Shown here one piece after another: positions 1 through 64,000 of a stretch of DNA of 64,000 nt. Numbering within the stretch: position 1 is the stretch's first letter; the number at the start of each line of letters is the position of its first letter. The notes under the pieces are model-generated. The model did no database searches. It saw nothing but the letters and a program-made list of their open reading frames with translations, and was not told the origin of the DNA. The position numbers were made by a program, and so were the translations under genes. The stretch is from Acidobacteriota bacterium (lineage in GTDB: Bacteria > Acidobacteriota > Terriglobia > Terriglobales > Acidobacteriaceae), in NCBI GenBank assembly GCA_025359885.1, contig JANYDG010000050.1, positions 1 through 64,000 on the forward strand, read 5' to 3'.

Positions 1-194
1 ACCGAAACCGCATGCACCCAAAGCACCGGCTTCGAACCAGCAAGCACACTGCGCAACCAGCTCTGCGGAACAAGGCCCAGCCGCGCCAGCAGCCCCTCGC
101 GGTATTTGGCCCGGCTCGCCACCCGCCAAAGCCACCACGGCGCGCCCAGCACCAAAGCTGCCACCAACGCCAGATTGTAAAAGAAAAGAATCAT
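1..194 (-). CDS. waaA: 3-deoxy-D-manno-octulosonic acid (Kdo) transferase, N-terminal fragment
   Basis: Only the first 64 codons lie in the window; the gene reads leftwards off the edge from an ATG at 194. The translation has a hydrophobic N-terminal anchor (residues 1-21), a basic segment KYREGLLARLG (30-40) and ends in WVHAVSV, a motif near the start of the first Rossmann domain of Kdo transferases. WaaA (KdtA) moves Kdo from CMP-Kdo to lipid A on the cytoplasmic face of the inner membrane, so its presence implies lipopolysaccharide. The call rests on a short stretch, but the anchor-basic-WVHAVS order is characteristic of the family. It is divergent from the exported protein at 312. Confidence 0.85.
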   Translation of the reverse strand, partial: MILFFYNLALVAALVLGAPWWLWRVASRAKYREGLLARLGLVPQSWLRSVLAGSKPVLWVHAVS

Positions 195-311
195 GCGTTA
201 CCGAATCACCCGGTCCCCGGTCTAAGCTGCAAGTGTTCGCCCAGTGCCAGCCAAGAAAATGATACAGTCGAGCCAGGTAACCCACTGGTCAACCGAAGTT
301 ACCCGAATCCA

Positions 312-995
312 ATGCGATATCCCCGCCTCCATCTCCATGCCCGCATCCGTCCCCTGGCACTCGCTCTGATGCTCGTGACACGCGCCTCAGGCACCGCCCT
401 GGCTGCCGACCACACCCCGCCCGCCGTGCAGCCCGCCACTGACTTCGCCGCCGTTGAGGTTCACGCCGACGAAAAGCTCGCCATCGCCGCCGAGCCCTAC
501 GATTCGCTCGAAAAAATGGCGCTCTTCCGCGTCGATTACATCTCCCACGGAGTCCTCCCAGTCCGCCTCATCGTCACCAATAACAGCGACCAACCCATCT
601 CCCTTCGTGACGCCCGCATCATGTACGTCACCGCCCTTGGCGACCGCATTCCCGCAGCTGAACCCGAAGACGTCGAGCGCCTTATGACCTCCAAAGAGAA
701 AGCCGGCACCAAGATCCCCCTCCCCGGCCCCCTCCCCTCCATCCACCTCAAACCCAAGGCCAGCGACAAGCAGATTGAAGAGGATTTCGACACATTCGAG
801 TTCCAGGCCCTCGTCGTAGAACCCCGCACCACCCGCGCCGGCTTCCTCTTCTACGACATCAACGGCCTCTCCCGCCCCCTCAAAGGCGCCATACTCAACC
901 TGAGAAAAATCAAAGACGCCAACGGCAAAGAACTCTTCTATTTCGAAATCCCCTTCGACAAATACCTCAAATCCAAATCCCCCCAGATGAACTAA
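312..995 (+). CDS. exported protein of unknown function
   Basis: A 227-residue protein I do not recognise. The frame is open further upstream, but the ATG at 312 gives an N-terminus MRYPRLHLHARIRPLALALM followed by a hydrophobic stretch and ALAAD, which is a signal peptide with a plausible cleavage site near residue 36. The mature part is mixed alpha/beta without repeats or recognisable catalytic motifs. A segment near residues 75-110 (RLIVTNNSDQPISLRDARI) looks like a beta-sandwich strand pattern. No clear Shine-Dalgarno precedes the start, so the start is inferred from the signal peptide. It is divergent from waaA, with about 115 bp between them. Confidence 0.6.
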   Translation: MRYPRLHLHARIRPLALALMLVTRASGTALAADHTPPAVQPATDFAAVEVHADEKLAIAAEPYDSLEKMALFRVDYISHGVLPVRLIVTNNSDQPISLRDARIMYVTALGDRIPAAEPEDVERLMTSKEKAGTKIPLPGPLPSIHLKPKASDKQIEEDFDTFEFQALVVEPRTTRAGFLFYDINGLSRPLKGAILNLRKIKDANGKELFYFEIPFDKYLKSKSPQMN

Positions 996-1008
996 CCCCC
1001 ACAACTCC

Positions 1009-1087
1009 GGTTGCCCCGCAAATCCGGGTGCCCCACAAATCTGGGTGCCCCACCCTTGTCACAGCCCCATCGTGACATGGGTGGGAA
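1009..1087. repeat. GGGTGCCCC palindromic element with short direct repeats
   Basis: Three near-identical 17-bp units (starting 1009, 1026 and 1043, core GGGTGCCCCACAAATC) lead into an inverted repeat: CCCACCCTTGTC around 1049-1060 faces GTGACATGGGTGGG around 1072-1085. Related sequence occurs at 11994-12045 and, more distantly, at 4977-5010 and 29884-29922. It lies between two convergent genes, so it could fold in either transcript. Confidence 0.7.
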
Positions 1088-1102
1088 AACGGCTCTCAGT
1101 CA

Positions 1103-1185
1103 GTCGTTGTCGTTGCTTTTGCCTTTCACACTCACACTTCACACTCACACTCGCTTCTCACACTCACACTCGCTCATAAAAACTC
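1103..1185. repeat. low-complexity CACACTCA repeat with GTCGTTGC head
   Basis: A GTCGTTGCTTTTGCCTTTCAC head is followed by repeated CACACTCACACT units. A shorter version in the same orientation occurs at about 1746-1795, so the two copies flank rsmD. The head sequence (GTCGTTGCCTTTGCTTTT) recurs at 29952-29975. Confidence 0.55.
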
Positions 1186-1730
1186 AACCCCGCATCCCCC
1201 TGCTCCTTCACCCGCACCCGCCTGAGCACCCCATACCGCTCCGCCAGCGAATCCTTCCTCCGGTGCTCCGCCACCACCAGCCCCCCCTCCGCCAGCAGCC
1301 CTACGCATTCGCCCCCCAAAAACTCCAGCGTCCGCGCATACTCCTCAGCCTCCTCATACGGCGGATCGAGAAAAATCACCCCAAACGGCCCTACCCCCGG
1401 CCGCTTCAGAAACGCCGCCACACTCCGCCGCTCCACTGCCACGCCCTCGCGAATCCCCAGCGCATCCAGATTCTTCCTGAGCACCGCCAGCGCCCCCGCC
1501 CCCTGTTCCACAAACGTTACCCGCGCCGCCCCACGACTCAGCGCCTCAATGCCCACCGCCCCCGACCCCGCATATAAATCCAAAAACGCCCCGCCCCGCA
1601 CCCGGTCCACCGCCCCCTGCGTCAGCACATTCAACAGCGTCTCCCGCAGCCGGTCCGCCGTAGGACGAGTCTCCATCCCCACTGGCGCGCCCAGCGGCCG
1701 CGACCGATAAATCCCACCAATCACCCGCAC
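1164..1730 (-). CDS. rsmD: 16S rRNA (guanine966-N2)-methyltransferase
   Basis: A 188-residue protein of the usual RsmD length. It has the N-terminal RVIGGIYRSRPL segment (2-13), TRPTADRLRETLLN (21-34), the SAM-binding motif DLYAGSGAVGIEA (51-63) and the catalytic DPPY (122-125) of N2-guanine/N6-adenine methyltransferases. RsmD methylates G966 of 16S rRNA in the assembling 30S subunit. The start is a GTG at 1730 preceded by GAGGC. The coding strand is G-rich because the plus strand here is C-rich. A related CACACTCA low-complexity sequence lies on each side of the gene. Confidence 0.93.
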   Translation of the reverse strand: MRVIGGIYRSRPLGAPVGMETRPTADRLRETLLNVLTQGAVDRVRGGAFLDLYAGSGAVGIEALSRGAARVTFVEQGAGALAVLRKNLDALGIREGVAVERRSVAAFLKRPGVGPFGVIFLDPPYEEAEEYARTLEFLGGECVGLLAEGGLVVAEHRRKDSLAERYGVLRRVRVKEQGDAGLSFYERV

Positions 1731-1876
1731 ATCGAGCCTCCCAACCGTTGTTGCCTTTGCCCGTCACACTTCACACTCGCACTCACACCCTCTCAAACCA
1801 GCTTCAGCCGCGCAACTGTGCCCTACAAAACGCCCCCGCGCCGCGCACTGCGAGGCCCAGTGGCTACAATCAATGT

Positions 1877-3007
1877 ATGCGCGGTTGGTCAATCCCGTTA
1901 GGCCGGTGGATGGGCGTAGAAATTCGCATCCACACCTTTTTCGTCACCCTCGCCGTCGTCTGCCTGCTCTACAGCCAGTACATCGGCAGCGGCTCCGCCC
2001 CCGGCTTCGCGCTCTGGCTCCTCATCGCCTCCGCCGTCGCCGTTCGCGAACTCGCCCGCCTCATCGTCGCCGCCTGGTGCAACCTCCGCCTCCGCACTGT
2101 CCTCCTGCTCCCCATCGGAGGCCTCTTCGCCTACGCCAATCCCGAGAGCCAGGACCAGGCCAACTCCGGCAACACCCAATATGCCCTCGCCCTCGCCGGA
2201 CCCATCGCCAACCTCGCTACCGCCCTCGTCCTTGCCGCCGTGCTCACAGGTGCCAGCGGCAGTCTCGACCTGATGGCCCAGCCTCTCGTCACACCCCTCG
2301 CCCTGCTCCGCAGCATGGTCTGGATTCAGGCCTTCCTCGGCCTCCTCCACCTGCTCCCCGCCTACCCCCTCGACGCGGGCCGCGTCCTCCGCAACCTCCT
2401 TGCCCGCTCCCCCCTGCCTCCCACTTCCGGCCCCAGCCCGGCCAGCCGCGCCTTCGCCGCACTCGGCCCCGCACTCGCCATGGGCCTCCTCGCCTGGGGA
2501 TTCTTCCTCCGCGACCCCATCCTCGCCGCTGCCGGCTTCTTTATCTTCATCGGAGCACAACTCGAAGATCAGGGCATCTTCTTCCAGTCCGTCGTCGATA
2601 CCGTGCAGATGCGCGAAGTCATGCTCACCGACTTCGCCACCCTCTCCCCCTCCGACACCCTCGCCGACGCCCTCGCCCGCTGCGTCCACTCCCTCCAGGA
2701 AGATTTCCCCGTCGTCCGCGGCTCCTCCCTCGTAGGCATCGTCAACCGACAGCGCATCGTCGAAACCCTCCGCGCCGACGGCAACGGCTACATCCAGGGA
2801 GTCATGTCCCGCACCTTCCAGGTCGCCAAACCAGAAGACACCCTCGGTGCCATCATCCGCCGCATCACCGCCGGCAAAGGACTCACCCTCATCCCCGTAG
2901 CAGAAGGCGAAAAAATAGTAGGCATGGTCAGTGTCCAAAATCTAATGACCAGCATGTCCCTCTTAGCCGAACAAAGAAAAATCGAACGCAACGACGATAG
3001 CAACTGA
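1877..3007 (+). CDS. M50-family (site-2-protease-like) membrane protein with two CBS domains, zinc site degenerate
   Basis: A 376-residue protein with the architecture of M50B proteases: MRGWSIPLGR start, several membrane segments (about residues 19-36, 43-64, 103-126, 146-163, 196-226), LLPAYPLDAGR (159-169) and a C-terminal CBS pair (about 245-300 and 305-362) that would bind an adenosine nucleotide. In the family the first zinc motif is HExxH; here that place reads V-RELAR (56-61), so both His ligands are Arg, while Glu58 and Asp166 remain. By sequence it should not be an active metalloprotease. The start at 1877 was chosen because the family begins at this motif. The 5' extension of the frame is low-complexity. 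Confidence 0.82.
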   Translation: MRGWSIPLGRWMGVEIRIHTFFVTLAVVCLLYSQYIGSGSAPGFALWLLIASAVAVRELARLIVAAWCNLRLRTVLLLPIGGLFAYANPESQDQANSGNTQYALALAGPIANLATALVLAAVLTGASGSLDLMAQPLVTPLALLRSMVWIQAFLGLLHLLPAYPLDAGRVLRNLLARSPLPPTSGPSPASRAFAALGPALAMGLLAWGFFLRDPILAAAGFFIFIGAQLEDQGIFFQSVVDTVQMREVMLTDFATLSPSDTLADALARCVHSLQEDFPVVRGSSLVGIVNRQRIVETLRADGNGYIQGVMSRTFQVAKPEDTLGAIIRRITAGKGLTLIPVAEGEKIVGMVSVQNLMTSMSLLAEQRKIERNDDSN

Positions 3008-3118
3008 CCCAGCCCCGCCCTCGACTCTCCCGAGTTTGACCGTCCATAGGCATCGACGATAGATAATTGAATTCGCGCCCGTACCAACCTTCTCGACACA
3101 GCCCCTCAGGAGAGCCCC

Positions 3119-4942
3119 ATGCGATCGTCCGCCCCATTCCCATTCTCCCCGTTCCGTATCCCCCTACTCAGAATTCTCGGCTCCGCCCTCGTAGCCCTCG
3201 GCACCATCGCCCTCTTCTCCGAAATTGGCCCGTCGCACTCCACCCCCTCCACGGCCTTCGCCGCCGCCACCTGCCCCAGCAACGACAGCGGACTCAAACT
3301 CCCTCCCGGCTTCTGCGCCACCATCTTTGCTGACGGCATCGGCCACGCGCGCCATCTCGTCGTTGCCCCCAATGGAGTCGTCTTCGTCAACACTTGGTCC
3401 GGCAGCTACTTCCCCGCCGGCGAAAAAGTCCACGACGGCGGCCTTCTCGTCGCCCTCCAGGACAAGTCCGGCACCGGCAAGGCCGACGTCATCGAGCGCT
3501 TCGGCCCCACACTTCAGGAGGGCTCCCACGGCGGCACCGGCATCGCCCTCTACAACGGCTCCGTCTATTTCGAGGTCAACGACCGCATTGATCGACTAGA
3601 CAGCCTCACCCTGCCCGCCGGCTCCATCGCGCCCATCGGCCCGGCCGTCACCGTCCTCTCCGGCCTTCCGCTCACCGGCGACCACCCCATGCACCCCTTC
3701 TACATCGCTGCCGACGGCGCGCTCTATGTCGACGTGGCCACCGCCACCAACTCCTGCCAGGCCACCAACCGCACCCCCCACTCTCCCGGCCTTGAACCCT
3801 GCAAAGAGCTCGAAACCCGCGGCGGCATCTGGCGATATGACGCCAAAAAAACCGGCCAGACCTTCTCCCCCGCCGAACGCTACGCCACCGGCATCCGCAA
3901 CGCCGAGGGCTTCGGCATCGACAAGGCGACCGGCCGTGTCTACGTCACACAGCACGGCCGCGACCAGCTCCACGCCAACTGGCCCGAAATCTACCAGCCC
4001 GAGCAGGAAGCCACACTGCCCTCCGAAGAAGTCATGCTCCTCAAAGACGGCGGAGACTACGGCTGGCCCCGCTGCTACTACGACCCCGGCCTCAAGCACC
4101 TCGTCCTCGCCCCCGAATACGGCGGCGACGGCAAAAAGGCCGGCGTCTGCGCCACCAAGCTTGACCCCGTCGCAGCTTTTCCCGCCCACTGGGGACCCAA
4201 CGGCATGGTCTTCTATGATCAGCATCAGTTTCCCGCCGCCTACCTCAACGGCCTCTTCATCGCCTTCCACGGGTCGTGGGATCGCGCCCCCTACGTGCAG
4301 GGCGGCTACAACATCGTCTTTCAGGCCCTCTCTAAAACCGGCACGCCCGGACGCTGCGAAATCTTCGCCGACGGCTTTGCCGGGGGCATCGTCTCTCCCG
4401 AAGGCGCCGTCCATCGCCCCTCCGGTGTCGCGGTAGCGCCCGATGGCGCCCTCTTCGTCGCCGACGACATGAAAGGCACCATCTACCGCATCACCTACAC
4501 CGGCGCCCCAACCACCGCCGTAGCCGCCCCGCCCCAGTTCACCCCATGCCCCAGCCTCACCGCTTCTGCCGGAGAAATGGAGGCCGAGGCCAGGCCCGCT
4601 GTAGAGGCCCAACCCGCAGCGCCCCTCGCCGTTCCGCCCGGCGCTACCGCCGAGATGGTCGCCCTCGGCGATAGCATCTACCACGGCAAAGTCGCCAGCG
4701 GCACCTGCGCCGCCTGCCACGGTGCCACCGGCGGCGGAACCCCCCTCGGCCCAGACATGACCAAAAATACCTGGCTGTGGAGCGATGGCTCCCTCGCCGG
4801 CATCACCAAAATCATTGCCCAGGGAGTCCTCGCCCCCAAACAATACCGCGCCCCCATGCCCGCCAAAGGTGGAGCCCAGCTCACCCCCGAACAAGTCGAA
4901 GCAGTCGCCGCCTACGTCTGGTCCCTTAGCCACCATCAATAG
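3119..4942 (+). CDS. exported PQQ/sorbosone-dehydrogenase-type beta-propeller fused to cytochrome c
   Basis: A 607-residue protein with an N-terminal signal region (residues 1-45) and a good ribosome site (CAGGAGAG) before the ATG at 3119. Residues about 55-465 resemble the soluble glucose/sorbosone dehydrogenase propeller (LPPGFCATIFADG, YATGIRNAEGF, GDYGWPRCYYD, FHGSWDRAPY, PSGVAVAPDGALFVADD). The C-terminal 90 residues hold one c-type haem site, CAACH near 530-534, with a likely axial Met in APMPAKGG near 580. This suggests a periplasmic sugar or alcohol dehydrogenase that passes electrons directly to its own haem. The substrate cannot be read from the sequence. Confidence 0.8.
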   Translation: MRSSAPFPFSPFRIPLLRILGSALVALGTIALFSEIGPSHSTPSTAFAAATCPSNDSGLKLPPGFCATIFADGIGHARHLVVAPNGVVFVNTWSGSYFPAGEKVHDGGLLVALQDKSGTGKADVIERFGPTLQEGSHGGTGIALYNGSVYFEVNDRIDRLDSLTLPAGSIAPIGPAVTVLSGLPLTGDHPMHPFYIAADGALYVDVATATNSCQATNRTPHSPGLEPCKELETRGGIWRYDAKKTGQTFSPAERYATGIRNAEGFGIDKATGRVYVTQHGRDQLHANWPEIYQPEQEATLPSEEVMLLKDGGDYGWPRCYYDPGLKHLVLAPEYGGDGKKAGVCATKLDPVAAFPAHWGPNGMVFYDQHQFPAAYLNGLFIAFHGSWDRAPYVQGGYNIVFQALSKTGTPGRCEIFADGFAGGIVSPEGAVHRPSGVAVAPDGALFVADDMKGTIYRITYTGAPTTAVAAPPQFTPCPSLTASAGEMEAEARPAVEAQPAAPLAVPPGATAEMVALGDSIYHGKVASGTCAACHGATGGGTPLGPDMTKNTWLWSDGSLAGITKIIAQGVLAPKQYRAPMPAKGGAQLTPEQVEAVAAYVWSLSHHQ

Positions 4943-5293
4943 CTGAGCGGACCATCTCCAATTCTTAAGTGCTTCGGGTGCCCCATGTCCCGAGACTTGA
5001 CACTCGCCCTTGAGACCTGGGTCTTTCAAGTTTCTGAGAAATCCAAACAAACCACCCACCACCTTGCCGAGAATTAACCCGCATCCGCGTACCCTCGCAA
5101 TAGCCCCGCACTCAACCACCCAACCAGCCAGCGCCCGGCCATGAAGAGCAGCGAAAAGGGCAAAACATTGCAGATTGCAATATTTTGCCCTAAAAAAATG
5201 CGCAAATCTGGCAAAAAGGATACCCCCTCCCCCCCCCCTCATTACGCTTTTTGTTCGCCTTTTCGCTGAAAACCCAAAGCTCTCCGCTACTTC
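4943..5293. repeat. gene-free stretch holding a C-run/ATTGCA-dyad repeat (copy 1)
   Basis: This interval holds a repeat rather than a gene. Its core is a strong hairpin at 5157-5191: AGGGCAAAA, C, ATTGCA, loop GAT, TGCAAT, A, TTTTGCCCT. It is followed by a C-run at 5223-5239 (CCCCCTCCCCCCCCCC). The reverse complement aligns over more than 100 bp with 38476-38600: G-run, TATCC or TACCCC, TTTTT, GCATTTT, AATATTGCAATCTGCAAT, then a looser match with GGCTGGGTGG-like sequence. A partial GGGTGCCCCATGTCC match lies at 4977-4992. It sits between two convergent genes. Confidence 0.75.
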
Positions 5294-5701
5294 CTAGTTC
5301 ACCAGCCCGCCCCGCTCGGGAATATCCAGCGAAAACGTCGGGATCTCAATATCAAACCGCTCCCCGCTCGCCGTCTCCATCTGGTAAGCCCCGCCCATCA
5401 TCCCAGACGGAGTATTGAGCGGGCAGCCACTCGTGTACACATAGCTCTCCCCCGGCTTCAACACCGGCTGCTCGCCCACCACCCCCGGCCCCTTCACCTC
5501 AGTGAATTCGCCCCGGCCGTTGGTAATCATCCAGTGACGGTTGAGCAGTTGCACCGTTTCGCGACTCTGATTTTCAATCGTCACACGGTAAGCCCAGAAA
5601 TACTGCGAACTGCCCGGCGACGAATGCGCCTCATCGTAAGCGGGCTCAACGCTCACCGCAATCTCCCGTGTCGTTGCCAGGTAAGAGGTCCAATTTGCCA
5701 T
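5294..5701 (-). CDS. apaG: ApaG (DUF525) protein
   Basis: A 135-residue protein matching ApaG over its length: YFWAYRVTIENQSRETVQLLNRHW (residues 34-57), the ITNGRGEFTEVKGPGVVGEQPVLKPGESY region and GAYQM near the C-terminal end. ApaG folds as a fibronectin-III-like beta-sandwich; the molecular role is not settled, although the family is tied to phosphate and nucleotide-linked phenotypes in proteobacteria. It starts at the ATG at 5701, 41 bp downstream of the end of the tannase-family gene on the same strand, so the two could share a transcript. Confidence 0.92.
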   Translation of the reverse strand: MANWTSYLATTREIAVSVEPAYDEAHSSPGSSQYFWAYRVTIENQSRETVQLLNRHWMITNGRGEFTEVKGPGVVGEQPVLKPGESYVYTSGCPLNTPSGMMGGAYQMETASGERFDIEIPTFSLDIPERGGLVN

Positions 5702-5742
5702 GACTCAAGACTATCGGATGCATCGTAAACGCGCACAATCCC

Positions 5743-7392
5743 CTAAGGCTTCTCGCAGCTAAAACTAGCTGCCTCCTCCGCGTTGCCTGTCCCTTTGTAC
5801 CTGGCAATCAGCGGGTACGCACACAAAGGCCGCGTCCTCCCCGGAAAAGCCTTGCCGCTCGCCAGCAGGCTATCCGGAGCCTTGCCGCTCTCCACCCAGC
5901 TCTGCATGGCGCCCAGCGTGTCAAAGTCATCCAGCCCCGGCCCGCCGCTGCAGTGGTTCATCCCAGGCGTCAAAAAGAGCCGCGCAAAACTCTGCACCTC
6001 CTTTTCGCCGCCATTCTTTTCCTCAACCTGCCGGTAGTAACGGATCAGGTCGAGCGCTGAAAACACCGGGTCCGCCATGCCTGAATACAGCAGCAGCTTG
6101 CCCTTCCGCTTGTGAAACGCTGACCAGTCAGTCGAGGTCGGGTTGATCTCCGCCGCAGCTTGATCAATGCGCGCCGGGTCACTTGCAAAGTTGAACTTGA
6201 AAATATCGATCTTCGGCGGCACACTCGCAAGCGCCAATCCATTGAAGAAAGACGGAAAGATCATCACGTTGATCGACGGCACGGGCCCAACGCCCGTCAT
6301 CCAAACCCGCCAACCCTCCGCCGAATCTCCCGAGTCATAGGGCCACGGCGAATAGATCGCCTTCCCTGCAGAGTCATGCGGCCCTTTGAAAATACTGTCG
6401 ATCACGCTGACCTTCTCTGCCGAGAGACAGCCAGAGCTGGCGCCCGCCGAGCACTTCAGCACCAGCGGGTCAAAGTGGCAGGCCTCAGGGTTGAAGATCA
6501 ACCCGTCCTTCAACCCATCGAGCGCATCGCATTTGTCCAGCACTGCACTGGAGAGCAGCTTGAGATCGGCTTCAGTCAGGGACTGCGACAGGTCAGCCGT
6601 ACCATCCGCCTTCTTCGGAGCAATCGAGGCAAGCTCTACCGTGTTCCACGCCTCGGCAATCGCCGCATGCGTCAGGTTAAAGGCCGGCGCTCCGGCGATC
6701 ACGCCATCGAAATACTCCGGGTACCGCTCGGCTGTCATCAGCCCCTCGCGCCCACCATTGGAACACCCTTGAAAGTAGGAGTACCGGATCGGCTGCCTGT
6801 AGTGTTGGTCAATGACCTTCCGGGCAACGTCGGTGACCAGCTTGGTTGAGCGGTAGTTATAGTCCGCGCGCGCGTCAGGGTCAGAACCAAAGCTCCCGTC
6901 GCTGTTGATCTGTCCAGAGTCATGATGACCACCGTCAGTCGATACCACTGCATAACCCAGGGCCAGCGCCGACTTCCGGTCAGCAACAGAGCCTGCGCCC
7001 TGCAATCCCAATGCAGGATTCAGCACTCCATCCAGGCCGCCGCCGCCCATGTAGAGCAGCCGCCCCTGCCACGCATCCGGCAGGCGCAGCTCAAATTGGT
7101 CGCCATACTCCTTGCCGCCCGCGCCCTTGTGGCCGTTCGTCACGCCATGCACCAGGCAGTGCGCGGGTAGAGAAGTAATAACCGACGGCGGCCCAAATCC
7201 ACCCGGAATTGTCAGTGGCTGACCGGCAGGCACCGCCACTGCCTCAGAAATAACCGTGTTCGCAATTTTCATTCCCACCAGGTCGCCGCACTTTGTCGCT
7301 ATCGGGTCAGCGGACGAGAGTGCCCAAACCTGCGAAGCGCCCAGCATCAGCGCACAGAAAACAAATATCAGGGCGTCATTCAACAGTTTCAT
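5743..7392 (-). CDS. exported tannase/feruloyl-esterase-family hydrolase
   Basis: A 549-residue protein. I start it at the ATG at 7392 because it gives a signal peptide (MKLLNDALIFVFCALMLGAS, cut near WALS) after an AAGAAGAGAA ribosome site; the frame is open upstream but shows no family sequence. Family signatures are the nucleophile motif GCSNGG near residue 210 (YFQGCSNGGREGL), the downstream YFDGVIAGAPAFN, and the catalytic-His motif GMNHCSGGPG near 478, where the Cys of CS and HC pair in a disulfide. Such enzymes cleave esters of gallic or hydroxycinnamic acids, or of aromatic polyesters, outside the cytoplasm. The substrate is not predictable. Confidence 0.88.
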   Translation of the reverse strand: MKLLNDALIFVFCALMLGASQVWALSSADPIATKCGDLVGMKIANTVISEAVAVPAGQPLTIPGGFGPPSVITSLPAHCLVHGVTNGHKGAGGKEYGDQFELRLPDAWQGRLLYMGGGGLDGVLNPALGLQGAGSVADRKSALALGYAVVSTDGGHHDSGQINSDGSFGSDPDARADYNYRSTKLVTDVARKVIDQHYRQPIRYSYFQGCSNGGREGLMTAERYPEYFDGVIAGAPAFNLTHAAIAEAWNTVELASIAPKKADGTADLSQSLTEADLKLLSSAVLDKCDALDGLKDGLIFNPEACHFDPLVLKCSAGASSGCLSAEKVSVIDSIFKGPHDSAGKAIYSPWPYDSGDSAEGWRVWMTGVGPVPSINVMIFPSFFNGLALASVPPKIDIFKFNFASDPARIDQAAAEINPTSTDWSAFHKRKGKLLLYSGMADPVFSALDLIRYYRQVEEKNGGEKEVQSFARLFLTPGMNHCSGGPGLDDFDTLGAMQSWVESGKAPDSLLASGKAFPGRTRPLCAYPLIARYKGTGNAEEAASFSCEKP

Positions 7393-7519
7393 TCTTCGAT
7401 TCTCTTCTTCTATAGCGGCTATCGAACGCGACCCGATTCTACAGCGAACAGGGGGCCAGCGTCTGGTGACTTCCCATTCGATTCTTCGTCCGACTCTCCG
7501 TGTGCCCTGATTCTGCGAA

Positions 7520-8512
7520 TTGGATGTGCTTGCCCAGCCCTGCGCTATCCTTCTTGAAGTGCCCGACTCTGAATTCACACCCGAACCCGAGCCTCCCGAG
7601 CCTCTCTCAACCTTGGCCACGGACCGCCCACTCGCCCCCGGCCTCTACCTCGTCGGCACTCCCATCGGCAATCTTGAAGACATCACCCTTCGCGCCCTCC
7701 GCGTCCTGCGCACCGCTGACCGCATCGCCTGCGAAGATACCCGCCAGACCCAGAAGCTGCTTAACCACTTCAGCATCACCACGCCGACCATCAGCCTGCA
7801 CCAGCACAATGAGCACGACCGCGCCGCCGAGCTGGTTGCAGAAATCCTCACGGGCAAGCGCCTGGCCGTCGTCTCCGATGCCGGCATGCCCGGAATCAGC
7901 GACCCCGGCGGTCATCTCACCCAGGCTGCAATCGCCGCCGGAGTCTCCGTCTTCCCCATCCCAGGTGCCAACGCCGCCGTTAGCGCACTGGTCGCCAGCG
8001 GCCTCTCCATGGAGGAGTTCCAGTTCCTCGGCTTCCTCCCGGAAAAGGCCGGAGCCCGCCGCACAGTGCTCGAAAAGCTAAGCCAGAGTGCTGTCACTGA
8101 ACGTCCACGCACCCTCATTTTTTATGAAGCACCCCACCGCATCCTCGAAACCCTCGCCGACCTCCAATCCGTCTGGGGCCCCTCACTCCGCGTCGTCGTC
8201 GCCCGCGAACTGACCAAGATGCACGAGGAATTTCTGCGCGGCACCGTCGCCGAAGTCAAAGCCAACCTCGCCGCCCGCGACCGCGTCCGCGGCGAAATCA
8301 CGTTGCTCGTTGAAGCCGTCCCGCTCACCGCGGCAGCCTCCAAGGCCAGCCTGCTCATCCGTGTCCAGCAGCTTCAGACCAAGGGCCTCGACGAAAAGGA
8401 AGCTCTTAAGCTCCTCGCCCGCGAGCTAGGCCAATCCAAAAGCGACCTCTACCGCGAACTGCAGCGCGAGCGCGCAAAAAAAACCCCTGGCACCAAACGC
8501 CAGGGGCTTTAA
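7520..8512 (+). CDS. rsmI: 16S rRNA (cytidine1402-2'-O)-methyltransferase
   Basis: Tetrapyrrole-methylase fold protein with the RsmI signatures LYLVGTPIGNLEDITLRAL (residues 43-60 from the 7520 start), CEDTRQTQKLL (71-81) and VVSDAGMPGISDPG (117-130), followed by FLGFLPEKAGAR and TLIFYEAPHRI. It uses SAM to methylate the ribose of C1402 in 16S rRNA. The start is uncertain: 7520 is a TTG, GTG occurs two codons on, and the family usually starts only about ten residues before LYLVGTPIG, so a later TTG at 7613 is possible. Its last codons overlap an intrinsic-terminator hairpin. Confidence 0.92.
   Translation: MDVLAQPCAILLEVPDSEFTPEPEPPEPLSTLATDRPLAPGLYLVGTPIGNLEDITLRALRVLRTADRIACEDTRQTQKLLNHFSITTPTISLHQHNEHDRAAELVAEILTGKRLAVVSDAGMPGISDPGGHLTQAAIAAGVSVFPIPGANAAVSALVASGLSMEEFQFLGFLPEKAGARRTVLEKLSQSAVTERPRTLIFYEAPHRILETLADLQSVWGPSLRVVVARELTKMHEEFLRGTVAEVKANLAARDRVRGEITLLVEAVPLTAAASKASLLIRVQQLQTKGLDEKEALKLLARELGQSKSDLYRELQRERAKKTPGTKRQGL
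8475..8508 (-). terminator. intrinsic terminator of the PilZ gene, overlapping the end of rsmI
   Basis: Stem CCCCTGGC (8484-8491) and GCCAGGGG (8499-8506), loop of seven bases. On the minus strand the stem is followed by a run of eight T (the complement of 8476-8483), a classic rho-independent signal for the gene ending at 8529. The hairpin lies inside the last codons of rsmI, so both convergent genes share it. Confidence 0.85.
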
Positions 8513-8528
8513 TCCCGAAACATGCAGT

Positions 8529-9449
8529 CTACAGTCCGGCTATTGCCTCGGCCTCCGCAATCTCTGTCATCAGCTCGGCTAGCTGTTCGCGCCGACGCTC
8601 ACTCATATCCAGGAAGCGAATCCCAATCGTGTTCTTGTCCAGAATCGCCTGGCTCACCCCAGCGATCCGGAACGGCAGTCCATGCAGATAAAACTCGGCA
8701 TCGACTCGCGTGTAAATCCCCAGGTTAAACGGCCCGTCTGTGCGCAACCGGCACCCTCCCTGGCTCAGGTTCAGAATGCTCCCCGGCATCGTAATCCCTG
8801 TCTTGATCAGTAAAAGCTTCACGCTGGTCGCTACCCCGTGGCGGTTATCGGCGCGGCGATTCACCATGCTCACGGTCATTGTCCGCTCGCCCAAATCTGA
8901 GCAGAAAGCTACCGCAGCAGTCTCGGCAGCAGCGACAACAGGCTCCGTTCGATCAGCAACAGGCTCCAGTTGAGCAGCCTCGGCGGGCGCTACCGCTACT
9001 ACGGCCTCGGCAACTGCGGCTGGCATTGGACCCGGAGGTGCAACAGTGGATGCCGGAATCGCCGTCTTTACTTCACCTGCAGCCACTTCCGCGATCACCT
9101 CAGCCAGTTCGTCTACCCGGCGAAGCGGCATATCCAGAAAACGTACCGCAAAGCTCTTCTTCGCCCGTGTACCCACGGTCACACCAACGAGGCGAAAAGT
9201 AATCCCGCGCAGTTGGAACTCTACTTCCACCCGCACCATGATATTCGGAACGTAGCGCTGTTCCATCGCAACAAGGCAACCTCCCTGGCTCAACTCCAGC
9301 AACCGCCCCGGCATCTGCGCACCCCCGATTACAGGCGTAATGGTCGCACTGCATTCCACCGGGTACCGCGGGTAAGCCCGACGCTCGAGGCTGATCTCGG
9401 GCGGCATCGGTCCAAGTTCCGTATCTGTCGCAGCCTTTGTGTTTCCCAT
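8529..9449 (-). CDS. tandem PilZ-domain protein
   Basis: A 306-residue protein with two PilZ-like halves joined by an Ala/Val/Pro-rich linker (about residues 120-190). The first half has RRAYPR (23-28) and LELSQGG (51-57); the second has NRRADNRHG near 197 and LNLSQGG. The canonical c-di-GMP signature is RxxxR with [D/N]xSxxG. The second half matches well, while the first has Glu at the Asp/Asn position. I start at the ATG at 9449 because GGAAAGAAGG lies upstream. It probably senses c-di-GMP. There is no output domain, so it may act by protein contact. A strong terminator follows it. Confidence 0.8.
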   Translation of the reverse strand: MGNTKAATDTELGPMPPEISLERRAYPRYPVECSATITPVIGGAQMPGRLLELSQGGCLVAMEQRYVPNIMVRVEVEFQLRGITFRLVGVTVGTRAKKSFAVRFLDMPLRRVDELAEVIAEVAAGEVKTAIPASTVAPPGPMPAAVAEAVVAVAPAEAAQLEPVADRTEPVVAAAETAAVAFCSDLGERTMTVSMVNRRADNRHGVATSVKLLLIKTGITMPGSILNLSQGGCRLRTDGPFNLGIYTRVDAEFYLHGLPFRIAGVSQAILDKNTIGIRFLDMSERRREQLAELMTEIAEAEAIAGL

Positions 9450-9510
9450 AGCCCGTAAGGCCTTCTTTCCATTCCGATTCGGGCTCAAGCCTGCAACTCA
9501 AGCACCGACC

Positions 9511-9984
9511 TCAGTGTCCTGTCCCGTCCCAGGGACGCGCCGCTGCTGGTTGCAGCGTCTCGCGGCCCTTTACCCGGTCGTACTGATACACGTCGCTGGT
9601 TGTTCCCAGCGCCTCGTTGTACAGGCTCACGCCGCCCGTAACCTGCGTCAATTCTTCGGTAAACGCATGAATCGCCTGCAGTTGCTGAGCCGTCGCAGGC
9701 AACTCATACTTGCTCGTCTTCAAAAATTTCTGGTAGCCACGATCCGTCAAACGCGCGATTTCGCCCTTGACTACCGCCCCGGGGCGCTCCTGGTACGCGA
9801 CCACCGTCTCCGTCCCGGTTGCCGAACCCAACTCCTGTCCGACCGCATTGCTCGGCACCAGCACCGCTGCACATCCGTGCTTCGCGACCTTCAGAGTGCC
9901 TGACGCGATGGTTACTTCAAAACCGTGCGCCCGCAGCGCTTCCTGCACCTGCTCCAGTGTGAGAGCCTTCGTCTTACCTGCCAT
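9511..9984 (-). CDS. hypothetical protein
   Basis: A 157-residue soluble protein that I do not recognise. The ATG at 9984 (MAGKTKALTLEQVQEALRAHG) looks like the true start, because the upstream part of the frame is low in typical codons and covers the promoter of the divergent JAMM gene. It has alternating helical and beta segments, no signal peptide, no membrane span and one Cys (KHGCAAV). It precedes the PilZ gene on the same strand with about 60 bp between them, so co-transcription is possible, but no function follows from that. Confidence 0.55.
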   Translation of the reverse strand: MAGKTKALTLEQVQEALRAHGFEVTIASGTLKVAKHGCAAVLVPSNAVGQELGSATGTETVVAYQERPGAVVKGEIARLTDRGYQKFLKTSKYELPATAQQLQAIHAFTEELTQVTGGVSLYNEALGTTSDVYQYDRVKGRETLQPAAARPWDGTGH

Positions 9985-10198
9985 CAGAAACGATCCAGTC
10001 CCCTGCAACTCGTTGCACATCAACCAAGGTCGAGCCGAATATCCTCGTCGAAATCTCAACTAGAGCTATGTACAATCCGCCGCAAGGTGTTGAAATAGGT
10101 ATCGGCAACTTCGCCGATTGCTTCAACTCTCGCACATGCATCTTGGGCATCGCAATTCGCTTATGGTTTCAAATCGATTACAAGAGATGGAATCACCT

Positions 10199-10660
10199 AT
10201 GCTGCAACTCCCGCAATCCGTTTACGCCCAGCTTCGTCAGCACGGTGAGGCCGCCTACCCCGACGAATGCTGCGGCATCCTGCTCGGCACCCAGGCCGGC
10301 GAAATCAAGACCGTCACCCGCGCCGCCCCGACCTCGAACGCCAGCTCTCATCCCCACCACCATTACGAAATCGCCCCCCTCGACCTTATCCACATTGAGC
10401 GCCAAGCGACTGCCAGCGGGGAATCCATCCTCGGCTTTTACCACTCTCACCCCGATCACCCCGCCCACTGGTCCCTCACCGACCTTGCTGAAGCGCACTG
10501 GATCGGCTGTTCCTACCTCATCACCTCCGTCGAAAAGGGCCGCGCCAGCGCCTCCCACTCCTTCCACCTCGCCGGCTCCCGCGAAGAAGACAAACACTTC
10601 CAGACGGAAAAAATCGCCCTTCTTGATGCACCAGAACTGGTCAACGCCAGCCTCCAGTGA
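10199..10660 (+). CDS. JAMM/MPN+ metalloprotease (Mec-like)
   Basis: A 153-residue single-domain MPN+ protein. The full zinc-protease signature is visible: Glu23 (in PDECCGILLG) and H82-S-H84, seven residues, S92, two residues, D95 (HSHPDHPAHWSLTD), which is the JAMM motif HxHx7Sx2D. Bacterial stand-alone JAMM proteases cleave after the C-terminal Gly-Gly of ubiquitin-like sulfur carriers, as Mec does for CysO. I start at 10199, where AGATGGA is suitably spaced; ATG 10187 is too close to its purine tract. The next gene, 60 bp on, is the matching E1-like enzyme. Confidence 0.88.
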   Translation: MLQLPQSVYAQLRQHGEAAYPDECCGILLGTQAGEIKTVTRAAPTSNASSHPHHHYEIAPLDLIHIERQATASGESILGFYHSHPDHPAHWSLTDLAEAHWIGCSYLITSVEKGRASASHSFHLAGSREEDKHFQTEKIALLDAPELVNASLQ

Positions 10661-10720
10661 TTCGTGGTGAGTTGAAGTGGTTTATCCTGAAAACTCCGAC
10701 ATTTTCCAAGGAATTCAACG

Positions 10721-11911
10721 ATGACCACCGCAGTCGCCCCCGAAGCTCTACCCCAGCTCACCAATGACGAACTAGGCCGCTATTCCCGCCACCTCATCCT
10801 GCCCGAGGTCGGCATGGAGGGGCAGCAGCGCCTCAAGGCCGCCAAAGTGCTCTGTGTCGGCACCGGAGGCCTCGGTTCGCCACTTGCGTTTTATCTCGCG
10901 GCCGCCGGCATCGGGACCCTCGGGCTCGTGGACTTCGACGTGGTCGATGCCAGCAACCTGCAGCGCCAGATCATCCACTCCACCAAGGACATTGGCCGCA
11001 AAAAGATTGATTCTGCGCAGGAAAAGCTCAACGCACTCAATCCGCACCTGAACGTCGTCAAGCACGACACCATGCTGACCAGTGCCAACGCTCTTGAAAT
11101 CTTTGCCCAGTACGACATTGTCGCCGACGGAACCGACAATTTCCAGACTCGCTACCTGGTCAACGACGCCTGCGTGCTGCTCGGCAAGCCTAACGCCTAC
11201 GGGTCGATCTTTCGCTTCGAGGGCCAGGCCAGCATCTTTGCGACTGAAACCGGCCCTTGCTATCGCTGCCTCTATCCCGAGCCGCCGCCGCCCGGCCTGG
11301 TGCCCAGCTGCGCCGAGGGTGGCGTGCTCGGCATCCTCCCCGGCATCATCGGCGTCATTCAGGCCACTGAAGTTATCAAGTTCATCCTCGGAAAAGGCGA
11401 CCCACTCATCGGCCGCCTGCTTCTCTTTGACGCGCTCTCGATGAAGTTCCGCGAACTCAAGCTGCGCAAGAATCCCGATTGCCCGGTCTGCGGCACCAAT
11501 CCCACCGTCACCGAACTCATCGACTACAACCAGTTCTGCGGCATCGCCAACGAGCCGGCCGCCGACGCGCCCATTAAAAACGGCATCGCGCAGATCTCCG
11601 TCAAAGCCCTCAAAGAGCGCCTCGACAAAAAGGAATCCCGCAACGACAACTTCCTGCTGCTCGACGTCCGCGAGCCGTATGAAATCCAGATCGCCAACAT
11701 CGGCGGCAAGCTCATCCCCCAGAACGACGTGCAGAAACGCATCGACGAACTCAATCCCGAGCAGGAGATCCTCATCTACTGCCGCAGCGGCGCACGCAGC
11801 CAGAAGATCGCAGAACTGCTCAAAGCCAATGGCTTCAGCAAAGTCTCAAACGTAGCCGGTGGCATTCTCGCCTGGGCTGATGAAATCGACCCGACCGTGC
11901 AGAAGTACTAA
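10721..11911 (+). CDS. moeZ: MoeB/ThiF-type adenylyltransferase with C-terminal rhodanese domain
   Basis: A 396-residue E1-like protein. The N-terminal adenylation domain has GRYSRHLILPEVG (19-31), the nucleotide loop GTGGLGSP (47-54), DGTDNFQTR, zinc-binding CYRCLYP and CPVCG, and VPSCAEGGVLG with the conserved Cys. The C-terminal rhodanese domain ends in CRSGARS near residue 353, whose Cys would carry the persulfide. MoeZ/MoeBR proteins adenylate and sulfurate the C-terminal Gly of small carriers (MoaD, ThiS, CysO) for molybdopterin, thiamin or cysteine synthesis. Ribosome site AAGGA precedes the ATG. Pairing with a JAMM protease points to a CysO-like cycle, but no carrier gene is in the window. 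Confidence 0.9.
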   Translation: MTTAVAPEALPQLTNDELGRYSRHLILPEVGMEGQQRLKAAKVLCVGTGGLGSPLAFYLAAAGIGTLGLVDFDVVDASNLQRQIIHSTKDIGRKKIDSAQEKLNALNPHLNVVKHDTMLTSANALEIFAQYDIVADGTDNFQTRYLVNDACVLLGKPNAYGSIFRFEGQASIFATETGPCYRCLYPEPPPPGLVPSCAEGGVLGILPGIIGVIQATEVIKFILGKGDPLIGRLLLFDALSMKFRELKLRKNPDCPVCGTNPTVTELIDYNQFCGIANEPAADAPIKNGIAQISVKALKERLDKKESRNDNFLLLDVREPYEIQIANIGGKLIPQNDVQKRIDELNPEQEILIYCRSGARSQKIAELLKANGFSKVSNVAGGILAWADEIDPTVQKY

Positions 11912-11937
11912 CGCGTAAGATATTGCGAATCAATGGG

Positions 11938-12050
11938 TTGTCATCCTGAGCGCAGCGAAGGACCTGCTTTTCTCTTCACCAACCAGCAAAACCCAGGGTG
12001 CCCCCATCCTTGCCGCAGCTCCATCGCGACAAGGGTGGGAATGGCAAACC
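11938..12050. repeat. two dispersed intergenic repeats
   Basis: Between convergent genes. GTCATCCTGAGCGCAGCGAAGG at 11940-11961 resembles a short repeat common in many bacterial genomes. It is followed at 11994-12045 by a palindromic element (GGGTGCCCCCATCCTTG facing GCGACAAGGGTGGGA) of the same type as 1041-1087. Either could work as a transcription or mRNA-end structure; no U-run follows. Confidence 0.65.
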
Positions 12051-12058
12051 TCAGGTAG

Positions 12059-14311
12059 CTACTCCACCCGCACCGTCCCCTTCACCTGCTCCTCCGCCGA
12101 AGACCCGCCCAGCTCGAGCTCTACCGGCTCCGCCTCCACCGCCCAGCGCTTCCCCGCCTCATCCCAATAGGCCAGATCGCTCGCCTTCACCGTAAAGCCG
12201 ACCGTAGCCGTCTGCCCTTTGACCAGGAAAATCCGCTCAAAGCCCTTCAGTTCCTTCAGCGGCCGCTCGACCTTGCTGCCCAGATGCTTCACATAGAGCT
12301 GCACCACCTCATCGCCATCCCGTGCGCCCGTGTTGGTCACCTCCACCGTGACTGAGACCGCCCCATCCTTGCCCATCGTCGCCGCGTTCATCTTCAATCC
12401 CGCATACTTGAAGCTCGTATAGCTCAGCCCATACCCAAACGGATACAGCGGCTTTTCCTTCATGTACATGTACGTCCGCCCATGACGCAGGTTGTAGTCC
12501 AGCATCGGCGGCAGTTGCGCCTCGGACTTGACCCACGTCTGGACGAGTCGGCCCGCCGGGTTGTAGTTCCCAAACAGTACATCGGCAATCGCATTGCCCT
12601 CGTCCTGCCCGTTATGGGAGGTGTGCACAATCGCCGGCACATGCTCCTCGGTCCAGTTGATGGCATAGGGCGCACTCGCAACCAGCACCACCACCGTCCT
12701 GGGATTGGCGGCGTAGACCTGCTTCACCAGCTCTTCCTGGCCCAGATTCAGCGACTGGCGGTCGCTGCTCTCCATCCCTTCGCCTGCCACCGCGCAAGCC
12801 GCTTCAGGAGCGATGCTCACCATCAGGCTCTTCAGCGCCTCCATCGGAGTGCGCCCGCAGGTAGGATGGTTCCCCACAACCACCACCGCCACATCGGCTG
12901 CTTTGGCCAACTTCTCCGCCTGGCCCCCGGCATTGTCGGTCGCAAAGCTTACCGCCACCGTTGGCCCAACCGCCTTGCGAATCCCCTCCAGCACAGAGAC
13001 CGAGTACGGCGGCTGCCCTCCGTAGAAATCCGGCAGCACTGCATCGGCCCGCGGCCCAATCACCGCAATCGAACGCAGCGCCTTCAGGTCCAGCGGCAAA
13101 ATTCCCTGCGCATTCTTCAGCAGCACCACCGACTCCCGTGCCACCTGCAAGGCCACCGCCCGGTGCTCCGCAGAATCAACCGGGTTCGGCTGGCCCTTCA
13201 TCTTCGCAAACGGCAACGCATCCGGTGGGTCCAGCAGGCCCAGCCGCAGCTCCACACGCAAGCCGCCGCGCAGCGAATTGTCGATATCCTGCTCCGTCAG
13301 CAGCTTCGCCGCCAGCGCCGCCTTCACCGCCGACCGCCAATCCTCACCCACGGTCAGAAACATCCCCACGCCCGCCTTCACCGCCGCCGCCACCGAATGC
13401 GCCAGATCCGGAGACGTCTTGTGCGCCATCACCATGTTCTGCAGGGAACCCGCGTCGGTTGAAATAATGCCGTCCACGCCCCACTCCTTCACGGCGAGCT
13501 CTTTCAGAATCGGGTTCACCGTCAGCGGCACATGGTTCCACGCGTTGTAGCTGGCCATAAACGACCGCGCCCCGCCGTGGACAAAAGCCTCCCGAAACGG
13601 CACCGAGTAATACTCCATCAGCAGCCGCGAATCAAAGTCCGCAGAGGCTCCGTAGCGGTTATTCTCATTGCTGTTGGCCAGAAAGTGCTTCACCAGCGAG
13701 GCCGCCTGCCAATACTTGGGGTCATCTCCCTGGATTCCCTGGATAAACGGCGCAGCCATCGCCCCATTGAAGTAGGCGTCCTCGCCATAGCTCTCCTGGT
13801 CTCGACCCCAGCGCGGGTCACGCGCCAGGTCGGCATTGGGCGTTAGCAGCACCAGAAATGACTTGGAATTCAGCTTGTTCTCGTGAATGTACCGCGCCTC
13901 GGAGCCAATGACCGCCCCCGCCCGGTGCATCAGTACCTTGTCCCAGGTGCGCCCCAGCCCCACGCCCTGCGGAAACTGCGTCGTCGCCGTCGCCTTCACC
14001 GGCACAGCAGGCTTGGGCCCCGGCACCACCGACAGCATGCCAAAAATCGGCCCGCCCAGCGCCACCCCGCTCAGCGCCTCCCCAATCGGAGTCCCCGGAA
14101 TCCCCAGCCGTGGCGCAACCACCCCACCATCACTCAGGCTGTTGATTTTTTCCTCCAGCGTCATCCGCTGCAGCGCGTCATCGACCCGCAGCTCGATCCC
14201 GAGAGCCGGATTTTGAAACGGGTATGGCGCAGCCGGTCCCTGTGCAAAAGCAACAGAAACAACGGTGAAGGGAAGCGCCAGCAGCGCACACGCAGTCTTG
14301 AATCTGGTCAT
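12059..14311 (-). CDS. exported glycoside hydrolase family 3 beta-glucosidase-type enzyme
   Basis: A 750-residue protein with a signal peptide (MTRFKTACALLALPFTVVSV, cut after AFA). It shows the GH3 order: N-terminal TIM barrel with DDALQRMTLEEKI, NADLARDPRWGRDQESYGED and LVKHFLANSNENN; the nucleophile-region motif GVDGIISTDAGSL, where Asp is the expected catalytic residue; a middle alpha/beta domain with VVVGNHP; and a C-terminal fibronectin-III-like domain (VTVEVTNTGARDGDEVVQLY). Such enzymes release glucose, xylose or related sugars from beta-linked oligosaccharides in the periplasm. Ribosome site GAGGG precedes the ATG. Substrate specificity is not readable. Confidence 0.9.
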   Translation of the reverse strand: MTRFKTACALLALPFTVVSVAFAQGPAAPYPFQNPALGIELRVDDALQRMTLEEKINSLSDGGVVAPRLGIPGTPIGEALSGVALGGPIFGMLSVVPGPKPAVPVKATATTQFPQGVGLGRTWDKVLMHRAGAVIGSEARYIHENKLNSKSFLVLLTPNADLARDPRWGRDQESYGEDAYFNGAMAAPFIQGIQGDDPKYWQAASLVKHFLANSNENNRYGASADFDSRLLMEYYSVPFREAFVHGGARSFMASYNAWNHVPLTVNPILKELAVKEWGVDGIISTDAGSLQNMVMAHKTSPDLAHSVAAAVKAGVGMFLTVGEDWRSAVKAALAAKLLTEQDIDNSLRGGLRVELRLGLLDPPDALPFAKMKGQPNPVDSAEHRAVALQVARESVVLLKNAQGILPLDLKALRSIAVIGPRADAVLPDFYGGQPPYSVSVLEGIRKAVGPTVAVSFATDNAGGQAEKLAKAADVAVVVVGNHPTCGRTPMEALKSLMVSIAPEAACAVAGEGMESSDRQSLNLGQEELVKQVYAANPRTVVVLVASAPYAINWTEEHVPAIVHTSHNGQDEGNAIADVLFGNYNPAGRLVQTWVKSEAQLPPMLDYNLRHGRTYMYMKEKPLYPFGYGLSYTSFKYAGLKMNAATMGKDGAVSVTVEVTNTGARDGDEVVQLYVKHLGSKVERPLKELKGFERIFLVKGQTATVGFTVKASDLAYWDEAGKRWAVEAEPVELELGGSSAEEQVKGTVRVE

Positions 14312-14364
14312 AGGGCCCTCGTTGAGACTGCTCTCTTATATCAGAGCCGGGAGCATCCTCAACC

Positions 14365-14835
14365 TCAGCCCTCATCCAAGAGCGGCCTGTTCAGCTCTGT
14401 TCGCCAGTTCGCAGGGTCAGGGCTGGCCTCCGGACCTACCAGATACCGCTCCCACAGGTCTACCGCCTCCAGCAAACCGCAGGCCTCAATCCACGCATGA
14501 AACTCACCCCACGCCGACCCCATCCCCTCATAGCCGCCGTGATACACCGTCCGCGCAACCCGCATCGACGGCCACACCCCCGTCTGCACTCGCCCGGCCG
14601 GCGCAAATTGCTCTGCCACAGGCACACAAATCTCAAAGTCAAACGCAGCGTCAGGCCTCTTCAGGTGGTGGGTAAACCACGGCCCATCCGGCTTCACACC
14701 CCGGCTGGCGAGCGCGGCATACACCTCTTGAATGCCCGGGCCCATCACCCGCTGCATCTCTGCTCGCGGTACCGTCAAGCGCAGGTATGCGTAGCCCTGC
14801 TCTTCCGTTTGCATTACCCGCGGTGTCTCAATCAT
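14365..14835 (-). CDS. GyrI-like / AraC effector-binding-domain protein
   Basis: A 156-residue protein that starts at the ATG at 14835 behind a strong GGAGG ribosome site. It has the two-repeat layout of GyrI-like small-molecule-binding domains: YAYLRLTVPRAEMQRVMGPG, DAAFDFEICVPVAEQF, the motif ARTVYHGGYEGMGSAWGEF and the C-terminal WERYLVGPEASPDPANWRTEL. There is no DNA-binding domain, so it is a stand-alone ligand binder whose partner is unknown. It lies 54 bp upstream of the GH3 gene on the same strand. Confidence 0.78.
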   Translation of the reverse strand: MIETPRVMQTEEQGYAYLRLTVPRAEMQRVMGPGIQEVYAALASRGVKPDGPWFTHHLKRPDAAFDFEICVPVAEQFAPAGRVQTGVWPSMRVARTVYHGGYEGMGSAWGEFHAWIEACGLLEAVDLWERYLVGPEASPDPANWRTELNRPLLDEG

Positions 14836-15083
14836 CGAATCGTTTCCTCCGTCGCCTGCAATCCTACATCGTCTGCCCTCGGTGCCGAACGCCATTTGCC
14901 TGCCCATCCAATGCCTCTTGCGTCACTGTCCACCTCCACCCACCCCCACCCTCTAGGTACCTAAGCCTTTTTATTTTCGCAATTTACACTTTCCGCGCTT
15001 GACGAATCTATCGCCCCCTATGCATACTCCCATTTTGTATTTGCCTGAGTTCGTTCCCTTGCTCTGGCTGGAGCTGCACTACT

Positions 15084-16133
15084 ATGGATCTCATTTTGCT
15101 GCGTGTTCTCTTCGTGGGCCTGATCGCCATTGTTTGCTATTTTCTTCAACCCTTCGGAGTTTCGGGCCCCCTCGCGGCGGGGCTCGGCGCCGTTGCGTCC
15201 GGCGCAGTCATCATCTTCGAATTCCGCGTACGCGCGCTCAATCTCCGCCGCCTCATTGGCGCAGTGGTCGGCAGCGTCCTCGGTATCTTCGGCGCATCGC
15301 TGTTTTGCGTCGTCCTGCGCAGTGCGTTGCCTAACGGCTCAACCTCGGCAGCCATTCAGGTTTTCGTCCTGCTGCTCATGACCTACGTCGGCCTGCTGGT
15401 CGGCACAAGCAAAGGTGATCTGCTCAACCCCGCCGCTCTCGGCACCGTCTTCTCCGGCGAAAAAGTCTCAAAAAAGAGCTTCAAGGTCCTCGACACTTCG
15501 GTCATCATTGACGGCCGCATCGCCGACGTCGCCGACACCGGCTTCATGGACGGTATCTACGTCATCCCCGAATTCGTCCTCCGCGAACTTCAGGTCGTCG
15601 CCGACTCCACTGACAGCTCCAAGCGCCAGCGCGGCCGCCGTGGCCTCGACATGCTCCAGCGCATGCAGTCCAACCAGAATCTCCAGATTCAGATCGTCCC
15701 CGACGACTTCCCCTCCATCAAAGAGGTTGACCTCAAGCTCATCGAGCTGGCCAAAAAGTGGGAAGCCAAGATCGTCACCAATGACTTCAACCTCAACAAG
15801 GTCGCCCACCTGCATCGCGTCGACGTGCTTAACATCAACGACCTGGCCAACGCCCTCAAGCCCGTCGTCCTGCCTGGAGAAAAAATGAACATCCTCATCC
15901 TCAAAGAGGGCAAGGAGTTCAACCAGGGCGTCGGCTACCTCGATGACGGCACCATGGTCGTCGTTGACCACGCTCGCCGCGTCATCGGCCGCTCCGTCGA
16001 AATCACCGTCACCAGCGTCCTCCAGACCGCCAGCGGCAAAATGATCTTCGGCCGCATCGACGAAGCTGGCCAGAAACCCGAAAATGGCCGCTCCGACAGC
16101 AACCGCCCCACCGCCGTCGAGTTCGCCCACTAG
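15084..16133 (+). CDS. membrane-anchored PIN-TRAM protein (YacL-like)
   Basis: A 349-residue protein with four N-terminal membrane segments (about 1-20, 27-45, 58-80, 90-108), a PIN nuclease-fold domain beginning KVLDTSVIIDGRIADV (conserved Asp in LDTSVI and DGRI), with ELQ and TNDFNLNKVA, and a C-terminal TRAM RNA-binding domain (GEKMNILILKEGKEFNQGVGYLDDGTMVVVD). This is the layout of Bacillus YacL-type proteins, widely conserved in Gram-positives and acidobacteria, with a likely RNA-linked role. An intrinsic terminator follows. Confidence 0.88.
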   Translation: MDLILLRVLFVGLIAIVCYFLQPFGVSGPLAAGLGAVASGAVIIFEFRVRALNLRRLIGAVVGSVLGIFGASLFCVVLRSALPNGSTSAAIQVFVLLLMTYVGLLVGTSKGDLLNPAALGTVFSGEKVSKKSFKVLDTSVIIDGRIADVADTGFMDGIYVIPEFVLRELQVVADSTDSSKRQRGRRGLDMLQRMQSNQNLQIQIVPDDFPSIKEVDLKLIELAKKWEAKIVTNDFNLNKVAHLHRVDVLNINDLANALKPVVLPGEKMNILILKEGKEFNQGVGYLDDGTMVVVDHARRVIGRSVEITVTSVLQTASGKMIFGRIDEAGQKPENGRSDSNRPTAVEFAH

Positions 16134-16168
16134 ACTCGGGTTCTCTGACCCAACGACAAAAGCATGCA

Positions 16169-16205
16169 CCCCAGGTCTGAACCCTCGGACCTGGGGTTTG
16201 TTTTT
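16169..16205 (+). terminator. intrinsic terminator after the PIN-TRAM gene
   Basis: Stem CCCCAGGTC (16169-16177) and GACCTGGGG (16188-16196), ten-base loop, then TTTGTTTTT. A textbook rho-independent terminator in the plus direction, 35 bp after the PIN-TRAM stop. Confidence 0.9.
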
Positions 16206-16233
16206 GCTATCCTCCCCACACGGGTCCAGAGTC

Positions 16234-16626
16234 GTGAATCCCTTTCTGCAGCGCCTCCAAATCGACCACCCCATCCTCCAGGCTCCTATGGCCGGCGTTC
16301 AGGGTATCGCTCTGGCCCTGGCTGTTTCCAACGTCGGCGGCCTGGGTGCACTCCCCTGCGCTCTGCTCTCGTCTCAGCAGATGGACTCCGAATTGTCTGC
16401 CCTTCGCTCCGGCACCAGCCGTTCCTATAACGTCAATTTCTTCTGCCACATCCAACCCGACCCTATTCACCCCGCAGCCCCCGCCTTTCCCCTCGCCAGC
16501 GCCGCCGCAGAGCAGCAAGCAGATACCAGCCTCTCGCCACTCTGGTGCGGCCAGAATCCTATGGGCTACCGCGAAATTCCCGCCGCCCAACCGACTTTCC
16601 ACCTCGCGACCGGCACCCATTCATAG
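16234..16626 (+). pseudogene. nitronate monooxygenase (2-nitropropane dioxygenase) remnant with internal deletion
   Basis: A GTG at 16234 opens a 130-residue frame. The first 75 residues match the N-terminus of nitronate monooxygenases: NPFLQRLQIDHPILQAPMAG, ALAVSNVGGLGALPCALLS, RSYNVNFFCH. The remainder (FPLASAAA, LSPLWCGQN, REIPAA) resembles the extreme C-terminus of the same family (a PLASA...SPLWSGQ...RELPA pattern). About 200 central residues, including the catalytic His and most of the FMN site, are therefore absent, with the frame kept. The enzyme would normally oxidise alkyl nitronates with O2. As it stands it cannot be active. Confidence 0.75.
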
Positions 16627-16715
16627 CCCGGAAGAGCCCAACCCAATCTTCAATCCCGCCCGGCTCCATTTAGAATGGAGAAGATTCCGGACCCCACCGT
16701 CCCGACAGGACCCAG

Positions 16716-17654
16716 ATGACCACCCTGAAAACCGCCCTCACCGACTCCATCCAGATCGCCGCCACCCAGGCCGGCCTCCAGCTCCTTTCCGCCACCGAAG
16801 GTAAGGACTTTCACGGTTATCCCACGGCCATATTCGAGCTCGCCCCCATCGCCAGCGACACTGCGGCACGCACCCTCAGGCTTGAGCTCAGCGAACACTT
16901 CGATTTCAACGATGCCACCAGGCCAGACCTGCTCCCGGCCATGACCCAGCACCTCGCCGAAGAAACAATGCGCCTCCGCAACCCCCGCCCCGACGCTTAC
17001 GTCACCCTGGAGGGGCTGCCCGTCTCCTACAAAAATTTCCGCTGGCCCTTCCACACCTCAACCTCGGGCGCAGACACCTACCTTGTTCACGGCGAAATCC
17101 ACCTCGAAGACGGCACCGCCTCCCCGCTCCACGCCAAGGTTGCCGCCGCCATGACCGTCACCTTCGCCGAAATCGTTCCGGCCCCCGAGCAGCCCTACGC
17201 CGAAACAATCCTCTACAACGCCGTCCGCAAGACCCTCGACCAGGGCCAGCTTGAACTCGTCAAATCCGGCAACCGCCAGCCCGTCCCCATCACCACCCGC
17301 TACTACAGCCGCTGGCAAAAGAAATTCTTCTTCACTGAAACCACCGATGCCGCCCGCCTCGAATACCTGCTGCTAAAGACCTACTGGCTCTCCGGCGTCC
17401 TCGGCAAAAACCAGCCCGTATGGATCGCCGACCCCCGTGACGCCCAGTACCTCAACACCACCCAGGCCGACCTGCTCCGCATGGCTGCCGACGAGGCTGG
17501 AGAAGGCCTGCTCACCCTCACCGGCCAATACGCCGCCCCGACTCCGCTGCTGCTCGCCCGCGCCGACCAGTTCCGCGAACGCATGCTCAACGCCCTCGAA
17601 ATCACCAAGCCCACCTTCAACGAAGAGATGCGCTCCGGCCACGCCAACATGTAA
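16716..17654 (+). CDS. hypothetical protein, 312 residues
   Basis: I do not recognise this protein. It is soluble with no signal peptide, rich in Ala, Thr and Leu, with a mixed beta/alpha first half (residues 1-160) and a mainly helical C-terminal half ending MRSGHANM. No catalytic motif stands out. The single-copy reading frame has the C-ending codons typical of the neighbouring core genes and a good ribosome site (ACAGGA) 8 bp before the ATG, so I regard it as a real gene. It is closed by a bidirectional terminator shared with purD. Confidence 0.65.
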   Translation: MTTLKTALTDSIQIAATQAGLQLLSATEGKDFHGYPTAIFELAPIASDTAARTLRLELSEHFDFNDATRPDLLPAMTQHLAEETMRLRNPRPDAYVTLEGLPVSYKNFRWPFHTSTSGADTYLVHGEIHLEDGTASPLHAKVAAAMTVTFAEIVPAPEQPYAETILYNAVRKTLDQGQLELVKSGNRQPVPITTRYYSRWQKKFFFTETTDAARLEYLLLKTYWLSGVLGKNQPVWIADPRDAQYLNTTQADLLRMAADEAGEGLLTLTGQYAAPTPLLLARADQFRERMLNALEITKPTFNEEMRSGHANM

Positions 17655-17676
17655 CCCTCTGCCCAACAGCTCAAAC

Positions 17677-17710
17677 AAAAAGGCCTTCCCGTCCGGGAAG
17701 GCCTTTTTTG
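17677..17710. terminator. bidirectional intrinsic terminator
   Basis: Near-perfect stem AGGCCTTCCCG (17681-17691) and CGGGAAGGCCT (17694-17704) with an A-run before and a T-run after, so it works in both directions. It closes the plus-strand hypothetical gene and the minus-strand purD. Confidence 0.92.
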
Positions 17711-17720
17711 TCGAAGGGTG

Positions 17721-18995
17721 TTACTCCTTTTTAAGCGCCCGATGCCCAATATCATGCCGGAAATAAATCCCATCAAAGTGGATCTTCCCCATCGCCGCAT
17801 ACGCGAGCTTCAGCGCATCGGGTAAAGTAGCGGCAGCCGCTGTCACCCCCAGCACCCGCCCACCGCTCGTGAGCACCTTACCATCCGTCAGCGATGTTCC
17901 CGAGTGAAACACTTTCACCCCATACACCTCCTCCGCCGCAGCCAGTCCGGTAATCTCAAAGCCCGTCTGATAGCTCCCTGGGTAGCCGCCCGAACTCGCA
18001 ATCACGCATGCGCTCGCACCTGGCTTCCAGCGAAACTCCGTATCCGAGAGCCGCCCTTCCACGCAAGCCTCCAGCGCCTCCACCAGATCGCTATCAAGTC
18101 GTAACAGAATCGCCTGCGTCTCCGGGTCGCCAAACCGCGCGTTGAACTCCAGCACTTGCGGCCCCCGCGCCGTCATCATCAGCCCGATGTAGAGCACTCC
18201 AACAAATGGTGTGTCCTCAGCAGCCATGCCGCGCACCGTGGGCCGCGCAATATGGTGCAGAATCCACTCCGTCATCTCCGGCTCGAGAATGGAATCCGTC
18301 GAATACACGCCCATCCCGCCCGTGTTCGGCCCCGTATCCCCCTCGCCGATGCGCTTATGATCCTGCGCCGGCACCAGCTGGGCCACATGCTTGCCATCCG
18401 TCAAGCACAGGAAGCTGACCTCATCCCCGGTAAGAAACTCCTCAATTACAATCTGCTGCTCTTTTGAACCGAGCAATTTACCCGTAAACAGGCCATGCGC
18501 AGCCTCCAGAGCCGCCCGCCGCGACTGGCAGATCACCACACCCTTACCCGCCGCCAGACCATCGGCTTTCACCACAATCGGCGCATGGAAAAACTCAATC
18601 GCCTTCTCCACTTCCTCCGCCGTCGTGCACACCGCGTAGTTCGCCGTGGGAATCTGGTGCCGCTGCAAAAACCGCTTCGCAAACGACTTGCTCGATTCCA
18701 GCATGGCCGCAGCTTTTGTCGGGCCAAACACCTTCAGCCCGCGCTGCTGCAAGGCATCCACCAGGCCCAGCGAAAGCGGCAGCTCCGGCCCCACCACCGT
18801 CAAATCCGGCTGTTCCGCCAGTGCCACCTGCACCAGTCCATCCAGATCGCCCAGCGAAACCGGCACCAGCCGCCCAATCCCGGCCATGCCCCCGTTACCC
18901 GGAGCGCACACCACTTCCGTCACCCGCTCACTTTTTTGAATCGCCCAGGCCAGCGCATGCTCCCGCCCACCCGAACCAAAAATCAGTACCTTCAT
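17721..18995 (-). CDS. purD: phosphoribosylamine--glycine ligase
   Basis: A 424-residue ATP-grasp enzyme beginning MKVLIFGSGGREHALAWAI. Further family motifs are VVGPELPLSLGLVD, the FGPTKAAAMLESSKSFAK segment, VVKADGLAAGKGV, EEFLTGDEVSFL, GPNTGGMG and LEFNARFGDPETQA. It joins glycine to 5-phosphoribosylamine in the second step of purine synthesis. The frame is open further upstream, but the ATG at 18995, with GGGAAGCGAG ahead of it, gives the family N-terminus. It stands alone, divergent from the small membrane ORF and miaA. Confidence 0.96.
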   Translation of the reverse strand: MKVLIFGSGGREHALAWAIQKSERVTEVVCAPGNGGMAGIGRLVPVSLGDLDGLVQVALAEQPDLTVVGPELPLSLGLVDALQQRGLKVFGPTKAAAMLESSKSFAKRFLQRHQIPTANYAVCTTAEEVEKAIEFFHAPIVVKADGLAAGKGVVICQSRRAALEAAHGLFTGKLLGSKEQQIVIEEFLTGDEVSFLCLTDGKHVAQLVPAQDHKRIGEGDTGPNTGGMGVYSTDSILEPEMTEWILHHIARPTVRGMAAEDTPFVGVLYIGLMMTARGPQVLEFNARFGDPETQAILLRLDSDLVEALEACVEGRLSDTEFRWKPGASACVIASSGGYPGSYQTGFEITGLAAAEEVYGVKVFHSGTSLTDGKVLTSGGRVLGVTAAAATLPDALKLAYAAMGKIHFDGIYFRHDIGHRALKKE

Positions 18996-19148
18996 CGCCT
19001 GCTCGCTTCCCTTGGCCCGCGCCTGCCGGCCCAATCTCCCACAACTCAATGAGCTATCTGAGCAAACTGCCCTCGCGAAGTCAAACGCCACACCTCAGTT
19101 CTCCCGCTTAACCGACGCCAACTCCTAAAGGGCGATAGCATAGTTACG

Positions 19149-19337
19149 GTGGATAATCGTTACGAAAGCCTCGACGTCCAACTGGCGCGCCAAGCCCGCC
19201 GCGACGCCCAGCAGCGCCTCTTCCGGCGCAACCAGGCCCTCGGCCTCCTCGCCATCGCCGGCGCAGTGCTCGCCTGGCGGCTACTCCATACCCCCCCGGG
19301 CTGGATTTTTCCCGCAGGCTGGTGGCGCCTGTGGTGA
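19149..19337 (+). CDS. small single-span membrane protein
   Basis: A 62-residue frame from a GTG at 19149: a charged N-terminal half (LARQARRDAQQRLFRRNQ, residues 12-29), then one hydrophobic span (about 30-44, ALGLLAIAGAVLAW) and an aromatic end (WIFPAGWWRLW). Positive charge before the span predicts an N-inside orientation. Its TGA at 19335-19337 overlaps a GTG that can start miaA, a GTGA overlap typical of translational coupling. Codon use matches the neighbours. It was not recognised as a known family, and the start lacks an obvious Shine-Dalgarno. Confidence 0.55.
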   Translation: MDNRYESLDVQLARQARRDAQQRLFRRNQALGLLAIAGAVLAWRLLHTPPGWIFPAGWWRLW

Positions 19338-20281
19338 ACCCCGCCCCTGAACGAAAACAGGATCCTCTCGCAGTCCTTATCCTCGGCCCCACCGGCAGCG
19401 GCAAAACTGCACTCTCCCTCGCCCTTGGAGAGCAGTTCCAGGGCGAAATCATCAGTTGCGACTCCGTCGCTGTCTACCGCGGCCTCGACCTCGGCTCCGC
19501 CAAACCCTCCCGCCAGGATCAGGCCCGCCTCCCTCACTACCTCATCGACGTCGTCAACCCCGACCACGCCTTCACCGCTGGCGACTATGCCCGCCTTGCC
19601 CGCGCTGCCCTTGACGAAATAACTCAGCGCCACCACGTCCCCATCGTCACCGGCGGCACCGGACTCTACCTCCGCGCCCTCACCCAGGGCCTGCATGCCG
19701 TCCCGATTCGTCAGGAGAAGACGCGAGAAGCTCTCCTTCAGGGTCATGAAAAGCATGGTTCCGGTTGGCTCCACTCGCTACTGACCGAACTCGATCACGA
19801 ATCGGCCCAGCGCATCCACCCCAACGACATTCCCAAGCTTATCCGCGCCCTCGAAATCATGTATGCGATCGGCCAGCCGCTTTCAGTCGTCTTTGCAGTC
19901 CCCAAAGACCCACTCACCGGCTTCCGCCTGCTCCGCATCGGTCTCAACCCACCCCGTCCCGCCCTCTATGAACGTCTCAATCAACGCGCCGCCGCCATGT
20001 TCGCCCTCGGCCTCGTCGAAGAAACCCGCTGCCTCCTCCAGCAGTTCGGGCGCGTCCGCTCCCTGGACTCCCTGGGCTACCGCCAGGCCCTCGCCTTCCT
20101 CGACGGCACCATCTCCGAAGCAGAAGCCATTGCTGCCGCCCAGCAAGGCCACCGCAACTACGCCAAACGCCAGCTCACCTGGTTCCGCCGCGAACCGGCA
20201 GTCCACTGGATCGAAGACTTCGGCGACTCGCCGCACGTGATTTGCAAAGCCGCCGCGCTCCTGCAAGCCAACATCGCGTAG
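19334..20281 (+). CDS. miaA: tRNA dimethylallyltransferase
   Basis: MiaA adds a dimethylallyl group to N6 of A37 in tRNAs that read UNN codons. The P-loop LGPTGSGKTALSLAL, ISCDSVAVYRGLDLGSAKP, HYLIDV, VTGGTGLYLRAL, RIHPNDIPKLIRALE and a C-terminal YAKRQLTWFRRE are all present. Three in-frame GTGs (19322, 19331, 19334) could start it. I prefer 19334 because it overlaps the stop of the upstream small ORF as GTGA, giving 315 residues, the usual length. It is probably co-transcribed with that small membrane protein. Confidence 0.94.
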   Translation: MNPAPERKQDPLAVLILGPTGSGKTALSLALGEQFQGEIISCDSVAVYRGLDLGSAKPSRQDQARLPHYLIDVVNPDHAFTAGDYARLARAALDEITQRHHVPIVTGGTGLYLRALTQGLHAVPIRQEKTREALLQGHEKHGSGWLHSLLTELDHESAQRIHPNDIPKLIRALEIMYAIGQPLSVVFAVPKDPLTGFRLLRIGLNPPRPALYERLNQRAAAMFALGLVEETRCLLQQFGRVRSLDSLGYRQALAFLDGTISEAEAIAAAQQGHRNYAKRQLTWFRREPAVHWIEDFGDSPHVICKAAALLQANIA

Positions 20282-20651
20282 CCCTGAACTTCGCACAGTG
20301 AAAAATGGACGACGATGAAAAAGCGGCATCCCATCGTCCCGGAACCTCTGGAATCAGGTCCGTCTGACACCTTCCGATGAGCAGGCTCTCCAGAGGTCAT
20401 CCTCGCCCCTGATAATCGGCTGGCCGTTTTCCCGTAGGCATCGATCGCTCGCGACGTCCTAAAGCCCGCAGCGTCATTCACTGAAACCGCACGGCTCTGG
20501 TATCGCCTTCAATCGGCAAAAGCAGTTGACCTCTCGAACAAAGGTATTGCGCTCCGGGTCGGCTCATTGCGTAAATCGAAGTTGGTATCTGATAAACTTC
20601 CGCCAAGTGTACTTGATTGATCGTTTGACATTTCTAGTTCGGGAGTAATCG
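20282..20651. other. gene-free stretch upstream of iorA
   Basis: No supported gene. It contains an inverted repeat GACGATG (20311-20317) and CATCGTC (20332-20338) with a 14-base loop, 30 bp after miaA and without a U-run. The 3' end is more A+T-rich and should hold the iorA promoter. GGGAG before the ATG at 20652 is the ribosome site. Confidence 0.5.
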
Positions 20652-21125
20652 ATGGCCATCCAATTGAAGGTCAACAATGTGGCAACCACGGTGGACGCGC
20701 CGCCCGAGATGCCTCTCTTATGGGTGCTCCGCGACATGCTGCATCTGAGAGGCTCAAAGTATGGCTGCGGCCTGGGGCTTTGCGGCGCTTGTACGGTAAT
20801 GGTGGGCGGCCACCCGGTGCGCTCCTGCATCACACCAGTCGGAACCGTCGGCACTGACCCGGTTGTCACCATCGAGGGCCTTTCGCCGGATGGCATGCAC
20901 CCCGTTCAAGTGGCGTGGGAAGCGATCGATGTGCCGCAGTGTGGATACTGCCAGGCCGGGCAGATCATGTCTGCCGCCGCTCTGCTGCAGCGTACTGCGC
21001 ACCCCAGCGACTCAGAAATCGATGATGCCATGAGCGGCAACCTCTGTCGTTGCGGAACCTATACCCGCATTCGCCAGGCAATTCACGAAGCAGCACAAAA
21101 CGCCGCCCCAAACCCCACCAAGTAA
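20652..21125 (+). CDS. iorA: isoquinoline-1-oxidoreductase-type [2Fe-2S] subunit
   Basis: A 157-residue small subunit of the xanthine oxidase family. The plant-type cluster ligands are Cys39, 44, 47 and 59 ([14 protein letters not shown] plus RSC), and the second cluster is held by CGYCQAGQ near residue 97 and NLCRCGTY near 131. It passes electrons from the molybdenum subunit to an acceptor. The next gene, 13 bp on, is the matching large subunit. The pair form is IorAB-like, with two subunits and no FAD subunit. Codon use here is less C-biased than in the flanking genes, which could mean later acquisition. Confidence 0.9.
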
Positions 21126-21138
21126 AAGAGGCCAGGTC

Positions 21139-23385
21139 ATGCAGATTAATCGACGTTCTTTCCTGCGGATAAGCGCCCTGGCGGGCGGCGGTCTTGCGCT
21201 GAATCTTCACACCTCGAGGCTGGCCCAGGCGCAGGCACCAGGCGCTGCTCCCGACCTGACGCCACAGGCCTTCATTCACATCGCTCCAGATGGCATTGTT
21301 ACCATCATGGCCCGCGCTTCAGAGTCTGGCCAGGGCATGCGGATCATGCTGCCCATGCTGATTGCAGAGGAGCTGGATGTTGACTGGAAGGATGTCCGGA
21401 TCCAGCAGGCCGATCTGAACGAAAAGGTGTATGGCCGTCAATTTTCAGGAGGCTCCGCGAACACGCCCATGGGCTGGGAGCCAATGCGCCGCGTCGGCGC
21501 TGCCGGGCGCCAGCTGCTGCTCACCGCCGCCGCTCAAATCTGGGGCCTGCCCCCAGACCAATTGGATCAATGCACCACCAAGGCTGGACGGGTGCTGCAC
21601 GCCGCTTCAGGGCGTTCCCTGGGATATGGAGAAGTCGCTGCGAAAGCCGCCGCGCTACCCGCACCCGCGCTCAGCAGCGTCAAGCTCAAAGACCCCAGGG
21701 ATTACCGGATTATCGGCCACTCCCAGCAGGGCGTTGATACCCGCGCTATCGTCACCGGCAAGCCACTCTTTGGAATCGATGTCGAGCTGCCGGGAATGTT
21801 GTATGCCTCCATCGAAAAGGCTCCCGTCTTCGCCGGCAAGGTTAAAACCGCCAACATCGACGAGATCAAGTCCCTGCCGGGCGTGCGCCACGTCCTCGTC
21901 ATCGATGGCGGCATCACCCCGGCGGCATTTACCCCGTGGGAGCCGGGCATGGAACCGGGCATCGCGATCGTAGCCGACACATGGTGGCATGCACAGCAGG
22001 CCCGCAAGAAGCTCAAAGTCGACTGGGACCTCGGCCCGGCTGTCACGCAAAGCTCTGAGGGATTCGCAGCCAAAGCGGCTGAGTTGCTCAAGGCGCCGCC
22101 CGAACGCGCTGTGCGCAAATATGGCGATGTCGACGCTGCGCTCACTGCATCGGCAAAGACCGTCGAGGCTACTTATCATTTCCCGTTCATTGCCCACGTC
22201 ACCATGGAGCCACAGGGCTCTACGGCGCACTGGAAAGATGGCAAGCTGGAGATGTGGTCGACCAGCACACTCCCCGCCGATGGCCTGGCACTCGTTGCCA
22301 AAACGCTGGGCATCGAGCAAAGCGATATCACTACCCACATGGTGCGCTCGGGTGGGAGCTTTGGTCGAAGGCTCCAGAATGACTACCTGGTCGAGGCCGC
22401 GTGGATCGCAAAGCACATTGACGCTCCCGTCAAACTGCTCTGGTCCCGCGAAGACGACGTTACCCATGACCCCTTCCGCCCGGGAGCCACCGTCGGCCTC
22501 AAAGGCGGCGTGGATGCCCAGGGCAAGATGACTGCCTGGCGGCAGCACTTTGTCACCTTTGGCGATGGCAAGCAGGCCACATCCGGTGGCGGCATGGGGC
22601 AGGACAGCTATCCGGCCGGTTTTCCGCCCGCCTACGCTCTTCACGTTTCCATGCAACCACTCATGCTGCGTACAGGAGCCCTCCGCGCTCCTGGCGACAA
22701 CGCCTACTGCTGGGTGGCCCAGTCCTTTGTCGACGAGTTGGCGCATGCTGCCGGACGAGATCCGCTCGAGTTCCAGCTCGACCTGCTCAGCAACAAGAAA
22801 ATGCCGTGGTCGTCCGGTGAGCACGATGCCGTGGGAGACCACGAACCAACCGGGCCCTCCGTTCTCATCCCTGAGCGCTTCAAAGGCGTGCTTGAGTTGG
22901 TCGCCGAAAAATCAGGCTGGGCAAAGCGCACAAAAGAACCGGGCCGCGGCATGGGCATCGCCGCATGGTTTTGCCATTTGGGCTACTTCGCCGAAGTAGC
23001 CGACGTCAGTGTCGACGCGGATAACAAGGTCACAGTGCACCGGGTTTGGGCCGCCGGAGATGTCGGCAGCCAGATCATCAACCCCAATGCCGCCGAGAGC
23101 ATGGGGCATGGCGGCATCATGGAAGGCATGGGCCACCTCGGGCAGGAAATTACCTTGGTGGATGGTGTGATCCAGCAGTCGAACTTCCACAACCATCCCT
23201 TGATGCGTATGAGGCAGGCGCCCAAGATGGAAGTCTACTGGCGCAAGACCGACTACGCACCGACCGGTCTCGGTGAACCAACGCTTCCGCCAATTCTGCC
23301 GGCAGTCACGAATGCCATCTTTGCCGCCACCGGCAAGAGAATTCGCAGCTTACCGCTTCAGAGCAGCGGATTCAGTTGGGCCTGA
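21139..23385 (+). CDS. iorB: isoquinoline-1-oxidoreductase-type molybdopterin subunit, Tat-exported
   Basis: A 748-residue molybdenum hydroxylase large subunit with a twin-arginine signal (NRRSFLRISALAGGGLAL). Visible family features include SESGQGMRIMLPMLIAEELD, the QFSGGSANTP glycine-rich cofactor loop, GIDVELPGMLYASI, HVTMEPQGSTAHW, GGSFGRRLQNDY and a C-terminal GLGEPTLPPILPAVTNAI with the conserved Glu that acts as base. Together with IorA it would hydroxylate an N-heterocycle or oxidise an aldehyde in the periplasm, with the folded pair exported by hitch-hiking on this Tat signal. Ribosome site GAGG. The substrate is unknown. Confidence 0.9.
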   Translation: MQINRRSFLRISALAGGGLALNLHTSRLAQAQAPGAAPDLTPQAFIHIAPDGIVTIMARASESGQGMRIMLPMLIAEELDVDWKDVRIQQADLNEKVYGRQFSGGSANTPMGWEPMRRVGAAGRQLLLTAAAQIWGLPPDQLDQCTTKAGRVLHAASGRSLGYGEVAAKAAALPAPALSSVKLKDPRDYRIIGHSQQGVDTRAIVTGKPLFGIDVELPGMLYASIEKAPVFAGKVKTANIDEIKSLPGVRHVLVIDGGITPAAFTPWEPGMEPGIAIVADTWWHAQQARKKLKVDWDLGPAVTQSSEGFAAKAAELLKAPPERAVRKYGDVDAALTASAKTVEATYHFPFIAHVTMEPQGSTAHWKDGKLEMWSTSTLPADGLALVAKTLGIEQSDITTHMVRSGGSFGRRLQNDYLVEAAWIAKHIDAPVKLLWSREDDVTHDPFRPGATVGLKGGVDAQGKMTAWRQHFVTFGDGKQATSGGGMGQDSYPAGFPPAYALHVSMQPLMLRTGALRAPGDNAYCWVAQSFVDELAHAAGRDPLEFQLDLLSNKKMPWSSGEHDAVGDHEPTGPSVLIPERFKGVLELVAEKSGWAKRTKEPGRGMGIAAWFCHLGYFAEVADVSVDADNKVTVHRVWAAGDVGSQIINPNAAESMGHGGIMEGMGHLGQEITLVDGVIQQSNFHNHPLMRMRQAPKMEVYWRKTDYAPTGLGEPTLPPILPAVTNAIFAATGKRIRSLPLQSSGFSWA

Positions 23386-23394
23386 TGTTAGCTT

Positions 23395-23439
23395 GGGCAC
23401 TGAATGGAGGGGAGGACCACCGAAATCCCCTCAGTGCCC
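23395..23439 (+). terminator. long hairpin after iorAB
   Basis: Outer stem GGGCACTGA (23395-23403) with TCAGTGCCC (23431-23439), inner AGGGGA (23408-23413) with TCCCCT (23426-23431). It begins 9 bp after the iorB stop. No U-run follows, so termination is likely but not certain; it may instead protect the mRNA end. Confidence 0.5.
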
Positions 23440-23646
23440 GTAAGTCGGCCTCTGTCCGTTCACTTGCCCGGGCATGAGGTCCTCGATTTCCGGTGGATTC
23501 CGAGTCGCTTATCGTCATCGGCTCAATCCTCTCCTCGGGGGCCGTTGACTAAGGGTCGTCTGAAGATCACCCAGTGCAGCGAAACCCCTGAGCACCAGAC
23601 CTGCGCCCATGCCTGAAACAGCACCCACGGCGATTAAAATGGCAGC

Positions 23647-24081
23647 ATGCGCCCAGGACATTTATTGACCGACGAAGCGCTGGAAGCATTCCTCCACGGC
23701 TTCGAAACCGGCACCCTCGACAAATCTGAGTGGACCCACGGCGCACACGTCGCTGCCGCGGCATGGTATCTCTACGGCTCCAGCTACGACGCCGTCCTCC
23801 CCCTCATCCGCCAGCGCATCCAAAACTTCAACCTTTCCGTCGGCGGAGCCAACACCCCCACCACCGGCTATCACGAAACCCTCACGCGCTTCTGGCTCCG
23901 CATCGTCGACGCCCTTCTGCAGGAGCGCCGCCCCGCCTCGCCCCTTGAAGCCGCCCGACTCGCCGTCGCCACCTATGGTGCAGAGCGCGCCCTCCACAGC
24001 GAGTACTACTCCGGCGACGTCGTCCAGGATTCGGCAGCTCGCCTCGGTTGGCGCACCCCCGACCTCAAACCCCTCCCCTGA
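23647..24081 (+). CDS. conserved-looking hypothetical protein
   Basis: A 144-residue soluble protein that I cannot name. It is mainly helical, starts MRPGHLLTDEALEAFLHGFE and has two striking conserved-looking patches: EWTHGAHVAAAAWYL (27-41) and NTPTTGYHETLTRFWLRI (73-90). The His, Glu, Arg and Trp pattern suggests a ligand- or metal-binding helical bundle. C-ending codons match the surrounding core genes. The ATG at 23647 follows GGCAGC only, a weak ribosome site. It stands 71 bp upstream of lpdA on the same strand. Confidence 0.62.
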   Translation: MRPGHLLTDEALEAFLHGFETGTLDKSEWTHGAHVAAAAWYLYGSSYDAVLPLIRQRIQNFNLSVGGANTPTTGYHETLTRFWLRIVDALLQERRPASPLEAARLAVATYGAERALHSEYYSGDVVQDSAARLGWRTPDLKPLP

Positions 24082-24152
24082 ACCCTCCGGGCGGTTTTCA
24101 CCATCCTTTAGACTGAAGGGGTGTCGCCCCAAAGCACGCGGCGGCACCCGGA

Positions 24153-25628
24153 ATGGAGTTTCCCTTGGCAGAGCAAGTTGCGGTAGAGACGATTTACGAC
24201 GTAGCCATCCTCGGCGGCGGTCCCGCCGGATACACAGCGGCCATCCGCGCCGGGCAGTTCGGCCTCAAAGTCGCCCTCATCGACGCCTCCCCCAAACTCG
24301 GCGGCACCTGCCTCCACTGGGGCTGCATTCCGACCAAGGCCCTGCTCTTCTCCGCCGAAATATGGGATTACATCAAGAGCGCGGCTGACTACGGCATCGA
24401 CGGAATTGGCACGCCGGTCATCAACTGGACCAACATGCTCGCCCGCAAAAACGCGATCATTGCCAAGCACGTCAAAGGCCTTGAGTTCCTCATGAAGAAG
24501 AACAAGGTCACCGTCCTCCCCGGTTATGGTCGCCTCACTGGCCCCGCTCAGGACGGCATCCACACCGTTAGCCTCACCGCTGCTGGCACCGCAGACGCCA
24601 CTGCCGAGTCCACTTTGGTCCAGGCCAGAAACGTCCTCCTCGCCACCGGCTCCGACGCCAAAATGCTCCCCAACCTCACCCCCGACGACCGCATCCTCAC
24701 GAATATGGAGATCCTCACCCTCCAGGCCGTCCCCAAATCCCTCATCGTCATCGGCGCTGGTGCCGTCGGTGTCGAATTCAGCTCGCTCTTCCGCAGCCTC
24801 GGCACCGAGATCACCATCGTCGAGTTCCTGCCCCGACTTGTCCCCGTTGAAGATGAAGAAGTCTCGAAGGAACTGGCCCGCGCCTTCAAAAAACGCGGTA
24901 TCGATGTCAACACCAGTGCCAAGGTTGAATCCGTCGAGAAAACTGAGTCTGGCGTGCGCGTCACCTTCACTGACCAGAACGGCAAAACCGTCGTCAAGGA
25001 AGCCGACAAAGTTCTCGTCGCTGTCGGCCGCGCCCCCCGCACCGCCAACATCGGCCTCGAAACTACCAAAATTGAGACCGAGCGCGGCTTCCTCAAGACC
25101 GACACCGCCATGCAGACCGCCGAATCGGGCATCTACGCCATCGGCGACATCGTCCTCGGTATGCCCCAGCTCGCCCACGTCGGCGGCATGGCCGGCATGA
25201 TCGCCGTCGCTAGTATCGCTGGACGCCCCTTCCGCCCCATCAACCACCAGCGGATTCCGGGCTGCACCTACACCGAGCCCCAGATCGGGTCAGTCGGACT
25301 CACCGAAGCCGCCGCTCGCGCGCAGGCTGCGCAAAAAGGTCAGGAAATCAAAGTCGGCAAGTTCCCCTTCGGCGGCAATTCCAAGGCCTCCATCGTCGAC
25401 GCCCACTCCGGTTTCGTCAAAATCATCGCCGACGCCCAGTATGGCGAAATCCTCGGCGTCCACATCATTGGCCCGTCCGCCACTGAGCTTGTCTCAGAGG
25501 CCGTCGTCGCCATGGATCTCGAAGCTACCGTCGACGAACTCCTCTACACCATCCACGCCCACCCCACCCTGAGCGAAGCCATGCTCGATGCCTACGGCGC
25601 AGTCGACGGACTCGCCATCAACGCGTGA
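24153..25628 (+). CDS. lpdA: dihydrolipoyl dehydrogenase
   Basis: A flavoprotein disulfide reductase of up to 491 residues: FAD motif ILGGGPAGYTAAIRA (19-33), redox pair C53-LHWG-C58 in GGTCLHWGCIPTK, NAD motif VIGAGAVGVEF, AIGDIV and the C-terminal HAHPTLSEAM with the catalytic His-Glu. It reoxidises lipoamide in 2-oxo acid dehydrogenase or glycine cleavage complexes using NAD. The annotated ATG lacks a ribosome site. A TTG at 24165, placed 8 bp after GGAG, gives MAEQVAVETIYDVAIL and may be the real start. No E1/E2 genes are nearby. Confidence 0.93.
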   Translation: MEFPLAEQVAVETIYDVAILGGGPAGYTAAIRAGQFGLKVALIDASPKLGGTCLHWGCIPTKALLFSAEIWDYIKSAADYGIDGIGTPVINWTNMLARKNAIIAKHVKGLEFLMKKNKVTVLPGYGRLTGPAQDGIHTVSLTAAGTADATAESTLVQARNVLLATGSDAKMLPNLTPDDRILTNMEILTLQAVPKSLIVIGAGAVGVEFSSLFRSLGTEITIVEFLPRLVPVEDEEVSKELARAFKKRGIDVNTSAKVESVEKTESGVRVTFTDQNGKTVVKEADKVLVAVGRAPRTANIGLETTKIETERGFLKTDTAMQTAESGIYAIGDIVLGMPQLAHVGGMAGMIAVASIAGRPFRPINHQRIPGCTYTEPQIGSVGLTEAAARAQAAQKGQEIKVGKFPFGGNSKASIVDAHSGFVKIIADAQYGEILGVHIIGPSATELVSEAVVAMDLEATVDELLYTIHAHPTLSEAMLDAYGAVDGLAINA

Positions 25629-25631
25629 GAG

Positions 25632-26030
25632 TCAGCACTTGATGAGACCGGCCAGATACGGCCCCGGCGAAACCACCCGAACCTCGCCCCGCGCGCCCTC
25701 GGGAAAATGTTTCAAATTCCCAGTCACCAGCCACGCTCCCGAGGCCTGCGCCAAGGCAAGAATTGGTGCGTCCTTAGGGTTCGGGCATGCAAGCGGCCAC
25801 AGCTCAGGCTCAGCCAGCTTTAAACTCACCTCAATCACAAAATCCAACCAAAGCGGGGGAAATCCATTCCGGGCAAACTTCGATCTGCGCACAACCTCTG
25901 AATATCCCGCCACAACGCTGGGGCTCGTCACCAACTGTACCTGCCCCTCCAGAACCCAATCCATCGGAGTCGCGGCAGGGGCGCCCTCAGAGTTGATCCC
26001 TGCCGAAACCAGCACGTTGGTGTCCAGCAC
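25632..26030 (-). CDS. PIN-domain toxin (VapC-like)
   Basis: A 132-residue PIN protein from a GTG at 26030 (VLDTNVLVSAG). The acidic residues expected for an RNase site are present: Asp in LDTNV, Glu in AGYSEVVRR, and DAPILALAQASGAWLVTGNLKHF with the last Asp/Asn pair (in this subfamily the final acid is often in T(G/D)N). VapC-type toxins cut tRNA or rRNA until an antitoxin blocks them. The first 103 bp overlap the upstream antitoxin frame. It ends 3 bp from the convergent lpdA stop. Confidence 0.8.
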   Translation of the reverse strand: MLDTNVLVSAGINSEGAPAATPMDWVLEGQVQLVTSPSVVAGYSEVVRRSKFARNGFPPLWLDFVIEVSLKLAEPELWPLACPNPKDAPILALAQASGAWLVTGNLKHFPEGARGEVRVVSPGPYLAGLIKC

Positions 26031-26329
26031 GACCAGCCTGATCCCGGATTCTCTACAGAATCAGCCGTCCGTACCTCAGCAATTTCCGCTTCGATCTCCT
26101 CATCGCTCAGCGCACCAACCGCCCGGGCAATCCGCCACCCCTGCCTCAGGCTCGCCCTGGCCATCACCAGCCGCAGCTCCCGGTCTTCCTGAATCACGTC
26201 GCCCATCACAGGTACGAGAAAGTAGGCAGACCCATTCTGCCCCACCAGCAGCGTCGTCTCGCCCGCCGGAACCTCCCCCAGAGCCTTCGTTCCCCGTGTC
26301 CTGAACTCCCTGAGCGAAACATGACGCAT
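25928..26329 (-). CDS. Phd/YefM-like antitoxin with unusual overlapping C-terminus
   Basis: A 133-residue frame behind GAGGTG. The first 45 residues (MRHVSLREFRTRGTKALGEV, then GETTLLVGQNGSAYFLVPVM) have the DNA-binding/dimer pattern of Phd/YefM antitoxins, followed by a helical stretch with SDEEIEAEIAEVR, the usual toxin-binding region. Antitoxins of this type normally stop near the toxin start. Here the frame runs on for about 103 bp inside the toxin gene in a different frame, giving a Trp/Arg-rich tail. Either the overlap is real or a single-base change has removed an earlier stop. The tail is probably not functional sequence. Confidence 0.72.
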   Translation of the reverse strand: MRHVSLREFRTRGTKALGEVPAGETTLLVGQNGSAYFLVPVMGDVIQEDRELRLVMARASLRQGWRIARAVGALSDEEIEAEIAEVRTADSVENPGSGWSCWTPTCWFRQGSTLRAPLPRLRWIGFWRGRYSW

Positions 26330-26382
26330 ATTGCACCTCTAATCGCACTGTAGCCAAAACGGCTACACCACGCATCCGGCCC

Positions 26383-27375
26383 CTACTTCGGCTTGACGAC
26401 CACCGGCGGCGTCACCGGCCCGTTCGTGTCGCTTTCAGGTGTGTTCGAAATCTCTTTCCCGTCATAAATAATCTTCGTCTCTGAGCCAAACTGCTTGTAA
26501 TCCGTGTACTTCACCGTCTGCCGCAGGTGCACATCCTGCGACAGATTCCCGATACCCCCCGGAAAATGAAGCACCCCATCTCCCTTCGTATACGTCGGGA
26601 ACCAGTTTGCTCCATCAATCTGCTCGCGGTACGTCGTAAACGGAAGCGACAAATCCTCGTGTCCCCTGCGCAAGTCGTCCGGAACATTCTTCCCGCTCGT
26701 CACCACAATCTCAAACTCCTCTGCGTCTACCCATATCTTCCCCTGAAAGTAGCGCTTGTTCTTTTCAATCACCTTGGGCGCCACCTCAAATACAAAGCAT
26801 GGCACCTGGTCTACCGTCTGTTTGCCCACATACTTCAGGTCGTATTGGCTGACGTCCTCCTTGGTCAGCACAAAGGGCAGCCGCTCCTGGATGTCCTGGA
26901 AATCCGCCGGGCTCATCGAGATCCGCTCCAGCGTATTGGCCGGGGCATGCACCACCTTCTCCTGCCGCTTGCCTTTCGGGTCAAAGGTCACATCGTCGAT
27001 CTGGAAATACTCCCCATCCACCTTGTTGTCATCGTCCACCGTCTGCACCCTTACCGTGCGCCGATAGGTGTAGTGGTTCATTGCCTCGCGGAAAGTACTC
27101 TCCTTCTCGGTAAACCGGCGAACTATCTCCTCTGCTGCCACCGGCGGCTCTGCAATATCCATCGGTCCATAGCCTGAATCCAGCGGCATTGGCGTGTACG
27201 AAACCGTCGGCTTCTCATCCTTCTTCTTCTGCTCTTTGGCCAGCCCCAGCGGCGCGAGCGCCACCCCCACCATGACTAAAGTCAGCACTCCACCCAAAAT
27301 CCGATTCACGCCCACGAGTAACCCCCACCCCTGCCAGTAGTCTTCAACCAAAGTCGCCAGTCTGCTCAACACCAT
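26383..27375 (-). CDS. exported protein of unknown function, LolA-like pattern
   Basis: A 330-residue protein with a long basic N-terminus and a hydrophobic segment (about residues 23-44, VNRILGGVLTLVMVGVALAP) that should act as a signal or anchor, then a Lys-rich spacer and a beta-rich body. The body has features reminiscent of LolA/outer-membrane lipoprotein-sorting folds: EEIVRRFTEKESTFREAMNHYTYRR, CFVFEVAPK, YFQGKIWVDAEEFEIV, FPTYTKGDG and HLRQTVKYTDYKQFGSETKI. This is a pattern-level guess. I know no assigned function. It stands alone, upstream of the antitoxin gene on the same strand. Confidence 0.6.
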   Translation of the reverse strand: MVLSRLATLVEDYWQGWGLLVGVNRILGGVLTLVMVGVALAPLGLAKEQKKKDEKPTVSYTPMPLDSGYGPMDIAEPPVAAEEIVRRFTEKESTFREAMNHYTYRRTVRVQTVDDDNKVDGEYFQIDDVTFDPKGKRQEKVVHAPANTLERISMSPADFQDIQERLPFVLTKEDVSQYDLKYVGKQTVDQVPCFVFEVAPKVIEKNKRYFQGKIWVDAEEFEIVVTSGKNVPDDLRRGHEDLSLPFTTYREQIDGANWFPTYTKGDGVLHFPGGIGNLSQDVHLRQTVKYTDYKQFGSETKIIYDGKEISNTPESDTNGPVTPPVVVKPK

Positions 27376-27675
27376 TTCTCAGTACCACTTTAGACGCATA
27401 GGCTTACAACCCGTTAAGCAGGATGATAGTCCAAGGGTTGATTGACTGGCTTCGATATTCATCGGGCCAAGAGAAGCCACCTTTTTCCTGCTGACCGTAG
27501 ACGAACCAGCAAGCTCCGTGGTTTCCTTGGCACACATGGAGATTCCCCGCAGGCAATCTCTCAAACTTCACTTTGCCTTGATGAAGCCAGCCTTAACCGA
27601 AGTTCGCGCACGAATGGGTCGCCTTAATCGCCCTAGCCAGCCAAAACCAGCCAAAGGAGTCTGCGCTCAGCCGCC
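27376..27675. other. gene-free stretch between divergent genes
   Basis: No supported gene. It should hold the promoters of the minus-strand exported protein and the plus-strand sensor-like gene. GGAG at about 27657 lies 16 bp before the ATG at 27676, a rather long spacing. No repeat seen. Confidence 0.45.
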
Positions 27676-29838
27676 ATGACGAGTGACTTTCAGACATCGG
27701 CCGCACTCCTTATCGCCGCTCTCATGCTGGCTTTCGCCTATCTGCATGCGCGCTTCCGCAGTGTCCGTACCCTCCTCTGGATTCTCGCCCTGGCTTGTGC
27801 TGAACTGCAAGCCGTGCTCGTCTCAATCGCCGACAAGGCAGCTCTTGCCGAGCACAGCACTGCACTGCTCTGGCTCAATACCGTCGGCGAATCGGCCCTC
27901 ATGCTCGGCTCCACCCTCTTTCTCGCTTCTCTCTCGCCGCTCAGCTTTCGCCTCGGTCGCTTCAGGATTCTCTTTGCTGTTCCCTACGTCATCCCCCTGG
28001 TGACTTACTCCGTACTGTATTACGGCATCAATCCCTACCTCACCGGCAGCACTCATGCGGGCCATGCCGCTACCTCAACCTGGCTTTGGGTCTACGCAGC
28101 TCTCGCCCTCTGGGCCGCAGGCGTTGCCTTCGTCTGGAGCCTCCAGAAAGGTGCAATACCCATCTGGATCGCAACCCTCCTGGTCGGCCTCGGCGGTGCA
28201 TTTTGCCTCCCAGCCCTGCTCCACGGCGACGCCTACTGGCCTATCCTCGTCGTTCAATCAGGCAACATGGCGATGACCGCCCTGCTCATTGTCTACAACT
28301 ATCGGCGGCTCTCGCCGGGTGTCGTGCTCACGACCGCAGGCTTCGTCGCATGGGCCCTGCCCCCCTTCCTGCTGCTCCCCTCCAATCATCTCAACTCGTT
28401 CGTCGCCCTCACAGATATCATCCTCGTCCGTGGTGTCATTCTCGGCCAGGTCCTGGTCGCCGTCGGCCTCATCCTCCTCGTCCTTGAAGACGAAATCGAA
28501 AAAAATCAGTCAGCCCGTCACCGCGAACGCCGGGTCCGCCTCGAACTCGAGGCCTATGGCCGCCAGGCTCTCACCGCCCGTAGTCTGGAAGAGTTCGACC
28601 GTGGCACCACCCAGCTCTGCGCCATGATTGCAGAGCACAGTCGCTTCGCCGCCGTCGCCATCCTCGTCCCATCAGCAAATGCCAACTTCACCATCGCAGG
28701 CTATGCCGGCATGGATGGCGCAACCGCTGGAGCCCTCGATGCTCTCGCCCGGCGCCTGCCGCCATCCAGCTTCGCCTCCAGTGCTCAACCCCTGGTCACG
28801 GGCAGCGGCCAAACCAACGGCCAAACCAGTGACCAATCCAATGACTTATCCAATGACCAGATCAGCGACCAGGCCGGCGAACAAGAAACTGACCCGACTC
28901 GCCCAGGTCCCATCGGCCGTAATCTCAACCTCGACTTCACCCCCTGGCTCACCCCCGGCGACGATCTCGAACGCATTCACCTCACCCGCATCGGTGCCGT
29001 TCCCCTGCTTGGCCCGGAAAATACCATCGAAGGCGCCCTGCTGCTCACTGACGCCCGCGTTCCCCTTGAAACCCTCCACGCCGACGACCTCCTCCCCCTC
29101 GAAATCCTCGCCGGACGCCTCCAGGCCGCACGCGCCCAGGCCATGATGCTCGGAAAACTCATCCAGTCGGAGCGATTCGCAGGCGTCGGCCAAATGGCCG
29201 CAAACACCGCCCAGCAGTTGAACAATCCCCTCACCGTCATCCTCGGCTATGCCGCACTCCTGCTCGAATCAAAGCTCTCCCTGGAAGACCGACCCTGCGC
29301 CGACGCCATCTCCCTCGAAGCCCGACGCATGAAAACCATCCTCGGCCGCCTCTCCCAGTTCTCCCAGGTCAACACCGAGCGATTCAACTCCTTTTCGGTC
29401 CCCGACCTCATCGCAGACATTGAACAGTTGCTGCGCCCTGACTTTCTTCGTCACTCCATTGAATTCCGCCTGACCATCGCTCCCTCTCTCGCACCGGTCT
29501 TCGGAAATGCCAACCAGATACGGCAAGCCCTCCTCCATGTCATGCAATGGGCCGTTGAAAAACTCCAGCGTGTCAGCCCCAACCAGGAGAAAGCCATCCA
29601 GGTCGAAGTCACCGCTTCAGATGCGCGGGTCCAGGTCCTCATCAGACACTCCGGGCCGTCAATCCTCCATCCAGAACAGCTTTTCGACTCCCTCTCTTCA
29701 GGATTCTCCAGCAAAGACCCCTCCAGCCTGGGCCTTGGCCTCTGCGCCGCAATCATTCGGGAACATCGTGGAAACATCGCCGCCACCAACACCAAACCCA
29801 CCGGAACCGCAATCCTTATCGACCTCCCCACCACTTAG
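27676..29838 (+). CDS. membrane sensor histidine-kinase-like protein lacking the phospho-acceptor His
   Basis: A 720-residue protein: about eight membrane segments in residues 8-275, a GAF-like region (about 290-480), a dimerisation/phospho-acceptor helix at 500-560 and an ATPase-like domain to the end. At the H-box, where kinases have AHExxNPL, the sequence is A512-Q-Q-L-N-N-P-L519, so His is Gln513. The N-box (QALLHVMQWAVEKL) lacks both usual Asn, and the DTGxG box reads RHSGPS. Only the G2 box (SLGLGLCAAI) is intact. It therefore looks like a pseudokinase or signal-binding scaffold. A Gln/Asn/Asp-rich linker is built from 12-bp repeats at 28802-28886. Confidence 0.8.
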   Translation: MTSDFQTSAALLIAALMLAFAYLHARFRSVRTLLWILALACAELQAVLVSIADKAALAEHSTALLWLNTVGESALMLGSTLFLASLSPLSFRLGRFRILFAVPYVIPLVTYSVLYYGINPYLTGSTHAGHAATSTWLWVYAALALWAAGVAFVWSLQKGAIPIWIATLLVGLGGAFCLPALLHGDAYWPILVVQSGNMAMTALLIVYNYRRLSPGVVLTTAGFVAWALPPFLLLPSNHLNSFVALTDIILVRGVILGQVLVAVGLILLVLEDEIEKNQSARHRERRVRLELEAYGRQALTARSLEEFDRGTTQLCAMIAEHSRFAAVAILVPSANANFTIAGYAGMDGATAGALDALARRLPPSSFASSAQPLVTGSGQTNGQTSDQSNDLSNDQISDQAGEQETDPTRPGPIGRNLNLDFTPWLTPGDDLERIHLTRIGAVPLLGPENTIEGALLLTDARVPLETLHADDLLPLEILAGRLQAARAQAMMLGKLIQSERFAGVGQMAANTAQQLNNPLTVILGYAALLLESKLSLEDRPCADAISLEARRMKTILGRLSQFSQVNTERFNSFSVPDLIADIEQLLRPDFLRHSIEFRLTIAPSLAPVFGNANQIRQALLHVMQWAVEKLQRVSPNQEKAIQVEVTASDARVQVLIRHSGPSILHPEQLFDSLSSGFSSKDPSSLGLGLCAAIIREHRGNIAATNTKPTGTAILIDLPTT
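28802..28886 (+). repeat. 12-bp degenerate tandem repeat in the sensor-like gene
   Basis: About seven 12-bp units of the type GGCCAAACCAAC / GACCAATCCAAT encode a GQTN/DQSN-like hydrophilic linker between the GAF-like region and the dimerisation helix. Confidence 0.75.
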
Positions 29839-30160
29839 CCCCCGCTTTTTGTTGAATCCTCTTCCCTGATCCCAACCTGCCAGGTACCCCACTCTTTCCG
29901 CGCTCTTGCGGAAAGGTGGGAATCACAAATACTCACCTATCACCGCCGTTTGCCCTTCTGTCGTTGCCTTTGCTTTTCTGCCTGCCTGTCATTCCTGGAT
30001 GGAGTCTGCTGTTCCTCACGCCTTTCCTTACCCTCCGGCGCCGGCCAGCGCAGTCTGTCAGGAAACGCAGCAGCAGGCGCGACCCACCTCGCTCAAGCGG
30101 TACACTGCTCTTGAACGCGCAGCCCACTCCAGCGGCGCTGCCAAATTCGAGGACCCAACC
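29839..30160. repeat. gene-free stretch with dispersed repeats upstream of the S9 peptidase
   Basis: Holds a hairpin element CCCCACTCTTTCCGC / GCGGAAAGGTGGG at 29888-29919, a variant of the GGGTGCCCC family, and the GTCGTTGCCTTTGCTTTT head (29952-29969) also found near rsmD, followed by GTCATTCCTGGATGG. The peptidase promoter must lie in the rest. No gene seen, although the peptidase frame is open through it. Confidence 0.55.
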
Positions 30161-32554
30161 ATGCGGACTCTCAATATCCTCCTTGCAGCTCTATTTCTCC
30201 TCATTCCTCCGAGCCTGCCCGCCGCCGCCCAGGCCAGGCGTCCCATGACTTTTCAGGACATGATGCAGATGCGCCGACTCGGCTCGACCGATGTCTCCCC
30301 AGACGGCAAATGGCTCCTCTACTCCGTCACCGACGTCGATTTGGCAAAGAACACCAAAACCGCAACTCTTTGGATTCAGCCCATCGCAGGTGGTGAGCCG
30401 AAACGCGTCGAAGGCACCGAGCCGGGCGACGGCAGCGCCCGCTTCTCCCACGACGGCAAGCAGCTCCTCTTTCTCTCCAGCCGCACCGGAAGTCAGCAAA
30501 TCTACATCGCCAACTTCAATTCGGCCACCGGTATGGCAGGGGCTGCCACTTGCGTCACAGCGATTGCGCAGCGCAGCGCAAATATTGCACAACGCGACGC
30601 GGCCATTGCACAAAGCGCTGCACCGATTGCAATCCGAGTGCCCGATGCCGACAACGCCCTCTGGTCCCCGGACGGCAAAACCATCGTCTTCACCGCCCAG
30701 GTCTATCCCGATTGCCCAGCTATCTCCCCCGCCCATCCTGACGCAGGGCAGTGCACTTTAGACCGTGACTCAACCCAAGCCAATAGCAAAGTCAAAGCAC
30801 GCATCTTTGACCACCTGCTCTATAAACACTGGAACGCCTTCACCGGCGACAAGCGCAGCCACTTGTTTGAGTTAGTAGTAGATACCGGCTCCATCCGCGA
30901 CCTCACGCCCAATGATATCCACGATCTTCCACCCTTTTCGCTCGGCGGCGACGGCGGCTTTGCCTTCTCGCCTGATTCCAAAGAGTTAGCCTTCACCGAA
31001 AATCTCGACGAAGAACAAGCCATCAGCACCAACGCCGACATCTTCACTTTGGATATAACTAACCCGGCTGCTAAGCCAGTCAAAGTAAGCACCAGCCCCG
31101 GCGGCGACTTCAGCCCAGCCTACTCGCCAGACGGCAAGTATCTGGCTTGGCGCAGCCAGGCCCGAGCCGGCTACGAAAGCGATAAGTTCCGGTTAGCGCT
31201 GTACGACCGAAGGAATCGTACTTTGGACTATCCTCTGAGTTCCGCCGTAGTCTTCGAGCCCGGTCCAAAACCAGCCAAGTTTGAACGATGGGTTGACGAA
31301 TTCTCTTGGCGAGATGACTCGGAACTTATCTACTTCACGTCTGGCTTAGAAGGCGAAGCACCAATTCAGAGCATTTCACTAGATCCGATCCCGAGTGACG
31401 CGGAATCGGCTTTACAGCGGGATGCTTCTGAGCTACGGCTGGCTAAAGTTCCTGATGGAGCTCACCTCCCTATTCACATTCACAGGCAGCTGAGCCAATA
31501 CAGCAAGATTCGTGGCGAGTGGGCCGGAATTAGCGGCGTAATGGTGAACGGGAGATTCCGGCTCCTCGGCACTCTCATGCGCACAGATATGCCAAGCGAG
31601 GTTGTCCTCGGCGATCCGCTGGAAATGGACGACTCTTCGCGCACCATGATCGTGTCCCTCGATAATTCCGCACCTACGAAGGACCTTACTCAGGCCGAAT
31701 ACCAACCAGTTCTCGTAACTCACTTAAACGACAGTCTCCTATCTCAGCTTGATCTTCCAAAGATGGAATCCTTCTGGTTCCCAGCCGCAGATGGCACCAA
31801 AGTCCAGGGCTTCCTGATCCGCCCGCCCGGCTTTGACCCCGCGAAGAAATACCCCGTAAAATTCCTCATCCACGGCGGCCCGCAGGGCGCGTGGGGCGAC
31901 TCCTGGAGTTACCGTTGGAATGCCGAGTTACTCGCCGCCAACGGCTACGTCGTCATCATGATCAACCCCCGCGGCAGCACAGGCTACGGCCAGGCCTTTG
32001 TCGACGGAGTCAACCACGACTGGGGCGGCAAGCCCTTCACTGACCTCATGCTCGGTCTCGACTACGCCGAAAAGACTTATCCCTTCATCGACAAAAATCG
32101 TGAGTGCGCCCTCGGCGCAAGCTACGGCGGCTACATGGCCAACTGGATTCTCGGCCACACCAACCGCTTCAAATGCATCGTCACCCACGACGGCATGTTC
32201 AATCCAGAATCCGCTTACGGCTCGACCGAAGAGTTATGGTTCAACGAGTGGGAATTCGCAGGCAAGCCCTGGGATTACTATGGCAAGCCGGACAGTGAAA
32301 ATCCCTACCGCAAATGGTCTCCCGCGCTGTCAGCAAAGAACTTCAAGACGCCCACGTTAGTCATCCACAGCCAGCTTGACTACCGCCTCGATGTTTCCGA
32401 GGGCTACCAGTTATTCACAACCTTGCAGCGCCTCAAAGTCCCCAGCAAAATGCTCTACTTTCCCGATGAAGGCCACTGGATCCTCAAACCGCAAAACTCC
32501 GAACTCTGGTACAAGACAGTAAACGCCTGGGTCGACCAATGGATAGGTAAGTAA
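30161..32554 (+). CDS. exported S9-family peptidase (prolyl oligopeptidase/dipeptidyl aminopeptidase type)
   Basis: A 797-residue protein with a signal peptide (MRTLNILLAALFLLIPPSLP, cut near AAAQA); the start at 30161 rests on this. An N-terminal beta-propeller (VSPDGKWLLYSV, FSHDGKQLLFLSSR, WSPDGKTIVFTA, YSPDGKYLAWRSQ) precedes an alpha/beta hydrolase domain with the nucleophile Ser654 in GASYGGYMANW, an Asp in HSQLDYRLDVSEG and His in DEGHWIL. It would cut oligopeptides in the periplasm. Residues 135-155 are three 7-residue tandem repeats. A stretch at about 30.88-31.78 kb uses noticeably more A/T-ending codons, including TTA. recX follows 3 bp after the stop. Confidence 0.9.
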   Translation: MRTLNILLAALFLLIPPSLPAAAQARRPMTFQDMMQMRRLGSTDVSPDGKWLLYSVTDVDLAKNTKTATLWIQPIAGGEPKRVEGTEPGDGSARFSHDGKQLLFLSSRTGSQQIYIANFNSATGMAGAATCVTAIAQRSANIAQRDAAIAQSAAPIAIRVPDADNALWSPDGKTIVFTAQVYPDCPAISPAHPDAGQCTLDRDSTQANSKVKARIFDHLLYKHWNAFTGDKRSHLFELVVDTGSIRDLTPNDIHDLPPFSLGGDGGFAFSPDSKELAFTENLDEEQAISTNADIFTLDITNPAAKPVKVSTSPGGDFSPAYSPDGKYLAWRSQARAGYESDKFRLALYDRRNRTLDYPLSSAVVFEPGPKPAKFERWVDEFSWRDDSELIYFTSGLEGEAPIQSISLDPIPSDAESALQRDASELRLAKVPDGAHLPIHIHRQLSQYSKIRGEWAGISGVMVNGRFRLLGTLMRTDMPSEVVLGDPLEMDDSSRTMIVSLDNSAPTKDLTQAEYQPVLVTHLNDSLLSQLDLPKMESFWFPAADGTKVQGFLIRPPGFDPAKKYPVKFLIHGGPQGAWGDSWSYRWNAELLAANGYVVIMINPRGSTGYGQAFVDGVNHDWGGKPFTDLMLGLDYAEKTYPFIDKNRECALGASYGGYMANWILGHTNRFKCIVTHDGMFNPESAYGSTEELWFNEWEFAGKPWDYYGKPDSENPYRKWSPALSAKNFKTPTLVIHSQLDYRLDVSEGYQLFTTLQRLKVPSKMLYFPDEGHWILKPQNSELWYKTVNAWVDQWIGK
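30563..30632 (+). repeat. 21-bp tandem repeat inside the S9 peptidase gene
   Basis: Units begin at 30563, 30584 and 30605, with a partial one at 30626, each starting ATTGCRCA or ATTGCA. They encode IAQRSAN, IAQRDAA, IAQSAAP and IAIR. The period is a multiple of three, so copy-number change would keep the frame. The repeat lies in a propeller loop. Confidence 0.85.
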
Positions 32555-32557
32555 GTC

Positions 32558-33115
32558 ATGCCCTTCGGCCGCCCCAAAAAACCGGCAGACCCACTTGACG
32601 AACCAGCTCTCTACGACTACGCCGTCAAGTCGCTCGGCCGCCGCATGCGCTCCGTCGCCGACCTGCGCCGACTTATGCAGGCCAAGGTCGAGCGAGGCGA
32701 AACCGGCGAGGCAAAGATAGCCGCGGTCATAACTCGTCTCAAAGAATACGGCTTTGTCGACGACACCGCCTTCGCCGAAAACTACACCCAGTTGCGCCAG
32801 CAGAATGAAAAATTCGGCGCGCGCCGCGTCAGCCAGGAACTAAGCCGCAAAGGCATAGCCCGGCAAACCATCACCGACACGATCGAAACCAAGTACGCCG
32901 AGGTCAGCGAAGAAGACCTCGCCCGCCAGCATCTCGACCGCAAGCGCATCCGCAAACCACAGAACGAAAAGGAAACCGCCAGAGTCATGCGCCGCCTCGT
33001 AACCGCTGGCTTCTCCGTCGGAGTTATCTACAAAATCCTCCGCCAATGGCAAGTCCCCGACGAAGCCCTCTCTGCCCTGGACAATCTGGATGAAGAACCC
33101 CTAAGCGATGAATAA
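32558..33115 (+). CDS. recX: RecX regulatory protein
   Basis: A 185-residue protein with the three-helix repeats of RecX: ALYDYAVKSLGRRMRSVADL (17-36), RLKEYGFVDDTAFAENYTQL and FGARRVSQELSRKGIARQTI. RecX caps and disassembles RecA filaments. It starts 3 bp after the peptidase stop and ends about 50 bp before alaS. A recX-alaS order is common across bacteria, often with recA upstream; here recA is replaced by the S9 peptidase. The Lys/Arg-rich N-terminus and acidic C-terminus (NLDEEPLSDE) are ordinary for the family. Confidence 0.9.
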   Translation: MPFGRPKKPADPLDEPALYDYAVKSLGRRMRSVADLRRLMQAKVERGETGEAKIAAVITRLKEYGFVDDTAFAENYTQLRQQNEKFGARRVSQELSRKGIARQTITDTIETKYAEVSEEDLARQHLDRKRIRKPQNEKETARVMRRLVTAGFSVGVIYKILRQWQVPDEALSALDNLDEEPLSDE

Positions 33116-33163
33116 GCGCTCCAGATGCGCCTCAAGCGGCTCGCCAATTACACTGGTTTAGCC

Positions 33164-36142
33164 ATGCAATCACGTTCTGGAAACGAAATCCGCGAACTCT
33201 TTCTGCACTTTTTTGAGACCAAGCAGCACCGCCGCCTGCCTTCGTCCTCACTGGTGCCAGCCAACGACCCGACGCTGCTGTTTACGAATGCCGGGATGAA
33301 CCAGTTCAAAGACCGGTTTACGGGCGCGGAGCAGCGGTCGTACAAGCGCGCCACGACCTCGCAGAAGTGCGTACGCGCCGGCGGCAAGCACAACGACCTC
33401 GAAAACGTAGGCTTCACCCGCCGCCATCATACCTTCTTCGAGATGCTCGGCAACTTCAGCTTCGGCGACTACTTCAAGCGCGAAGCGATCGCCTACGCGT
33501 GGGAACTGATCACCAGCCCGGAGTGGTTCGGCATCCCCAAAGACAAGCTCTATGTCACCATCTTCGAGGGCAACGCCGACGCCGCCCGCGACGACGAAGC
33601 CGAGCAGCTCTGGATCGAGACCGGCGTCCCCAAAGAGCGCATCTTCGAGTTTGGCGCCAAAGATAACTTTTGGCAGATGGGCGAAACCGGCCCCTGCGGC
33701 CCTTGCTCGGAGATTTTCTACGACATGGGCCTCGAAGCCTCCGAGACCGGCAAAGATTTACCCTTCGGCCAGGATGACGCCCGCTATGTGGAGATATGGA
33801 ACCTCGTCTTCATGCAGTTCGACCGCGCGGCCAAAGTAGAAGGCGGCAAAACCGTCGGCTACACACTAACTCCCCTGCCTAAGCCGAGCATTGACACGGG
33901 CATGGGCCTCGAGCGCGTAGCCGCCGTCCTGCAAGGCAAGCTCTCCAATTTTGAAACAGACTTGTTTACACCGCTGATCGCCCGCGCCGCCGAACTGACG
34001 GGACGGAAGGCGGTCCGCCGATCCAGGGACCTCCCGAACGAAGGCCTTGTGGAAGGGCACGACTTCAGTCGTGCCGAAAGCAGCGGAATAGACAACGGGG
34101 CTTCAGCCCCTGAGGGAATTGACGTTTTCGTCCAAAACGCCAGCCTGCGCATCATCGCCGACCACGCCCGCGCCGCCACCTTCCTCATCAACGACGGCGT
34201 CCTCCCCGCCAACGAAGGCCGAGGCTACGTCCTCCGCAAAATCCTCCGCCGCGGCATTCGCCACGGCCGCCTCCTCGGCCAGGAGCAACCCTTTCTCTTC
34301 GAAATGGTCTACGCCGTCCGCGACCTCATGCACGGTGCCTACCCCGAACTCGCAGACTCCGCAGATCGCATCGCCAAGGTCGTGAAAGCCGAAGAGCAGC
34401 AGTTTGACCGCGTACTCAATGACGGAAGCAACCAATTTGAATATGAGCTAGCTTTGGCAGTCGGAAAGGCCGTATACGAGTTCATCAGGAGTAACGGCAG
34501 CCTAGTTGACGCCAACGCCACTCAAACAGAATTTTTGCAGCTATTGAAAACAGGAATAGCTAGCCCCAGAAGAGCAGAGGCCATCAAATGGGGAGTTAGC
34601 TTTCTCTCCGAATATACCGACCAGACTCATTCCTTGAGTTTCCCCGGCGATGTAGCCTTCCACCTCTACGAAACCTTCGGCCTGCCCCTCGACTTCATGG
34701 TCGAAGCCGCTCACGATGCCGGAATAGCCTTCGATGAAGCCGGCTTCGAAGCCGCCCGCGACGAAGAGAAAGCCCGCGCCCGCGCCAGCTGGAAAGGCGC
34801 CGCCACCAAAACCGCTAGCCCGGCCTACCGCGAACTCCCCAAAACCGACTTCCTCGGCTATTCCGCCTGGGTCGCGAATGGCGCGGAAGTGCTGGCCATT
34901 ATTCAAAACGGCGTTGGCGTGCCGGCAGCAGCGGCAGGCGAACTCGTCGACGTCGTCCTCGACCGGACCAGCTTTTATGGCGACTCCGGCGGCCAGGTCG
35001 GCGACACCGGCCGCTTCACCACTCCCGACGGCAACCTCACCATCGCCGAAATCCAGGGCTGCGTCCTCCCCGTCCAGGGCGTCCGCGCCCACAAAGCTCT
35101 CCTCAGGCAGCCCCTCGCCGTCGGCGACCGCGTCAACACCCGCGTCAACGGCGAGCGCCAGCAGTCGATCACCCGCAACCACACCGGCACCCACCTGCTG
35201 CACGCTGCCCTGCGCCAGGTCCTGGGCACCCACGTCAAGCAGGCCGGCTCTCTCGTCGATCCGACCCGGCTGCGCTTCGACTTTTCGCACTTCACCCAGG
35301 TCGCCCCTGAAGAGCTCGAAGAGATCGAGTCCATCGTCAACCGCGAAGTTCTTTCGAATACCCAGGTCCAGACCTTCGCAGACGTCCCCATTGACGAAGC
35401 CGTCAACGAATACCACGCCATGGCCCTCTTCGGCGAAAAGTACGGCGACAAAGTGCGGGTGGTTAAGATTGGCGATTTTTCCACCGAACTTTGCGGCGGC
35501 ATCCATACGGGGGCGACGGGCGAAATTGGTCTGATCAAGATTGTCGGCGAGGGCTCGGTTTCGTCGGGAGTCCGACGGCTTGAGGCTATCAGCGGTACGG
35601 GTTCCCTGGCCGAGTTCCGGCAGGATTTTGCCGTAGCGCAACTGGCAGCCCAGGTAGCTCCCACTCCCGGACTCTCTCCAACTGAGGCGCTGCAATCCAA
35701 GCTGGCGGCCCAGGAAGATGAGCTGAAGAAGCTGCGCCGGGAGCTCGAAGAGCTGCGCATGAAGTCGGCAGCCGGTGGCCTCGACGAAGCGCTGGCTCGC
35801 GCAGTCGAGGTCAAGGGCGTCAAGCTGGTCACGCTCCGGGCTGACTCGCTCGACCGCGGGCAGTTGCGCACGCTGGTCGACAATCTCAAGCAGCGGCTGG
35901 GCGAAGGCGTGGTTGTGCTTGGTTCAGCGCAGCCCGAGGGTAAAGTCGCCATCATTGCCGGGGTTACGCCGGGGCTGATCAAGCGAATTCAGGCCGGTAA
36001 GCTGGTCGGTGCGGTGGCCAAACTTGTTGGCGGCTCAGGCGGTGGCAAGCCGGAGATTGCCGAGGCTGGCGGCAAAGACCAGGCTCAACTCGACGCAGCG
36101 CTGGCGACGGCCCCGGGCATTCTGGGCGAGTTTCTGGGCTAG
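33164..36142 (+). CDS. alaS: alanyl-tRNA synthetase with two in-frame insertions
   Basis: A 992-residue enzyme; the usual length is about 870-890. All domains are present: catalytic core ([36 protein letters not shown]), editing site HTGTHLLH with [13 protein letters not shown], and the C-terminal domain. It charges tRNA-Ala. I start at the ATG at 33164 ([13 protein letters not shown]); the frame is open to 33125. Two stretches have no family counterpart that I know of: residues about 283-318, which are a palindromic repeat element, and about 420-492, which are A+T-richer. Codon bias switches from C-ending to G-ending near 35.45 kb. Confidence 0.95.
34050..34115 (+). repeat. TTCA-loop double-hairpin element inside alaS
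   Basis: Hairpin 1: GGCACGAC-TTCA-GTCGTGCC (34056-34075), perfect 8-bp stem. Hairpin 2: GGGGC-TTCA-GCCCC (34097-34110). The same two hairpins with the same order and nearly the same spacing occur on the minus strand at 39022-39082. In alaS the element is read in frame as [20 protein letters not shown]. Confidence 0.88.
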
Positions 36143-36280
36143 GATTCCCAAAGAACCGTTTACCTTGGGGGAACCTCTATGAGGACGCGGGTTCCGACGA
36201 CGCTCTACGCGCTGTAGAGTCAAACCAGGGTGAACCGTGTTTGCATCCAAAGTTAGCGGTCACTGGAGACAGCAACCGGG

Positions 36281-38434
36281 ATGGGTACTCTGCTGAAGCC
36301 GATGGGTCTGGCTTGCTGCCTGTTGGTGGCTGTCGCAGTGCAGGGGGGTGCCCGGCTTGCCTGGGGCGATGAAAGCGAGTCGGCCTGGGCGCGGGCCGTC
36401 GAACAGCGGACTCAGTTCGAGGCCAGCCCGGCAAATCAGCGCACGCGCGAGCAGTACGAGGCGCTGCTGAACGCATTTCGCGACATTTACCATCAGCGTC
36501 CGGGGGCGGCCAAGGCTCCAGCGGCGGTGGCAGCAGTGGCCGACCTGCTGGCGGAGAAGGGCCGCGTGCTGGCGGACTCCAAGGCTTCTCGAGCGGCGTT
36601 GGGGCAGTATGAGTTCCTCTTGCGGCAATATCCCCGCTCGCCGCAGGTTGAGAGTGTGCAGCTTTTGGAAGCGGAAATCTGCCGCCAGGACCTCAAGGAC
36701 ATGGCCTGCGCCGAGGAGAAGTTTCGCGCTGTGATGGCCGCCGAGCCGGGGAGTTCTTTTGCCGAGCAGGCAGCGATGGAACTCAACAGCATCAAGACTG
36801 GTGGCGCGGCCGCTTCTAATCCATCTGCAAACCAGCCCAGTCCAAAGCCGGAGTCCGCCGCTGAAGAGCCCAGCGCTGCTGCGCCAAAAGAATTCGGTGT
36901 GCCAGTTCAGCAAGCCGCCGGGAATCTGCGGACGACGACATCGCGCAAGATCGTCGCGATTACCGGCATGCGGCACTGGTCCAATCCGACCTCGACGCGC
37001 ATTGCTATCGATCTGGGCGGCAAGGTGGAGTATGAGGCGGCGCGGGTGCCCAATCCTGACCGTATCTTCTTTGATCTGCATGGGGCGCGGCTGGCCTCAG
37101 GATTGAACGGGCACCAGGTTGAGGTGGTGGACGACGGCTATCTCAAGCGGATCCGCGCAGCGCAGTTTCTGCCCAATGTCACGCGCGTGGTGCTCGACGT
37201 GACCGAGGTGAGCGAGTACTCCGCGTTTCTGCTGCCGGACCCTTGGCGGCTGATTATCGACATTCACAGTGACAAGGGGAATGCGAAGGGAATCGCGAAT
37301 CGGGGCAAGGAAGCTGCGGTTCTACAGCCTTCACAGCCCGTTCCCGTGCCCGTTTTGTCGCGGCACAAAGCCGCCGCGGCGGTGGACAATACGCTGGCTG
37401 ACGTGGCTGGATTGAGCAGCGAGCCGGCCAAGGTGGAAGCTACGGCGAGGCCGACGAGCGAACCGGTGTCAGCTCATGTGCCCGCGACTTTGGCGACAGA
37501 CCCGAATGCAGAACCGGCAAAGGGGCAAACAGGGCAGACCAATGCGCTCTCCGGCCAGAGGCGTAGCAAGAAGCGCCGCACTTCAGTGGAGCCTCAGGAG
37601 GCACAGGAACTGCCGCATGCTGCCGAGCCGACTGCGGATGGGCAGCGTTCGCTGGTGCGGGCGCTGGGCCTGAAGGTTGGGCGGATCGTGATTGATGCGG
37701 GTCATGGCGGGCATGATTCCGGGACGCTTGGGCCTGGAGGCATTGAGGAGAAGGACGTTGTGCTCGATGTGGCGCTGCGGACAGGCAAGCTGCTGCGCCA
37801 GCGCCTTGGGGCGGAGATTGTCTACACGCGGTCGGATGACACGTTCGTTCCGCTGGAAACGCGAACGGCGATTGCAAACAAGGCGCAGGCAGATCTGTTC
37901 CTGTCGATTCATGGGAACTCGAGCAGCGAGCCCTCGGCGCGCGGTGTGGAGACGTACTATCTCAACTTCACCTCAGACCCGAATGCGCTGGAGGTTGCGG
38001 CGCGGGAGAATGCGGTTTCAAGCCAGTCAGTGCATCAGCTCTCTGACCTGGTGCGGAAGATTACGCTCAAGGACAAGATCGACGAATCGCGGGAATTCGC
38101 GGCCGACGTCGATGCAGGGCTGTTTGCCGGATTACGCGGCGGCAATTCGGGATTGAAGGACCGCGGCGTGAAGAAGGCTCCGTTTGTGGTGCTGATTGGG
38201 GCGCAAATGCCTTCGATATTGGCGGAGATCAGCTTTATCACAAATCCCGACGATGCTGAGCAGCTACAAACCGGAAGCTATCGGCAGCGGATTGCGCAGG
38301 CGCTCGACTCTGGCGTTGAGCGCTACCTGAACGGGCTGAGCGGGCTGCGAGCGCGGAGCGACGCAAGCGACCCTTCGATTCACAGTTCTAATCGGACGAC
38401 TGTGGTGAGCAAAGTGGAGCCTGCGGGGCGGTAA
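36281..38434 (+). CDS. exported N-acetylmuramoyl-L-alanine amidase (TPR-like, AMIN, amidase_3)
   Basis: A 717-residue protein: signal peptide (residues 1-28, cut near LAWG), a helical TPR/tol-pal-like region (about 35-170), an AMIN domain (about 225-335, ITGMRHWSNPTSTRIAIDL to PWRLIIDIHSD), a Pro/Ala-rich linker and amidase_3 from about 467 (RIVIDAGHGGHDSGT). Zinc ligands are His in DAGHGGHD, Glu in GIEEKD and His in LSIHGNS, and the catalytic Glu is in LAEISFITN. It cuts the amide between muramic acid and the stem peptide at division; AMIN domains usually target such enzymes. The TPR-like front is a non-standard addition compared with AmiC. Confidence 0.92.
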   Translation: MGTLLKPMGLACCLLVAVAVQGGARLAWGDESESAWARAVEQRTQFEASPANQRTREQYEALLNAFRDIYHQRPGAAKAPAAVAAVADLLAEKGRVLADSKASRAALGQYEFLLRQYPRSPQVESVQLLEAEICRQDLKDMACAEEKFRAVMAAEPGSSFAEQAAMELNSIKTGGAAASNPSANQPSPKPESAAEEPSAAAPKEFGVPVQQAAGNLRTTTSRKIVAITGMRHWSNPTSTRIAIDLGGKVEYEAARVPNPDRIFFDLHGARLASGLNGHQVEVVDDGYLKRIRAAQFLPNVTRVVLDVTEVSEYSAFLLPDPWRLIIDIHSDKGNAKGIANRGKEAAVLQPSQPVPVPVLSRHKAAAAVDNTLADVAGLSSEPAKVEATARPTSEPVSAHVPATLATDPNAEPAKGQTGQTNALSGQRRSKKRRTSVEPQEAQELPHAAEPTADGQRSLVRALGLKVGRIVIDAGHGGHDSGTLGPGGIEEKDVVLDVALRTGKLLRQRLGAEIVYTRSDDTFVPLETRTAIANKAQADLFLSIHGNSSSEPSARGVETYYLNFTSDPNALEVAARENAVSSQSVHQLSDLVRKITLKDKIDESREFAADVDAGLFAGLRGGNSGLKDRGVKKAPFVVLIGAQMPSILAEISFITNPDDAEQLQTGSYRQRIAQALDSGVERYLNGLSGLRARSDASDPSIHSSNRTTVVSKVEPAGR

Positions 38435-38475
38435 AGCGTGTTTACTCCTTAATTACAGGAAGGGTTTGAAAATAA

Positions 38476-38600
38476 GGGGGGGGGGAAGGGGGGGAGGGGG
38501 TACCCCTTTTTCAGTGAATTTTGTGCATTTTGCGTGGGTTAATATTGCAATCTGCAATTTTTCATGCCCTTGTTGGTTCGACGCTCGCGGCCTGGGTGGT
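38476..38600. repeat. G-run/ATTGCA-dyad repeat (copy 2)
   Basis: G-run (38476-38500, interrupted by AA and A), TACCCCTTTTT, GTGCATTTTGCG, then AATATTGCAATCTGCAAT with the perfect dyad ATTGCA-N3-TGCAAT at 38544-38558, then TTTTTCATGCCC and GGCCTGGGTGG. It matches the reverse complement of about 5105-5242, so the two copies are in inverted orientation 33 kb apart. Confidence 0.78.
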
Positions 38601-39021
38601 TTGATAGGGTGGGCTTTGAGGGGAACTGTGAGTTCCGCCCTTGACAATGGAGCCGTCAAGAATGGGCAACCAGCCCCCGGCCTACCAGGTTGCCGATCAC
38701 AATTAAAAGATTGACAGACTACAAGGTATGGATTGCCAGCTTACAAGATATGGCTTGTGGACCTGGCTTTTTGTCTGGGGTGGGCTTCCTGAGACATCTT
38801 TTCATTTTTGGAATTGCATCTCTATGATGCGCTTTGAGATGGAAATGATCGGCAACCGGGTTGGTTGGGTTTGCGGGACCCAGCCTCGACGATGGAGTTG
38901 TCATGGATGGGTCAAACGGCAGGAATCACAGACAGCGGGCAAGGGCAACAGCGATTACCGAAGCAGATTGCCGGCGGCAATGACAGCCAAAAGGGCCAGG
39001 GTAACCGGCAATCCGCACCTG

Positions 39022-39082
39022 GCAGGGGCTGAAGCGCCCTTGAGATTATTAGCTTTATCGGCACGACTGAAGTCGTACGCTT
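39022..39082 (-). repeat. TTCA-loop double-hairpin element, intergenic copy
   Basis: On the minus strand: GTACGAC-TTCA-GTCGTGC followed, 20-odd bases later, by GGGCGC-TTCA-GCCCC. It aligns with the element inside alaS (34050-34115). Read in the matching frame it gives AYDFSRADKANNLKGASAPA, close to the alaS insert. Confidence 0.85.
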
Positions 39083-39120
39083 TCACAAAACTTTGATCGC
39101 TGGGGTTTGTTCCCAAACAA

Positions 39121-39156
39121 AAAGGCCCTGCATGCAAACGCGTGCAGGGCCGTTTG
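39121..39156 (-). terminator. intrinsic terminator of glgP
   Basis: Stem GGCCCTGCA (39124-39132) and TGCAGGGCC (39143-39151) with a ten-base loop. In the minus direction it is followed by TTTTTGTTTG. It lies just beyond the glgP stop. Confidence 0.9.
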
Positions 39157-39170
39157 AGTGATGGCTGGGT

Positions 39171-40940
39171 TTATCTGTTTGCGCCTACGGTTTCGCGGAC
39201 TTCTGAGGGGGTGATGAGTGAGACAGGGTAGTAGGCGTTGCGGATGTACTGTTTGACCATGCGATTGGTGTTGAAGTACGAGCCGTTGTAGGCGAGGGTG
39301 GTGCGCATCAGATTGCCCCAGGCTTCGGGGGACTTGAGGTAGAGGGGCACGACTGCGTTTTCGAGCTTTTCGTAGAGTGAGGTGGCTTCGGCCGCGTCGT
39401 CTACGCCGTCTTCGATGGCCCAGCCGGTGTAGTGTTCGAGGCAGCCTTCGATCCACCATCCATCCAAAATCGACAGGCTGGGGACGCCGTTCAGTGCAGC
39501 TTTCATGCCGCTGGTGCCGGAGGCCTCGTAGGGGCGCTTGGGGGTGTTGACCCAGACATCGACGCCGGCGGTGAGCAGTGCGCCGAGTTGCCAGTCGTAG
39601 TTCTCGAGGTAGACGACGCGGAGGTCGACGCCGGAGTACTTCTGGGCCTTTTCGATAACGCTGTGGATGAGAGCCTTGCCGGGCTCGTCCATGGGATGGG
39701 CTTTTCCGGCATAGAGAATCTGCAGTCCGCCGGCAGACTTGGCGATTTCGAGCAGGCGCTCCGGATCGGAGAAGAGCAGGTCGGCGCGCTTGTAGGTGGC
39801 GGCGCGGCGGGCAAAGCCGAGCGTGAGCACCTTGGGATTGAGCACCAGGCCGGTGCGCGAGGCGACTTCGGCGAGGAGGGTTTCCTTGGCCTGTGCGTGG
39901 GCGGCGATGATGTCCGGCAGGGGAATCTCGATCGCGTTGCGCATGTAGAGGTTGTCGCGCCGCCAGTTTGGGATGTTCCTGTCGAGCAGCTCCTGAAACT
40001 GGGGCGAGAGCCAGGTGGGCGCGTGGACCCCGTTGGTGATGGAGTCGATCTTGTATTCGGGGAACATCTCGCGGGAGACGTTGCCGTGCTGGAGTGCGAC
40101 GCCATTGACGTAGCGCGAGAAGACCAGGGCGACGTAGGTCATGTTCAACATGCCTTCGTGACAACAGCCGAGAGACTGCAGGCGGGCGGTGCGTTCGTAG
40201 CCGAGAATGCGGTTTGACTGTTCGATGGAGAAGCGGTCATGGCCTGCGGGCACGGGTGTGTGAGTGGTGAACACACACTTCTGGCGCACGGCGTTGACGT
40301 CGACGGGGGTGACCTTGTTGAGTGGGCCGCCGCCGAGCTGTGCTTCGAGCAGGCCCAGGGTGAGGAAAGCGGCGTGGCCTTCGTTCATGTGGTACACATT
40401 GACGCGATGGCCGAGGGCGTTGAGAATGCGGACGCCGCCCATGCCGAGGACGATTTCCTGCTGGAGGCGGTAGTTGGAGTCGCCGCCGTAGAGGTGATCG
40501 GTGAGGCTGCGGTCCCAAGGGGAGTTTTCCGGGAGGTCGGTGTCGAGCAGGTAGATGGGGATCACGTGCCCGGCGCGGCCGGCCATGTCATAGCGCCAGG
40601 CGCGGAGGGTGACGGTGCGGTCTTCGACGGTGACGGTGACGCGGGGGGCCTCTTCGGTGCAGAAATCTTCGACGATCCAGGGTTGAATGTCTTCGGTCTG
40701 CTTGCCCTCAGCGTCGAGGAGCTGGCGGAAATAGCCCTTGCGGTGCAGGAGGGTGAAGGCGACCAGAGGGGTGCCGAGATCGGCGGCGGAACGAAGTGTA
40801 TCGCCGGCGAGTACGCCGAGGCCGCCAGAGTAGGTCGGCATGCCGGGGTTGATCGCAATTTCCATGGAGAAGTAGGCCACAACGCCGTTTTGAGGAAAGG
40901 ATTCGTAGGCGTGTTGCTTAAGCAAAGTAGGGTTGGACAT
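39171..40940 (-). CDS. glgP: alpha-glucan phosphorylase, short form
   Basis: A 589-residue phosphorylase. It has VAYFSMEIAINPGMPTYSGG (21-40), the GLGVLAGDTLRSAADLG nucleotide-site region, VYHMNEGHAAF, ITNGVHAPTW, a KRADLLFSDPERLLE region and the pyridoxal-phosphate site EASGTSGMKAALNG with the Lys near residue 478. Length and motifs match the short (Thermus/archaeal-type) class rather than the 800-residue glycogen phosphorylases. It releases glucose-1-phosphate from alpha-1,4-glucans. GGAG precedes the ATG by 14 bases, and an intrinsic terminator follows. It is separated from galK by 448 bp. Confidence 0.93.
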   Translation of the reverse strand: MSNPTLLKQHAYESFPQNGVVAYFSMEIAINPGMPTYSGGLGVLAGDTLRSAADLGTPLVAFTLLHRKGYFRQLLDAEGKQTEDIQPWIVEDFCTEEAPRVTVTVEDRTVTLRAWRYDMAGRAGHVIPIYLLDTDLPENSPWDRSLTDHLYGGDSNYRLQQEIVLGMGGVRILNALGHRVNVYHMNEGHAAFLTLGLLEAQLGGGPLNKVTPVDVNAVRQKCVFTTHTPVPAGHDRFSIEQSNRILGYERTARLQSLGCCHEGMLNMTYVALVFSRYVNGVALQHGNVSREMFPEYKIDSITNGVHAPTWLSPQFQELLDRNIPNWRRDNLYMRNAIEIPLPDIIAAHAQAKETLLAEVASRTGLVLNPKVLTLGFARRAATYKRADLLFSDPERLLEIAKSAGGLQILYAGKAHPMDEPGKALIHSVIEKAQKYSGVDLRVVYLENYDWQLGALLTAGVDVWVNTPKRPYEASGTSGMKAALNGVPSLSILDGWWIEGCLEHYTGWAIEDGVDDAAEATSLYEKLENAVVPLYLKSPEAWGNLMRTTLAYNGSYFNTNRMVKQYIRNAYYPVSLITPSEVRETVGANR

Positions 40941-41388
40941 ATTAGGTTTGTCTCCGAGTCAAGATCAGGGCATGTGTAGGGGGGTGATCCCTCGTACCGC
41001 TTGTAGCTCCAAGGCTGGACTTCGTCTGCGGTATCTCTTCCATCAAACGGGTCAGCCGTGCTGGCCGCGATGATGTACGTTTTCATTCAATGACAGAATT
41101 GGTTCGCCTCTCGATAGTACCAAGGCGTCAATTCCGGGAACAGCAAAATCTTGCCTGCACTGACGCTATCTTCGGGGCGGGCAACCAGCCAATCCCACCA
41201 TCGGGGAGTGACATACTCCCCTTTCGTAGGGCTGAATACAGCGATTGAGCCGCATGGTCCGCGACGTTGCCGCACAGGGTGACCCAGCTACCTGGCAGAG
41301 AATGCCAAGGCATAGATCGATTCGATTTAGTGAAATAATTTGTTGATATTTGACAGCCCTGTCAAAACCAAGGTTTTTGCAATCCAGG
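40941..41388. other. gene-free stretch between galK and glgP
   Basis: No supported gene; it should hold the glgP promoter. Its galK end is A+T-rich and contains a perfect palindrome at 41349-41366 (listed separately). A 62-codon open frame at 41087-41275 on the minus strand shows no family features. Confidence 0.5.
41349..41366. promoter_or_regulatory. 18-bp palindrome just past galK
   Basis: TTTGACAG-CC-CTGTCAAA: an 8-bp arm on each side of two bases, 23 bp beyond the galK stop and about 410 bp upstream of the glgP start. It could be a dimeric repressor site or a transcript-end hairpin; no U-run follows. Confidence 0.5.
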
Positions 41389-42543
41389 TCAGGAAACGGA
41401 ATGGGCTCCAGCTGAAGCGTGGCAGATGTGAATTTCAGGGGTGATGCCAGTTGCCTTCTGGTAGCGCTCTTTGAGGGCAGCGGCAAACTCCACGGCATGT
41501 TCTTTCTGCACGACGTTGATTGTGCAGCCGCCAAAACCGCCTCCGGTCAGCCGCGCGCCAATCAGGCCGGGCAGATCCTGTGCCAGATCGACCATGGTGT
41601 CCGCTTCTTCGCAACTTGCTTCGAAATCCTTGCTGTAGCTGACGTGTGCCTCATGCATCAGGCGGCCCACCGTGGGCATGTCGTTGGCCAGCAGCGCCTC
41701 GGATGCGGCGACGGTCCGCACGTTTTCCGTGATGATGTGCCGGGCTCGTTTGAGCGAGTTGGGAGGGATTTCGTGTCCCCAGGCTTCGAGGTCGGCCACG
41801 GTGGCGTCGCGCAGAAACCTGATCTCGGGCCGGTGCGTCGCGAGAATAGCGCAGGCTTCCTCAGCCTGCGCCCGACGGGTCGTATATCCAGAGCCAGCTA
41901 CAGAATGTTTCACCATGGTGTTTGCAATCACCAGCGCCATGTCCGCCGGAATCGGTGCAAGCCGATAGCTCAGGTCACGACAATCGAGCAACAAAGCGTG
42001 ATCCTCGGCACCGTTGGCCGAAATGAACTGGTCCATGATGCCGCAATTGGCACCAACGAACTCATTTTCGGCGCGCTGGCAGAGTCGGGCAAGTTTCGGG
42101 CCAGGAATTGTCAAGCCCATCAAGCCGGTGACGGCTGTGGCTGTGGCCACCTCTACTGCTGCAGAACTGCTCAAGCCCGAGCCAAGCGGCACATCGCCCC
42201 AAAGGCTGAGGCTCATCGCCGGAATCGTATACCCCTCGCCGGCCAGAGTTGCCAGCACTCCCAGGGGATAGTCAGACCACTCGCCAGAGGCTTTGGTTGG
42301 CAGTGCATTGGCCGGGTATGCGCGCTCTTCGCCAAAGTTTTCAGCATAGATAACGACCTGGCCATCGCCGCGTGGTGAAACAGCAGCGAGCGTCGCAAAA
42401 TCAATGGCTGCGGGCATTACAAATCCCTCCGCGTAGTCGGTATGCTCGCCAATCAGATTGACCCGCCCTGGGGCGACATAGATGTGAGGGGTGATGTGGT
42501 AGCGATTCTCATGGAGGACGCGAAGGGCGGCGGGGTCTTTCAT
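41389..42543 (-). CDS. galK: galactokinase
   Basis: A 384-residue GHMP kinase with the galactokinase signature PGRVNLIGEHTDYAEGFVMP (25-44), the phosphate loop GSGLSSSAAVEVA near 115-128, NCGIMDQFIS and LTGGGFGGCTINVV at the C-terminus. It phosphorylates alpha-D-galactose at C1 with ATP, the first committed step of the Leloir pathway. GAGG lies 13 bases before the ATG. Three 14-bp direct repeats stand in its leader. Upstream on the same strand are an aldose-1-epimerase-like gene and a decarboxylase. Confidence 0.95.
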   Translation of the reverse strand: MKDPAALRVLHENRYHITPHIYVAPGRVNLIGEHTDYAEGFVMPAAIDFATLAAVSPRGDGQVVIYAENFGEERAYPANALPTKASGEWSDYPLGVLATLAGEGYTIPAMSLSLWGDVPLGSGLSSSAAVEVATATAVTGLMGLTIPGPKLARLCQRAENEFVGANCGIMDQFISANGAEDHALLLDCRDLSYRLAPIPADMALVIANTMVKHSVAGSGYTTRRAQAEEACAILATHRPEIRFLRDATVADLEAWGHEIPPNSLKRARHIITENVRTVAASEALLANDMPTVGRLMHEAHVSYSKDFEASCEEADTMVDLAQDLPGLIGARLTGGGFGGCTINVVQKEHAVEFAAALKERYQKATGITPEIHICHASAGAHSVS

Positions 42544-42560
42544 CGGATTTCAACCTCAGG

Positions 42561-42602
42561 GTTCAAGAAGCAAAGTTCAAGAAGCAAGGATCAAGAAGCA
42601 AC
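42561..42602 (-). repeat. three 14-bp direct repeats in the galK leader
   Basis: Units GTTCAAGAAGCAAA (42561-42574), GTTCAAGAAGCAAG (42575-42588) and GATCAAGAAGCAAC (42589-42602) on the plus strand, 18-60 bp upstream of the galK start. They could be regulator-binding iterons or RNA structure; a slippage origin is also possible. Confidence 0.7.
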
Positions 42603-42670
42603 GACTCTGGATCAGGTCAATTCAATGCGTCCTAAGGGCGTTCGATCGGTTCATCTCCCGCAGACTGCCA

Positions 42671-43627
42671 TCAACCGGTTCGAATTGGTTCAATCTCCAG
42701 GGTCATGGGCCAGTTGACCGTCTCTCCTGGCGCGAGGGATCGAGACCACGACCCAGCCTCGGCCAGCGAATCCACCGGGGCTGTCGAGGGTTCGAGAGCC
42801 ACACATACCTGCTTCAAACCGGCCTCGTCTGGCCAGCCGCCATAGCAAAGCCAGAGGCCAAGGTAGGGAGTGACCTTGGGGTCAAATCGGACGGTCAGGC
42901 GCAATCCGACGGAGGGCCGCTCAAGGGTGCACCACCCTTGCTGCATGACGCCGGTAAAAAGCTTGTCTCCAAGGCCGGTATCGGCGGGGTATGCCCGGCT
43001 TAGGTCACATGTAGAGCCATCTGCCGAATCGCAGGCCAGCGCCGCGATCGGCCAGGAAACCTCATCTCCGTTGCGCCCCAGCCGGTTGCCGCCGGAACCC
43101 TCAAGTCGCAGGTTTTGCACGTCCGATGGCAGAATCACAAGGTCCCCGGCCTCTGAAGTGAAAAGCGGGTGTGCTGCCCAAGCCCATGGAACAGCAGTCT
43201 GGCCCAGATTGGTGAGTGAATACAGCAGTTGCAGCCGCCAGCCCGACGTTACTTGCGAGAGTATGACCGAGCGCGTGAGTTGAAGCGGCAGAGAAAAGCA
43301 GGTGGCGCGCAGGGTTGCGGAGTCGTCTGTCTCCTCCAGCACCTGCCAGGGAATCCGCCACAGGTCGCCGTGATCGGGGACGAAAGCCTCTCCAGATTCC
43401 GTTACGACGGAGCATTCAGAGACGGAGGGCAGACATTCATCCCATCCGCTGGCATCGCCTTCGGCAAAGCCCATTGAGTGGGTTCGCGGCGCGTAGGGAT
43501 GCAGTGGAGTTTGCAACAATTCATGATCGTGGACGCGAAGGGAGCTGATTTTCCCCCCCAGGGCAGGCATGAGCGTGAGGGTGCAATCTCCGGCCCTGAT
43601 GACAACGTTTTCTTCCGTTCCTGCCAT
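42671..43627 (-). CDS. aldose 1-epimerase (galactose mutarotase)-like protein
   Basis: A 318-residue beta-sandwich protein; the start at the ATG at 43627 follows GAGGGAAGAA. Family features: LTLMPALGGKISSLRV near the N-terminus, FVPDHGDLWRIPWQV, PWAWAAHPLF with the conserved His (the mutarotase acid), and LWLCYGGWPDEAG near the end. Its place next to galK suggests that it supplies alpha-galactose, but several of these residues also fit the broader glucose-6-phosphate-1-epimerase-like and DUF4432-like relatives, so the exact substrate is open. The frame is open 60 codons upstream but lacks family sequence there. Confidence 0.82.
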   Translation of the reverse strand: MAGTEENVVIRAGDCTLTLMPALGGKISSLRVHDHELLQTPLHPYAPRTHSMGFAEGDASGWDECLPSVSECSVVTESGEAFVPDHGDLWRIPWQVLEETDDSATLRATCFSLPLQLTRSVILSQVTSGWRLQLLYSLTNLGQTAVPWAWAAHPLFTSEAGDLVILPSDVQNLRLEGSGGNRLGRNGDEVSWPIAALACDSADGSTCDLSRAYPADTGLGDKLFTGVMQQGWCTLERPSVGLRLTVRFDPKVTPYLGLWLCYGGWPDEAGLKQVCVALEPSTAPVDSLAEAGSWSRSLAPGETVNWPMTLEIEPIRTG

Positions 43628-43733
43628 TTCTTCCCTCAAAATGCTTGAAATTGTGCTGAATTGCAGGAATTTCTCGAGTTGAGACTGCTGATTCACCTTG
43701 GCTGCATGCCCCGCAGCTGACCGAATACCCTCT

Positions 43734-45140
43734 TCATCGATCCAAATCGAGCACCGTTTCCGTGGCCGACCCCAGCCTTCCCCAGATTTCTTCAAGCCAG
43801 TTTTCATGCTCTGGCTTCATGAGCACCGATCGCAGACAGGTCACTGAGGTTTGGGAAGCCAACCCGTCTCGAATGCTAAACATCGCTTCGGGCAATTGTA
43901 CTAGCGCAAGGTGCAGGTTGAGCGTAGCGCTGGCATCAAAAATCCTCTGCGCCCGAGCCGACTTTTGCTCGACTGAGTTTCCGCATGCTTGCCACACCAC
44001 AATATCGAGTTCCGGCCCGGTTGGGAAGCCCGCAAATCGTTCATCCTCGCGGATCCGCCGACCCAATTCCACTGCGGCGCGGCGACTTGCGGCCAATCCC
44101 CGCGCAAACTCGCCGTCTACGGCGAGGGGCAGCAACCGTTGGGTGGCCCAAAGAGCGACCGCTGATGCCCCGGCGCGCGAACACTCCAGGCTGATTTCGC
44201 CCAGATGCAATTGGTCTGAGGTGAAGTAGGTATAGGGCGAATCGTGCTTGTAGAACTTTCCCACGGCCGGGTCGCGAAACAGCACACAGCCACAACCATA
44301 GGGTTGCAACCCATGCTTATGGGGGTCCATGACAATCGAGTCGGCCTGATCCATGCGCTCGTACGATGCCCGGGCGGGAGCCTCCAGCTGGTCGGCAATC
44401 AGGCGAAAATAGCCGCCGTAGGCCGCATCCAGATGAATACGAAAGCCGTAGCGCCCACGCAGGGCGAGAATCTGCGGCAACGGGTCGACGGCACCGAGCC
44501 CCGTTGTGCCCATCGTCACCACAACCGTGCCCACGTCTCCCCGGCGCAACTCGTCTTCCAGTGCGTTCAGATCCATCCGCCCCGCCGCGTCGGCCGCAAC
44601 AGTTGTAAAGGGCATTTGCAGAACCGCCGAGATGCGCTTGTGGGTATAGTGCGCCTGTTCAGAGGCTAGAATGCGCTTGCCCGGCGCCAGTTGGCCAGCC
44701 ACCCAAAGCGCCTCAAGATTGGCAAAGGTACCGCCCGATGTAAGGTGGCCGAGGTGGGTGCTCCATCCAAACATCCGGGCGATTTCGGCCACCGCTTCCA
44801 CCTCCATCTCTGAACTTGCCCGCCCCCCGTCCCGCGCATGGTTGTTGGGATTCAGAACCATGGCCATCGCGTAGGCGGCCCGGGCAACGGGATGAGGCGG
44901 CTTGAGCATCTGCCCGGCGTACAAAGGATGAAAGTAAGGGAATTCGCCACCCATCCGTACGGCCACCTCGTCAAGCACCGCAGACGCAGAGGTGCGCTGG
45001 CCAGCATGATCCATGGGCTGAATACAGGGGGGTAGATCGACAAAGGCGGCGGCGAGCGTGGCCAGCGGACCCTGCAGAAGATCGAGAAACGGGTCGCCAA
45101 ACGCGTCAGGAAACGGGTCGGGGCGGGTGGGGGAAGCCAT
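43734..45140 (-). CDS. group II PLP-dependent amino acid decarboxylase
   Basis: A 468-residue fold-type I enzyme of the aromatic-amino-acid/glutamate/diaminobutyrate decarboxylase group: HPLYAGQMLKPPHPVARAAY, GHLTSGGTFANLEAL, TMGTTGLGAVDPL, HLDAAYGGYFRL (PLP-ring Asp) and the Schiff-base Lys in DPHKHGLQPYG near residue 272. It would turn an L-amino acid into an amine and CO2. The substrate cannot be told from sequence; relatives include tyrosine, tryptophan and 2,4-diaminobutyrate decarboxylases. Its stop is 106 bp upstream of the epimerase-like start, so a shared transcript is possible although no metabolic link is obvious. Confidence 0.87.
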   Translation of the reverse strand: MASPTRPDPFPDAFGDPFLDLLQGPLATLAAAFVDLPPCIQPMDHAGQRTSASAVLDEVAVRMGGEFPYFHPLYAGQMLKPPHPVARAAYAMAMVLNPNNHARDGGRASSEMEVEAVAEIARMFGWSTHLGHLTSGGTFANLEALWVAGQLAPGKRILASEQAHYTHKRISAVLQMPFTTVAADAAGRMDLNALEDELRRGDVGTVVVTMGTTGLGAVDPLPQILALRGRYGFRIHLDAAYGGYFRLIADQLEAPARASYERMDQADSIVMDPHKHGLQPYGCGCVLFRDPAVGKFYKHDSPYTYFTSDQLHLGEISLECSRAGASAVALWATQRLLPLAVDGEFARGLAASRRAAVELGRRIREDERFAGFPTGPELDIVVWQACGNSVEQKSARAQRIFDASATLNLHLALVQLPEAMFSIRDGLASQTSVTCLRSVLMKPEHENWLEEIWGRLGSATETVLDLDR

Positions 45141-45371
45141 GGCAAAAGATTACCTCAGCAATGTGCGAATGGTCTTCCCAAAACTGGTCAAAATGGTGCT
45201 GCATGAGCGACTTGCAGATTTAGGTACCCAGATTTCCAGAACGATGGTAAGATGAACGTAGCGTTAGAACCGAACCGGGCGTGAGCAGTACTCGCCCAAC
45301 CAAGCAAGATCTGCCAGTGGTCGCTCCGTTTCACTCAAGCGCAATTCAAAGTTTAGGAAATACGACTCAAA

Positions 45372-45572
45372 ATGGAACAAGGCACTGTGAAATGGTTTAA
45401 CGACGCGAAGGGCTTCGGCTTTATCTCACGTCAGAACGGCGAAGATGTATTCGTACATTACTCCGCCATCAACTCGAACGGCTTCAAGAGCTTGCAAGAA
45501 GGTCAGGCCGTTCAGTTCAACGTAGTAAAGGGTCCCAAGGGCTGGCAGGCGGCTGACGTACAGCCTCTCTAA
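45372..45572 (+). CDS. cspA: cold-shock domain protein
   Basis: A 66-residue OB-fold protein with both nucleic-acid-binding motifs, KGFGFI (14-19) and VFVHY (26-30), and the family start [15 protein letters not shown]. It melts structured RNA and acts as an RNA chaperone. About 230 bp separate it from the divergent decarboxylase; in other csp genes a leader of this kind folds and controls expression by temperature. Here that is inference. A 12-bp-stem hairpin follows the gene. Confidence 0.95.
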
Positions 45573-45620
45573 TTCCCGATAACGGACTCCGAGGGATTCT
45601 GGCAGAATCCGCTTTTAATC

Positions 45621-45650
45621 ACGAGGGCGAGGTGCGAACCTCGCCCTCGT
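45621..45650 (+). terminator. GC-rich hairpin after cspA
   Basis: Perfect 12-bp stem ACGAGGGCGAGG (45621-45632) and CCTCGCCCTCGT (45639-45650) with a six-base loop. No U-run follows on either strand, so it is either an atypical terminator or an mRNA-protecting structure. Confidence 0.6.
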
Positions 45651-45705
45651 GCTGCGAGTAGGGGGCTGGAACGACTTGAAGAGCTACCTGCGGACTCTAT
45701 TTACA

Positions 45706-47043
45706 TTACTTTTCTGCTCTGACCGACTTTGCTAAAACCAGGTCTCCCAGCGCGTTGCAGGCGTTTGCGACGCCGTCTTCGCTGCGCAATCGCTGCGCAA
45801 TTTGCTGCGCGCGGTGTGCGTAGATTGGCTCCTCAAGCAGAACCCGCAGCTTGCGCGCTACGCGAATCGGCGTAAAGTGCTGCTTCTGGATGACCCGTGC
45901 CACTTTGAGTCGGCGCATGCGCCGCGCATTGTCTGGCTGGTCGTGGCTGTACGGCATGATCAGCATTGGCTTGCCGGCGCGCAGGCACTGCGCCGTGGTG
46001 CCCACTCCGCCCTGATGAATGATGACCGAAGCGCGTGAAAACAGCGCTGAATAGGGCGCGTATTCTGCCACGCAGATCGTCGGCGGCAGGGGATGCCTGG
46101 GCCGGTTGCGGGCATCTGGCCCAATCAGCAGCACCGCCCGCTGCCCTAGCCGCTCGGCAGCACGGGCGCCGTATTCGTAGAATCGTCCAGCAGCCATCAC
46201 CGCGGCGGAACCGAGCGTGAAGACCAGGGGCGCAGAGCCGGCGGCGAGAAACTCATCCAGATGCGGAGGCAGTTTGGCATTTCCAGCGTCGGCATCGTAG
46301 TAGCAGAATCCGGTGATGGCCACGTGTTCTGGCCAGTCCAACTGCTCCCTGCCGAGAACCCGCGAGAAAAGTGCCAGCACCAGGTCGGGCGAATGTTTTG
46401 CGTCAAACAGGGGATTGGCCCCGCGCTGCAAGCCCAGCGCCTGGCGCAAGTCGTAGACCGGCTGGGGCCACTTGCGGCTCATCAGCTTGGCCAGTCGGCG
46501 GATGGCGTGGCCCATTCCAGGCACTGTCTTGTCTGCCCGGGAGAGCCGCGGATACATGGGCAGCACTGGGGGATCGTAGGCCGAAAAAAAGCTGAGCGGC
46601 GCCAGCACATAGCTCGCCCAGGGGATGCCGGTAACTTCGGCGACGATGGGGCCAGCGTAGTTCAGTTCGCCGAGCAACAGGATATCGGCCCGCGCGGGCA
46701 GGGTGGCGGCGGCGAGCAGATCGTCGTAGGTGTCGCGGAGAGCGGGGAAGAGGAATTCCCGGAGGCCGCGCTCGGTGCCCTTGCGCACGTCGTAAATCAT
46801 GGCGGCAAGAGCGGTATTCCCGGGGTCAATATCGGGGCGCACCGGGCGGAACTCAAGACCGAGCGGCTGAATGCGGGGGGCATAGACGGGCGGCACCGCC
46901 ATCACCGGCTGATGGCCGCGCCGCTTGAGTTCAAGGGCAATGGCGATCAGGGGATTGATGTCGCCCATGGTGCCGATGTTGGAGAGGATGATGCGCACGG
47001 GGATGCTGGCTCCGAGGTTCTGGTTTCGGATGGCTTGGTGCAC
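45706..47043 (-). CDS. GT1-family (UGT/MGT-like) glycosyltransferase
   Basis: A 445-residue GT-B enzyme from a GTG at 47043. The N-terminal domain begins RIILSNIGTMGDINPLIAIALELKRRGH, the usual acceptor-side GxxGHxxP-like loop with Asp-Ile in place of His-Val. The C-terminal donor domain has LVFTLGSAA, VAEYAPYSALFSRASVIIHQGGVGTTAQCL and PMLIMPYSHDQPDNARR, the PSPG-like nucleotide-sugar motif of this class. It probably glycosylates a lipid or secondary metabolite, as rhamnosyl- and sterol glucosyltransferases do. The sugar and acceptor are unknown. It is convergent with cspA. Confidence 0.87.
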   Translation of the reverse strand: MHQAIRNQNLGASIPVRIILSNIGTMGDINPLIAIALELKRRGHQPVMAVPPVYAPRIQPLGLEFRPVRPDIDPGNTALAAMIYDVRKGTERGLREFLFPALRDTYDDLLAAATLPARADILLLGELNYAGPIVAEVTGIPWASYVLAPLSFFSAYDPPVLPMYPRLSRADKTVPGMGHAIRRLAKLMSRKWPQPVYDLRQALGLQRGANPLFDAKHSPDLVLALFSRVLGREQLDWPEHVAITGFCYYDADAGNAKLPPHLDEFLAAGSAPLVFTLGSAAVMAAGRFYEYGARAAERLGQRAVLLIGPDARNRPRHPLPPTICVAEYAPYSALFSRASVIIHQGGVGTTAQCLRAGKPMLIMPYSHDQPDNARRMRRLKVARVIQKQHFTPIRVARKLRVLLEEPIYAHRAQQIAQRLRSEDGVANACNALGDLVLAKSVRAEK

Positions 47044-47201
47044 CTCAAGGGTAATTCAGCGGGATGAGAGGATTTTGAACGGGTGAAATCATGGAAAGGT
47101 GCTACGAGGTAGAGCTGAACAGGGTTGTCCTTCCTGGATCCTCATTGAGCGCCGCCACTTCCGAGCTCGCCGAATTGATAACTCGGCAAGAGTTTATCCA
47201 C

Positions 47202-48740
47202 TCACCACCTGGCCTCAAATTCGCGGAGGCGGCGTTCCTGTTCCCACTGGGCGGCAGCTTTTTCGTTGGATTTTAGGAAGTCGGAGCAGGCTGAGCTCTG
47301 GGTCGCGACCGAAGCTGCGCACTCCGGCGCCATCGCGGTGAAGACGTCTGGCTTGGCCCAAAGGCTTTTGCCGGGGAGGAAGTTGTGCTCCATGCCGGTG
47401 CGGGCCATTTGCTTCAGATCGACGTAGCTGAGGCTGTAGTCTTCGGCGGCGCGGACGTATTCATGGGTGAGGTCGATGCGCGAAACGCCCTCGTCGTCGG
47501 TGGAGAGTGCAACGGGGACGTGGGCCTTGCGGTAGTAGGGCAGGGGGTGTTCGTCTGCCTTGACGCCGAGGATGCCGTCGTTGGAGGTGAGGTTGATCTC
47601 GATCATGACGTGCTTTGCGGCGAGTTCCTTGAGCAGGCCGGGTGCGTCGTCTTCGTAAAGGGCATCAACACCGTGGCCGATGCGCTCGGCATGGCCCAGT
47701 TCAACGGCCTGGCGAATGTGGAAGCGGAGGCCCTCGGGCGGGACGAGGCCGGGGGCGAGCTCTCCGGCATGCAGCGAAATATGCACGTTGGGGTAGACCG
47801 AGTGAAGGTAGTCGAGCATGTGCATCTGGAGTGTGTAGTCGTGCATGGAGATGTAGCCGTCCTCCGGCTGGACGAAGTTGATGCCGACAAATTCGGGGAG
47901 CTTGCTGATGGCTTCAAACCCGAGCAGCGTCTGGGCGAATACCTGCTCTTTGGGGAAGCCGCGCAGGATCTGATAGATGAACCTGACCTCGACCTGGCAG
48001 CCGGGTGTGGCCTGCGCGGTGCCGCAGTGTTCAAGCTGGTTGCGCAGGGCGAGGGCTGACTGGACGTGTTCGCGGGCTGCGTCGACTTCCTGGTCGAGGC
48101 CAGCCGCGAGCAGCTTCTGGCGAAACTCGGGCAGGTTCCCATCCCAGCCGATCTGGTGGGCAATCGTTGCGGCGTGGCCAAACGGAGGAGTTTCCATCAG
48201 CTCGATGTACTGCTCGCTCTGGGCGGCGGCGCGGGAGACAACTTCATCGACCCACTCGCCGGTGTGCCGCTTGTCGGTTCCGCTGAAATGGCTGAAGGTC
48301 GAAAAGAACTGGTCGTGGCCACTCCACTCGGAGTAAGGCACGTAGCTGCGCATGGAGAACGAATTGACCAGCTTGTCGTAAACGTCCTGATTAGGGCCTT
48401 CTGTGTGGGCGAGCAGGTCGGTGACGGACATCTGGTCCTTGGCGCAGGCTTTGCCTGTGGGCTTGGCAAATTTGAGCGCCTTGGTGTCGAGGCACAGACC
48501 ATCCTCGGCTGCGGCGCGTATCCAGCTCTCGGCATAAACAGCACCACTCAAATGCACATGCAGGTCAGCACCCTTGGGAAAGCTGAGCAGAAACGTCCGC
48601 AGCGCGAGCGATCCCTGCAGCCGTGCCCGCTGAAAAGCGCGCTCCGTCTTCGCTTCCTCGCCCTGATTACTGTTGCTGTTGTGGGTGCAGGAGCAGAGTG
48701 GAACAAGTGCGAGCAGCAGGGCGGCAGGAAGAAAACGCAT
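47202..48740 (-). CDS. exported adenosine-deaminase-family lipoprotein
   Basis: A 512-residue protein. The start at 48740 (behind GAGGTTTCC) gives a lipoprotein signal, MRFLPAALLLALVPLCSC, with the acylated residue probably Cys18. The body is the adenosine-deaminase TIM barrel: DLHVHLSGAVY (HxH), a SLHAGE motif (HAGE), GHAERIGHGVDAL and ALSTDDEGVSR (metal-binding Asp). Adenosine deaminases are normally cytosolic; an envelope-anchored form would act on extracellular purine nucleosides, or on another amine in a related growth-factor (ADGF/CECR1) manner, which its extra inserts also resemble. It stands between the glycosyltransferase and a membrane protein on the same strand. Confidence 0.85.
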   Translation of the reverse strand: MRFLPAALLLALVPLCSCTHNSNSNQGEEAKTERAFQRARLQGSLALRTFLLSFPKGADLHVHLSGAVYAESWIRAAAEDGLCLDTKALKFAKPTGKACAKDQMSVTDLLAHTEGPNQDVYDKLVNSFSMRSYVPYSEWSGHDQFFSTFSHFSGTDKRHTGEWVDEVVSRAAAQSEQYIELMETPPFGHAATIAHQIGWDGNLPEFRQKLLAAGLDQEVDAAREHVQSALALRNQLEHCGTAQATPGCQVEVRFIYQILRGFPKEQVFAQTLLGFEAISKLPEFVGINFVQPEDGYISMHDYTLQMHMLDYLHSVYPNVHISLHAGELAPGLVPPEGLRFHIRQAVELGHAERIGHGVDALYEDDAPGLLKELAAKHVMIEINLTSNDGILGVKADEHPLPYYRKAHVPVALSTDDEGVSRIDLTHEYVRAAEDYSLSYVDLKQMARTGMEHNFLPGKSLWAKPDVFTAMAPECAASVATQSSACSDFLKSNEKAAAQWEQERRLREFEARW

Positions 48741-48822
48741 GGAAACCTCGCAAAGAACAGGTGAGTTGAAAACCAGTGTACTGGAGAGCGCCAGCCATCT
48801 GGCCAGGCTCATCGTGCGCACC

Positions 48823-49800
48823 CTACAAGCCAAGCGTGCGCGAAGGCTTTGAAACGACATCCTGCGGCGCAAAGAGCAGCCACCCGGAACCAGCCGCCAT
48901 GAGCAGCAGTCCCAACCAGGTGCGTGCCTGCATTGAGGCGCGCAGCGCCGCACTGCCCACAAGCACTGCAAGCAGCGGAGCCAGGGTAAAGCGCGTCGTC
49001 ATTTGCACAGCAGTGACGCGACGGAATAGCCAGAAAAGCAACAGCAGCGCCGGCAGCTCCAGCATCGCAGACCAGAGCCATTCAGGGGCTGCAACCTTCC
49101 ACTGCCAAAGGCTCCGCTCAAAGAAAGCACTGACCGAGAGCAACCCCGCAGCGGCGCTTCCAGCGGCCACGGCAACACTTGCCGCCAACGGCACCCTTGG
49201 GGCCAAATCGCCCTCGGCGGGTGAACCGAGGTCCCGAGCCCATGTGACCGCATAGCAATTGGTTGCGGCCAGACACGCGGCAGCCAGCACGGCAGCGGTG
49301 AAACCTGAAATCGGGGCAAAAGTTCCGGGGAACTCCGCCGGGAAGACCAGAAGCGCACCAGCTACACCAGCCAAAGCTGCGACCAAACTATGGCGAATCT
49401 CTCCTCCCCCCTGCCCTCCCATGTAAGGCGCGAAGACCACAGCAAACACCGATGCCAGCGTGAGCAGCATGGTGCGCGTATACGCTGAGGTCGTCATCGC
49501 GGAGAAGTTCTCCAGCAAAGCCGGCAAAAGGAAAAGTCCTGCACCGAGCAGAATGGCACCGCAGAACAGTCGGCCACGCGGCCACGGCTCCTTTCGCAGC
49601 AGGGCGAAAGCCGTTGCCAGACCGGCCAGCAGTACCAGCGGCAGGGCCTGCCTCTCCAGGCGCCCAACCGGCACAGCTGCCACTGCAGGCAGCAATTCAG
49701 CCCGGAGATTGCTGCACGCCCACAGCAGACTCAGCAGGACCAGGGCCGATGGGCCCGTCAGGCGGTCTCTAAAACCTCGTTGCGTGGGCGATGCTGACAT
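48823..49800 (-). CDS. multi-pass membrane protein, EamA/DMT-transporter-like
   Basis: A 325-residue protein with about ten hydrophobic segments, short loops and a positive C-terminal tail (SKPSRTLGL). This is the profile of EamA/drug-metabolite transporters, with two five-helix halves, but no diagnostic motif is clear, so the label is tentative. I start at the ATG at 49800 (MSASPTQRG). The same frame stays open upstream only because it runs antisense through tRNA-Phe. The family suggests export of a small metabolite. Confidence 0.62.
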   Translation of the reverse strand: MSASPTQRGFRDRLTGPSALVLLSLLWACSNLRAELLPAVAAVPVGRLERQALPLVLLAGLATAFALLRKEPWPRGRLFCGAILLGAGLFLLPALLENFSAMTTSAYTRTMLLTLASVFAVVFAPYMGGQGGGEIRHSLVAALAGVAGALLVFPAEFPGTFAPISGFTAAVLAAACLAATNCYAVTWARDLGSPAEGDLAPRVPLAASVAVAAGSAAAGLLSVSAFFERSLWQWKVAAPEWLWSAMLELPALLLLFWLFRRVTAVQMTTRFTLAPLLAVLVGSAALRASMQARTWLGLLLMAAGSGWLLFAPQDVVSKPSRTLGL

Positions 49801-49962
49801 CCTCTTTGATGAAAACACAAACCTGCGCTCCATCCCTGCACACACCTCCGGTTTGGCGGCAGCCGCTGCTCTTGCTATACTTAAGCAGTCGTTGCAGAAG
49901 CGCAGTATTCCCGCCCGTCGGTCGATTCCAGCGCCAGTCGTTTGTTCCTGCAATTTCACTGA

Positions 49963-50037
49963 GGCCAGATAGCTCAGTGGTAGAGCGCGGCCCTGAAAAG
50001 GCCGGCGTCGGCGGTTCGATCCCGTCTCTGGCCACCA
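49963..50037 (+). tRNA. tRNA-Phe (GAA)
   Basis: Acceptor GGCCAGA (49963-49969) pairs with TCTGGCC. D-arm GCTC-AGTGGTA-GAGC, anticodon arm CGGCC-CTGAAAA-GGCCG with anticodon GAA, and T-arm with TTCGATC are present, and the 3' CCA is encoded. The anticodon and overall sequence fit tRNA-Phe. The D-loop is short. It is the only RNA gene seen in the window. Confidence 0.96.
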
Positions 50038-50266
50038 CTGCTTTGTTTCACGCCGTTCCTCCCCATTCCCAATCACTCCCCTGAAGCACGTAATTCCCTA
50101 TTTCTGAACGTTACTTTGTGTCTTGGCGTGCCAGCGAATTCCGTGACAGCTCAACTGTCCTGGGGGGGGCAATCGATGCGTACAAGGGAGCGTTTGTGGT
50201 TCGATCCGCTTTTTGGTTTGCTCAGCTCAATTTAGCCGCTGCCGGCTGTTGATTTCGGCGTCAGTC

Positions 50267-51343
50267 TTAGACAGCGGAGCCAAGGAGGGCTGCTGAAGAG
50301 GAACTATCTTCGGGGATTGAAAGTGCGCGACAGGAATCACGCTTGATCAACTCCGTAGGCAGGGTTATTTGCTGGCGGGGCAGGCTGGGATCCGTGATGC
50401 GGTTGACGAGGAGTTCTACCATTTGCCGCCCCAATTGTTCAGGGAACTCACGTATGGTCGTCAGTGCCGGGTAAAGCCAGGAGCCCACAGTGTCGTCACA
50501 GCCAACCACACTGATGTCGCTGGGAATTTCCAGTCCGCAGTCCCGCAGACCCTTGTAAACACCGTGCGCGGTCGGATCGTTGCCGGCCAGGATTGCGGTA
50601 ACAGGCTCGCCTTTGGCAAGCAGGGACTTGGCACCCAGATAGCCGATGTCCGTTTCATCTTCTGAATCGACCGAGCTGTACCGCGGCGTGAGAGCGGCTT
50701 CTTCCATAGCGCGTCGATACCCCTCGTAGTATCTTGCAAACCATGGAAGCCGCAAGTTGCCCACAAACCAGATATGGCGATGACCGAGACTGATCAGGTA
50801 CCGGGTTGCATCTCGCCCACCCTGAATATCGTCGGAAAAGACGACGTCGTATTGAGGGCCTTCCACTTCGCCCAGCACATTGTTGCCGAGCACAACAAAA
50901 GGGACTTCGCGACGGGCGAGAAATTCCAGCAAATCGGCCGAGTTGGTTCCGGCCAGGATTACGCCGCGAACGATATCGTGGCGCTGGACCACCTTCGGAA
51001 GATGGAATTCCTTACCAAGAACCTGTTGGGGATAGTTGGAGGCCTGAAAGATCATCTCCCAACCGCGGGAGGTGCAGTAGGCTTCAGCCCCCAAGAGGAC
51101 GGCGGAGTGGAAGGCATGCTGCATAGGTCGGTTGCTGAGCAAGAAGGCCAGCGTTTTGGTCTTGTTGCGTTGCGAAAGGTCAACATCGAGTTCCGCGGCT
51201 GCGGCAAGGACGCTCTTGCGGATGGCTGAATCCACGCGACTATTGCCGTTCAATACGCGCGAGACGGTGGCGATGCTGACGCCGGCTGCGGAGGCGATCT
51301 CACGCAGGCCCAATTTGGACTTTTTGAATTGCGGATCAGTCAT
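50267..51343 (-). CDS. LacI-family transcriptional regulator
   Basis: A 358-residue repressor-type protein: N-terminal helix-turn-helix and hinge (LREIASAAGVSIATVSRVLNGN, residues 13-34), then a periplasmic-binding-protein-like sensor domain (LAFLLSNRP, GVILAGTN, DIQGGRDATRYLISLGHRHI, AILAGNDPTAHGVYKGL, ISVVGCDD). It should bind a sugar or sugar phosphate. It is divergent from the TonB-dependent receptor, with a 648-bp shared control region, and so probably controls the carbohydrate genes that follow on the plus strand. Confidence 0.93.
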   Translation of the reverse strand: MTDPQFKKSKLGLREIASAAGVSIATVSRVLNGNSRVDSAIRKSVLAAAAELDVDLSQRNKTKTLAFLLSNRPMQHAFHSAVLLGAEAYCTSRGWEMIFQASNYPQQVLGKEFHLPKVVQRHDIVRGVILAGTNSADLLEFLARREVPFVVLGNNVLGEVEGPQYDVVFSDDIQGGRDATRYLISLGHRHIWFVGNLRLPWFARYYEGYRRAMEEAALTPRYSSVDSEDETDIGYLGAKSLLAKGEPVTAILAGNDPTAHGVYKGLRDCGLEIPSDISVVGCDDTVGSWLYPALTTIREFPEQLGRQMVELLVNRITDPSLPRQQITLPTELIKRDSCRALSIPEDSSSSAALLGSAV

Positions 51344-51991
51344 GCGAGATTGTCTGGGTATCAGTCCGTCCTCGGCCTGGACGCGAGAGGCACAAATCCA
51401 AGAACGATTTCCTGAGACAGCTCCGTTTCTTCAGTAGAATGCCCTTCACGACAATATAGAAAATCTTCACGATGGGCAAACGGGAAGCCTCTCCAGCACC
51501 TGATGCGAAACCTTGTCAAGAAAGCGGGGGGACAGATGTTCTGCGTTCGATTCGAGGCTAATTCGGGCCAAAATCGGCCGCAGATGCACGCGCGGATTCC
51601 GTAGCGGTTTGATCCGATTCCTACTTTTCTGATTCGGCGAGGCCCAACACTGGCGGCGGTATGAAGAAATTATTTCTTGTATTTGCGAAATTTTTCTCTT
51701 GCCTTGATCAAATTTTCCGTGTTAAGGTCCTTCTCAAGCTTGATGTTTTCCTGATTCATTCGGTCTCGGGCGGAGAGAACTCTATTCCGTCGTCTTCTTC
51801 TGCGAGACCGACATTTCGTATTTCCAGCCCTTTCGGCGCCATTGTTTTATCACTTTGAACAGGCTGTCACTGGATACCTGAATACAACCTACTACCAAAT
51901 CGGGTTCGACAAGGACCCGTCAGCCGGCCCTTCTTATCTCCCCAAAAGCACCTGGGACGGAATTTCGAAAAGAACTTTCTTAGGAGGCAGT
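51344..51991. promoter_or_regulatory. divergent control region between lacI-type gene and TonB receptor
   Basis: No gene supported in 648 bp. The middle (51660-51720) is clearly A+T-rich and contains the perfect palindrome AAGAAAT-T-ATTTCTT (51664-51678) and TTGATCAA (51704-51711), candidates for the operator of the adjacent LacI-type regulator. A strong ribosome site (TAGGAGGCAG) directly precedes the receptor start at 51992. No sigma-70 promoter could be assigned with confidence. Confidence 0.5.
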
Positions 51992-54900
51992 ATGAAAACA
52001 AACAATCGAGGCTTGCTCTTGTGTCGTTTCGGGTTTCTGGCCTTCTTCAGTCTTCTGGCCGCCATGTTCCCGGGCCCGGCCGCGGATGCACAGCTCACCA
52101 CGGCCAAGCTGAGCGGCATTGTGGCCGACAAATCAGGACTGGGAATTCCGGGTGCGGATGTTGCGGTGCATGAGACCCAGACCGGCTACAGGCAAACGGT
52201 CAAGACCGGAACTTCGGGGGAGTATCTGTTTCCAAGCCTTCCGGTAGGAACTTACGAGTTATCGGCTGACATGTCCGGCTTCTCTTCCTATCTGCAGAAA
52301 GGGATTGTTTTGGGCGTCGGCCAGGCAGCGACCACGAACGTGCAACTGCAGGTCGGGTCAGTGTCGGATCGAGTTACCGTAACAGCAGATGCATCGGTGG
52401 TAACAACAGATTCTGCAACCGTTGGCCAACTGATTACGCAGCAGAGCATTTCCGCCATGCCGCTGAACGGACGCAACGTACAGCAACTGGTCTTCCTGAT
52501 TCCGGGAGCCACGAACGTAAGTGCGCAGAATTGTGGAGCCAATTGCGAGGGTGGCACGTTCGCCGGGGAACAGTATGCCAAGGTGAATGGTGGCGGCTCC
52601 AACGGCGTGTCTTATCTTCTGGATGGGGTCGACTTCAACGATCCCTACATCAATGCGAACCTCCCATTTCCCAATCCAGACGCTGTCGAAGAGTTCAATG
52701 TGGACACCAACAACATGAGCGCCGCTTATGGAAACGCGACGGGCGGCATCGTGAACGTAGTGAGCAAATCCGGCACAGACCGAATTCACGGAAGCGCATT
52801 CGAATACCTGCGCAACTATGCGCTCGATGCCCGCAACTACTTTGCGAGTTCGCCCGATCCACTAAAGCAGAACCAATTTGGCGGCAGCTTCGGCGGACCG
52901 ATCCTAAAGGACAAGCTCTTCTACTTTGGGTCGTATCAGGGAACGCGCACCAACACGACGAACAACGGTCAGGTGCAATTCGTCCCGACAGCGGCAGAAC
53001 GCAGCGGAAACTTTTCGGGTCTGCTGCCTTCGACTCAATTGGTCGATCCGCTGAACGGCCAGCCTTTCAAAGGAAATCAAGTTCCCCTTGATCGTCTGAG
53101 CCCGGTAGCGAACTATCTCCTGCAACATATTCCGCTGCCGAACGGACCCGGCCGCCAACTGACGTTTAATGGCTCTCCGCTGGTGCAGCAAACCGATGAG
53201 TATATCGGCAAGGTGGACTATGACATCGGCAAGCACCATATCAGCGGTCGCTACTTCCAGGTTCATTTCACGGTGCCTGTCTTCGCGCCGCCCTCGAGCA
53301 ATATCCTTGAGATCAATACGAATCCTGCGGCCGATCTAACCCTTAGAAACATCGGTGTTGTGGACTTGTACACGATCAGCCCAACGCTCTTCCTGAACAG
53401 TTACTTCGGCTACACCGACCAGATTGGCAAGAGCCTTTCAAACATCCCATTCAATATGCATGACGCGGGCGTTAACGTCGCGCAGCCTCCGAGCACGGGA
53501 GGAGGGGTGGGCCCAGGGATTGACTTCAACATCTCAGGTGGGTTTGCAATCAACGGAAGCCACTATGGAAACTTCACCGGCGGCGATCAGTCGCTGCGCG
53601 AGACAGCTACGCTGATTCGAGGCAAGCACGCGATCCAGTTTGGCGGTGAAGCACTGCGCATTCAAACGCCAATGCAGAATGAATATTCGGAAGATGGCAG
53701 CTTCGGCTTCTCCAATAGTCTCTCGGGGGATAACACGGCCGATTTTCTACTGGGCTCGGTCTCTAGCTTCAGCCAAGGTGGCGGACTCTATTTGAACTTC
53801 ACGGGCATCAACTGGAGCGCATTTGTTCAGGACGACTGGCGGGCGACGCCTCGGTTGACGATCAGTGCTGGCCTGCGGTGGGATCCCTTCTTCCCTTACA
53901 CCGATAGTAAGGGCAGGGTCGCCTGCTTCGCGCCGGGATCTCAATCGACCCGGTTCCCCAATGCGCCCAATGGTCTGCTCTTCGGCGGCAGCAATCACGA
54001 TGCTGGTTGCCCCAAATCGTCGATGAACAGTAACCCTTTCAACGTCGGCCCTCGCGTCGGGTTTGCCTGGCAAGCTACAGCGGATGGCAAGACCAGCGTG
54101 CGTGGGGGCGCCGGGTACTATTACGAATCTCCCAACACCGTAGCCTTTCAAGATGTGGTCGGCATTCCGCCATTTGCGCCCATCGTGAGCCTGACCGACG
54201 TCAGTCTCTCTGATCCTTATGGGAGTGCCGGCATAAGTAATCCGTTTCCGGGAGAGTTCGGACCTTCCAATCCCGGCCCGAACGCCACGTTTCCACAGGA
54301 TATTTCTCTCTATCCCTTCTTTTCGAAGAACTTCCGGCTTCCCGTTGTCTTGACAGAAAATCTGACGCTGGAACGGGGTATTGGGCAGAGTTGGTTGGCT
54401 CGCGCAGCTTACATGGGCAGCGTAGCAAGGCGCCTCAACGGGACCGGCGATCAAGAGGCAGGACTATTGGCAGTGAACCCGGCGGTCTACATTCCCGGCG
54501 CCTCGAATGAAGGTAATACGCAGCAACGGCGCCCCCATCCGAGTTTCGGGCCGGTCTACGAACTGGACTCCGCAGTGCACAGTAATTACAACTCATTGCA
54601 GCTCTCACTCCAGAGGCGCTTTACGCAAGGGTTTGCCATGATGTCGAATTTCACCTGGGCTAAGTCGTTAGGGAACTTTGGGCCAGGCGGCTCAGGCGGA
54701 CATCAGAACCCCACCGGCAGTAACACCTGCACGTGTGGGCGATTCTTTGATTACGGTCCAGATACTGGAGACATCAGCAAGACGTTTAAACTCTCCGGCA
54801 ACTACAGGCCGCCTTCACTTCACCTAAACCGGGCCATTGGAAGCGTGGTCAATGGTTGGGAACTGAGTGGAATTGCAACCGAGCAAACCGGGTTTCCCTT

Positions 54901-55312
54901 TACGATTTATGCGCAGGACGACAATGCGTTCAGTGGAATTGGCAATGATCGTGCCGACCTGACGGTGGCAAGCATCAAGAGCGCCGTACTTAGCAGCGGG
55001 AGGTCGCATTCACAATTGGTCCAGCAGTGGTTCAAGACAAGCGACTTTACTGCAAATGCGATTGGAACCTTCGGGAATTCAGGCAAGAACGCTTTGCGAG
55101 GGCCTCGATACTTTGATACCGATCTTGCCTTGTTGAAAAATACGCCCATCAAAGAGGGAGTTTCGCTGCAATTCAGGGCGGAGTTCTATAACGCTTTCAA
55201 CAACGTAAACTTCGGCATGCCCGATACCGGCTTGACCGATGGAGCTTTTGGGCAGCTGACCTATGCCATGAGCCCAAGGATTCTGCAGCTATCTCTGAAG
55301 GCACTCTTCTAA
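51992..55312 (+). CDS. TonB-dependent outer-membrane receptor with N-terminal regulatory-like domain
   Basis: An 1106-residue receptor that starts at the ATG at 51992 behind AGGAGG. Order: signal peptide (cut near ADAQ, residue 32), a carboxypeptidase-regulatory-like beta-sandwich (KLSGIVADKSGLGIPGADV to VGTYELSADMSGF), a plug-like domain (QSISAMPLNGRNVQQLVFLIPG, NGGGSNGVSYLLDGVDF, GGIVNVVSKSG) and a long beta-barrel ending LQLSLKALF with the usual terminal Phe. This Oar-like type is greatly expanded in acidobacteria and imports oligosaccharides or exports proteins. The neighbours point to glycan uptake. There is no SusD-type partner gene. Confidence 0.92.
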   Translation: MKTNNRGLLLCRFGFLAFFSLLAAMFPGPAADAQLTTAKLSGIVADKSGLGIPGADVAVHETQTGYRQTVKTGTSGEYLFPSLPVGTYELSADMSGFSSYLQKGIVLGVGQAATTNVQLQVGSVSDRVTVTADASVVTTDSATVGQLITQQSISAMPLNGRNVQQLVFLIPGATNVSAQNCGANCEGGTFAGEQYAKVNGGGSNGVSYLLDGVDFNDPYINANLPFPNPDAVEEFNVDTNNMSAAYGNATGGIVNVVSKSGTDRIHGSAFEYLRNYALDARNYFASSPDPLKQNQFGGSFGGPILKDKLFYFGSYQGTRTNTTNNGQVQFVPTAAERSGNFSGLLPSTQLVDPLNGQPFKGNQVPLDRLSPVANYLLQHIPLPNGPGRQLTFNGSPLVQQTDEYIGKVDYDIGKHHISGRYFQVHFTVPVFAPPSSNILEINTNPAADLTLRNIGVVDLYTISPTLFLNSYFGYTDQIGKSLSNIPFNMHDAGVNVAQPPSTGGGVGPGIDFNISGGFAINGSHYGNFTGGDQSLRETATLIRGKHAIQFGGEALRIQTPMQNEYSEDGSFGFSNSLSGDNTADFLLGSVSSFSQGGGLYLNFTGINWSAFVQDDWRATPRLTISAGLRWDPFFPYTDSKGRVACFAPGSQSTRFPNAPNGLLFGGSNHDAGCPKSSMNSNPFNVGPRVGFAWQATADGKTSVRGGAGYYYESPNTVAFQDVVGIPPFAPIVSLTDVSLSDPYGSAGISNPFPGEFGPSNPGPNATFPQDISLYPFFSKNFRLPVVLTENLTLERGIGQSWLARAAYMGSVARRLNGTGDQEAGLLAVNPAVYIPGASNEGNTQQRRPHPSFGPVYELDSAVHSNYNSLQLSLQRRFTQGFAMMSNFTWAKSLGNFGPGGSGGHQNPTGSNTCTCGRFFDYGPDTGDISKTFKLSGNYRPPSLHLNRAIGSVVNGWELSGIATEQTGFPFTIYAQDDNAFSGIGNDRADLTVASIKSAVLSSGRSHSQLVQQWFKTSDFTANAIGTFGNSGKNALRGPRYFDTDLALLKNTPIKEGVSLQFRAEFYNAFNNVNFGMPDTGLTDGAFGQLTYAMSPRILQLSLKALF

Positions 55313-55422
55313 CTCGATCAGAGTGGAGGACGAGGGCAAATTGCAATTTATCGCCAGGAAGCAAGTTCAACAGGCTCCCTTCCTGGCCAGTTCACGCGGG
55401 GATTCATCCGAGGAAGGGAGTT

Positions 55423-56211
55423 ATGTCAGCATCCTATCAATACGCTAGCCCTATCAAGGCAAGTACCATCAAGGTTGAGATTCATGCGACCGGCAAGGCC
55501 GCTGGAGAAGCAGCAGCGCAGGCGGCGGCTGAAGAGCTGCTCAGGCTGGGCCAAACAGGTGACAGCATAGGCGTAATTTTTGCAACCGGCGCATCGCAAC
55601 TGGATACCCTCGAGGCACTGACCTCGATACCGGGTTTGCCATGGAGCCGTGTAAAAGGGTTCCACATGGATGAGTACATCGCACTGGATGAGGACCACAA
55701 AGCATCCTTTCGACGCTACCTTCGCAAAAGACTTACGGGCCGTGTGTCCATGCAGGAGTTTTCCGAGATTAATGGCAACGCCGAGAATCTGGCGGAATTC
55801 GCTGATGAATACATTCGCAAACTAACCCTTGCCGACCCCAAGCTTTGCCTTATGGGGATAGGGGAAAATGGCCACCTCGCGTTCAACGATCCGGCAGAGG
55901 CTGACTTCAACGATCCATTAGCGATCAAGACTGTCACGCTTGACGATGCGTGCCGGCAGCAGCAGGTGGCAGAGGGCTGGTTCGCAAGACGGGAAGAAGT
56001 CCCCGGGCAGGCGCTCACACTAACCATTCCAACCATGTTCCGCGTCCCCAAGCTGATCGTCTCGGTTCCTGGCCATCGCAAGGCGGAGGTAATGCGGCGT
56101 ACTCTTGAAGAACCAATCTCTACTGGTTGCCCGTCGACGATTCTGCGTACGCACCCGGATGTCACGATTTATCTGGATGCCGATTCAGCGGCTCTGCTAC
56201 CGGGTATTTGA
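55423..56211 (+). CDS. nagB: glucosamine-6-phosphate deaminase-family protein
   Basis: A 262-residue protein with NagB features: GVIFATGASQLDTLEAL (substrate phosphate loop), VKGFHMDEYIALDEDHKASF with the catalytic Asp of MDEY, the MGIGENGHLAFNDP motif with the active-site His, and TIPTMFRVPKLIVSVPG. NagB turns glucosamine-6-phosphate into fructose-6-phosphate and ammonia. Within a locus for glycan uptake this suggests an amino-sugar-containing substrate, although close relatives act on other sugar phosphates. It lies 110 bp after the TonB receptor and 50 bp before the oxidoreductase, a probable operon. Confidence 0.88.
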   Translation: MSASYQYASPIKASTIKVEIHATGKAAGEAAAQAAAEELLRLGQTGDSIGVIFATGASQLDTLEALTSIPGLPWSRVKGFHMDEYIALDEDHKASFRRYLRKRLTGRVSMQEFSEINGNAENLAEFADEYIRKLTLADPKLCLMGIGENGHLAFNDPAEADFNDPLAIKTVTLDDACRQQQVAEGWFARREEVPGQALTLTIPTMFRVPKLIVSVPGHRKAEVMRRTLEEPISTGCPSTILRTHPDVTIYLDADSAALLPGI

Positions 56212-56261
56212 ATAGCACTCATGCGAGAGAAATCCAAATAGAGGACTGCGGGGGCAATGCA

Positions 56262-57689
56262 ATGACTGGAGAAACATCTCAGGGCTTAGATCGCCGTACC
56301 TTTGTAAAGCAAGCCGGGGGCCTGGCGATTGCGGCAGGCCTGAGTGCAAAGTCGTATGCCCGTGTCCTTGGCGCGAACGATCGGATCCGCCTTGGCTTGG
56401 TCGGCTGCGGTGGCCGCAGTGAAGGCCACGTGCACATGGCTGCACTCGCCGCTAAGCGAGTGCCCGTTGAAATGGTCGCGGTCTGTGACATCTGGAGCGT
56501 GGCGCGAGAGCATCGGGCCGCTCAGGTCAAGCGCGTCTTCGGGCAGGAGCCACAGTCATACAAGTATTCCGAGGAGATGCTCGAGCGCAAGGACGTCGAC
56601 GGTGTGATGATTGCGACCGGCGATTTCCAGCATGCCAAGCTGTGCGCGGAGGTGGTGCGCGCGGGCAAGGACTGTTACGTAGAGAAGCCCTTTGCTAACG
56701 TGCTTTCGGAAGCCATCGAGACGCGCGACCTGGTCAAGAGCTCCAGTCAGATTGTGCAGATGGGGACCCAGCATCGCAGCCAGCCCTATCCTCTTGCGGT
56801 GCGCGACATCATTCGATCGGGACGCATTGGTGACATTGTTCACATCGAGCAGGAATGGAATGTGAACGAAGAGCGATGGCGTTTCAACGATATGGATACC
56901 GGCCGCAATAAGCAAATGATGATGGATACCAACATGGAGTGGAAGCAGTGGCTCTATGGCAGAAAATCGCAACTGCGAGAAGAGGACACAGACTGGAAGC
57001 GCTGGCTGTTGGGAAAGCCAGATCGGCCATTCGATCCGCATGTCTACCTTGAATTCCGTCTCTATAAGGACTTTTCCTCGGGGATCTTTGATCAATGGCT
57101 CAGCCACGGATGCGACATGGTCCATCTCTGGACAGATCAGGAGTATCCGGAGAGCGTGGTTGCGAACGGTGGAGTCTTTACCTGGAAGGATGGGCGGGAC
57201 AATCCCGACACATGCGTGGCGGCGATCACTTATCCCAAGGGTTTTCTTTACACGTATAAGACGATTTTCGGCAATAGTTATCGCAGCTTCTCCAGGATTC
57301 ATGGCCGAGACGGTACGATCGAAAATTACGGTGGCGAGGGCGCCTCTCTGTTCACGGTGACACGGGAAGGTGGGCGGCATGAATTCGATCCCACCGAGTC
57401 AGGCCCGGTGTATACCAGGACTCCGATTGTCGGTCCGGCGGAGGATCGCGAAGAGATCGTCCGGGTGAAGGGCGCTCCGGAACCGAACTCGCTGGGGCCG
57501 GATGATGACGATGTGGATCATCTGGTGAATTGGCTGAAAGCAATGCAGACGCGCACCCAGCCGAACGCCACTGTCGATCATGGTTTTTCGCACTCATTGG
57601 TGTGTATCATGGCCGCTCAGTCCTATTGGACAGGACGAAAGCTTTACTGGGATTCGAAGAACGAAAAGATCGTGGAGCACCCAGTGTAG
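56262..57689 (+). CDS. Tat-exported Gfo/Idh/MocA-family oxidoreductase
   Basis: A 475-residue protein. The start at 56262 gives a twin-arginine signal (LDRRTFVKQAGGLAIAAGL). Then comes an NAD(P)-binding Rossmann start RIRLGLVGCGGRSEGHVHM and the EKPFANVLSEA motif (EKP Lys) of the family, with the sugar-binding C-terminal domain containing GIFDQWLSHGCDMVHLW. Exported members act on sugars or deglycosylate glycans by an NAD-recycling mechanism (GH109-like) using a bound cofactor. Which reaction applies here is not decidable. It overlaps nothing and follows nagB by 50 bp. Confidence 0.88.
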   Translation: MTGETSQGLDRRTFVKQAGGLAIAAGLSAKSYARVLGANDRIRLGLVGCGGRSEGHVHMAALAAKRVPVEMVAVCDIWSVAREHRAAQVKRVFGQEPQSYKYSEEMLERKDVDGVMIATGDFQHAKLCAEVVRAGKDCYVEKPFANVLSEAIETRDLVKSSSQIVQMGTQHRSQPYPLAVRDIIRSGRIGDIVHIEQEWNVNEERWRFNDMDTGRNKQMMMDTNMEWKQWLYGRKSQLREEDTDWKRWLLGKPDRPFDPHVYLEFRLYKDFSSGIFDQWLSHGCDMVHLWTDQEYPESVVANGGVFTWKDGRDNPDTCVAAITYPKGFLYTYKTIFGNSYRSFSRIHGRDGTIENYGGEGASLFTVTREGGRHEFDPTESGPVYTRTPIVGPAEDREEIVRVKGAPEPNSLGPDDDDVDHLVNWLKAMQTRTQPNATVDHGFSHSLVCIMAAQSYWTGRKLYWDSKNEKIVEHPV

Positions 57690-57802
57690 CGTCGCGAGGG
57701 ACTCACGAGAGCGAACGCGACGCGGCGGGGGTCCGTTGGAATAACAGCGTGATTCTTGCCGAGAAATCAAGAGCCACCAAAAATGGGCGAAGGGTAGAGT
57801 GC

Positions 57803-59758
57803 ATGAAACAAGCGAAGCGTAACGGATTGCTTTCCCTTGGGGTTGTTTTCTCGCTAGCCGCGACATCGATGCATAGCCAGACAACTACCGAAAGCGTGCA
57901 GCCGTTTCTGGCGCACCCTGTGCAGTCGACGGACGTCACTGCCTTTCAGCTAGAGCAATACCTGACGCATAAAATCACATCACTACCTGCTCCGAAGACC
58001 GCAAAGGAATGGGCAGATGAGGAGCAGAAACTGCGCAAGCACATCCTGGAGGATGTAGCATTTCATGGCTGGCCTGACGAATGGGTCCACTCTGCGCCGA
58101 AGTTTGAACAGGTGGGAGCGACTGAATCGAGAGTCGGCTACAGGGTTACCAAGTTTCGCTATGAGATCGTTCCCGGCTTCGATGCGACGGCGATCTTGTA
58201 CGAGCCTGAAAAACTCAGCGGGCGCGCACCCGCCATTCTGAATGTGATTGGCCATGAACCAAAAGGAAACGCTGCGGAGTATGAGCAGAAGCGAAGCATC
58301 AATTTCGCCAAACGGGGCATCATCTCACTGAGTCTGGGATGGGTCGGGTTTGGCGAACTTGCCGTCAAGGGCAATGACCACGATGATGCCGGCGCACTCG
58401 ACATGGTTGGAAGCAACGCCTTGGGCTTCTTTTACCTGGGCATGCGACGCGGCCTAGACTATCTCGCCAGCTTGCCCCAGGTTGATACCACGAGGCTCGG
58501 TGTGTCTGGCCTCTCCGGCGGCGGATGGCAAACCACCGTGCTGAGCGCGACCGATCCGCGTGTCGCGGTGAGCGTGGAAGTCGCGGGGTTTGGGTCGTTT
58601 CCGTTCAACATCACACACCCTCGGGACACGGATGAGATTGAAGAGAATGCGACCGATCTGAACGAGGGCTTCGACTATCCCTTTCTAGTTGGCATGCGTG
58701 CGCCGCGCCCTACGCTGGAGATTCACAATGCCGAGGATGACTGCTGCTTTCGTGCTGCTCTGGTAAAGCCTACGATCTACGATCAGGTGAAGCCCCTCTT
58801 CCAATTGATGGGAAAGCCGGATGCCCTGGCATGGTACGAGAGCAGCGATCCTGGCACACATAACTACCAGTTAGTGAACAGGCTTCATGCATACAGCTTT
58901 TTTGCAGAGCATTTTCAATTGCCGCCGATCACGGAGGAGATACCCAGTTCCACAGAAGTGAAGACTCCCGAGGAACTCGCGGTTGGGGTGCCGACAGACA
59001 ACCTCACGATCAACGGTCTGGCCAGGAGATTGGCCGCCAGTCTCATGAAGCCCGCTATTCCAGCGGAGCTGGGAGCGCGAGCAGAATGGGCTCCTACTCA
59101 GCGGGAGAAGCTCAAGGAAGTCGTACGCTACTCACCCGTCTCCGTTGTGAACGCGCCACGCATCGGCAATACAAAGCGCATGGCCATTCAGACCCTTTCT
59201 TACCGATTTGACTTAAACAATGGACTAAGTGCGACCGGTGTGTGGCTGAAAGCGAACGACGCCGGAGAGGATGCTCCGGCCATCATCCTGCTCAACGATG
59301 CGGGTTATCAGTCGGCCAGCGAGGCAGCTTCGCGGCATGTCAATCACGGGGAACAAGTGCTTGCGCTGGACCTTCTCTTTACTGGATTCACTCGCCCCCA
59401 AACTCCAGATGCAACGGATTGGGAAACGCTTGTTGCCAGTTCCGGGGATCGCCCGCTCGGCCTGGAGGCAGCCCAGTTGATCGGGGTAGCTAACTGGCTT
59501 CGTGGAAGTCATTCCCACCAGAAGATTGAGGTAGAGACCGAGGGTATCCGTTCCGGTGTGATTGCGGCGGTGGCAGCGGCCATGGAGCCGGAGCTATTCT
59601 CCTCGATCACCAGCAGCCATGCGCTCAAGAGTCTTAGCTATCTGGTCGATACGCCCGGAGCCTTCCGGTCCGCAGCAGATCTTTTCTGCCTGGATTTATA
59701 CAAGTTCTTCGATATTGATTCCATCAATGCCATCGCCGCCCCAACCAGCTTCAGGTAA
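57803..59758 (+). CDS. exported alpha/beta hydrolase (acetyl-xylan-esterase/dienelactone-hydrolase-like)
   Basis: A 651-residue protein that starts at the ATG at 57803 (AGGGTAGAG ahead) with a signal peptide (MKQAKRNGLLSLGVVFSLAA, cut near HSQ). The first hydrolase-fold half contains the nucleophile elbow GVSGLSGGGWQT (Gly-x-Ser-Gly-Gly), GHEPKGNAAEYEQKR, an acid candidate in IHNAEDDCCF and His in DPGTHNYQ. The second half (from about residue 420) resembles a degenerate second alpha/beta domain. Proteins of this layout are predicted glycan acetyl esterases in plant-polysaccharide loci. That role is inference. It lies 113 bp after the oxidoreductase on the same strand. Confidence 0.83.
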   Translation: MKQAKRNGLLSLGVVFSLAATSMHSQTTTESVQPFLAHPVQSTDVTAFQLEQYLTHKITSLPAPKTAKEWADEEQKLRKHILEDVAFHGWPDEWVHSAPKFEQVGATESRVGYRVTKFRYEIVPGFDATAILYEPEKLSGRAPAILNVIGHEPKGNAAEYEQKRSINFAKRGIISLSLGWVGFGELAVKGNDHDDAGALDMVGSNALGFFYLGMRRGLDYLASLPQVDTTRLGVSGLSGGGWQTTVLSATDPRVAVSVEVAGFGSFPFNITHPRDTDEIEENATDLNEGFDYPFLVGMRAPRPTLEIHNAEDDCCFRAALVKPTIYDQVKPLFQLMGKPDALAWYESSDPGTHNYQLVNRLHAYSFFAEHFQLPPITEEIPSSTEVKTPEELAVGVPTDNLTINGLARRLAASLMKPAIPAELGARAEWAPTQREKLKEVVRYSPVSVVNAPRIGNTKRMAIQTLSYRFDLNNGLSATGVWLKANDAGEDAPAIILLNDAGYQSASEAASRHVNHGEQVLALDLLFTGFTRPQTPDATDWETLVASSGDRPLGLEAAQLIGVANWLRGSHSHQKIEVETEGIRSGVIAAVAAAMEPELFSSITSSHALKSLSYLVDTPGAFRSAADLFCLDLYKFFDIDSINAIAAPTSFR

Positions 59759-59788
59759 CCAGAACTCGCTGGAATAGGGCCAGGGAAA

Positions 59789-61126
59789 GTGGACGAAAGG
59801 GGTACAGTGGGCGTCTTGCAATCGAAACAAAGGTCGGCAGAGTCGGCAGGCATTGGGCGAGTCCGCTGGTGGATTGTCTGGACGCTCTTTCTCTCAACGG
59901 TGATCAATTACGTCAGCCGTCAAACCTTTTCCGTGTTAGCTCCATTGATTTCCGCTCAGTTTCACCTGTCCCATACCGACCTTGCCAAAATTCTTGGAGC
60001 GTTTCAGGTTTCGTATGCGGTGACCTGGCTTCTCGGCGGTATTTTTCTTGATGCGGTCGGAACGCGCATTGGGCTTGCACTGGCAGTTGTCTTCTGGTCG
60101 GTGGTCAACATGTTCACCGGTTTCGCAACCTCCGTGTTTAGCTTTGCCGCCTTTCGACTGCTGCTCGGGGTCGGTGAAGGCTTCAATTGGCCCGGCGCCA
60201 GCAAAACGGTCGCCGAATGGTTTCCGGGCGAAGAGCGTGGCCTTGCCGTCGCCATCTTCGATAGCGGTTCGAGCGTAGGCGGAGCCCTGGCTGCGATAAC
60301 TATCCCGTTGATCGCCTTGAAATTTGGCTGGCGTGCCGCCTTCTTCTCTTCCGGAGCACTCGGCTTTGTGTGGTTGGTGTTATGGCTGCGCGCGTATCAT
60401 CCGCTCGATCGCCACCCTCGCGTGACACCCGAGGAGCGTTCGTTCATTCACCGAGGCCAGGATGTGCCGGGGGCTTCTCCCGATCAAGGGCTGCAGCGCT
60501 GGTTGCGGCTGCTTCGTAATCGGAACGTCTGGGGCATCGTTCTTGGACGAGCACTTACCGATCCAATCTGGTGGTTCTATGTCTTCTGGTTGCCCCAGTA
60601 TCTCAGTGACGCACGGGGATTCAGTCTTCAACGCATTGCTCTGTTTGCTTGGATGCCATTTATCGCCGCGGATATTGGCAACTTTACCGGGGGCTTCATC
60701 TCCGGCTGGTGCATTCGTCATGGGATGTCTGTCGTTCGAGCTCGCATCTGCGTGTGCGTAGTAAGCTGCCTGCCGATTCTAGCCGGTATCCCGGCCGCCA
60801 GTGTTCACAGCCCCTACGTCGCTCTTGGGTTGATCTGCTTCGCCTTATGGGGCTACGCAAGCTGGTCCACGATGGGCTTGACACTGCCTTCCGATTTGTT
60901 CCCCCAGGACGTTGTGGCAACGGTTACGGGGCTTAGCGGACTGGCCGCAGGTCTGGTAGGATCCGTCTTCACCATCGCTGTGGGAATGGTGGTGGATCGT
61001 TTGGGCTACGGTCCGGCTTTTCTCGTTGCGGGTCTATTGCCGCTCTTTGCGACAGCATCTCTGCTGTTGCTGGTTCGCGCGCCCAGCAACTACGCGGTAA
61101 GCAATCCACTGAAAGAGTCTTTGTGA
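59789..61126 (+). CDS. MFS transporter, ACS (hexuronate/anion:cation symporter)-like
   Basis: A 445-residue, 12-span transporter. It has RWWIVWTLFLSTVINYVSRQTFSVLAPLI in the first span, the loop-2 element FLDAVGTRIGLALAV, RLLLGVGEGFNWPGASKTVAEWFPGEERG and DPIWWFYVFWLPQYLSDARGF, all typical of the ExuT/GudP branch of the anion:cation symporters that carry hexuronates, glucarate or related sugar acids. The start may be GTG 59789 or the in-frame GTG 59807, which has AAAGGGG just ahead. Being 30 bp after the esterase, it is likely co-transcribed and imports the released product across the inner membrane. Confidence 0.87.
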   Translation: MDERGTVGVLQSKQRSAESAGIGRVRWWIVWTLFLSTVINYVSRQTFSVLAPLISAQFHLSHTDLAKILGAFQVSYAVTWLLGGIFLDAVGTRIGLALAVVFWSVVNMFTGFATSVFSFAAFRLLLGVGEGFNWPGASKTVAEWFPGEERGLAVAIFDSGSSVGGALAAITIPLIALKFGWRAAFFSSGALGFVWLVLWLRAYHPLDRHPRVTPEERSFIHRGQDVPGASPDQGLQRWLRLLRNRNVWGIVLGRALTDPIWWFYVFWLPQYLSDARGFSLQRIALFAWMPFIAADIGNFTGGFISGWCIRHGMSVVRARICVCVVSCLPILAGIPAASVHSPYVALGLICFALWGYASWSTMGLTLPSDLFPQDVVATVTGLSGLAAGLVGSVFTIAVGMVVDRLGYGPAFLVAGLLPLFATASLLLLVRAPSNYAVSNPLKESL

Positions 61127-61824
61127 AGAGTCGAGCCTGGATCCTGAGCATTGCCAGTTTGCTCTATACATAAAGGATTCGCGGTGGGACACGATCTCCC
61201 CGATCGCGAAGGAAACGAGCCTGGGCTTGCGCAGCCTGGTCCCAACGAGCGTGAGAACACCTGCTGGCCAGGCAATCGGAAAACTTGACGACATTACGAC
61301 CGAAAATGCCTAATCCGCTGTCATTTAACCCAGAGAAGGCAGCCTGATACGATACTGGCACTTTGGGGGCAACTCTGGGGGCAAGTTCGGAGAGATGAAT
61401 TGCGATTCAAACCTATTTTCGTCGTTTGACACGACTTTTCAGTAGCGTCTCTAACCACAAGATTATCAACAACTTAAAGGCACTCCAGCCCGCGTTTTCA
61501 TTCCAATTCATTCCAATTGGCACGAAGGGATTCGCCTCCAATCGAGGCGCGGGCAAAGCTATTCCGCGACGATCAACGATCCAGTAGCCCCACACCAAGA
61601 CCAAGGTATGCCACGTTTGCGGAAAGGCAGCACTGCACCGGCGTGGAAGGAGTGCCGAATTGTTTGGAAAGTAGAGCTTACGCGACCTTGCAGTTATCGT
61701 TTACCATCAAACGTTACGCTGACGCGCAAGGAGTTTGAAGTGTGCAGAGCCCTCCGTTCTGGTGGAGACCCTCGTACCTTCGTTCTAGCTCGATGTGGCG
61801 GGTAAGCGCACGGAGGAGTTACGA
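61127..61824. other. gene-free stretch before the fucosidase remnant
   Basis: 698 bp with no supported gene. It holds a doubled GGGGGCAA motif (about 61365-61384) and an A+T-rich patch (61390-61520). A 65-codon plus-strand frame (61608-61805) starts MPRLRKGSTAPAWKECRIVW, but I cannot tie it to a family. Composition and the flanking remnants suggest decayed or recently joined DNA. Confidence 0.45.
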
Positions 61825-62444
61825 GTGAGAAGTATCACCCGGCGAAAAGCCCTCGCAATGCTATCGGTTGCACCCACGATGCTTGGTGCCCGACGGGCCT
61901 GGGCAAACGAACTGTTGGCATGGTCACCTACAAGACGCCAAAGTACGTGATCGATCTGCTGGTTGATATCGTAAGCCGCAACGGCAATCTCCTGCTGAAC
62001 TTCCCGCTGCCGAATAGCGGAGAGTTGGACTACGAGGAGATGCGGGTGCTCGAGGAGATCACGAAGTGGATGACCATCAACAGCGAAGGCATTCACGGAA
62101 CGCGGCCCTGGAAAGTCTTCGGCGACGGTCCCATCGCGACGGCCCTGCCCATCGATGATGGAACGCGCTTTAACGAGGCATCGCGTAAAGAGCTGAATGC
62201 GGAAGAGGTCCGGTTCACGACCAAGGGCAACGCCATGTACGCGTTCATCATGGGTTGGCCGGAAAAGCTCTCCCTGATTCGTCCGCTGTCCACCGTCAGC
62301 CCGCTTTCGCCGCCCAAGATCGCCCACGTGGAGTTGCTGCGCTATCACGGCAAGCTGGACTGGACGCAGGATGAACAAGGCCTCACCGTTCTTTTCCCTG
62401 AGCAGAAGCCTTACGAATATGCTGTCACGCTGAAGATCGTCTGA
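61825..62444 (+). pseudogene. GH29 alpha-L-fucosidase remnant (signal peptide joined to C-terminal end, out of frame)
   Basis: A GTG at 61825 behind GGAGGAG opens a Tat-type signal (MRSITRRKALAMLSVAPTML, to RRAWAN), but the frame stops at about 61950. From about 61919 another frame carries the end of a GH29 fucosidase: YVIDLLVDIVSRNGNLLLNF, YEEMRVLEEITKWMTINSEG, IHGTRPWKVFGDGP and a small C-terminal beta-sandwich. The whole catalytic barrel, some 280 residues, is missing between them. The intact enzyme would release alpha-L-fucose from glycans. The strong ribosome site and signal show that it was once expressed and exported. Confidence 0.85.
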
Positions 62445-62580
62445 TACGCCAGGCGAAATCATCCCCTGCTCCAGGTTCGAACCGTCCCGTGGAAACCGCT
62501 ACAAGCCATCGCCGCTGCGGGGCGGCTTGCCTTTGTCGCTCCTCGTTATCGCTCCCGGGCTGCCCCCGCTCATCAACCGT

Positions 62581-62808
62581 TCCCGGCTTCAGCGTCACCG
62601 AGTCGAAGTTCGCACGCAACTTCGCAAAGCGTTCGGACATTTTGATGTGTGCGTGCCCCGCCAAATTCGCGGATTCATCCAGGTCATCGCCCTTCATCCA
62701 GTACCACGACGCGAGAGTGTGGCGCAGATCGCTCGACCTTGAATCTCGAGCTCTCGCCCTTTTCAAGCAAGCCTTCGAAGCTTCCTTCCATTCGCTCCCC
62801 TCCCACTC
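62581..62808 (-). pseudogene. tyrosine recombinase (phage-type integrase) C-terminal remnant
   Basis: About 75 codons match the catalytic end of tyrosine recombinases: EWKEASKACLKRA, DLRHTLASWYWMKGDDLDE (the R-H of the active site) and LAGHAHIKMSERFAKL (the second His box). The catalytic Tyr of the usual M-x-x-R-Y-x-H is Phe here, and the core-binding domain and first catalytic Arg are not visible, so the gene is inactive. It lies between the fucosidase remnant and the sugar porter, which supports past insertion of a mobile element at this point. Confidence 0.8.
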
Positions 62809-62940
62809 TTGATTCCTTTTCCTGCAGGCAGCCATTGTCAGGTGAAATACTGTGTGGCGGAAATCACACCCAGAGGACACCTCAATCGACAGCGCATTCG
62901 ATATTCTGGCCTCCATGCCACCCACTGCGAGCGCCACATC

Positions 62941-64000
62941 ATGACCCGGCCGGTTCAATGCCCGCTACGTCGCCTTCCTGGCCTGCACTGCCGCTTTGGG
63001 CGGATTGCTGTTCGGGTTTGACATCGCCATTATCACCGGCGCAGGTCCCTTCCTTACACAGCACTTCGCGCTCAGCGACTTCAGTCTGGGGCTCGCCTTC
63101 AGTTCGTTGTTGTTTGGCTGCGTGATAGGTTCTTTCATCGCGGGAAAGTTCACCGACCAGTATGGCCGCCAACGCATGCTGATTTGGGTCGCCCTGTTAT
63201 TTGCCGCCACTTCGGTCGCCACCGCGTTGGCGCCAAACTTCGCGTTTTTTGTAACTGCCCGTTTTCTCGGCGGCCTCGCCGTTGGAGGCGTCTCCTTGCT
63301 CTCGCCAATGTATGCGGCAGAGGTGTCGCCGCCCTCGATTCGTGGTCGGATGGGCACCTTGTACCAGCTCTCCATCATCATTGGCATCCTGATCTCCTAC
63401 GGCATCAACTACTTGCTCCGCAACACGGGTGAGAATAACTGGCGATGGATGTTTCTCAGCGGCGTCGTACCCTCGATGGTATTCCTCGCGCTCATCGCGT
63501 TTGCACCCGAGACGCCACGTTATCTGGTGAAGATTGGCAAGGAGAACGAGGCCTTTGACATCCTGAATCGTATCGCCGGCACTGAAACGGCTCAGGCAGA
63601 AATTCTCGCGATCAGAGGAGCGATGCATCACGAACGGCAATCGTGGCGAGGTCTCCTGAGGCCAGGCGTACGTCGAGCGCTCATTGTCAGCGCTTTCCTG
63701 GCTCTGCTGATCCACTTCTCCGGGGTGAACACGATCGTCGACTACGCTCCCGCGATCTTTCAATCTGCAGGCTGGAAGATCGATGGTGCCTTACTCTCCA
63801 CTTTCCTCGTCGGGATCACTGAATTTGTCTTCACGCTTGTTGCCTTCGGCATCATCGACAGGTATGGGAGAAAGCCGCTTTACATCACGGGATCGATCGG
63901 AATGGCGATCACACTCATGGGCCTGCTGATTGCCGTGGCAGCGGGGCGTTTTCATGGCGGCCTTGTTCTGTTTCTTATCCTTGCCTACCTGGCCTTCTTC
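62941..64000 (+). CDS. sugar-porter-family MFS transporter, partial, with a probable frameshift near the start
   Basis: Runs off the right edge. The main frame (from 62954) reads FNARYVAFLACTAALGGLLF, then GFDIAIITGAG, GKFTDQYGRQRML, ARFLGGLAVGG, SPMYAAEVSPPSIRGRMGTL and APETPRYLV, the signature of XylE/GalP-type sugar:proton symporters with the PETPR motif. This frame has a stop at 62942-62944 and no usable start. The ATG at 62941 is one base out: removing one G at 62952-62953 would give MTRPFNARYVAF, the expected N-terminus. So either a one-base insertion has broken the gene or the base is a sequencing error. It would import a monosaccharide. Confidence 0.85.

Follow-up and report, generated by a model that had tools for sequence, protein, structure and literature searches.

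How an essential enzyme comes to carry two perfect DNA hairpins within its reading frame is the question raised by alaS in the stretch of 64,000 nt that was analysed (the window), which belongs to an acidobacterial genome of 4.2 Mb in 125 contigs (G000). Mobile palindromes in coding genes are best known from Rickettsia, i.e., from obligate intracellular bacteria with decaying genes. The alaS open reading frame (ORF; 33125–36142, + strand) encodes alanyl-tRNA synthetase with 867 bits for TIGR00344 (cut-off 457 bits) and 608 bits for PF01411; an internal ATG at 33167 is a possible alternative start. Relative to the 66-nt empty linker of its relatives, the gene contains an in-frame insert of 114 nt or 38 codons (34004–34117, +), the left edge of which was placed by alignment to this linker. 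The downstream part of the insert is a unit of 71 nt, translated into 24 residues (34047–34117, +). It comprises hairpin 1 (34056–34075, +; 8 bp, loop TTCA, GGCACGAC-TTCA-GTCGTGCC), a spacer of 21 nt that was variable in the alignments of copies (34076–34096, +), and hairpin 2 (34097–34110, +; 5 bp, loop TTCA, GGGGC-TTCA-GCCCC), followed by a conserved TGAGG foot.

Sequences and positions of both hairpins had been given exactly in the preliminary description of the locus. The interval assigned there to the element (34050–34115) encloses the hairpins, but the insert begins further upstream. Its residues (about 283–318) correspond to 294–331 in ORF numbering and to 280–317 when counted from the ATG at 33167, which seems to have been the numbering used. 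The estimate of about 35 extra residues agrees with the 38 codons in excess of the relatives' common 66-nt form and with the 35 codons in excess of the close relative G011. A location inside the catalytic half was not upheld: the insert lies in a linker which we take to follow the N-terminal catalytic core, and not in the core itself. In 2,000 dinucleotide shuffles of the alaS ORF, a pair of this kind (8 bp with a loop of four, plus 5 bp with the same loop within 60 nt) never occurred, and hairpins of 8 bp with a loop of four appeared 0.08 times on average versus once in the real gene. The models described below do not cover the first 43 nt of the insert (34004–34046), which precede the unit; this stretch contains a GGCGG-T-CCGCC palindrome and is possibly a decayed element. 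A second stretch of AlaS (34440–34640, residues 439–504 approximately) is variable among relatives, and search alignments break there in many genomes.

The unit is repeated throughout G000, as was found in the genome search that the preliminary description had proposed. The 20-mer of hairpin 1 had 10 forward and 11 reverse matches with up to three mismatches, compared with 0 and 0 for the reversed control; some places are counted on both strands, because the 20-mer almost equals its reverse complement. BLAST with the 91 nt around the hairpin returned 38 places at E ≤ 10, of which the weakest may be chance. Two covariance models were built, R1 from 12 sequences including the alaS copy and R2 from nine; at E ≤ 0.01 they gave at least 47 and at least 37 matches in G000, respectively, in overlapping sets. 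The alaS copy scored 81.4 bits with R1, which was trained on it, and 50.9 bits with R2, which was built without it. A second copy in the window (39018–39088, −; 70.2 bits with R1, whose training set includes it) was judged intergenic: it lies 82 nt past the stop codon of an ORF that by eye resembles alpha-glucan phosphorylase, and the ORFs overlapping it look spurious. All 50 related genomes chosen contained matches to the unit; the copy counts per genome are lower bounds, scored among the 100–150 best candidates in each. Several identical or nearly identical 71-nt copies occur in a single genome (L343–L348, G050), which suggests recent amplification.

According to the aligned copies, the consensus of about 71 nt exists in two types and reads GAAAGGGCACGRCTTCAGYCGTGCCG or GAAGGGTACGGGCTTCAGCCCGTAC, about 21 variable nucleotides and then GGGGCTTYAGCCCCTGAGGGA. 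This structure resembles a REP doublet (REPIN) in two respects. It consists of short palindromes in many dispersed copies (20–40 bp expected, hairpin 1 spans 20 bp), and the palindromes are paired in inverted orientation, hairpin 1 with the foot AAGG on its 5′ side and hairpin 2 with the foot TGAGG on its 3′ side, about 21 nt apart. Read outward, the feet resemble each other without being identical. The foot GTAG/GTGG or CGTC expected of a REP was absent from the consensus (GAAAGG...CCTGAGG); atypical REP structures have been reported for some subclasses. Covariation in the R1 alignment was slight.

Three Y1_Tnp genes were found in G000. Those on contigs C5 and C26 pass the model for the REP-associated tyrosine transposase (RAYT; NF047646, cut-off 80) with 110 and 104 bits, and both lie between a + copy of the unit and a − copy, as expected of a cognate RAYT. 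The same layout was detected at L397 (G011) and L399 (G015), and also at L381 (G010), where one side is weak. R1 was applied to 23 of the 30 transposase loci and revealed this layout at five (L380, L398, L397, L399, L381); L379 and L405 had copies on one side, and L382 and L401 had scattered matches. R1, the only model used here, found no copies at 14 of the 23, including all three loci of G001 and the single one of G005. The transposase frame in L077:1473–2072 (G000:C5) continues through the flanking repeat copy to its stop codon, antisense to the unit.

Within the genus, copy number followed the presence of the transposase gene. Among 16 genomes (15 of the genus and G015), the eight with a gene passing NF047646 had 55, 71, 63, 62, 74, 49, 8, and 25 R1 matches versus 0, 13, 2, 1, 1, 1, 1, and 0 in the eight without (Mann–Whitney p = 0.0012; p = 0.0016 for all 25 genomes); G006 and G014, which have partial transposase matches below the cut-off, were classed as lacking the gene. 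In the nine genomes of a second family no such link was seen (4, 5, 1, and 3 matches with the gene vs. 0, 9, 1, 12, and 3 without; p = 1.0), where R1 may miss repeats because it was built from G000.

The dispersed copies, the inverted copies flanking RAYT genes, and the copy number following the gene within the genus together strongly support the unit as a REP doublet with a RAYT as its probable mover. The insert in alaS is thus very probably a copy of an Acidobacteriaceae REP doublet that was moved by a RAYT and landed in a tolerant loop, with the protein still working. As a Y1/HuH single-strand nuclease, the RAYT would recognise the hairpins and move them as single-stranded DNA. The unit usually leaves one of the three sense frames free of stop codons, the others mostly not, and encodes a hydrophilic peptide in that frame. 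An insertion of 72 nt with a stop-free frame in a tolerant loop would therefore yield a working protein and survive selection. For AlaS, a function retained with the insert is suggested by the single AlaS match in G000 together with the presumed essentiality of the gene.

Six of the 52 copies and variants listed for G000 are in-frame parts of identifiable genes: alaS, argS, dnaX, rarA, meaB-mce, and dusB (the other 46 should not be taken as intergenic one and all). The NCBIfam cut-offs were passed by alaS, dnaX, dusB, and the epimerase of meaB-mce; for argS (its ORF is truncated at the locus edge), meaB, and rarA, the best matches remained under the NCBIfam cut-off, yet above the Pfam cut-offs. 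The copies in dnaX and dusB are diverged variants (approximately 34–35 bits), and the tail of dnaX varies among relatives, which hampered a comparison of filled and empty genes. The inserts of argS and dusB were restricted to G000 among the aligned relatives (eight informative ones each; argS of G009 ends before the site). That of rarA is shared, with a similar spacer, by G000 and its sister G011 and was therefore inherited; it is absent from G001, G003, G005, G007, G009, and G010. The copy in meaB-mce is antisense, the sole such case noticed in an identified gene. MeaB and methylmalonyl-CoA epimerase form one ORF (L095, G000:C97; L159, L148), and where the two domains join, G000, G005, and G011 have hairpins of different types. 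Several candidates were not counted as insertions: L074 had no Pfam family, L081 no NCBIfam family, and the NCBIfam match of L083 starts well after the unit; the C5 sense frame and the frames on C50, C1 (the second one), C3, C72, C106, and C124 were judged spurious by eye.

In other genomes, 60 high-scoring places were fetched. Three were alaS; the remaining 57 had been chosen, not drawn at random, and some are identical within G050. Ten of the 57 lie in frame in long genes, nine of them with NCBIfam matches, in eight further genomes. The hosts resemble hemD, pcrA, recN, yoaA, mnmE, a uvrC-like gene, argS, and a FAD-oxidase-like gene. Curated NCBIfam cut-offs were passed by yoaA and mnmE only; the others fell short of them with their best matches, and several of these ORFs are truncated at the end of a contig or locus. 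The in-gene count includes L328, for which NCBIfam had no match at 1e-20, but not L343, with an open frame of at least 61 codons on each side. In yoaA the unit occupies, by eye, the same linker in two genomes, and in argS it occupies the linker that is also used in G000. The mnmE gene of L374 (G075, the genome of L251, Occallatibacter savannae AB23) holds three tandem, partly decayed units, as if from repeated insertion or duplication in one loop. Among the best 30 of 70 copies in Terracidiphilus gabretensis, alaS was the only clearly identified in-gene case; no family was found for the open frames L291, L293, L300, L304, L308, and L316, and the unit precedes the known domain in L314 and L318. 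Insertion in frame into unrelated genes, with the frame open through the palindrome, as known for elements of the RPE type, was thus found in G000 and in other genomes, and the presence of the unit in the frame of genes held to be essential is strongly supported at the sequence level.

The in-gene copies share orientation and frame. All ten are in sense orientation and use one common frame, and antisense frame −1 is likewise free of stop codons in every one of them. Among the 47 other copies, antisense −1 is open in 34, the used sense frame in 34, and the remaining sense frames in 13 and 1. Stop codons therefore help to account for the frame, but not for the orientation, because antisense −1 is equally open. 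The codon after GHDFSRA specifies Asp or Glu in 20 of 21 in-gene copies versus 18 of 42 others (Fisher p = 3e-5), and in 9 of 10 versus 18 of 42 when alaS is left out (p = 0.008); identical copies within a genome were collapsed for this test, and rows related by descent were retained. The encoded peptide is hydrophilic and fits a pattern of ten residues followed by x6-GALAPEG. The open frames and this amino acid bias support the view that the peptide is translated and tolerated, which we infer. An AlphaFold model of AlaS residues 15–692 from 47 sequences had a mean pLDDT of 70.3. Residues 284–316, nearly the whole insert, fell below 50 and were modelled mostly as coil with short helical turns between helices 262–277 and 325–342, which hints weakly at a disordered loop; the model is mediocre and the stretch 27–101 is equally poor, so low pLDDT is weak evidence here.

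The distribution of the insert was followed in AlaS of related bacteria. A scan with six search peptides provided the best 80 of 161 loci; with 30 earlier loci added and 12 duplicates and two unreadable ones removed, 96 rows were obtained. The insert is missing from most of these relatives, the sister G011 included. An insert present in all acidobacterial AlaS proteins and similar to no other element, the outcome that the preliminary description had named as fatal to its proposal, is excluded, with 85 of 96 rows devoid of the peptide pattern. The 11 filled rows are G000, G005, Terracidiphilus gabretensis S55 (L209), and eight further genomes. This fraction is not an unbiased rate, because one search peptide of six, EGIDVFVQ, is partly derived from the insert and the ranking by similarity may favour filled genes. 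One filled row has two tandem copies and another a second, decayed copy. Filled genomes are richer in the unit (nine genomes with 41–100 copies vs. 41 genomes with 1–100; one-sided p = 0.005, where 100 stands for at least 100 and species are not independent).

Among the other accounts of this pattern, a single ancient insertion into alaS, inherited and often lost, with palindromes that look fresh through conservation or gene conversion, survives best and is nevertheless unlikely. It would explain why linker, orientation, frame, and the 21-nt spacer length are the same in 11 of 11 filled rows, and the rarA copy sets a precedent for inheritance. The alaS spacers of different species are slightly more alike than those of other copies (11.2 of 21 letters vs. 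9.9; 19 of 5,000 permutations as high), and some alaS copies therefore share ancestry. L209 and L210, which look like such a case, agree at 18 of 21 spacer letters and in the flank; their two hairpins are the same, whereas third positions of the adjoining flank differ, which suggests palindrome constraint or rewriting from other copies. A comparison of alaS spacers with copies in their own genomes yielded too few host copies that fitted the pattern used. Against one insertion stands the tree of the 96 rows, calculated with the linker removed: the labels filled and empty change 11 times (mean of shuffled labels 10.6), and at least five changes, which by count alone may be gains or losses, are forced by well-supported branches. 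Moreover, the empty 66-nt linker (approximately GVxNDVxNAS) remains recognisable both in L254, which falls outside the main group, and in lineages within the group. Deletion would hardly restore it, and repeated gain is favoured because it is similar in so many lineages. The length difference between filled and empty is exactly 72 nt in two pairs (L225/L257 and L210/L241) and another in the remaining pairs, and the spacers of G000 and G005 share just 8 of 21 letters. The AlaS site has thus probably been filled independently and recurrently, the loop behind the catalytic core having probably taken such copies several times.

An exchange of alaS linkers among species, by horizontal transfer or recombination, could have spread one insert and would account for the scattered distribution and the empty sister species, but is improbable: almost every filled species has an upstream flank of its own length and sequence next to the unit, and with argS and yoaA each filled at one linker in two species, alaS is not alone. 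A regulatory structure in the alaS mRNA, or a signal for ribosome bypass with the peptide not made or irrelevant, appears plausible in view of the stable hairpins, with hairpin 1 stems identical in all 11 alaS rows, but is very improbable, as an Rfam search of 33000–40000 returned zero matches and the unit occurs in several unrelated genes and many other places; bypass, moreover, would need neither the stop-free gene frame of the counted in-gene copies nor their preference for Asp/Glu. An assembly artefact or chimeric metagenome bin, which the 125 contigs of the window's genome and the predominance of MAGs among the named relatives might suggest, can be dismissed, the same insert being present in T. 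gabretensis S55 and in bins apparently from several projects. The insertion of RAYT-moved REP doublets remains the preferred reading. Only tentatively do we extend it to a family that has become a gene-tolerated element, with one stop-free hydrophilic frame and residue preferences, and that colonises loops of essential proteins, the AlaS linker having been filled independently several times through preferential insertion or usefulness of the peptide.

The comparison with the Rickettsia RPE, drawn in the preliminary description, applies to the behaviour of the unit but not to its membership, since the unit, linked as it is to a REP-associated transposase, belongs to the REP doublets. We know of no transposase linked to RPE; here, RAYT genes are flanked by the unit. 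As far as the accessible parts of PMC2229807 and PMC10969869 describe them, RPE likewise are palindromic repeats that have entered unrelated genes in frame and are, at least in part, translated and tolerated, but they are longer (about 150 bp; PMC10969869) and have other hosts. RPE-4 and RPE-6 were placed among CGTC repeats in PMC3733652.

The likeness to REP/BIME/REPIN elements and their RAYTs includes inverted short palindromes, tens of copies, and inverted copies flanking a Y1 gene (REPtron), as presented in the available sections of PMC3733652 and PMC6006769. Known REPs, too, lie in frame in genes of DNA repair and in RNA-related ones, among them genes for tRNA synthetases; over half of the intragenic ones are dimers or groups encoding 20–30 residues, often in repair genes, and one occupies about the same site in recB of two Xanthomonas species (PMC3733652, accessible text). 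REPs in frame inside tnpA_REP genes and class 3 systems in Acidobacteria are mentioned in PMC6006769. Unlike canonical REPs, the acidobacterial unit lacks their foot, is dominated by one sense frame, and occurs at the same AlaS linker in scattered species. The family was not found in the accessible parts of these two publications. A search at title and abstract level, mainly of open-access publications, found no report of in-frame REPs in acidobacterial genes, in agreement with the earlier statement that an acidobacterial equivalent is not known; in-frame REPs in genes of other bacteria have, however, been published (PMC3733652, in part). The acidobacterial unit is accordingly a variation on a known theme, in-frame REPs in genes having been described before (Rickettsia RPE; PMC3733652, same part).

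What the soil acidobacteria add is a candidate mobilising enzyme beside the repeats, relatives with filled and with empty sites, and a single loop of an essential enzyme in which the unit recurs. This allows tests of how palindromes enter reading frames, of whether the orientation bias stems from insertion or selection, and of effects on tRNA synthetases and repair enzymes. For annotators, GHDFSRA-like peptides in acidobacterial proteins are a warning of possible repeat origin.

Two other acidobacterial systems were compared. The class 3 TnpA_Y1 of Acidobacteria and Planctomycetes (Solibacter usitatus has about 600 hairpins) also combine a Y1 enzyme with high-copy hairpins of atypical foot, according to the accessible text of PMC6006769. 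In contrast to these, the present enzymes are matches to the REP_Tyr_transpos equivalog with the motif YIALNP or YIQLNP (Y---N, class 2-like by eye, not Y----Q), and a 5′ CnGA foot is not evident. The TIRYT of Koribacter versatilis are likewise acidobacterial tyrosine transposase genes flanked by inverted repeats, but their flanks are terminal inverted repeats unrelated to REPs (PMC3733652, as far as available). The third Y1 gene of G000 (G000:C62:8741–9064, L037) lies amid another repeat, GCGCCGTAGGCGCAAAGGCC with a CCCCGCGCTTCAGCGTGGGG palindrome, which contains GTAG and possibly represents a second, GTAG-type REP set.
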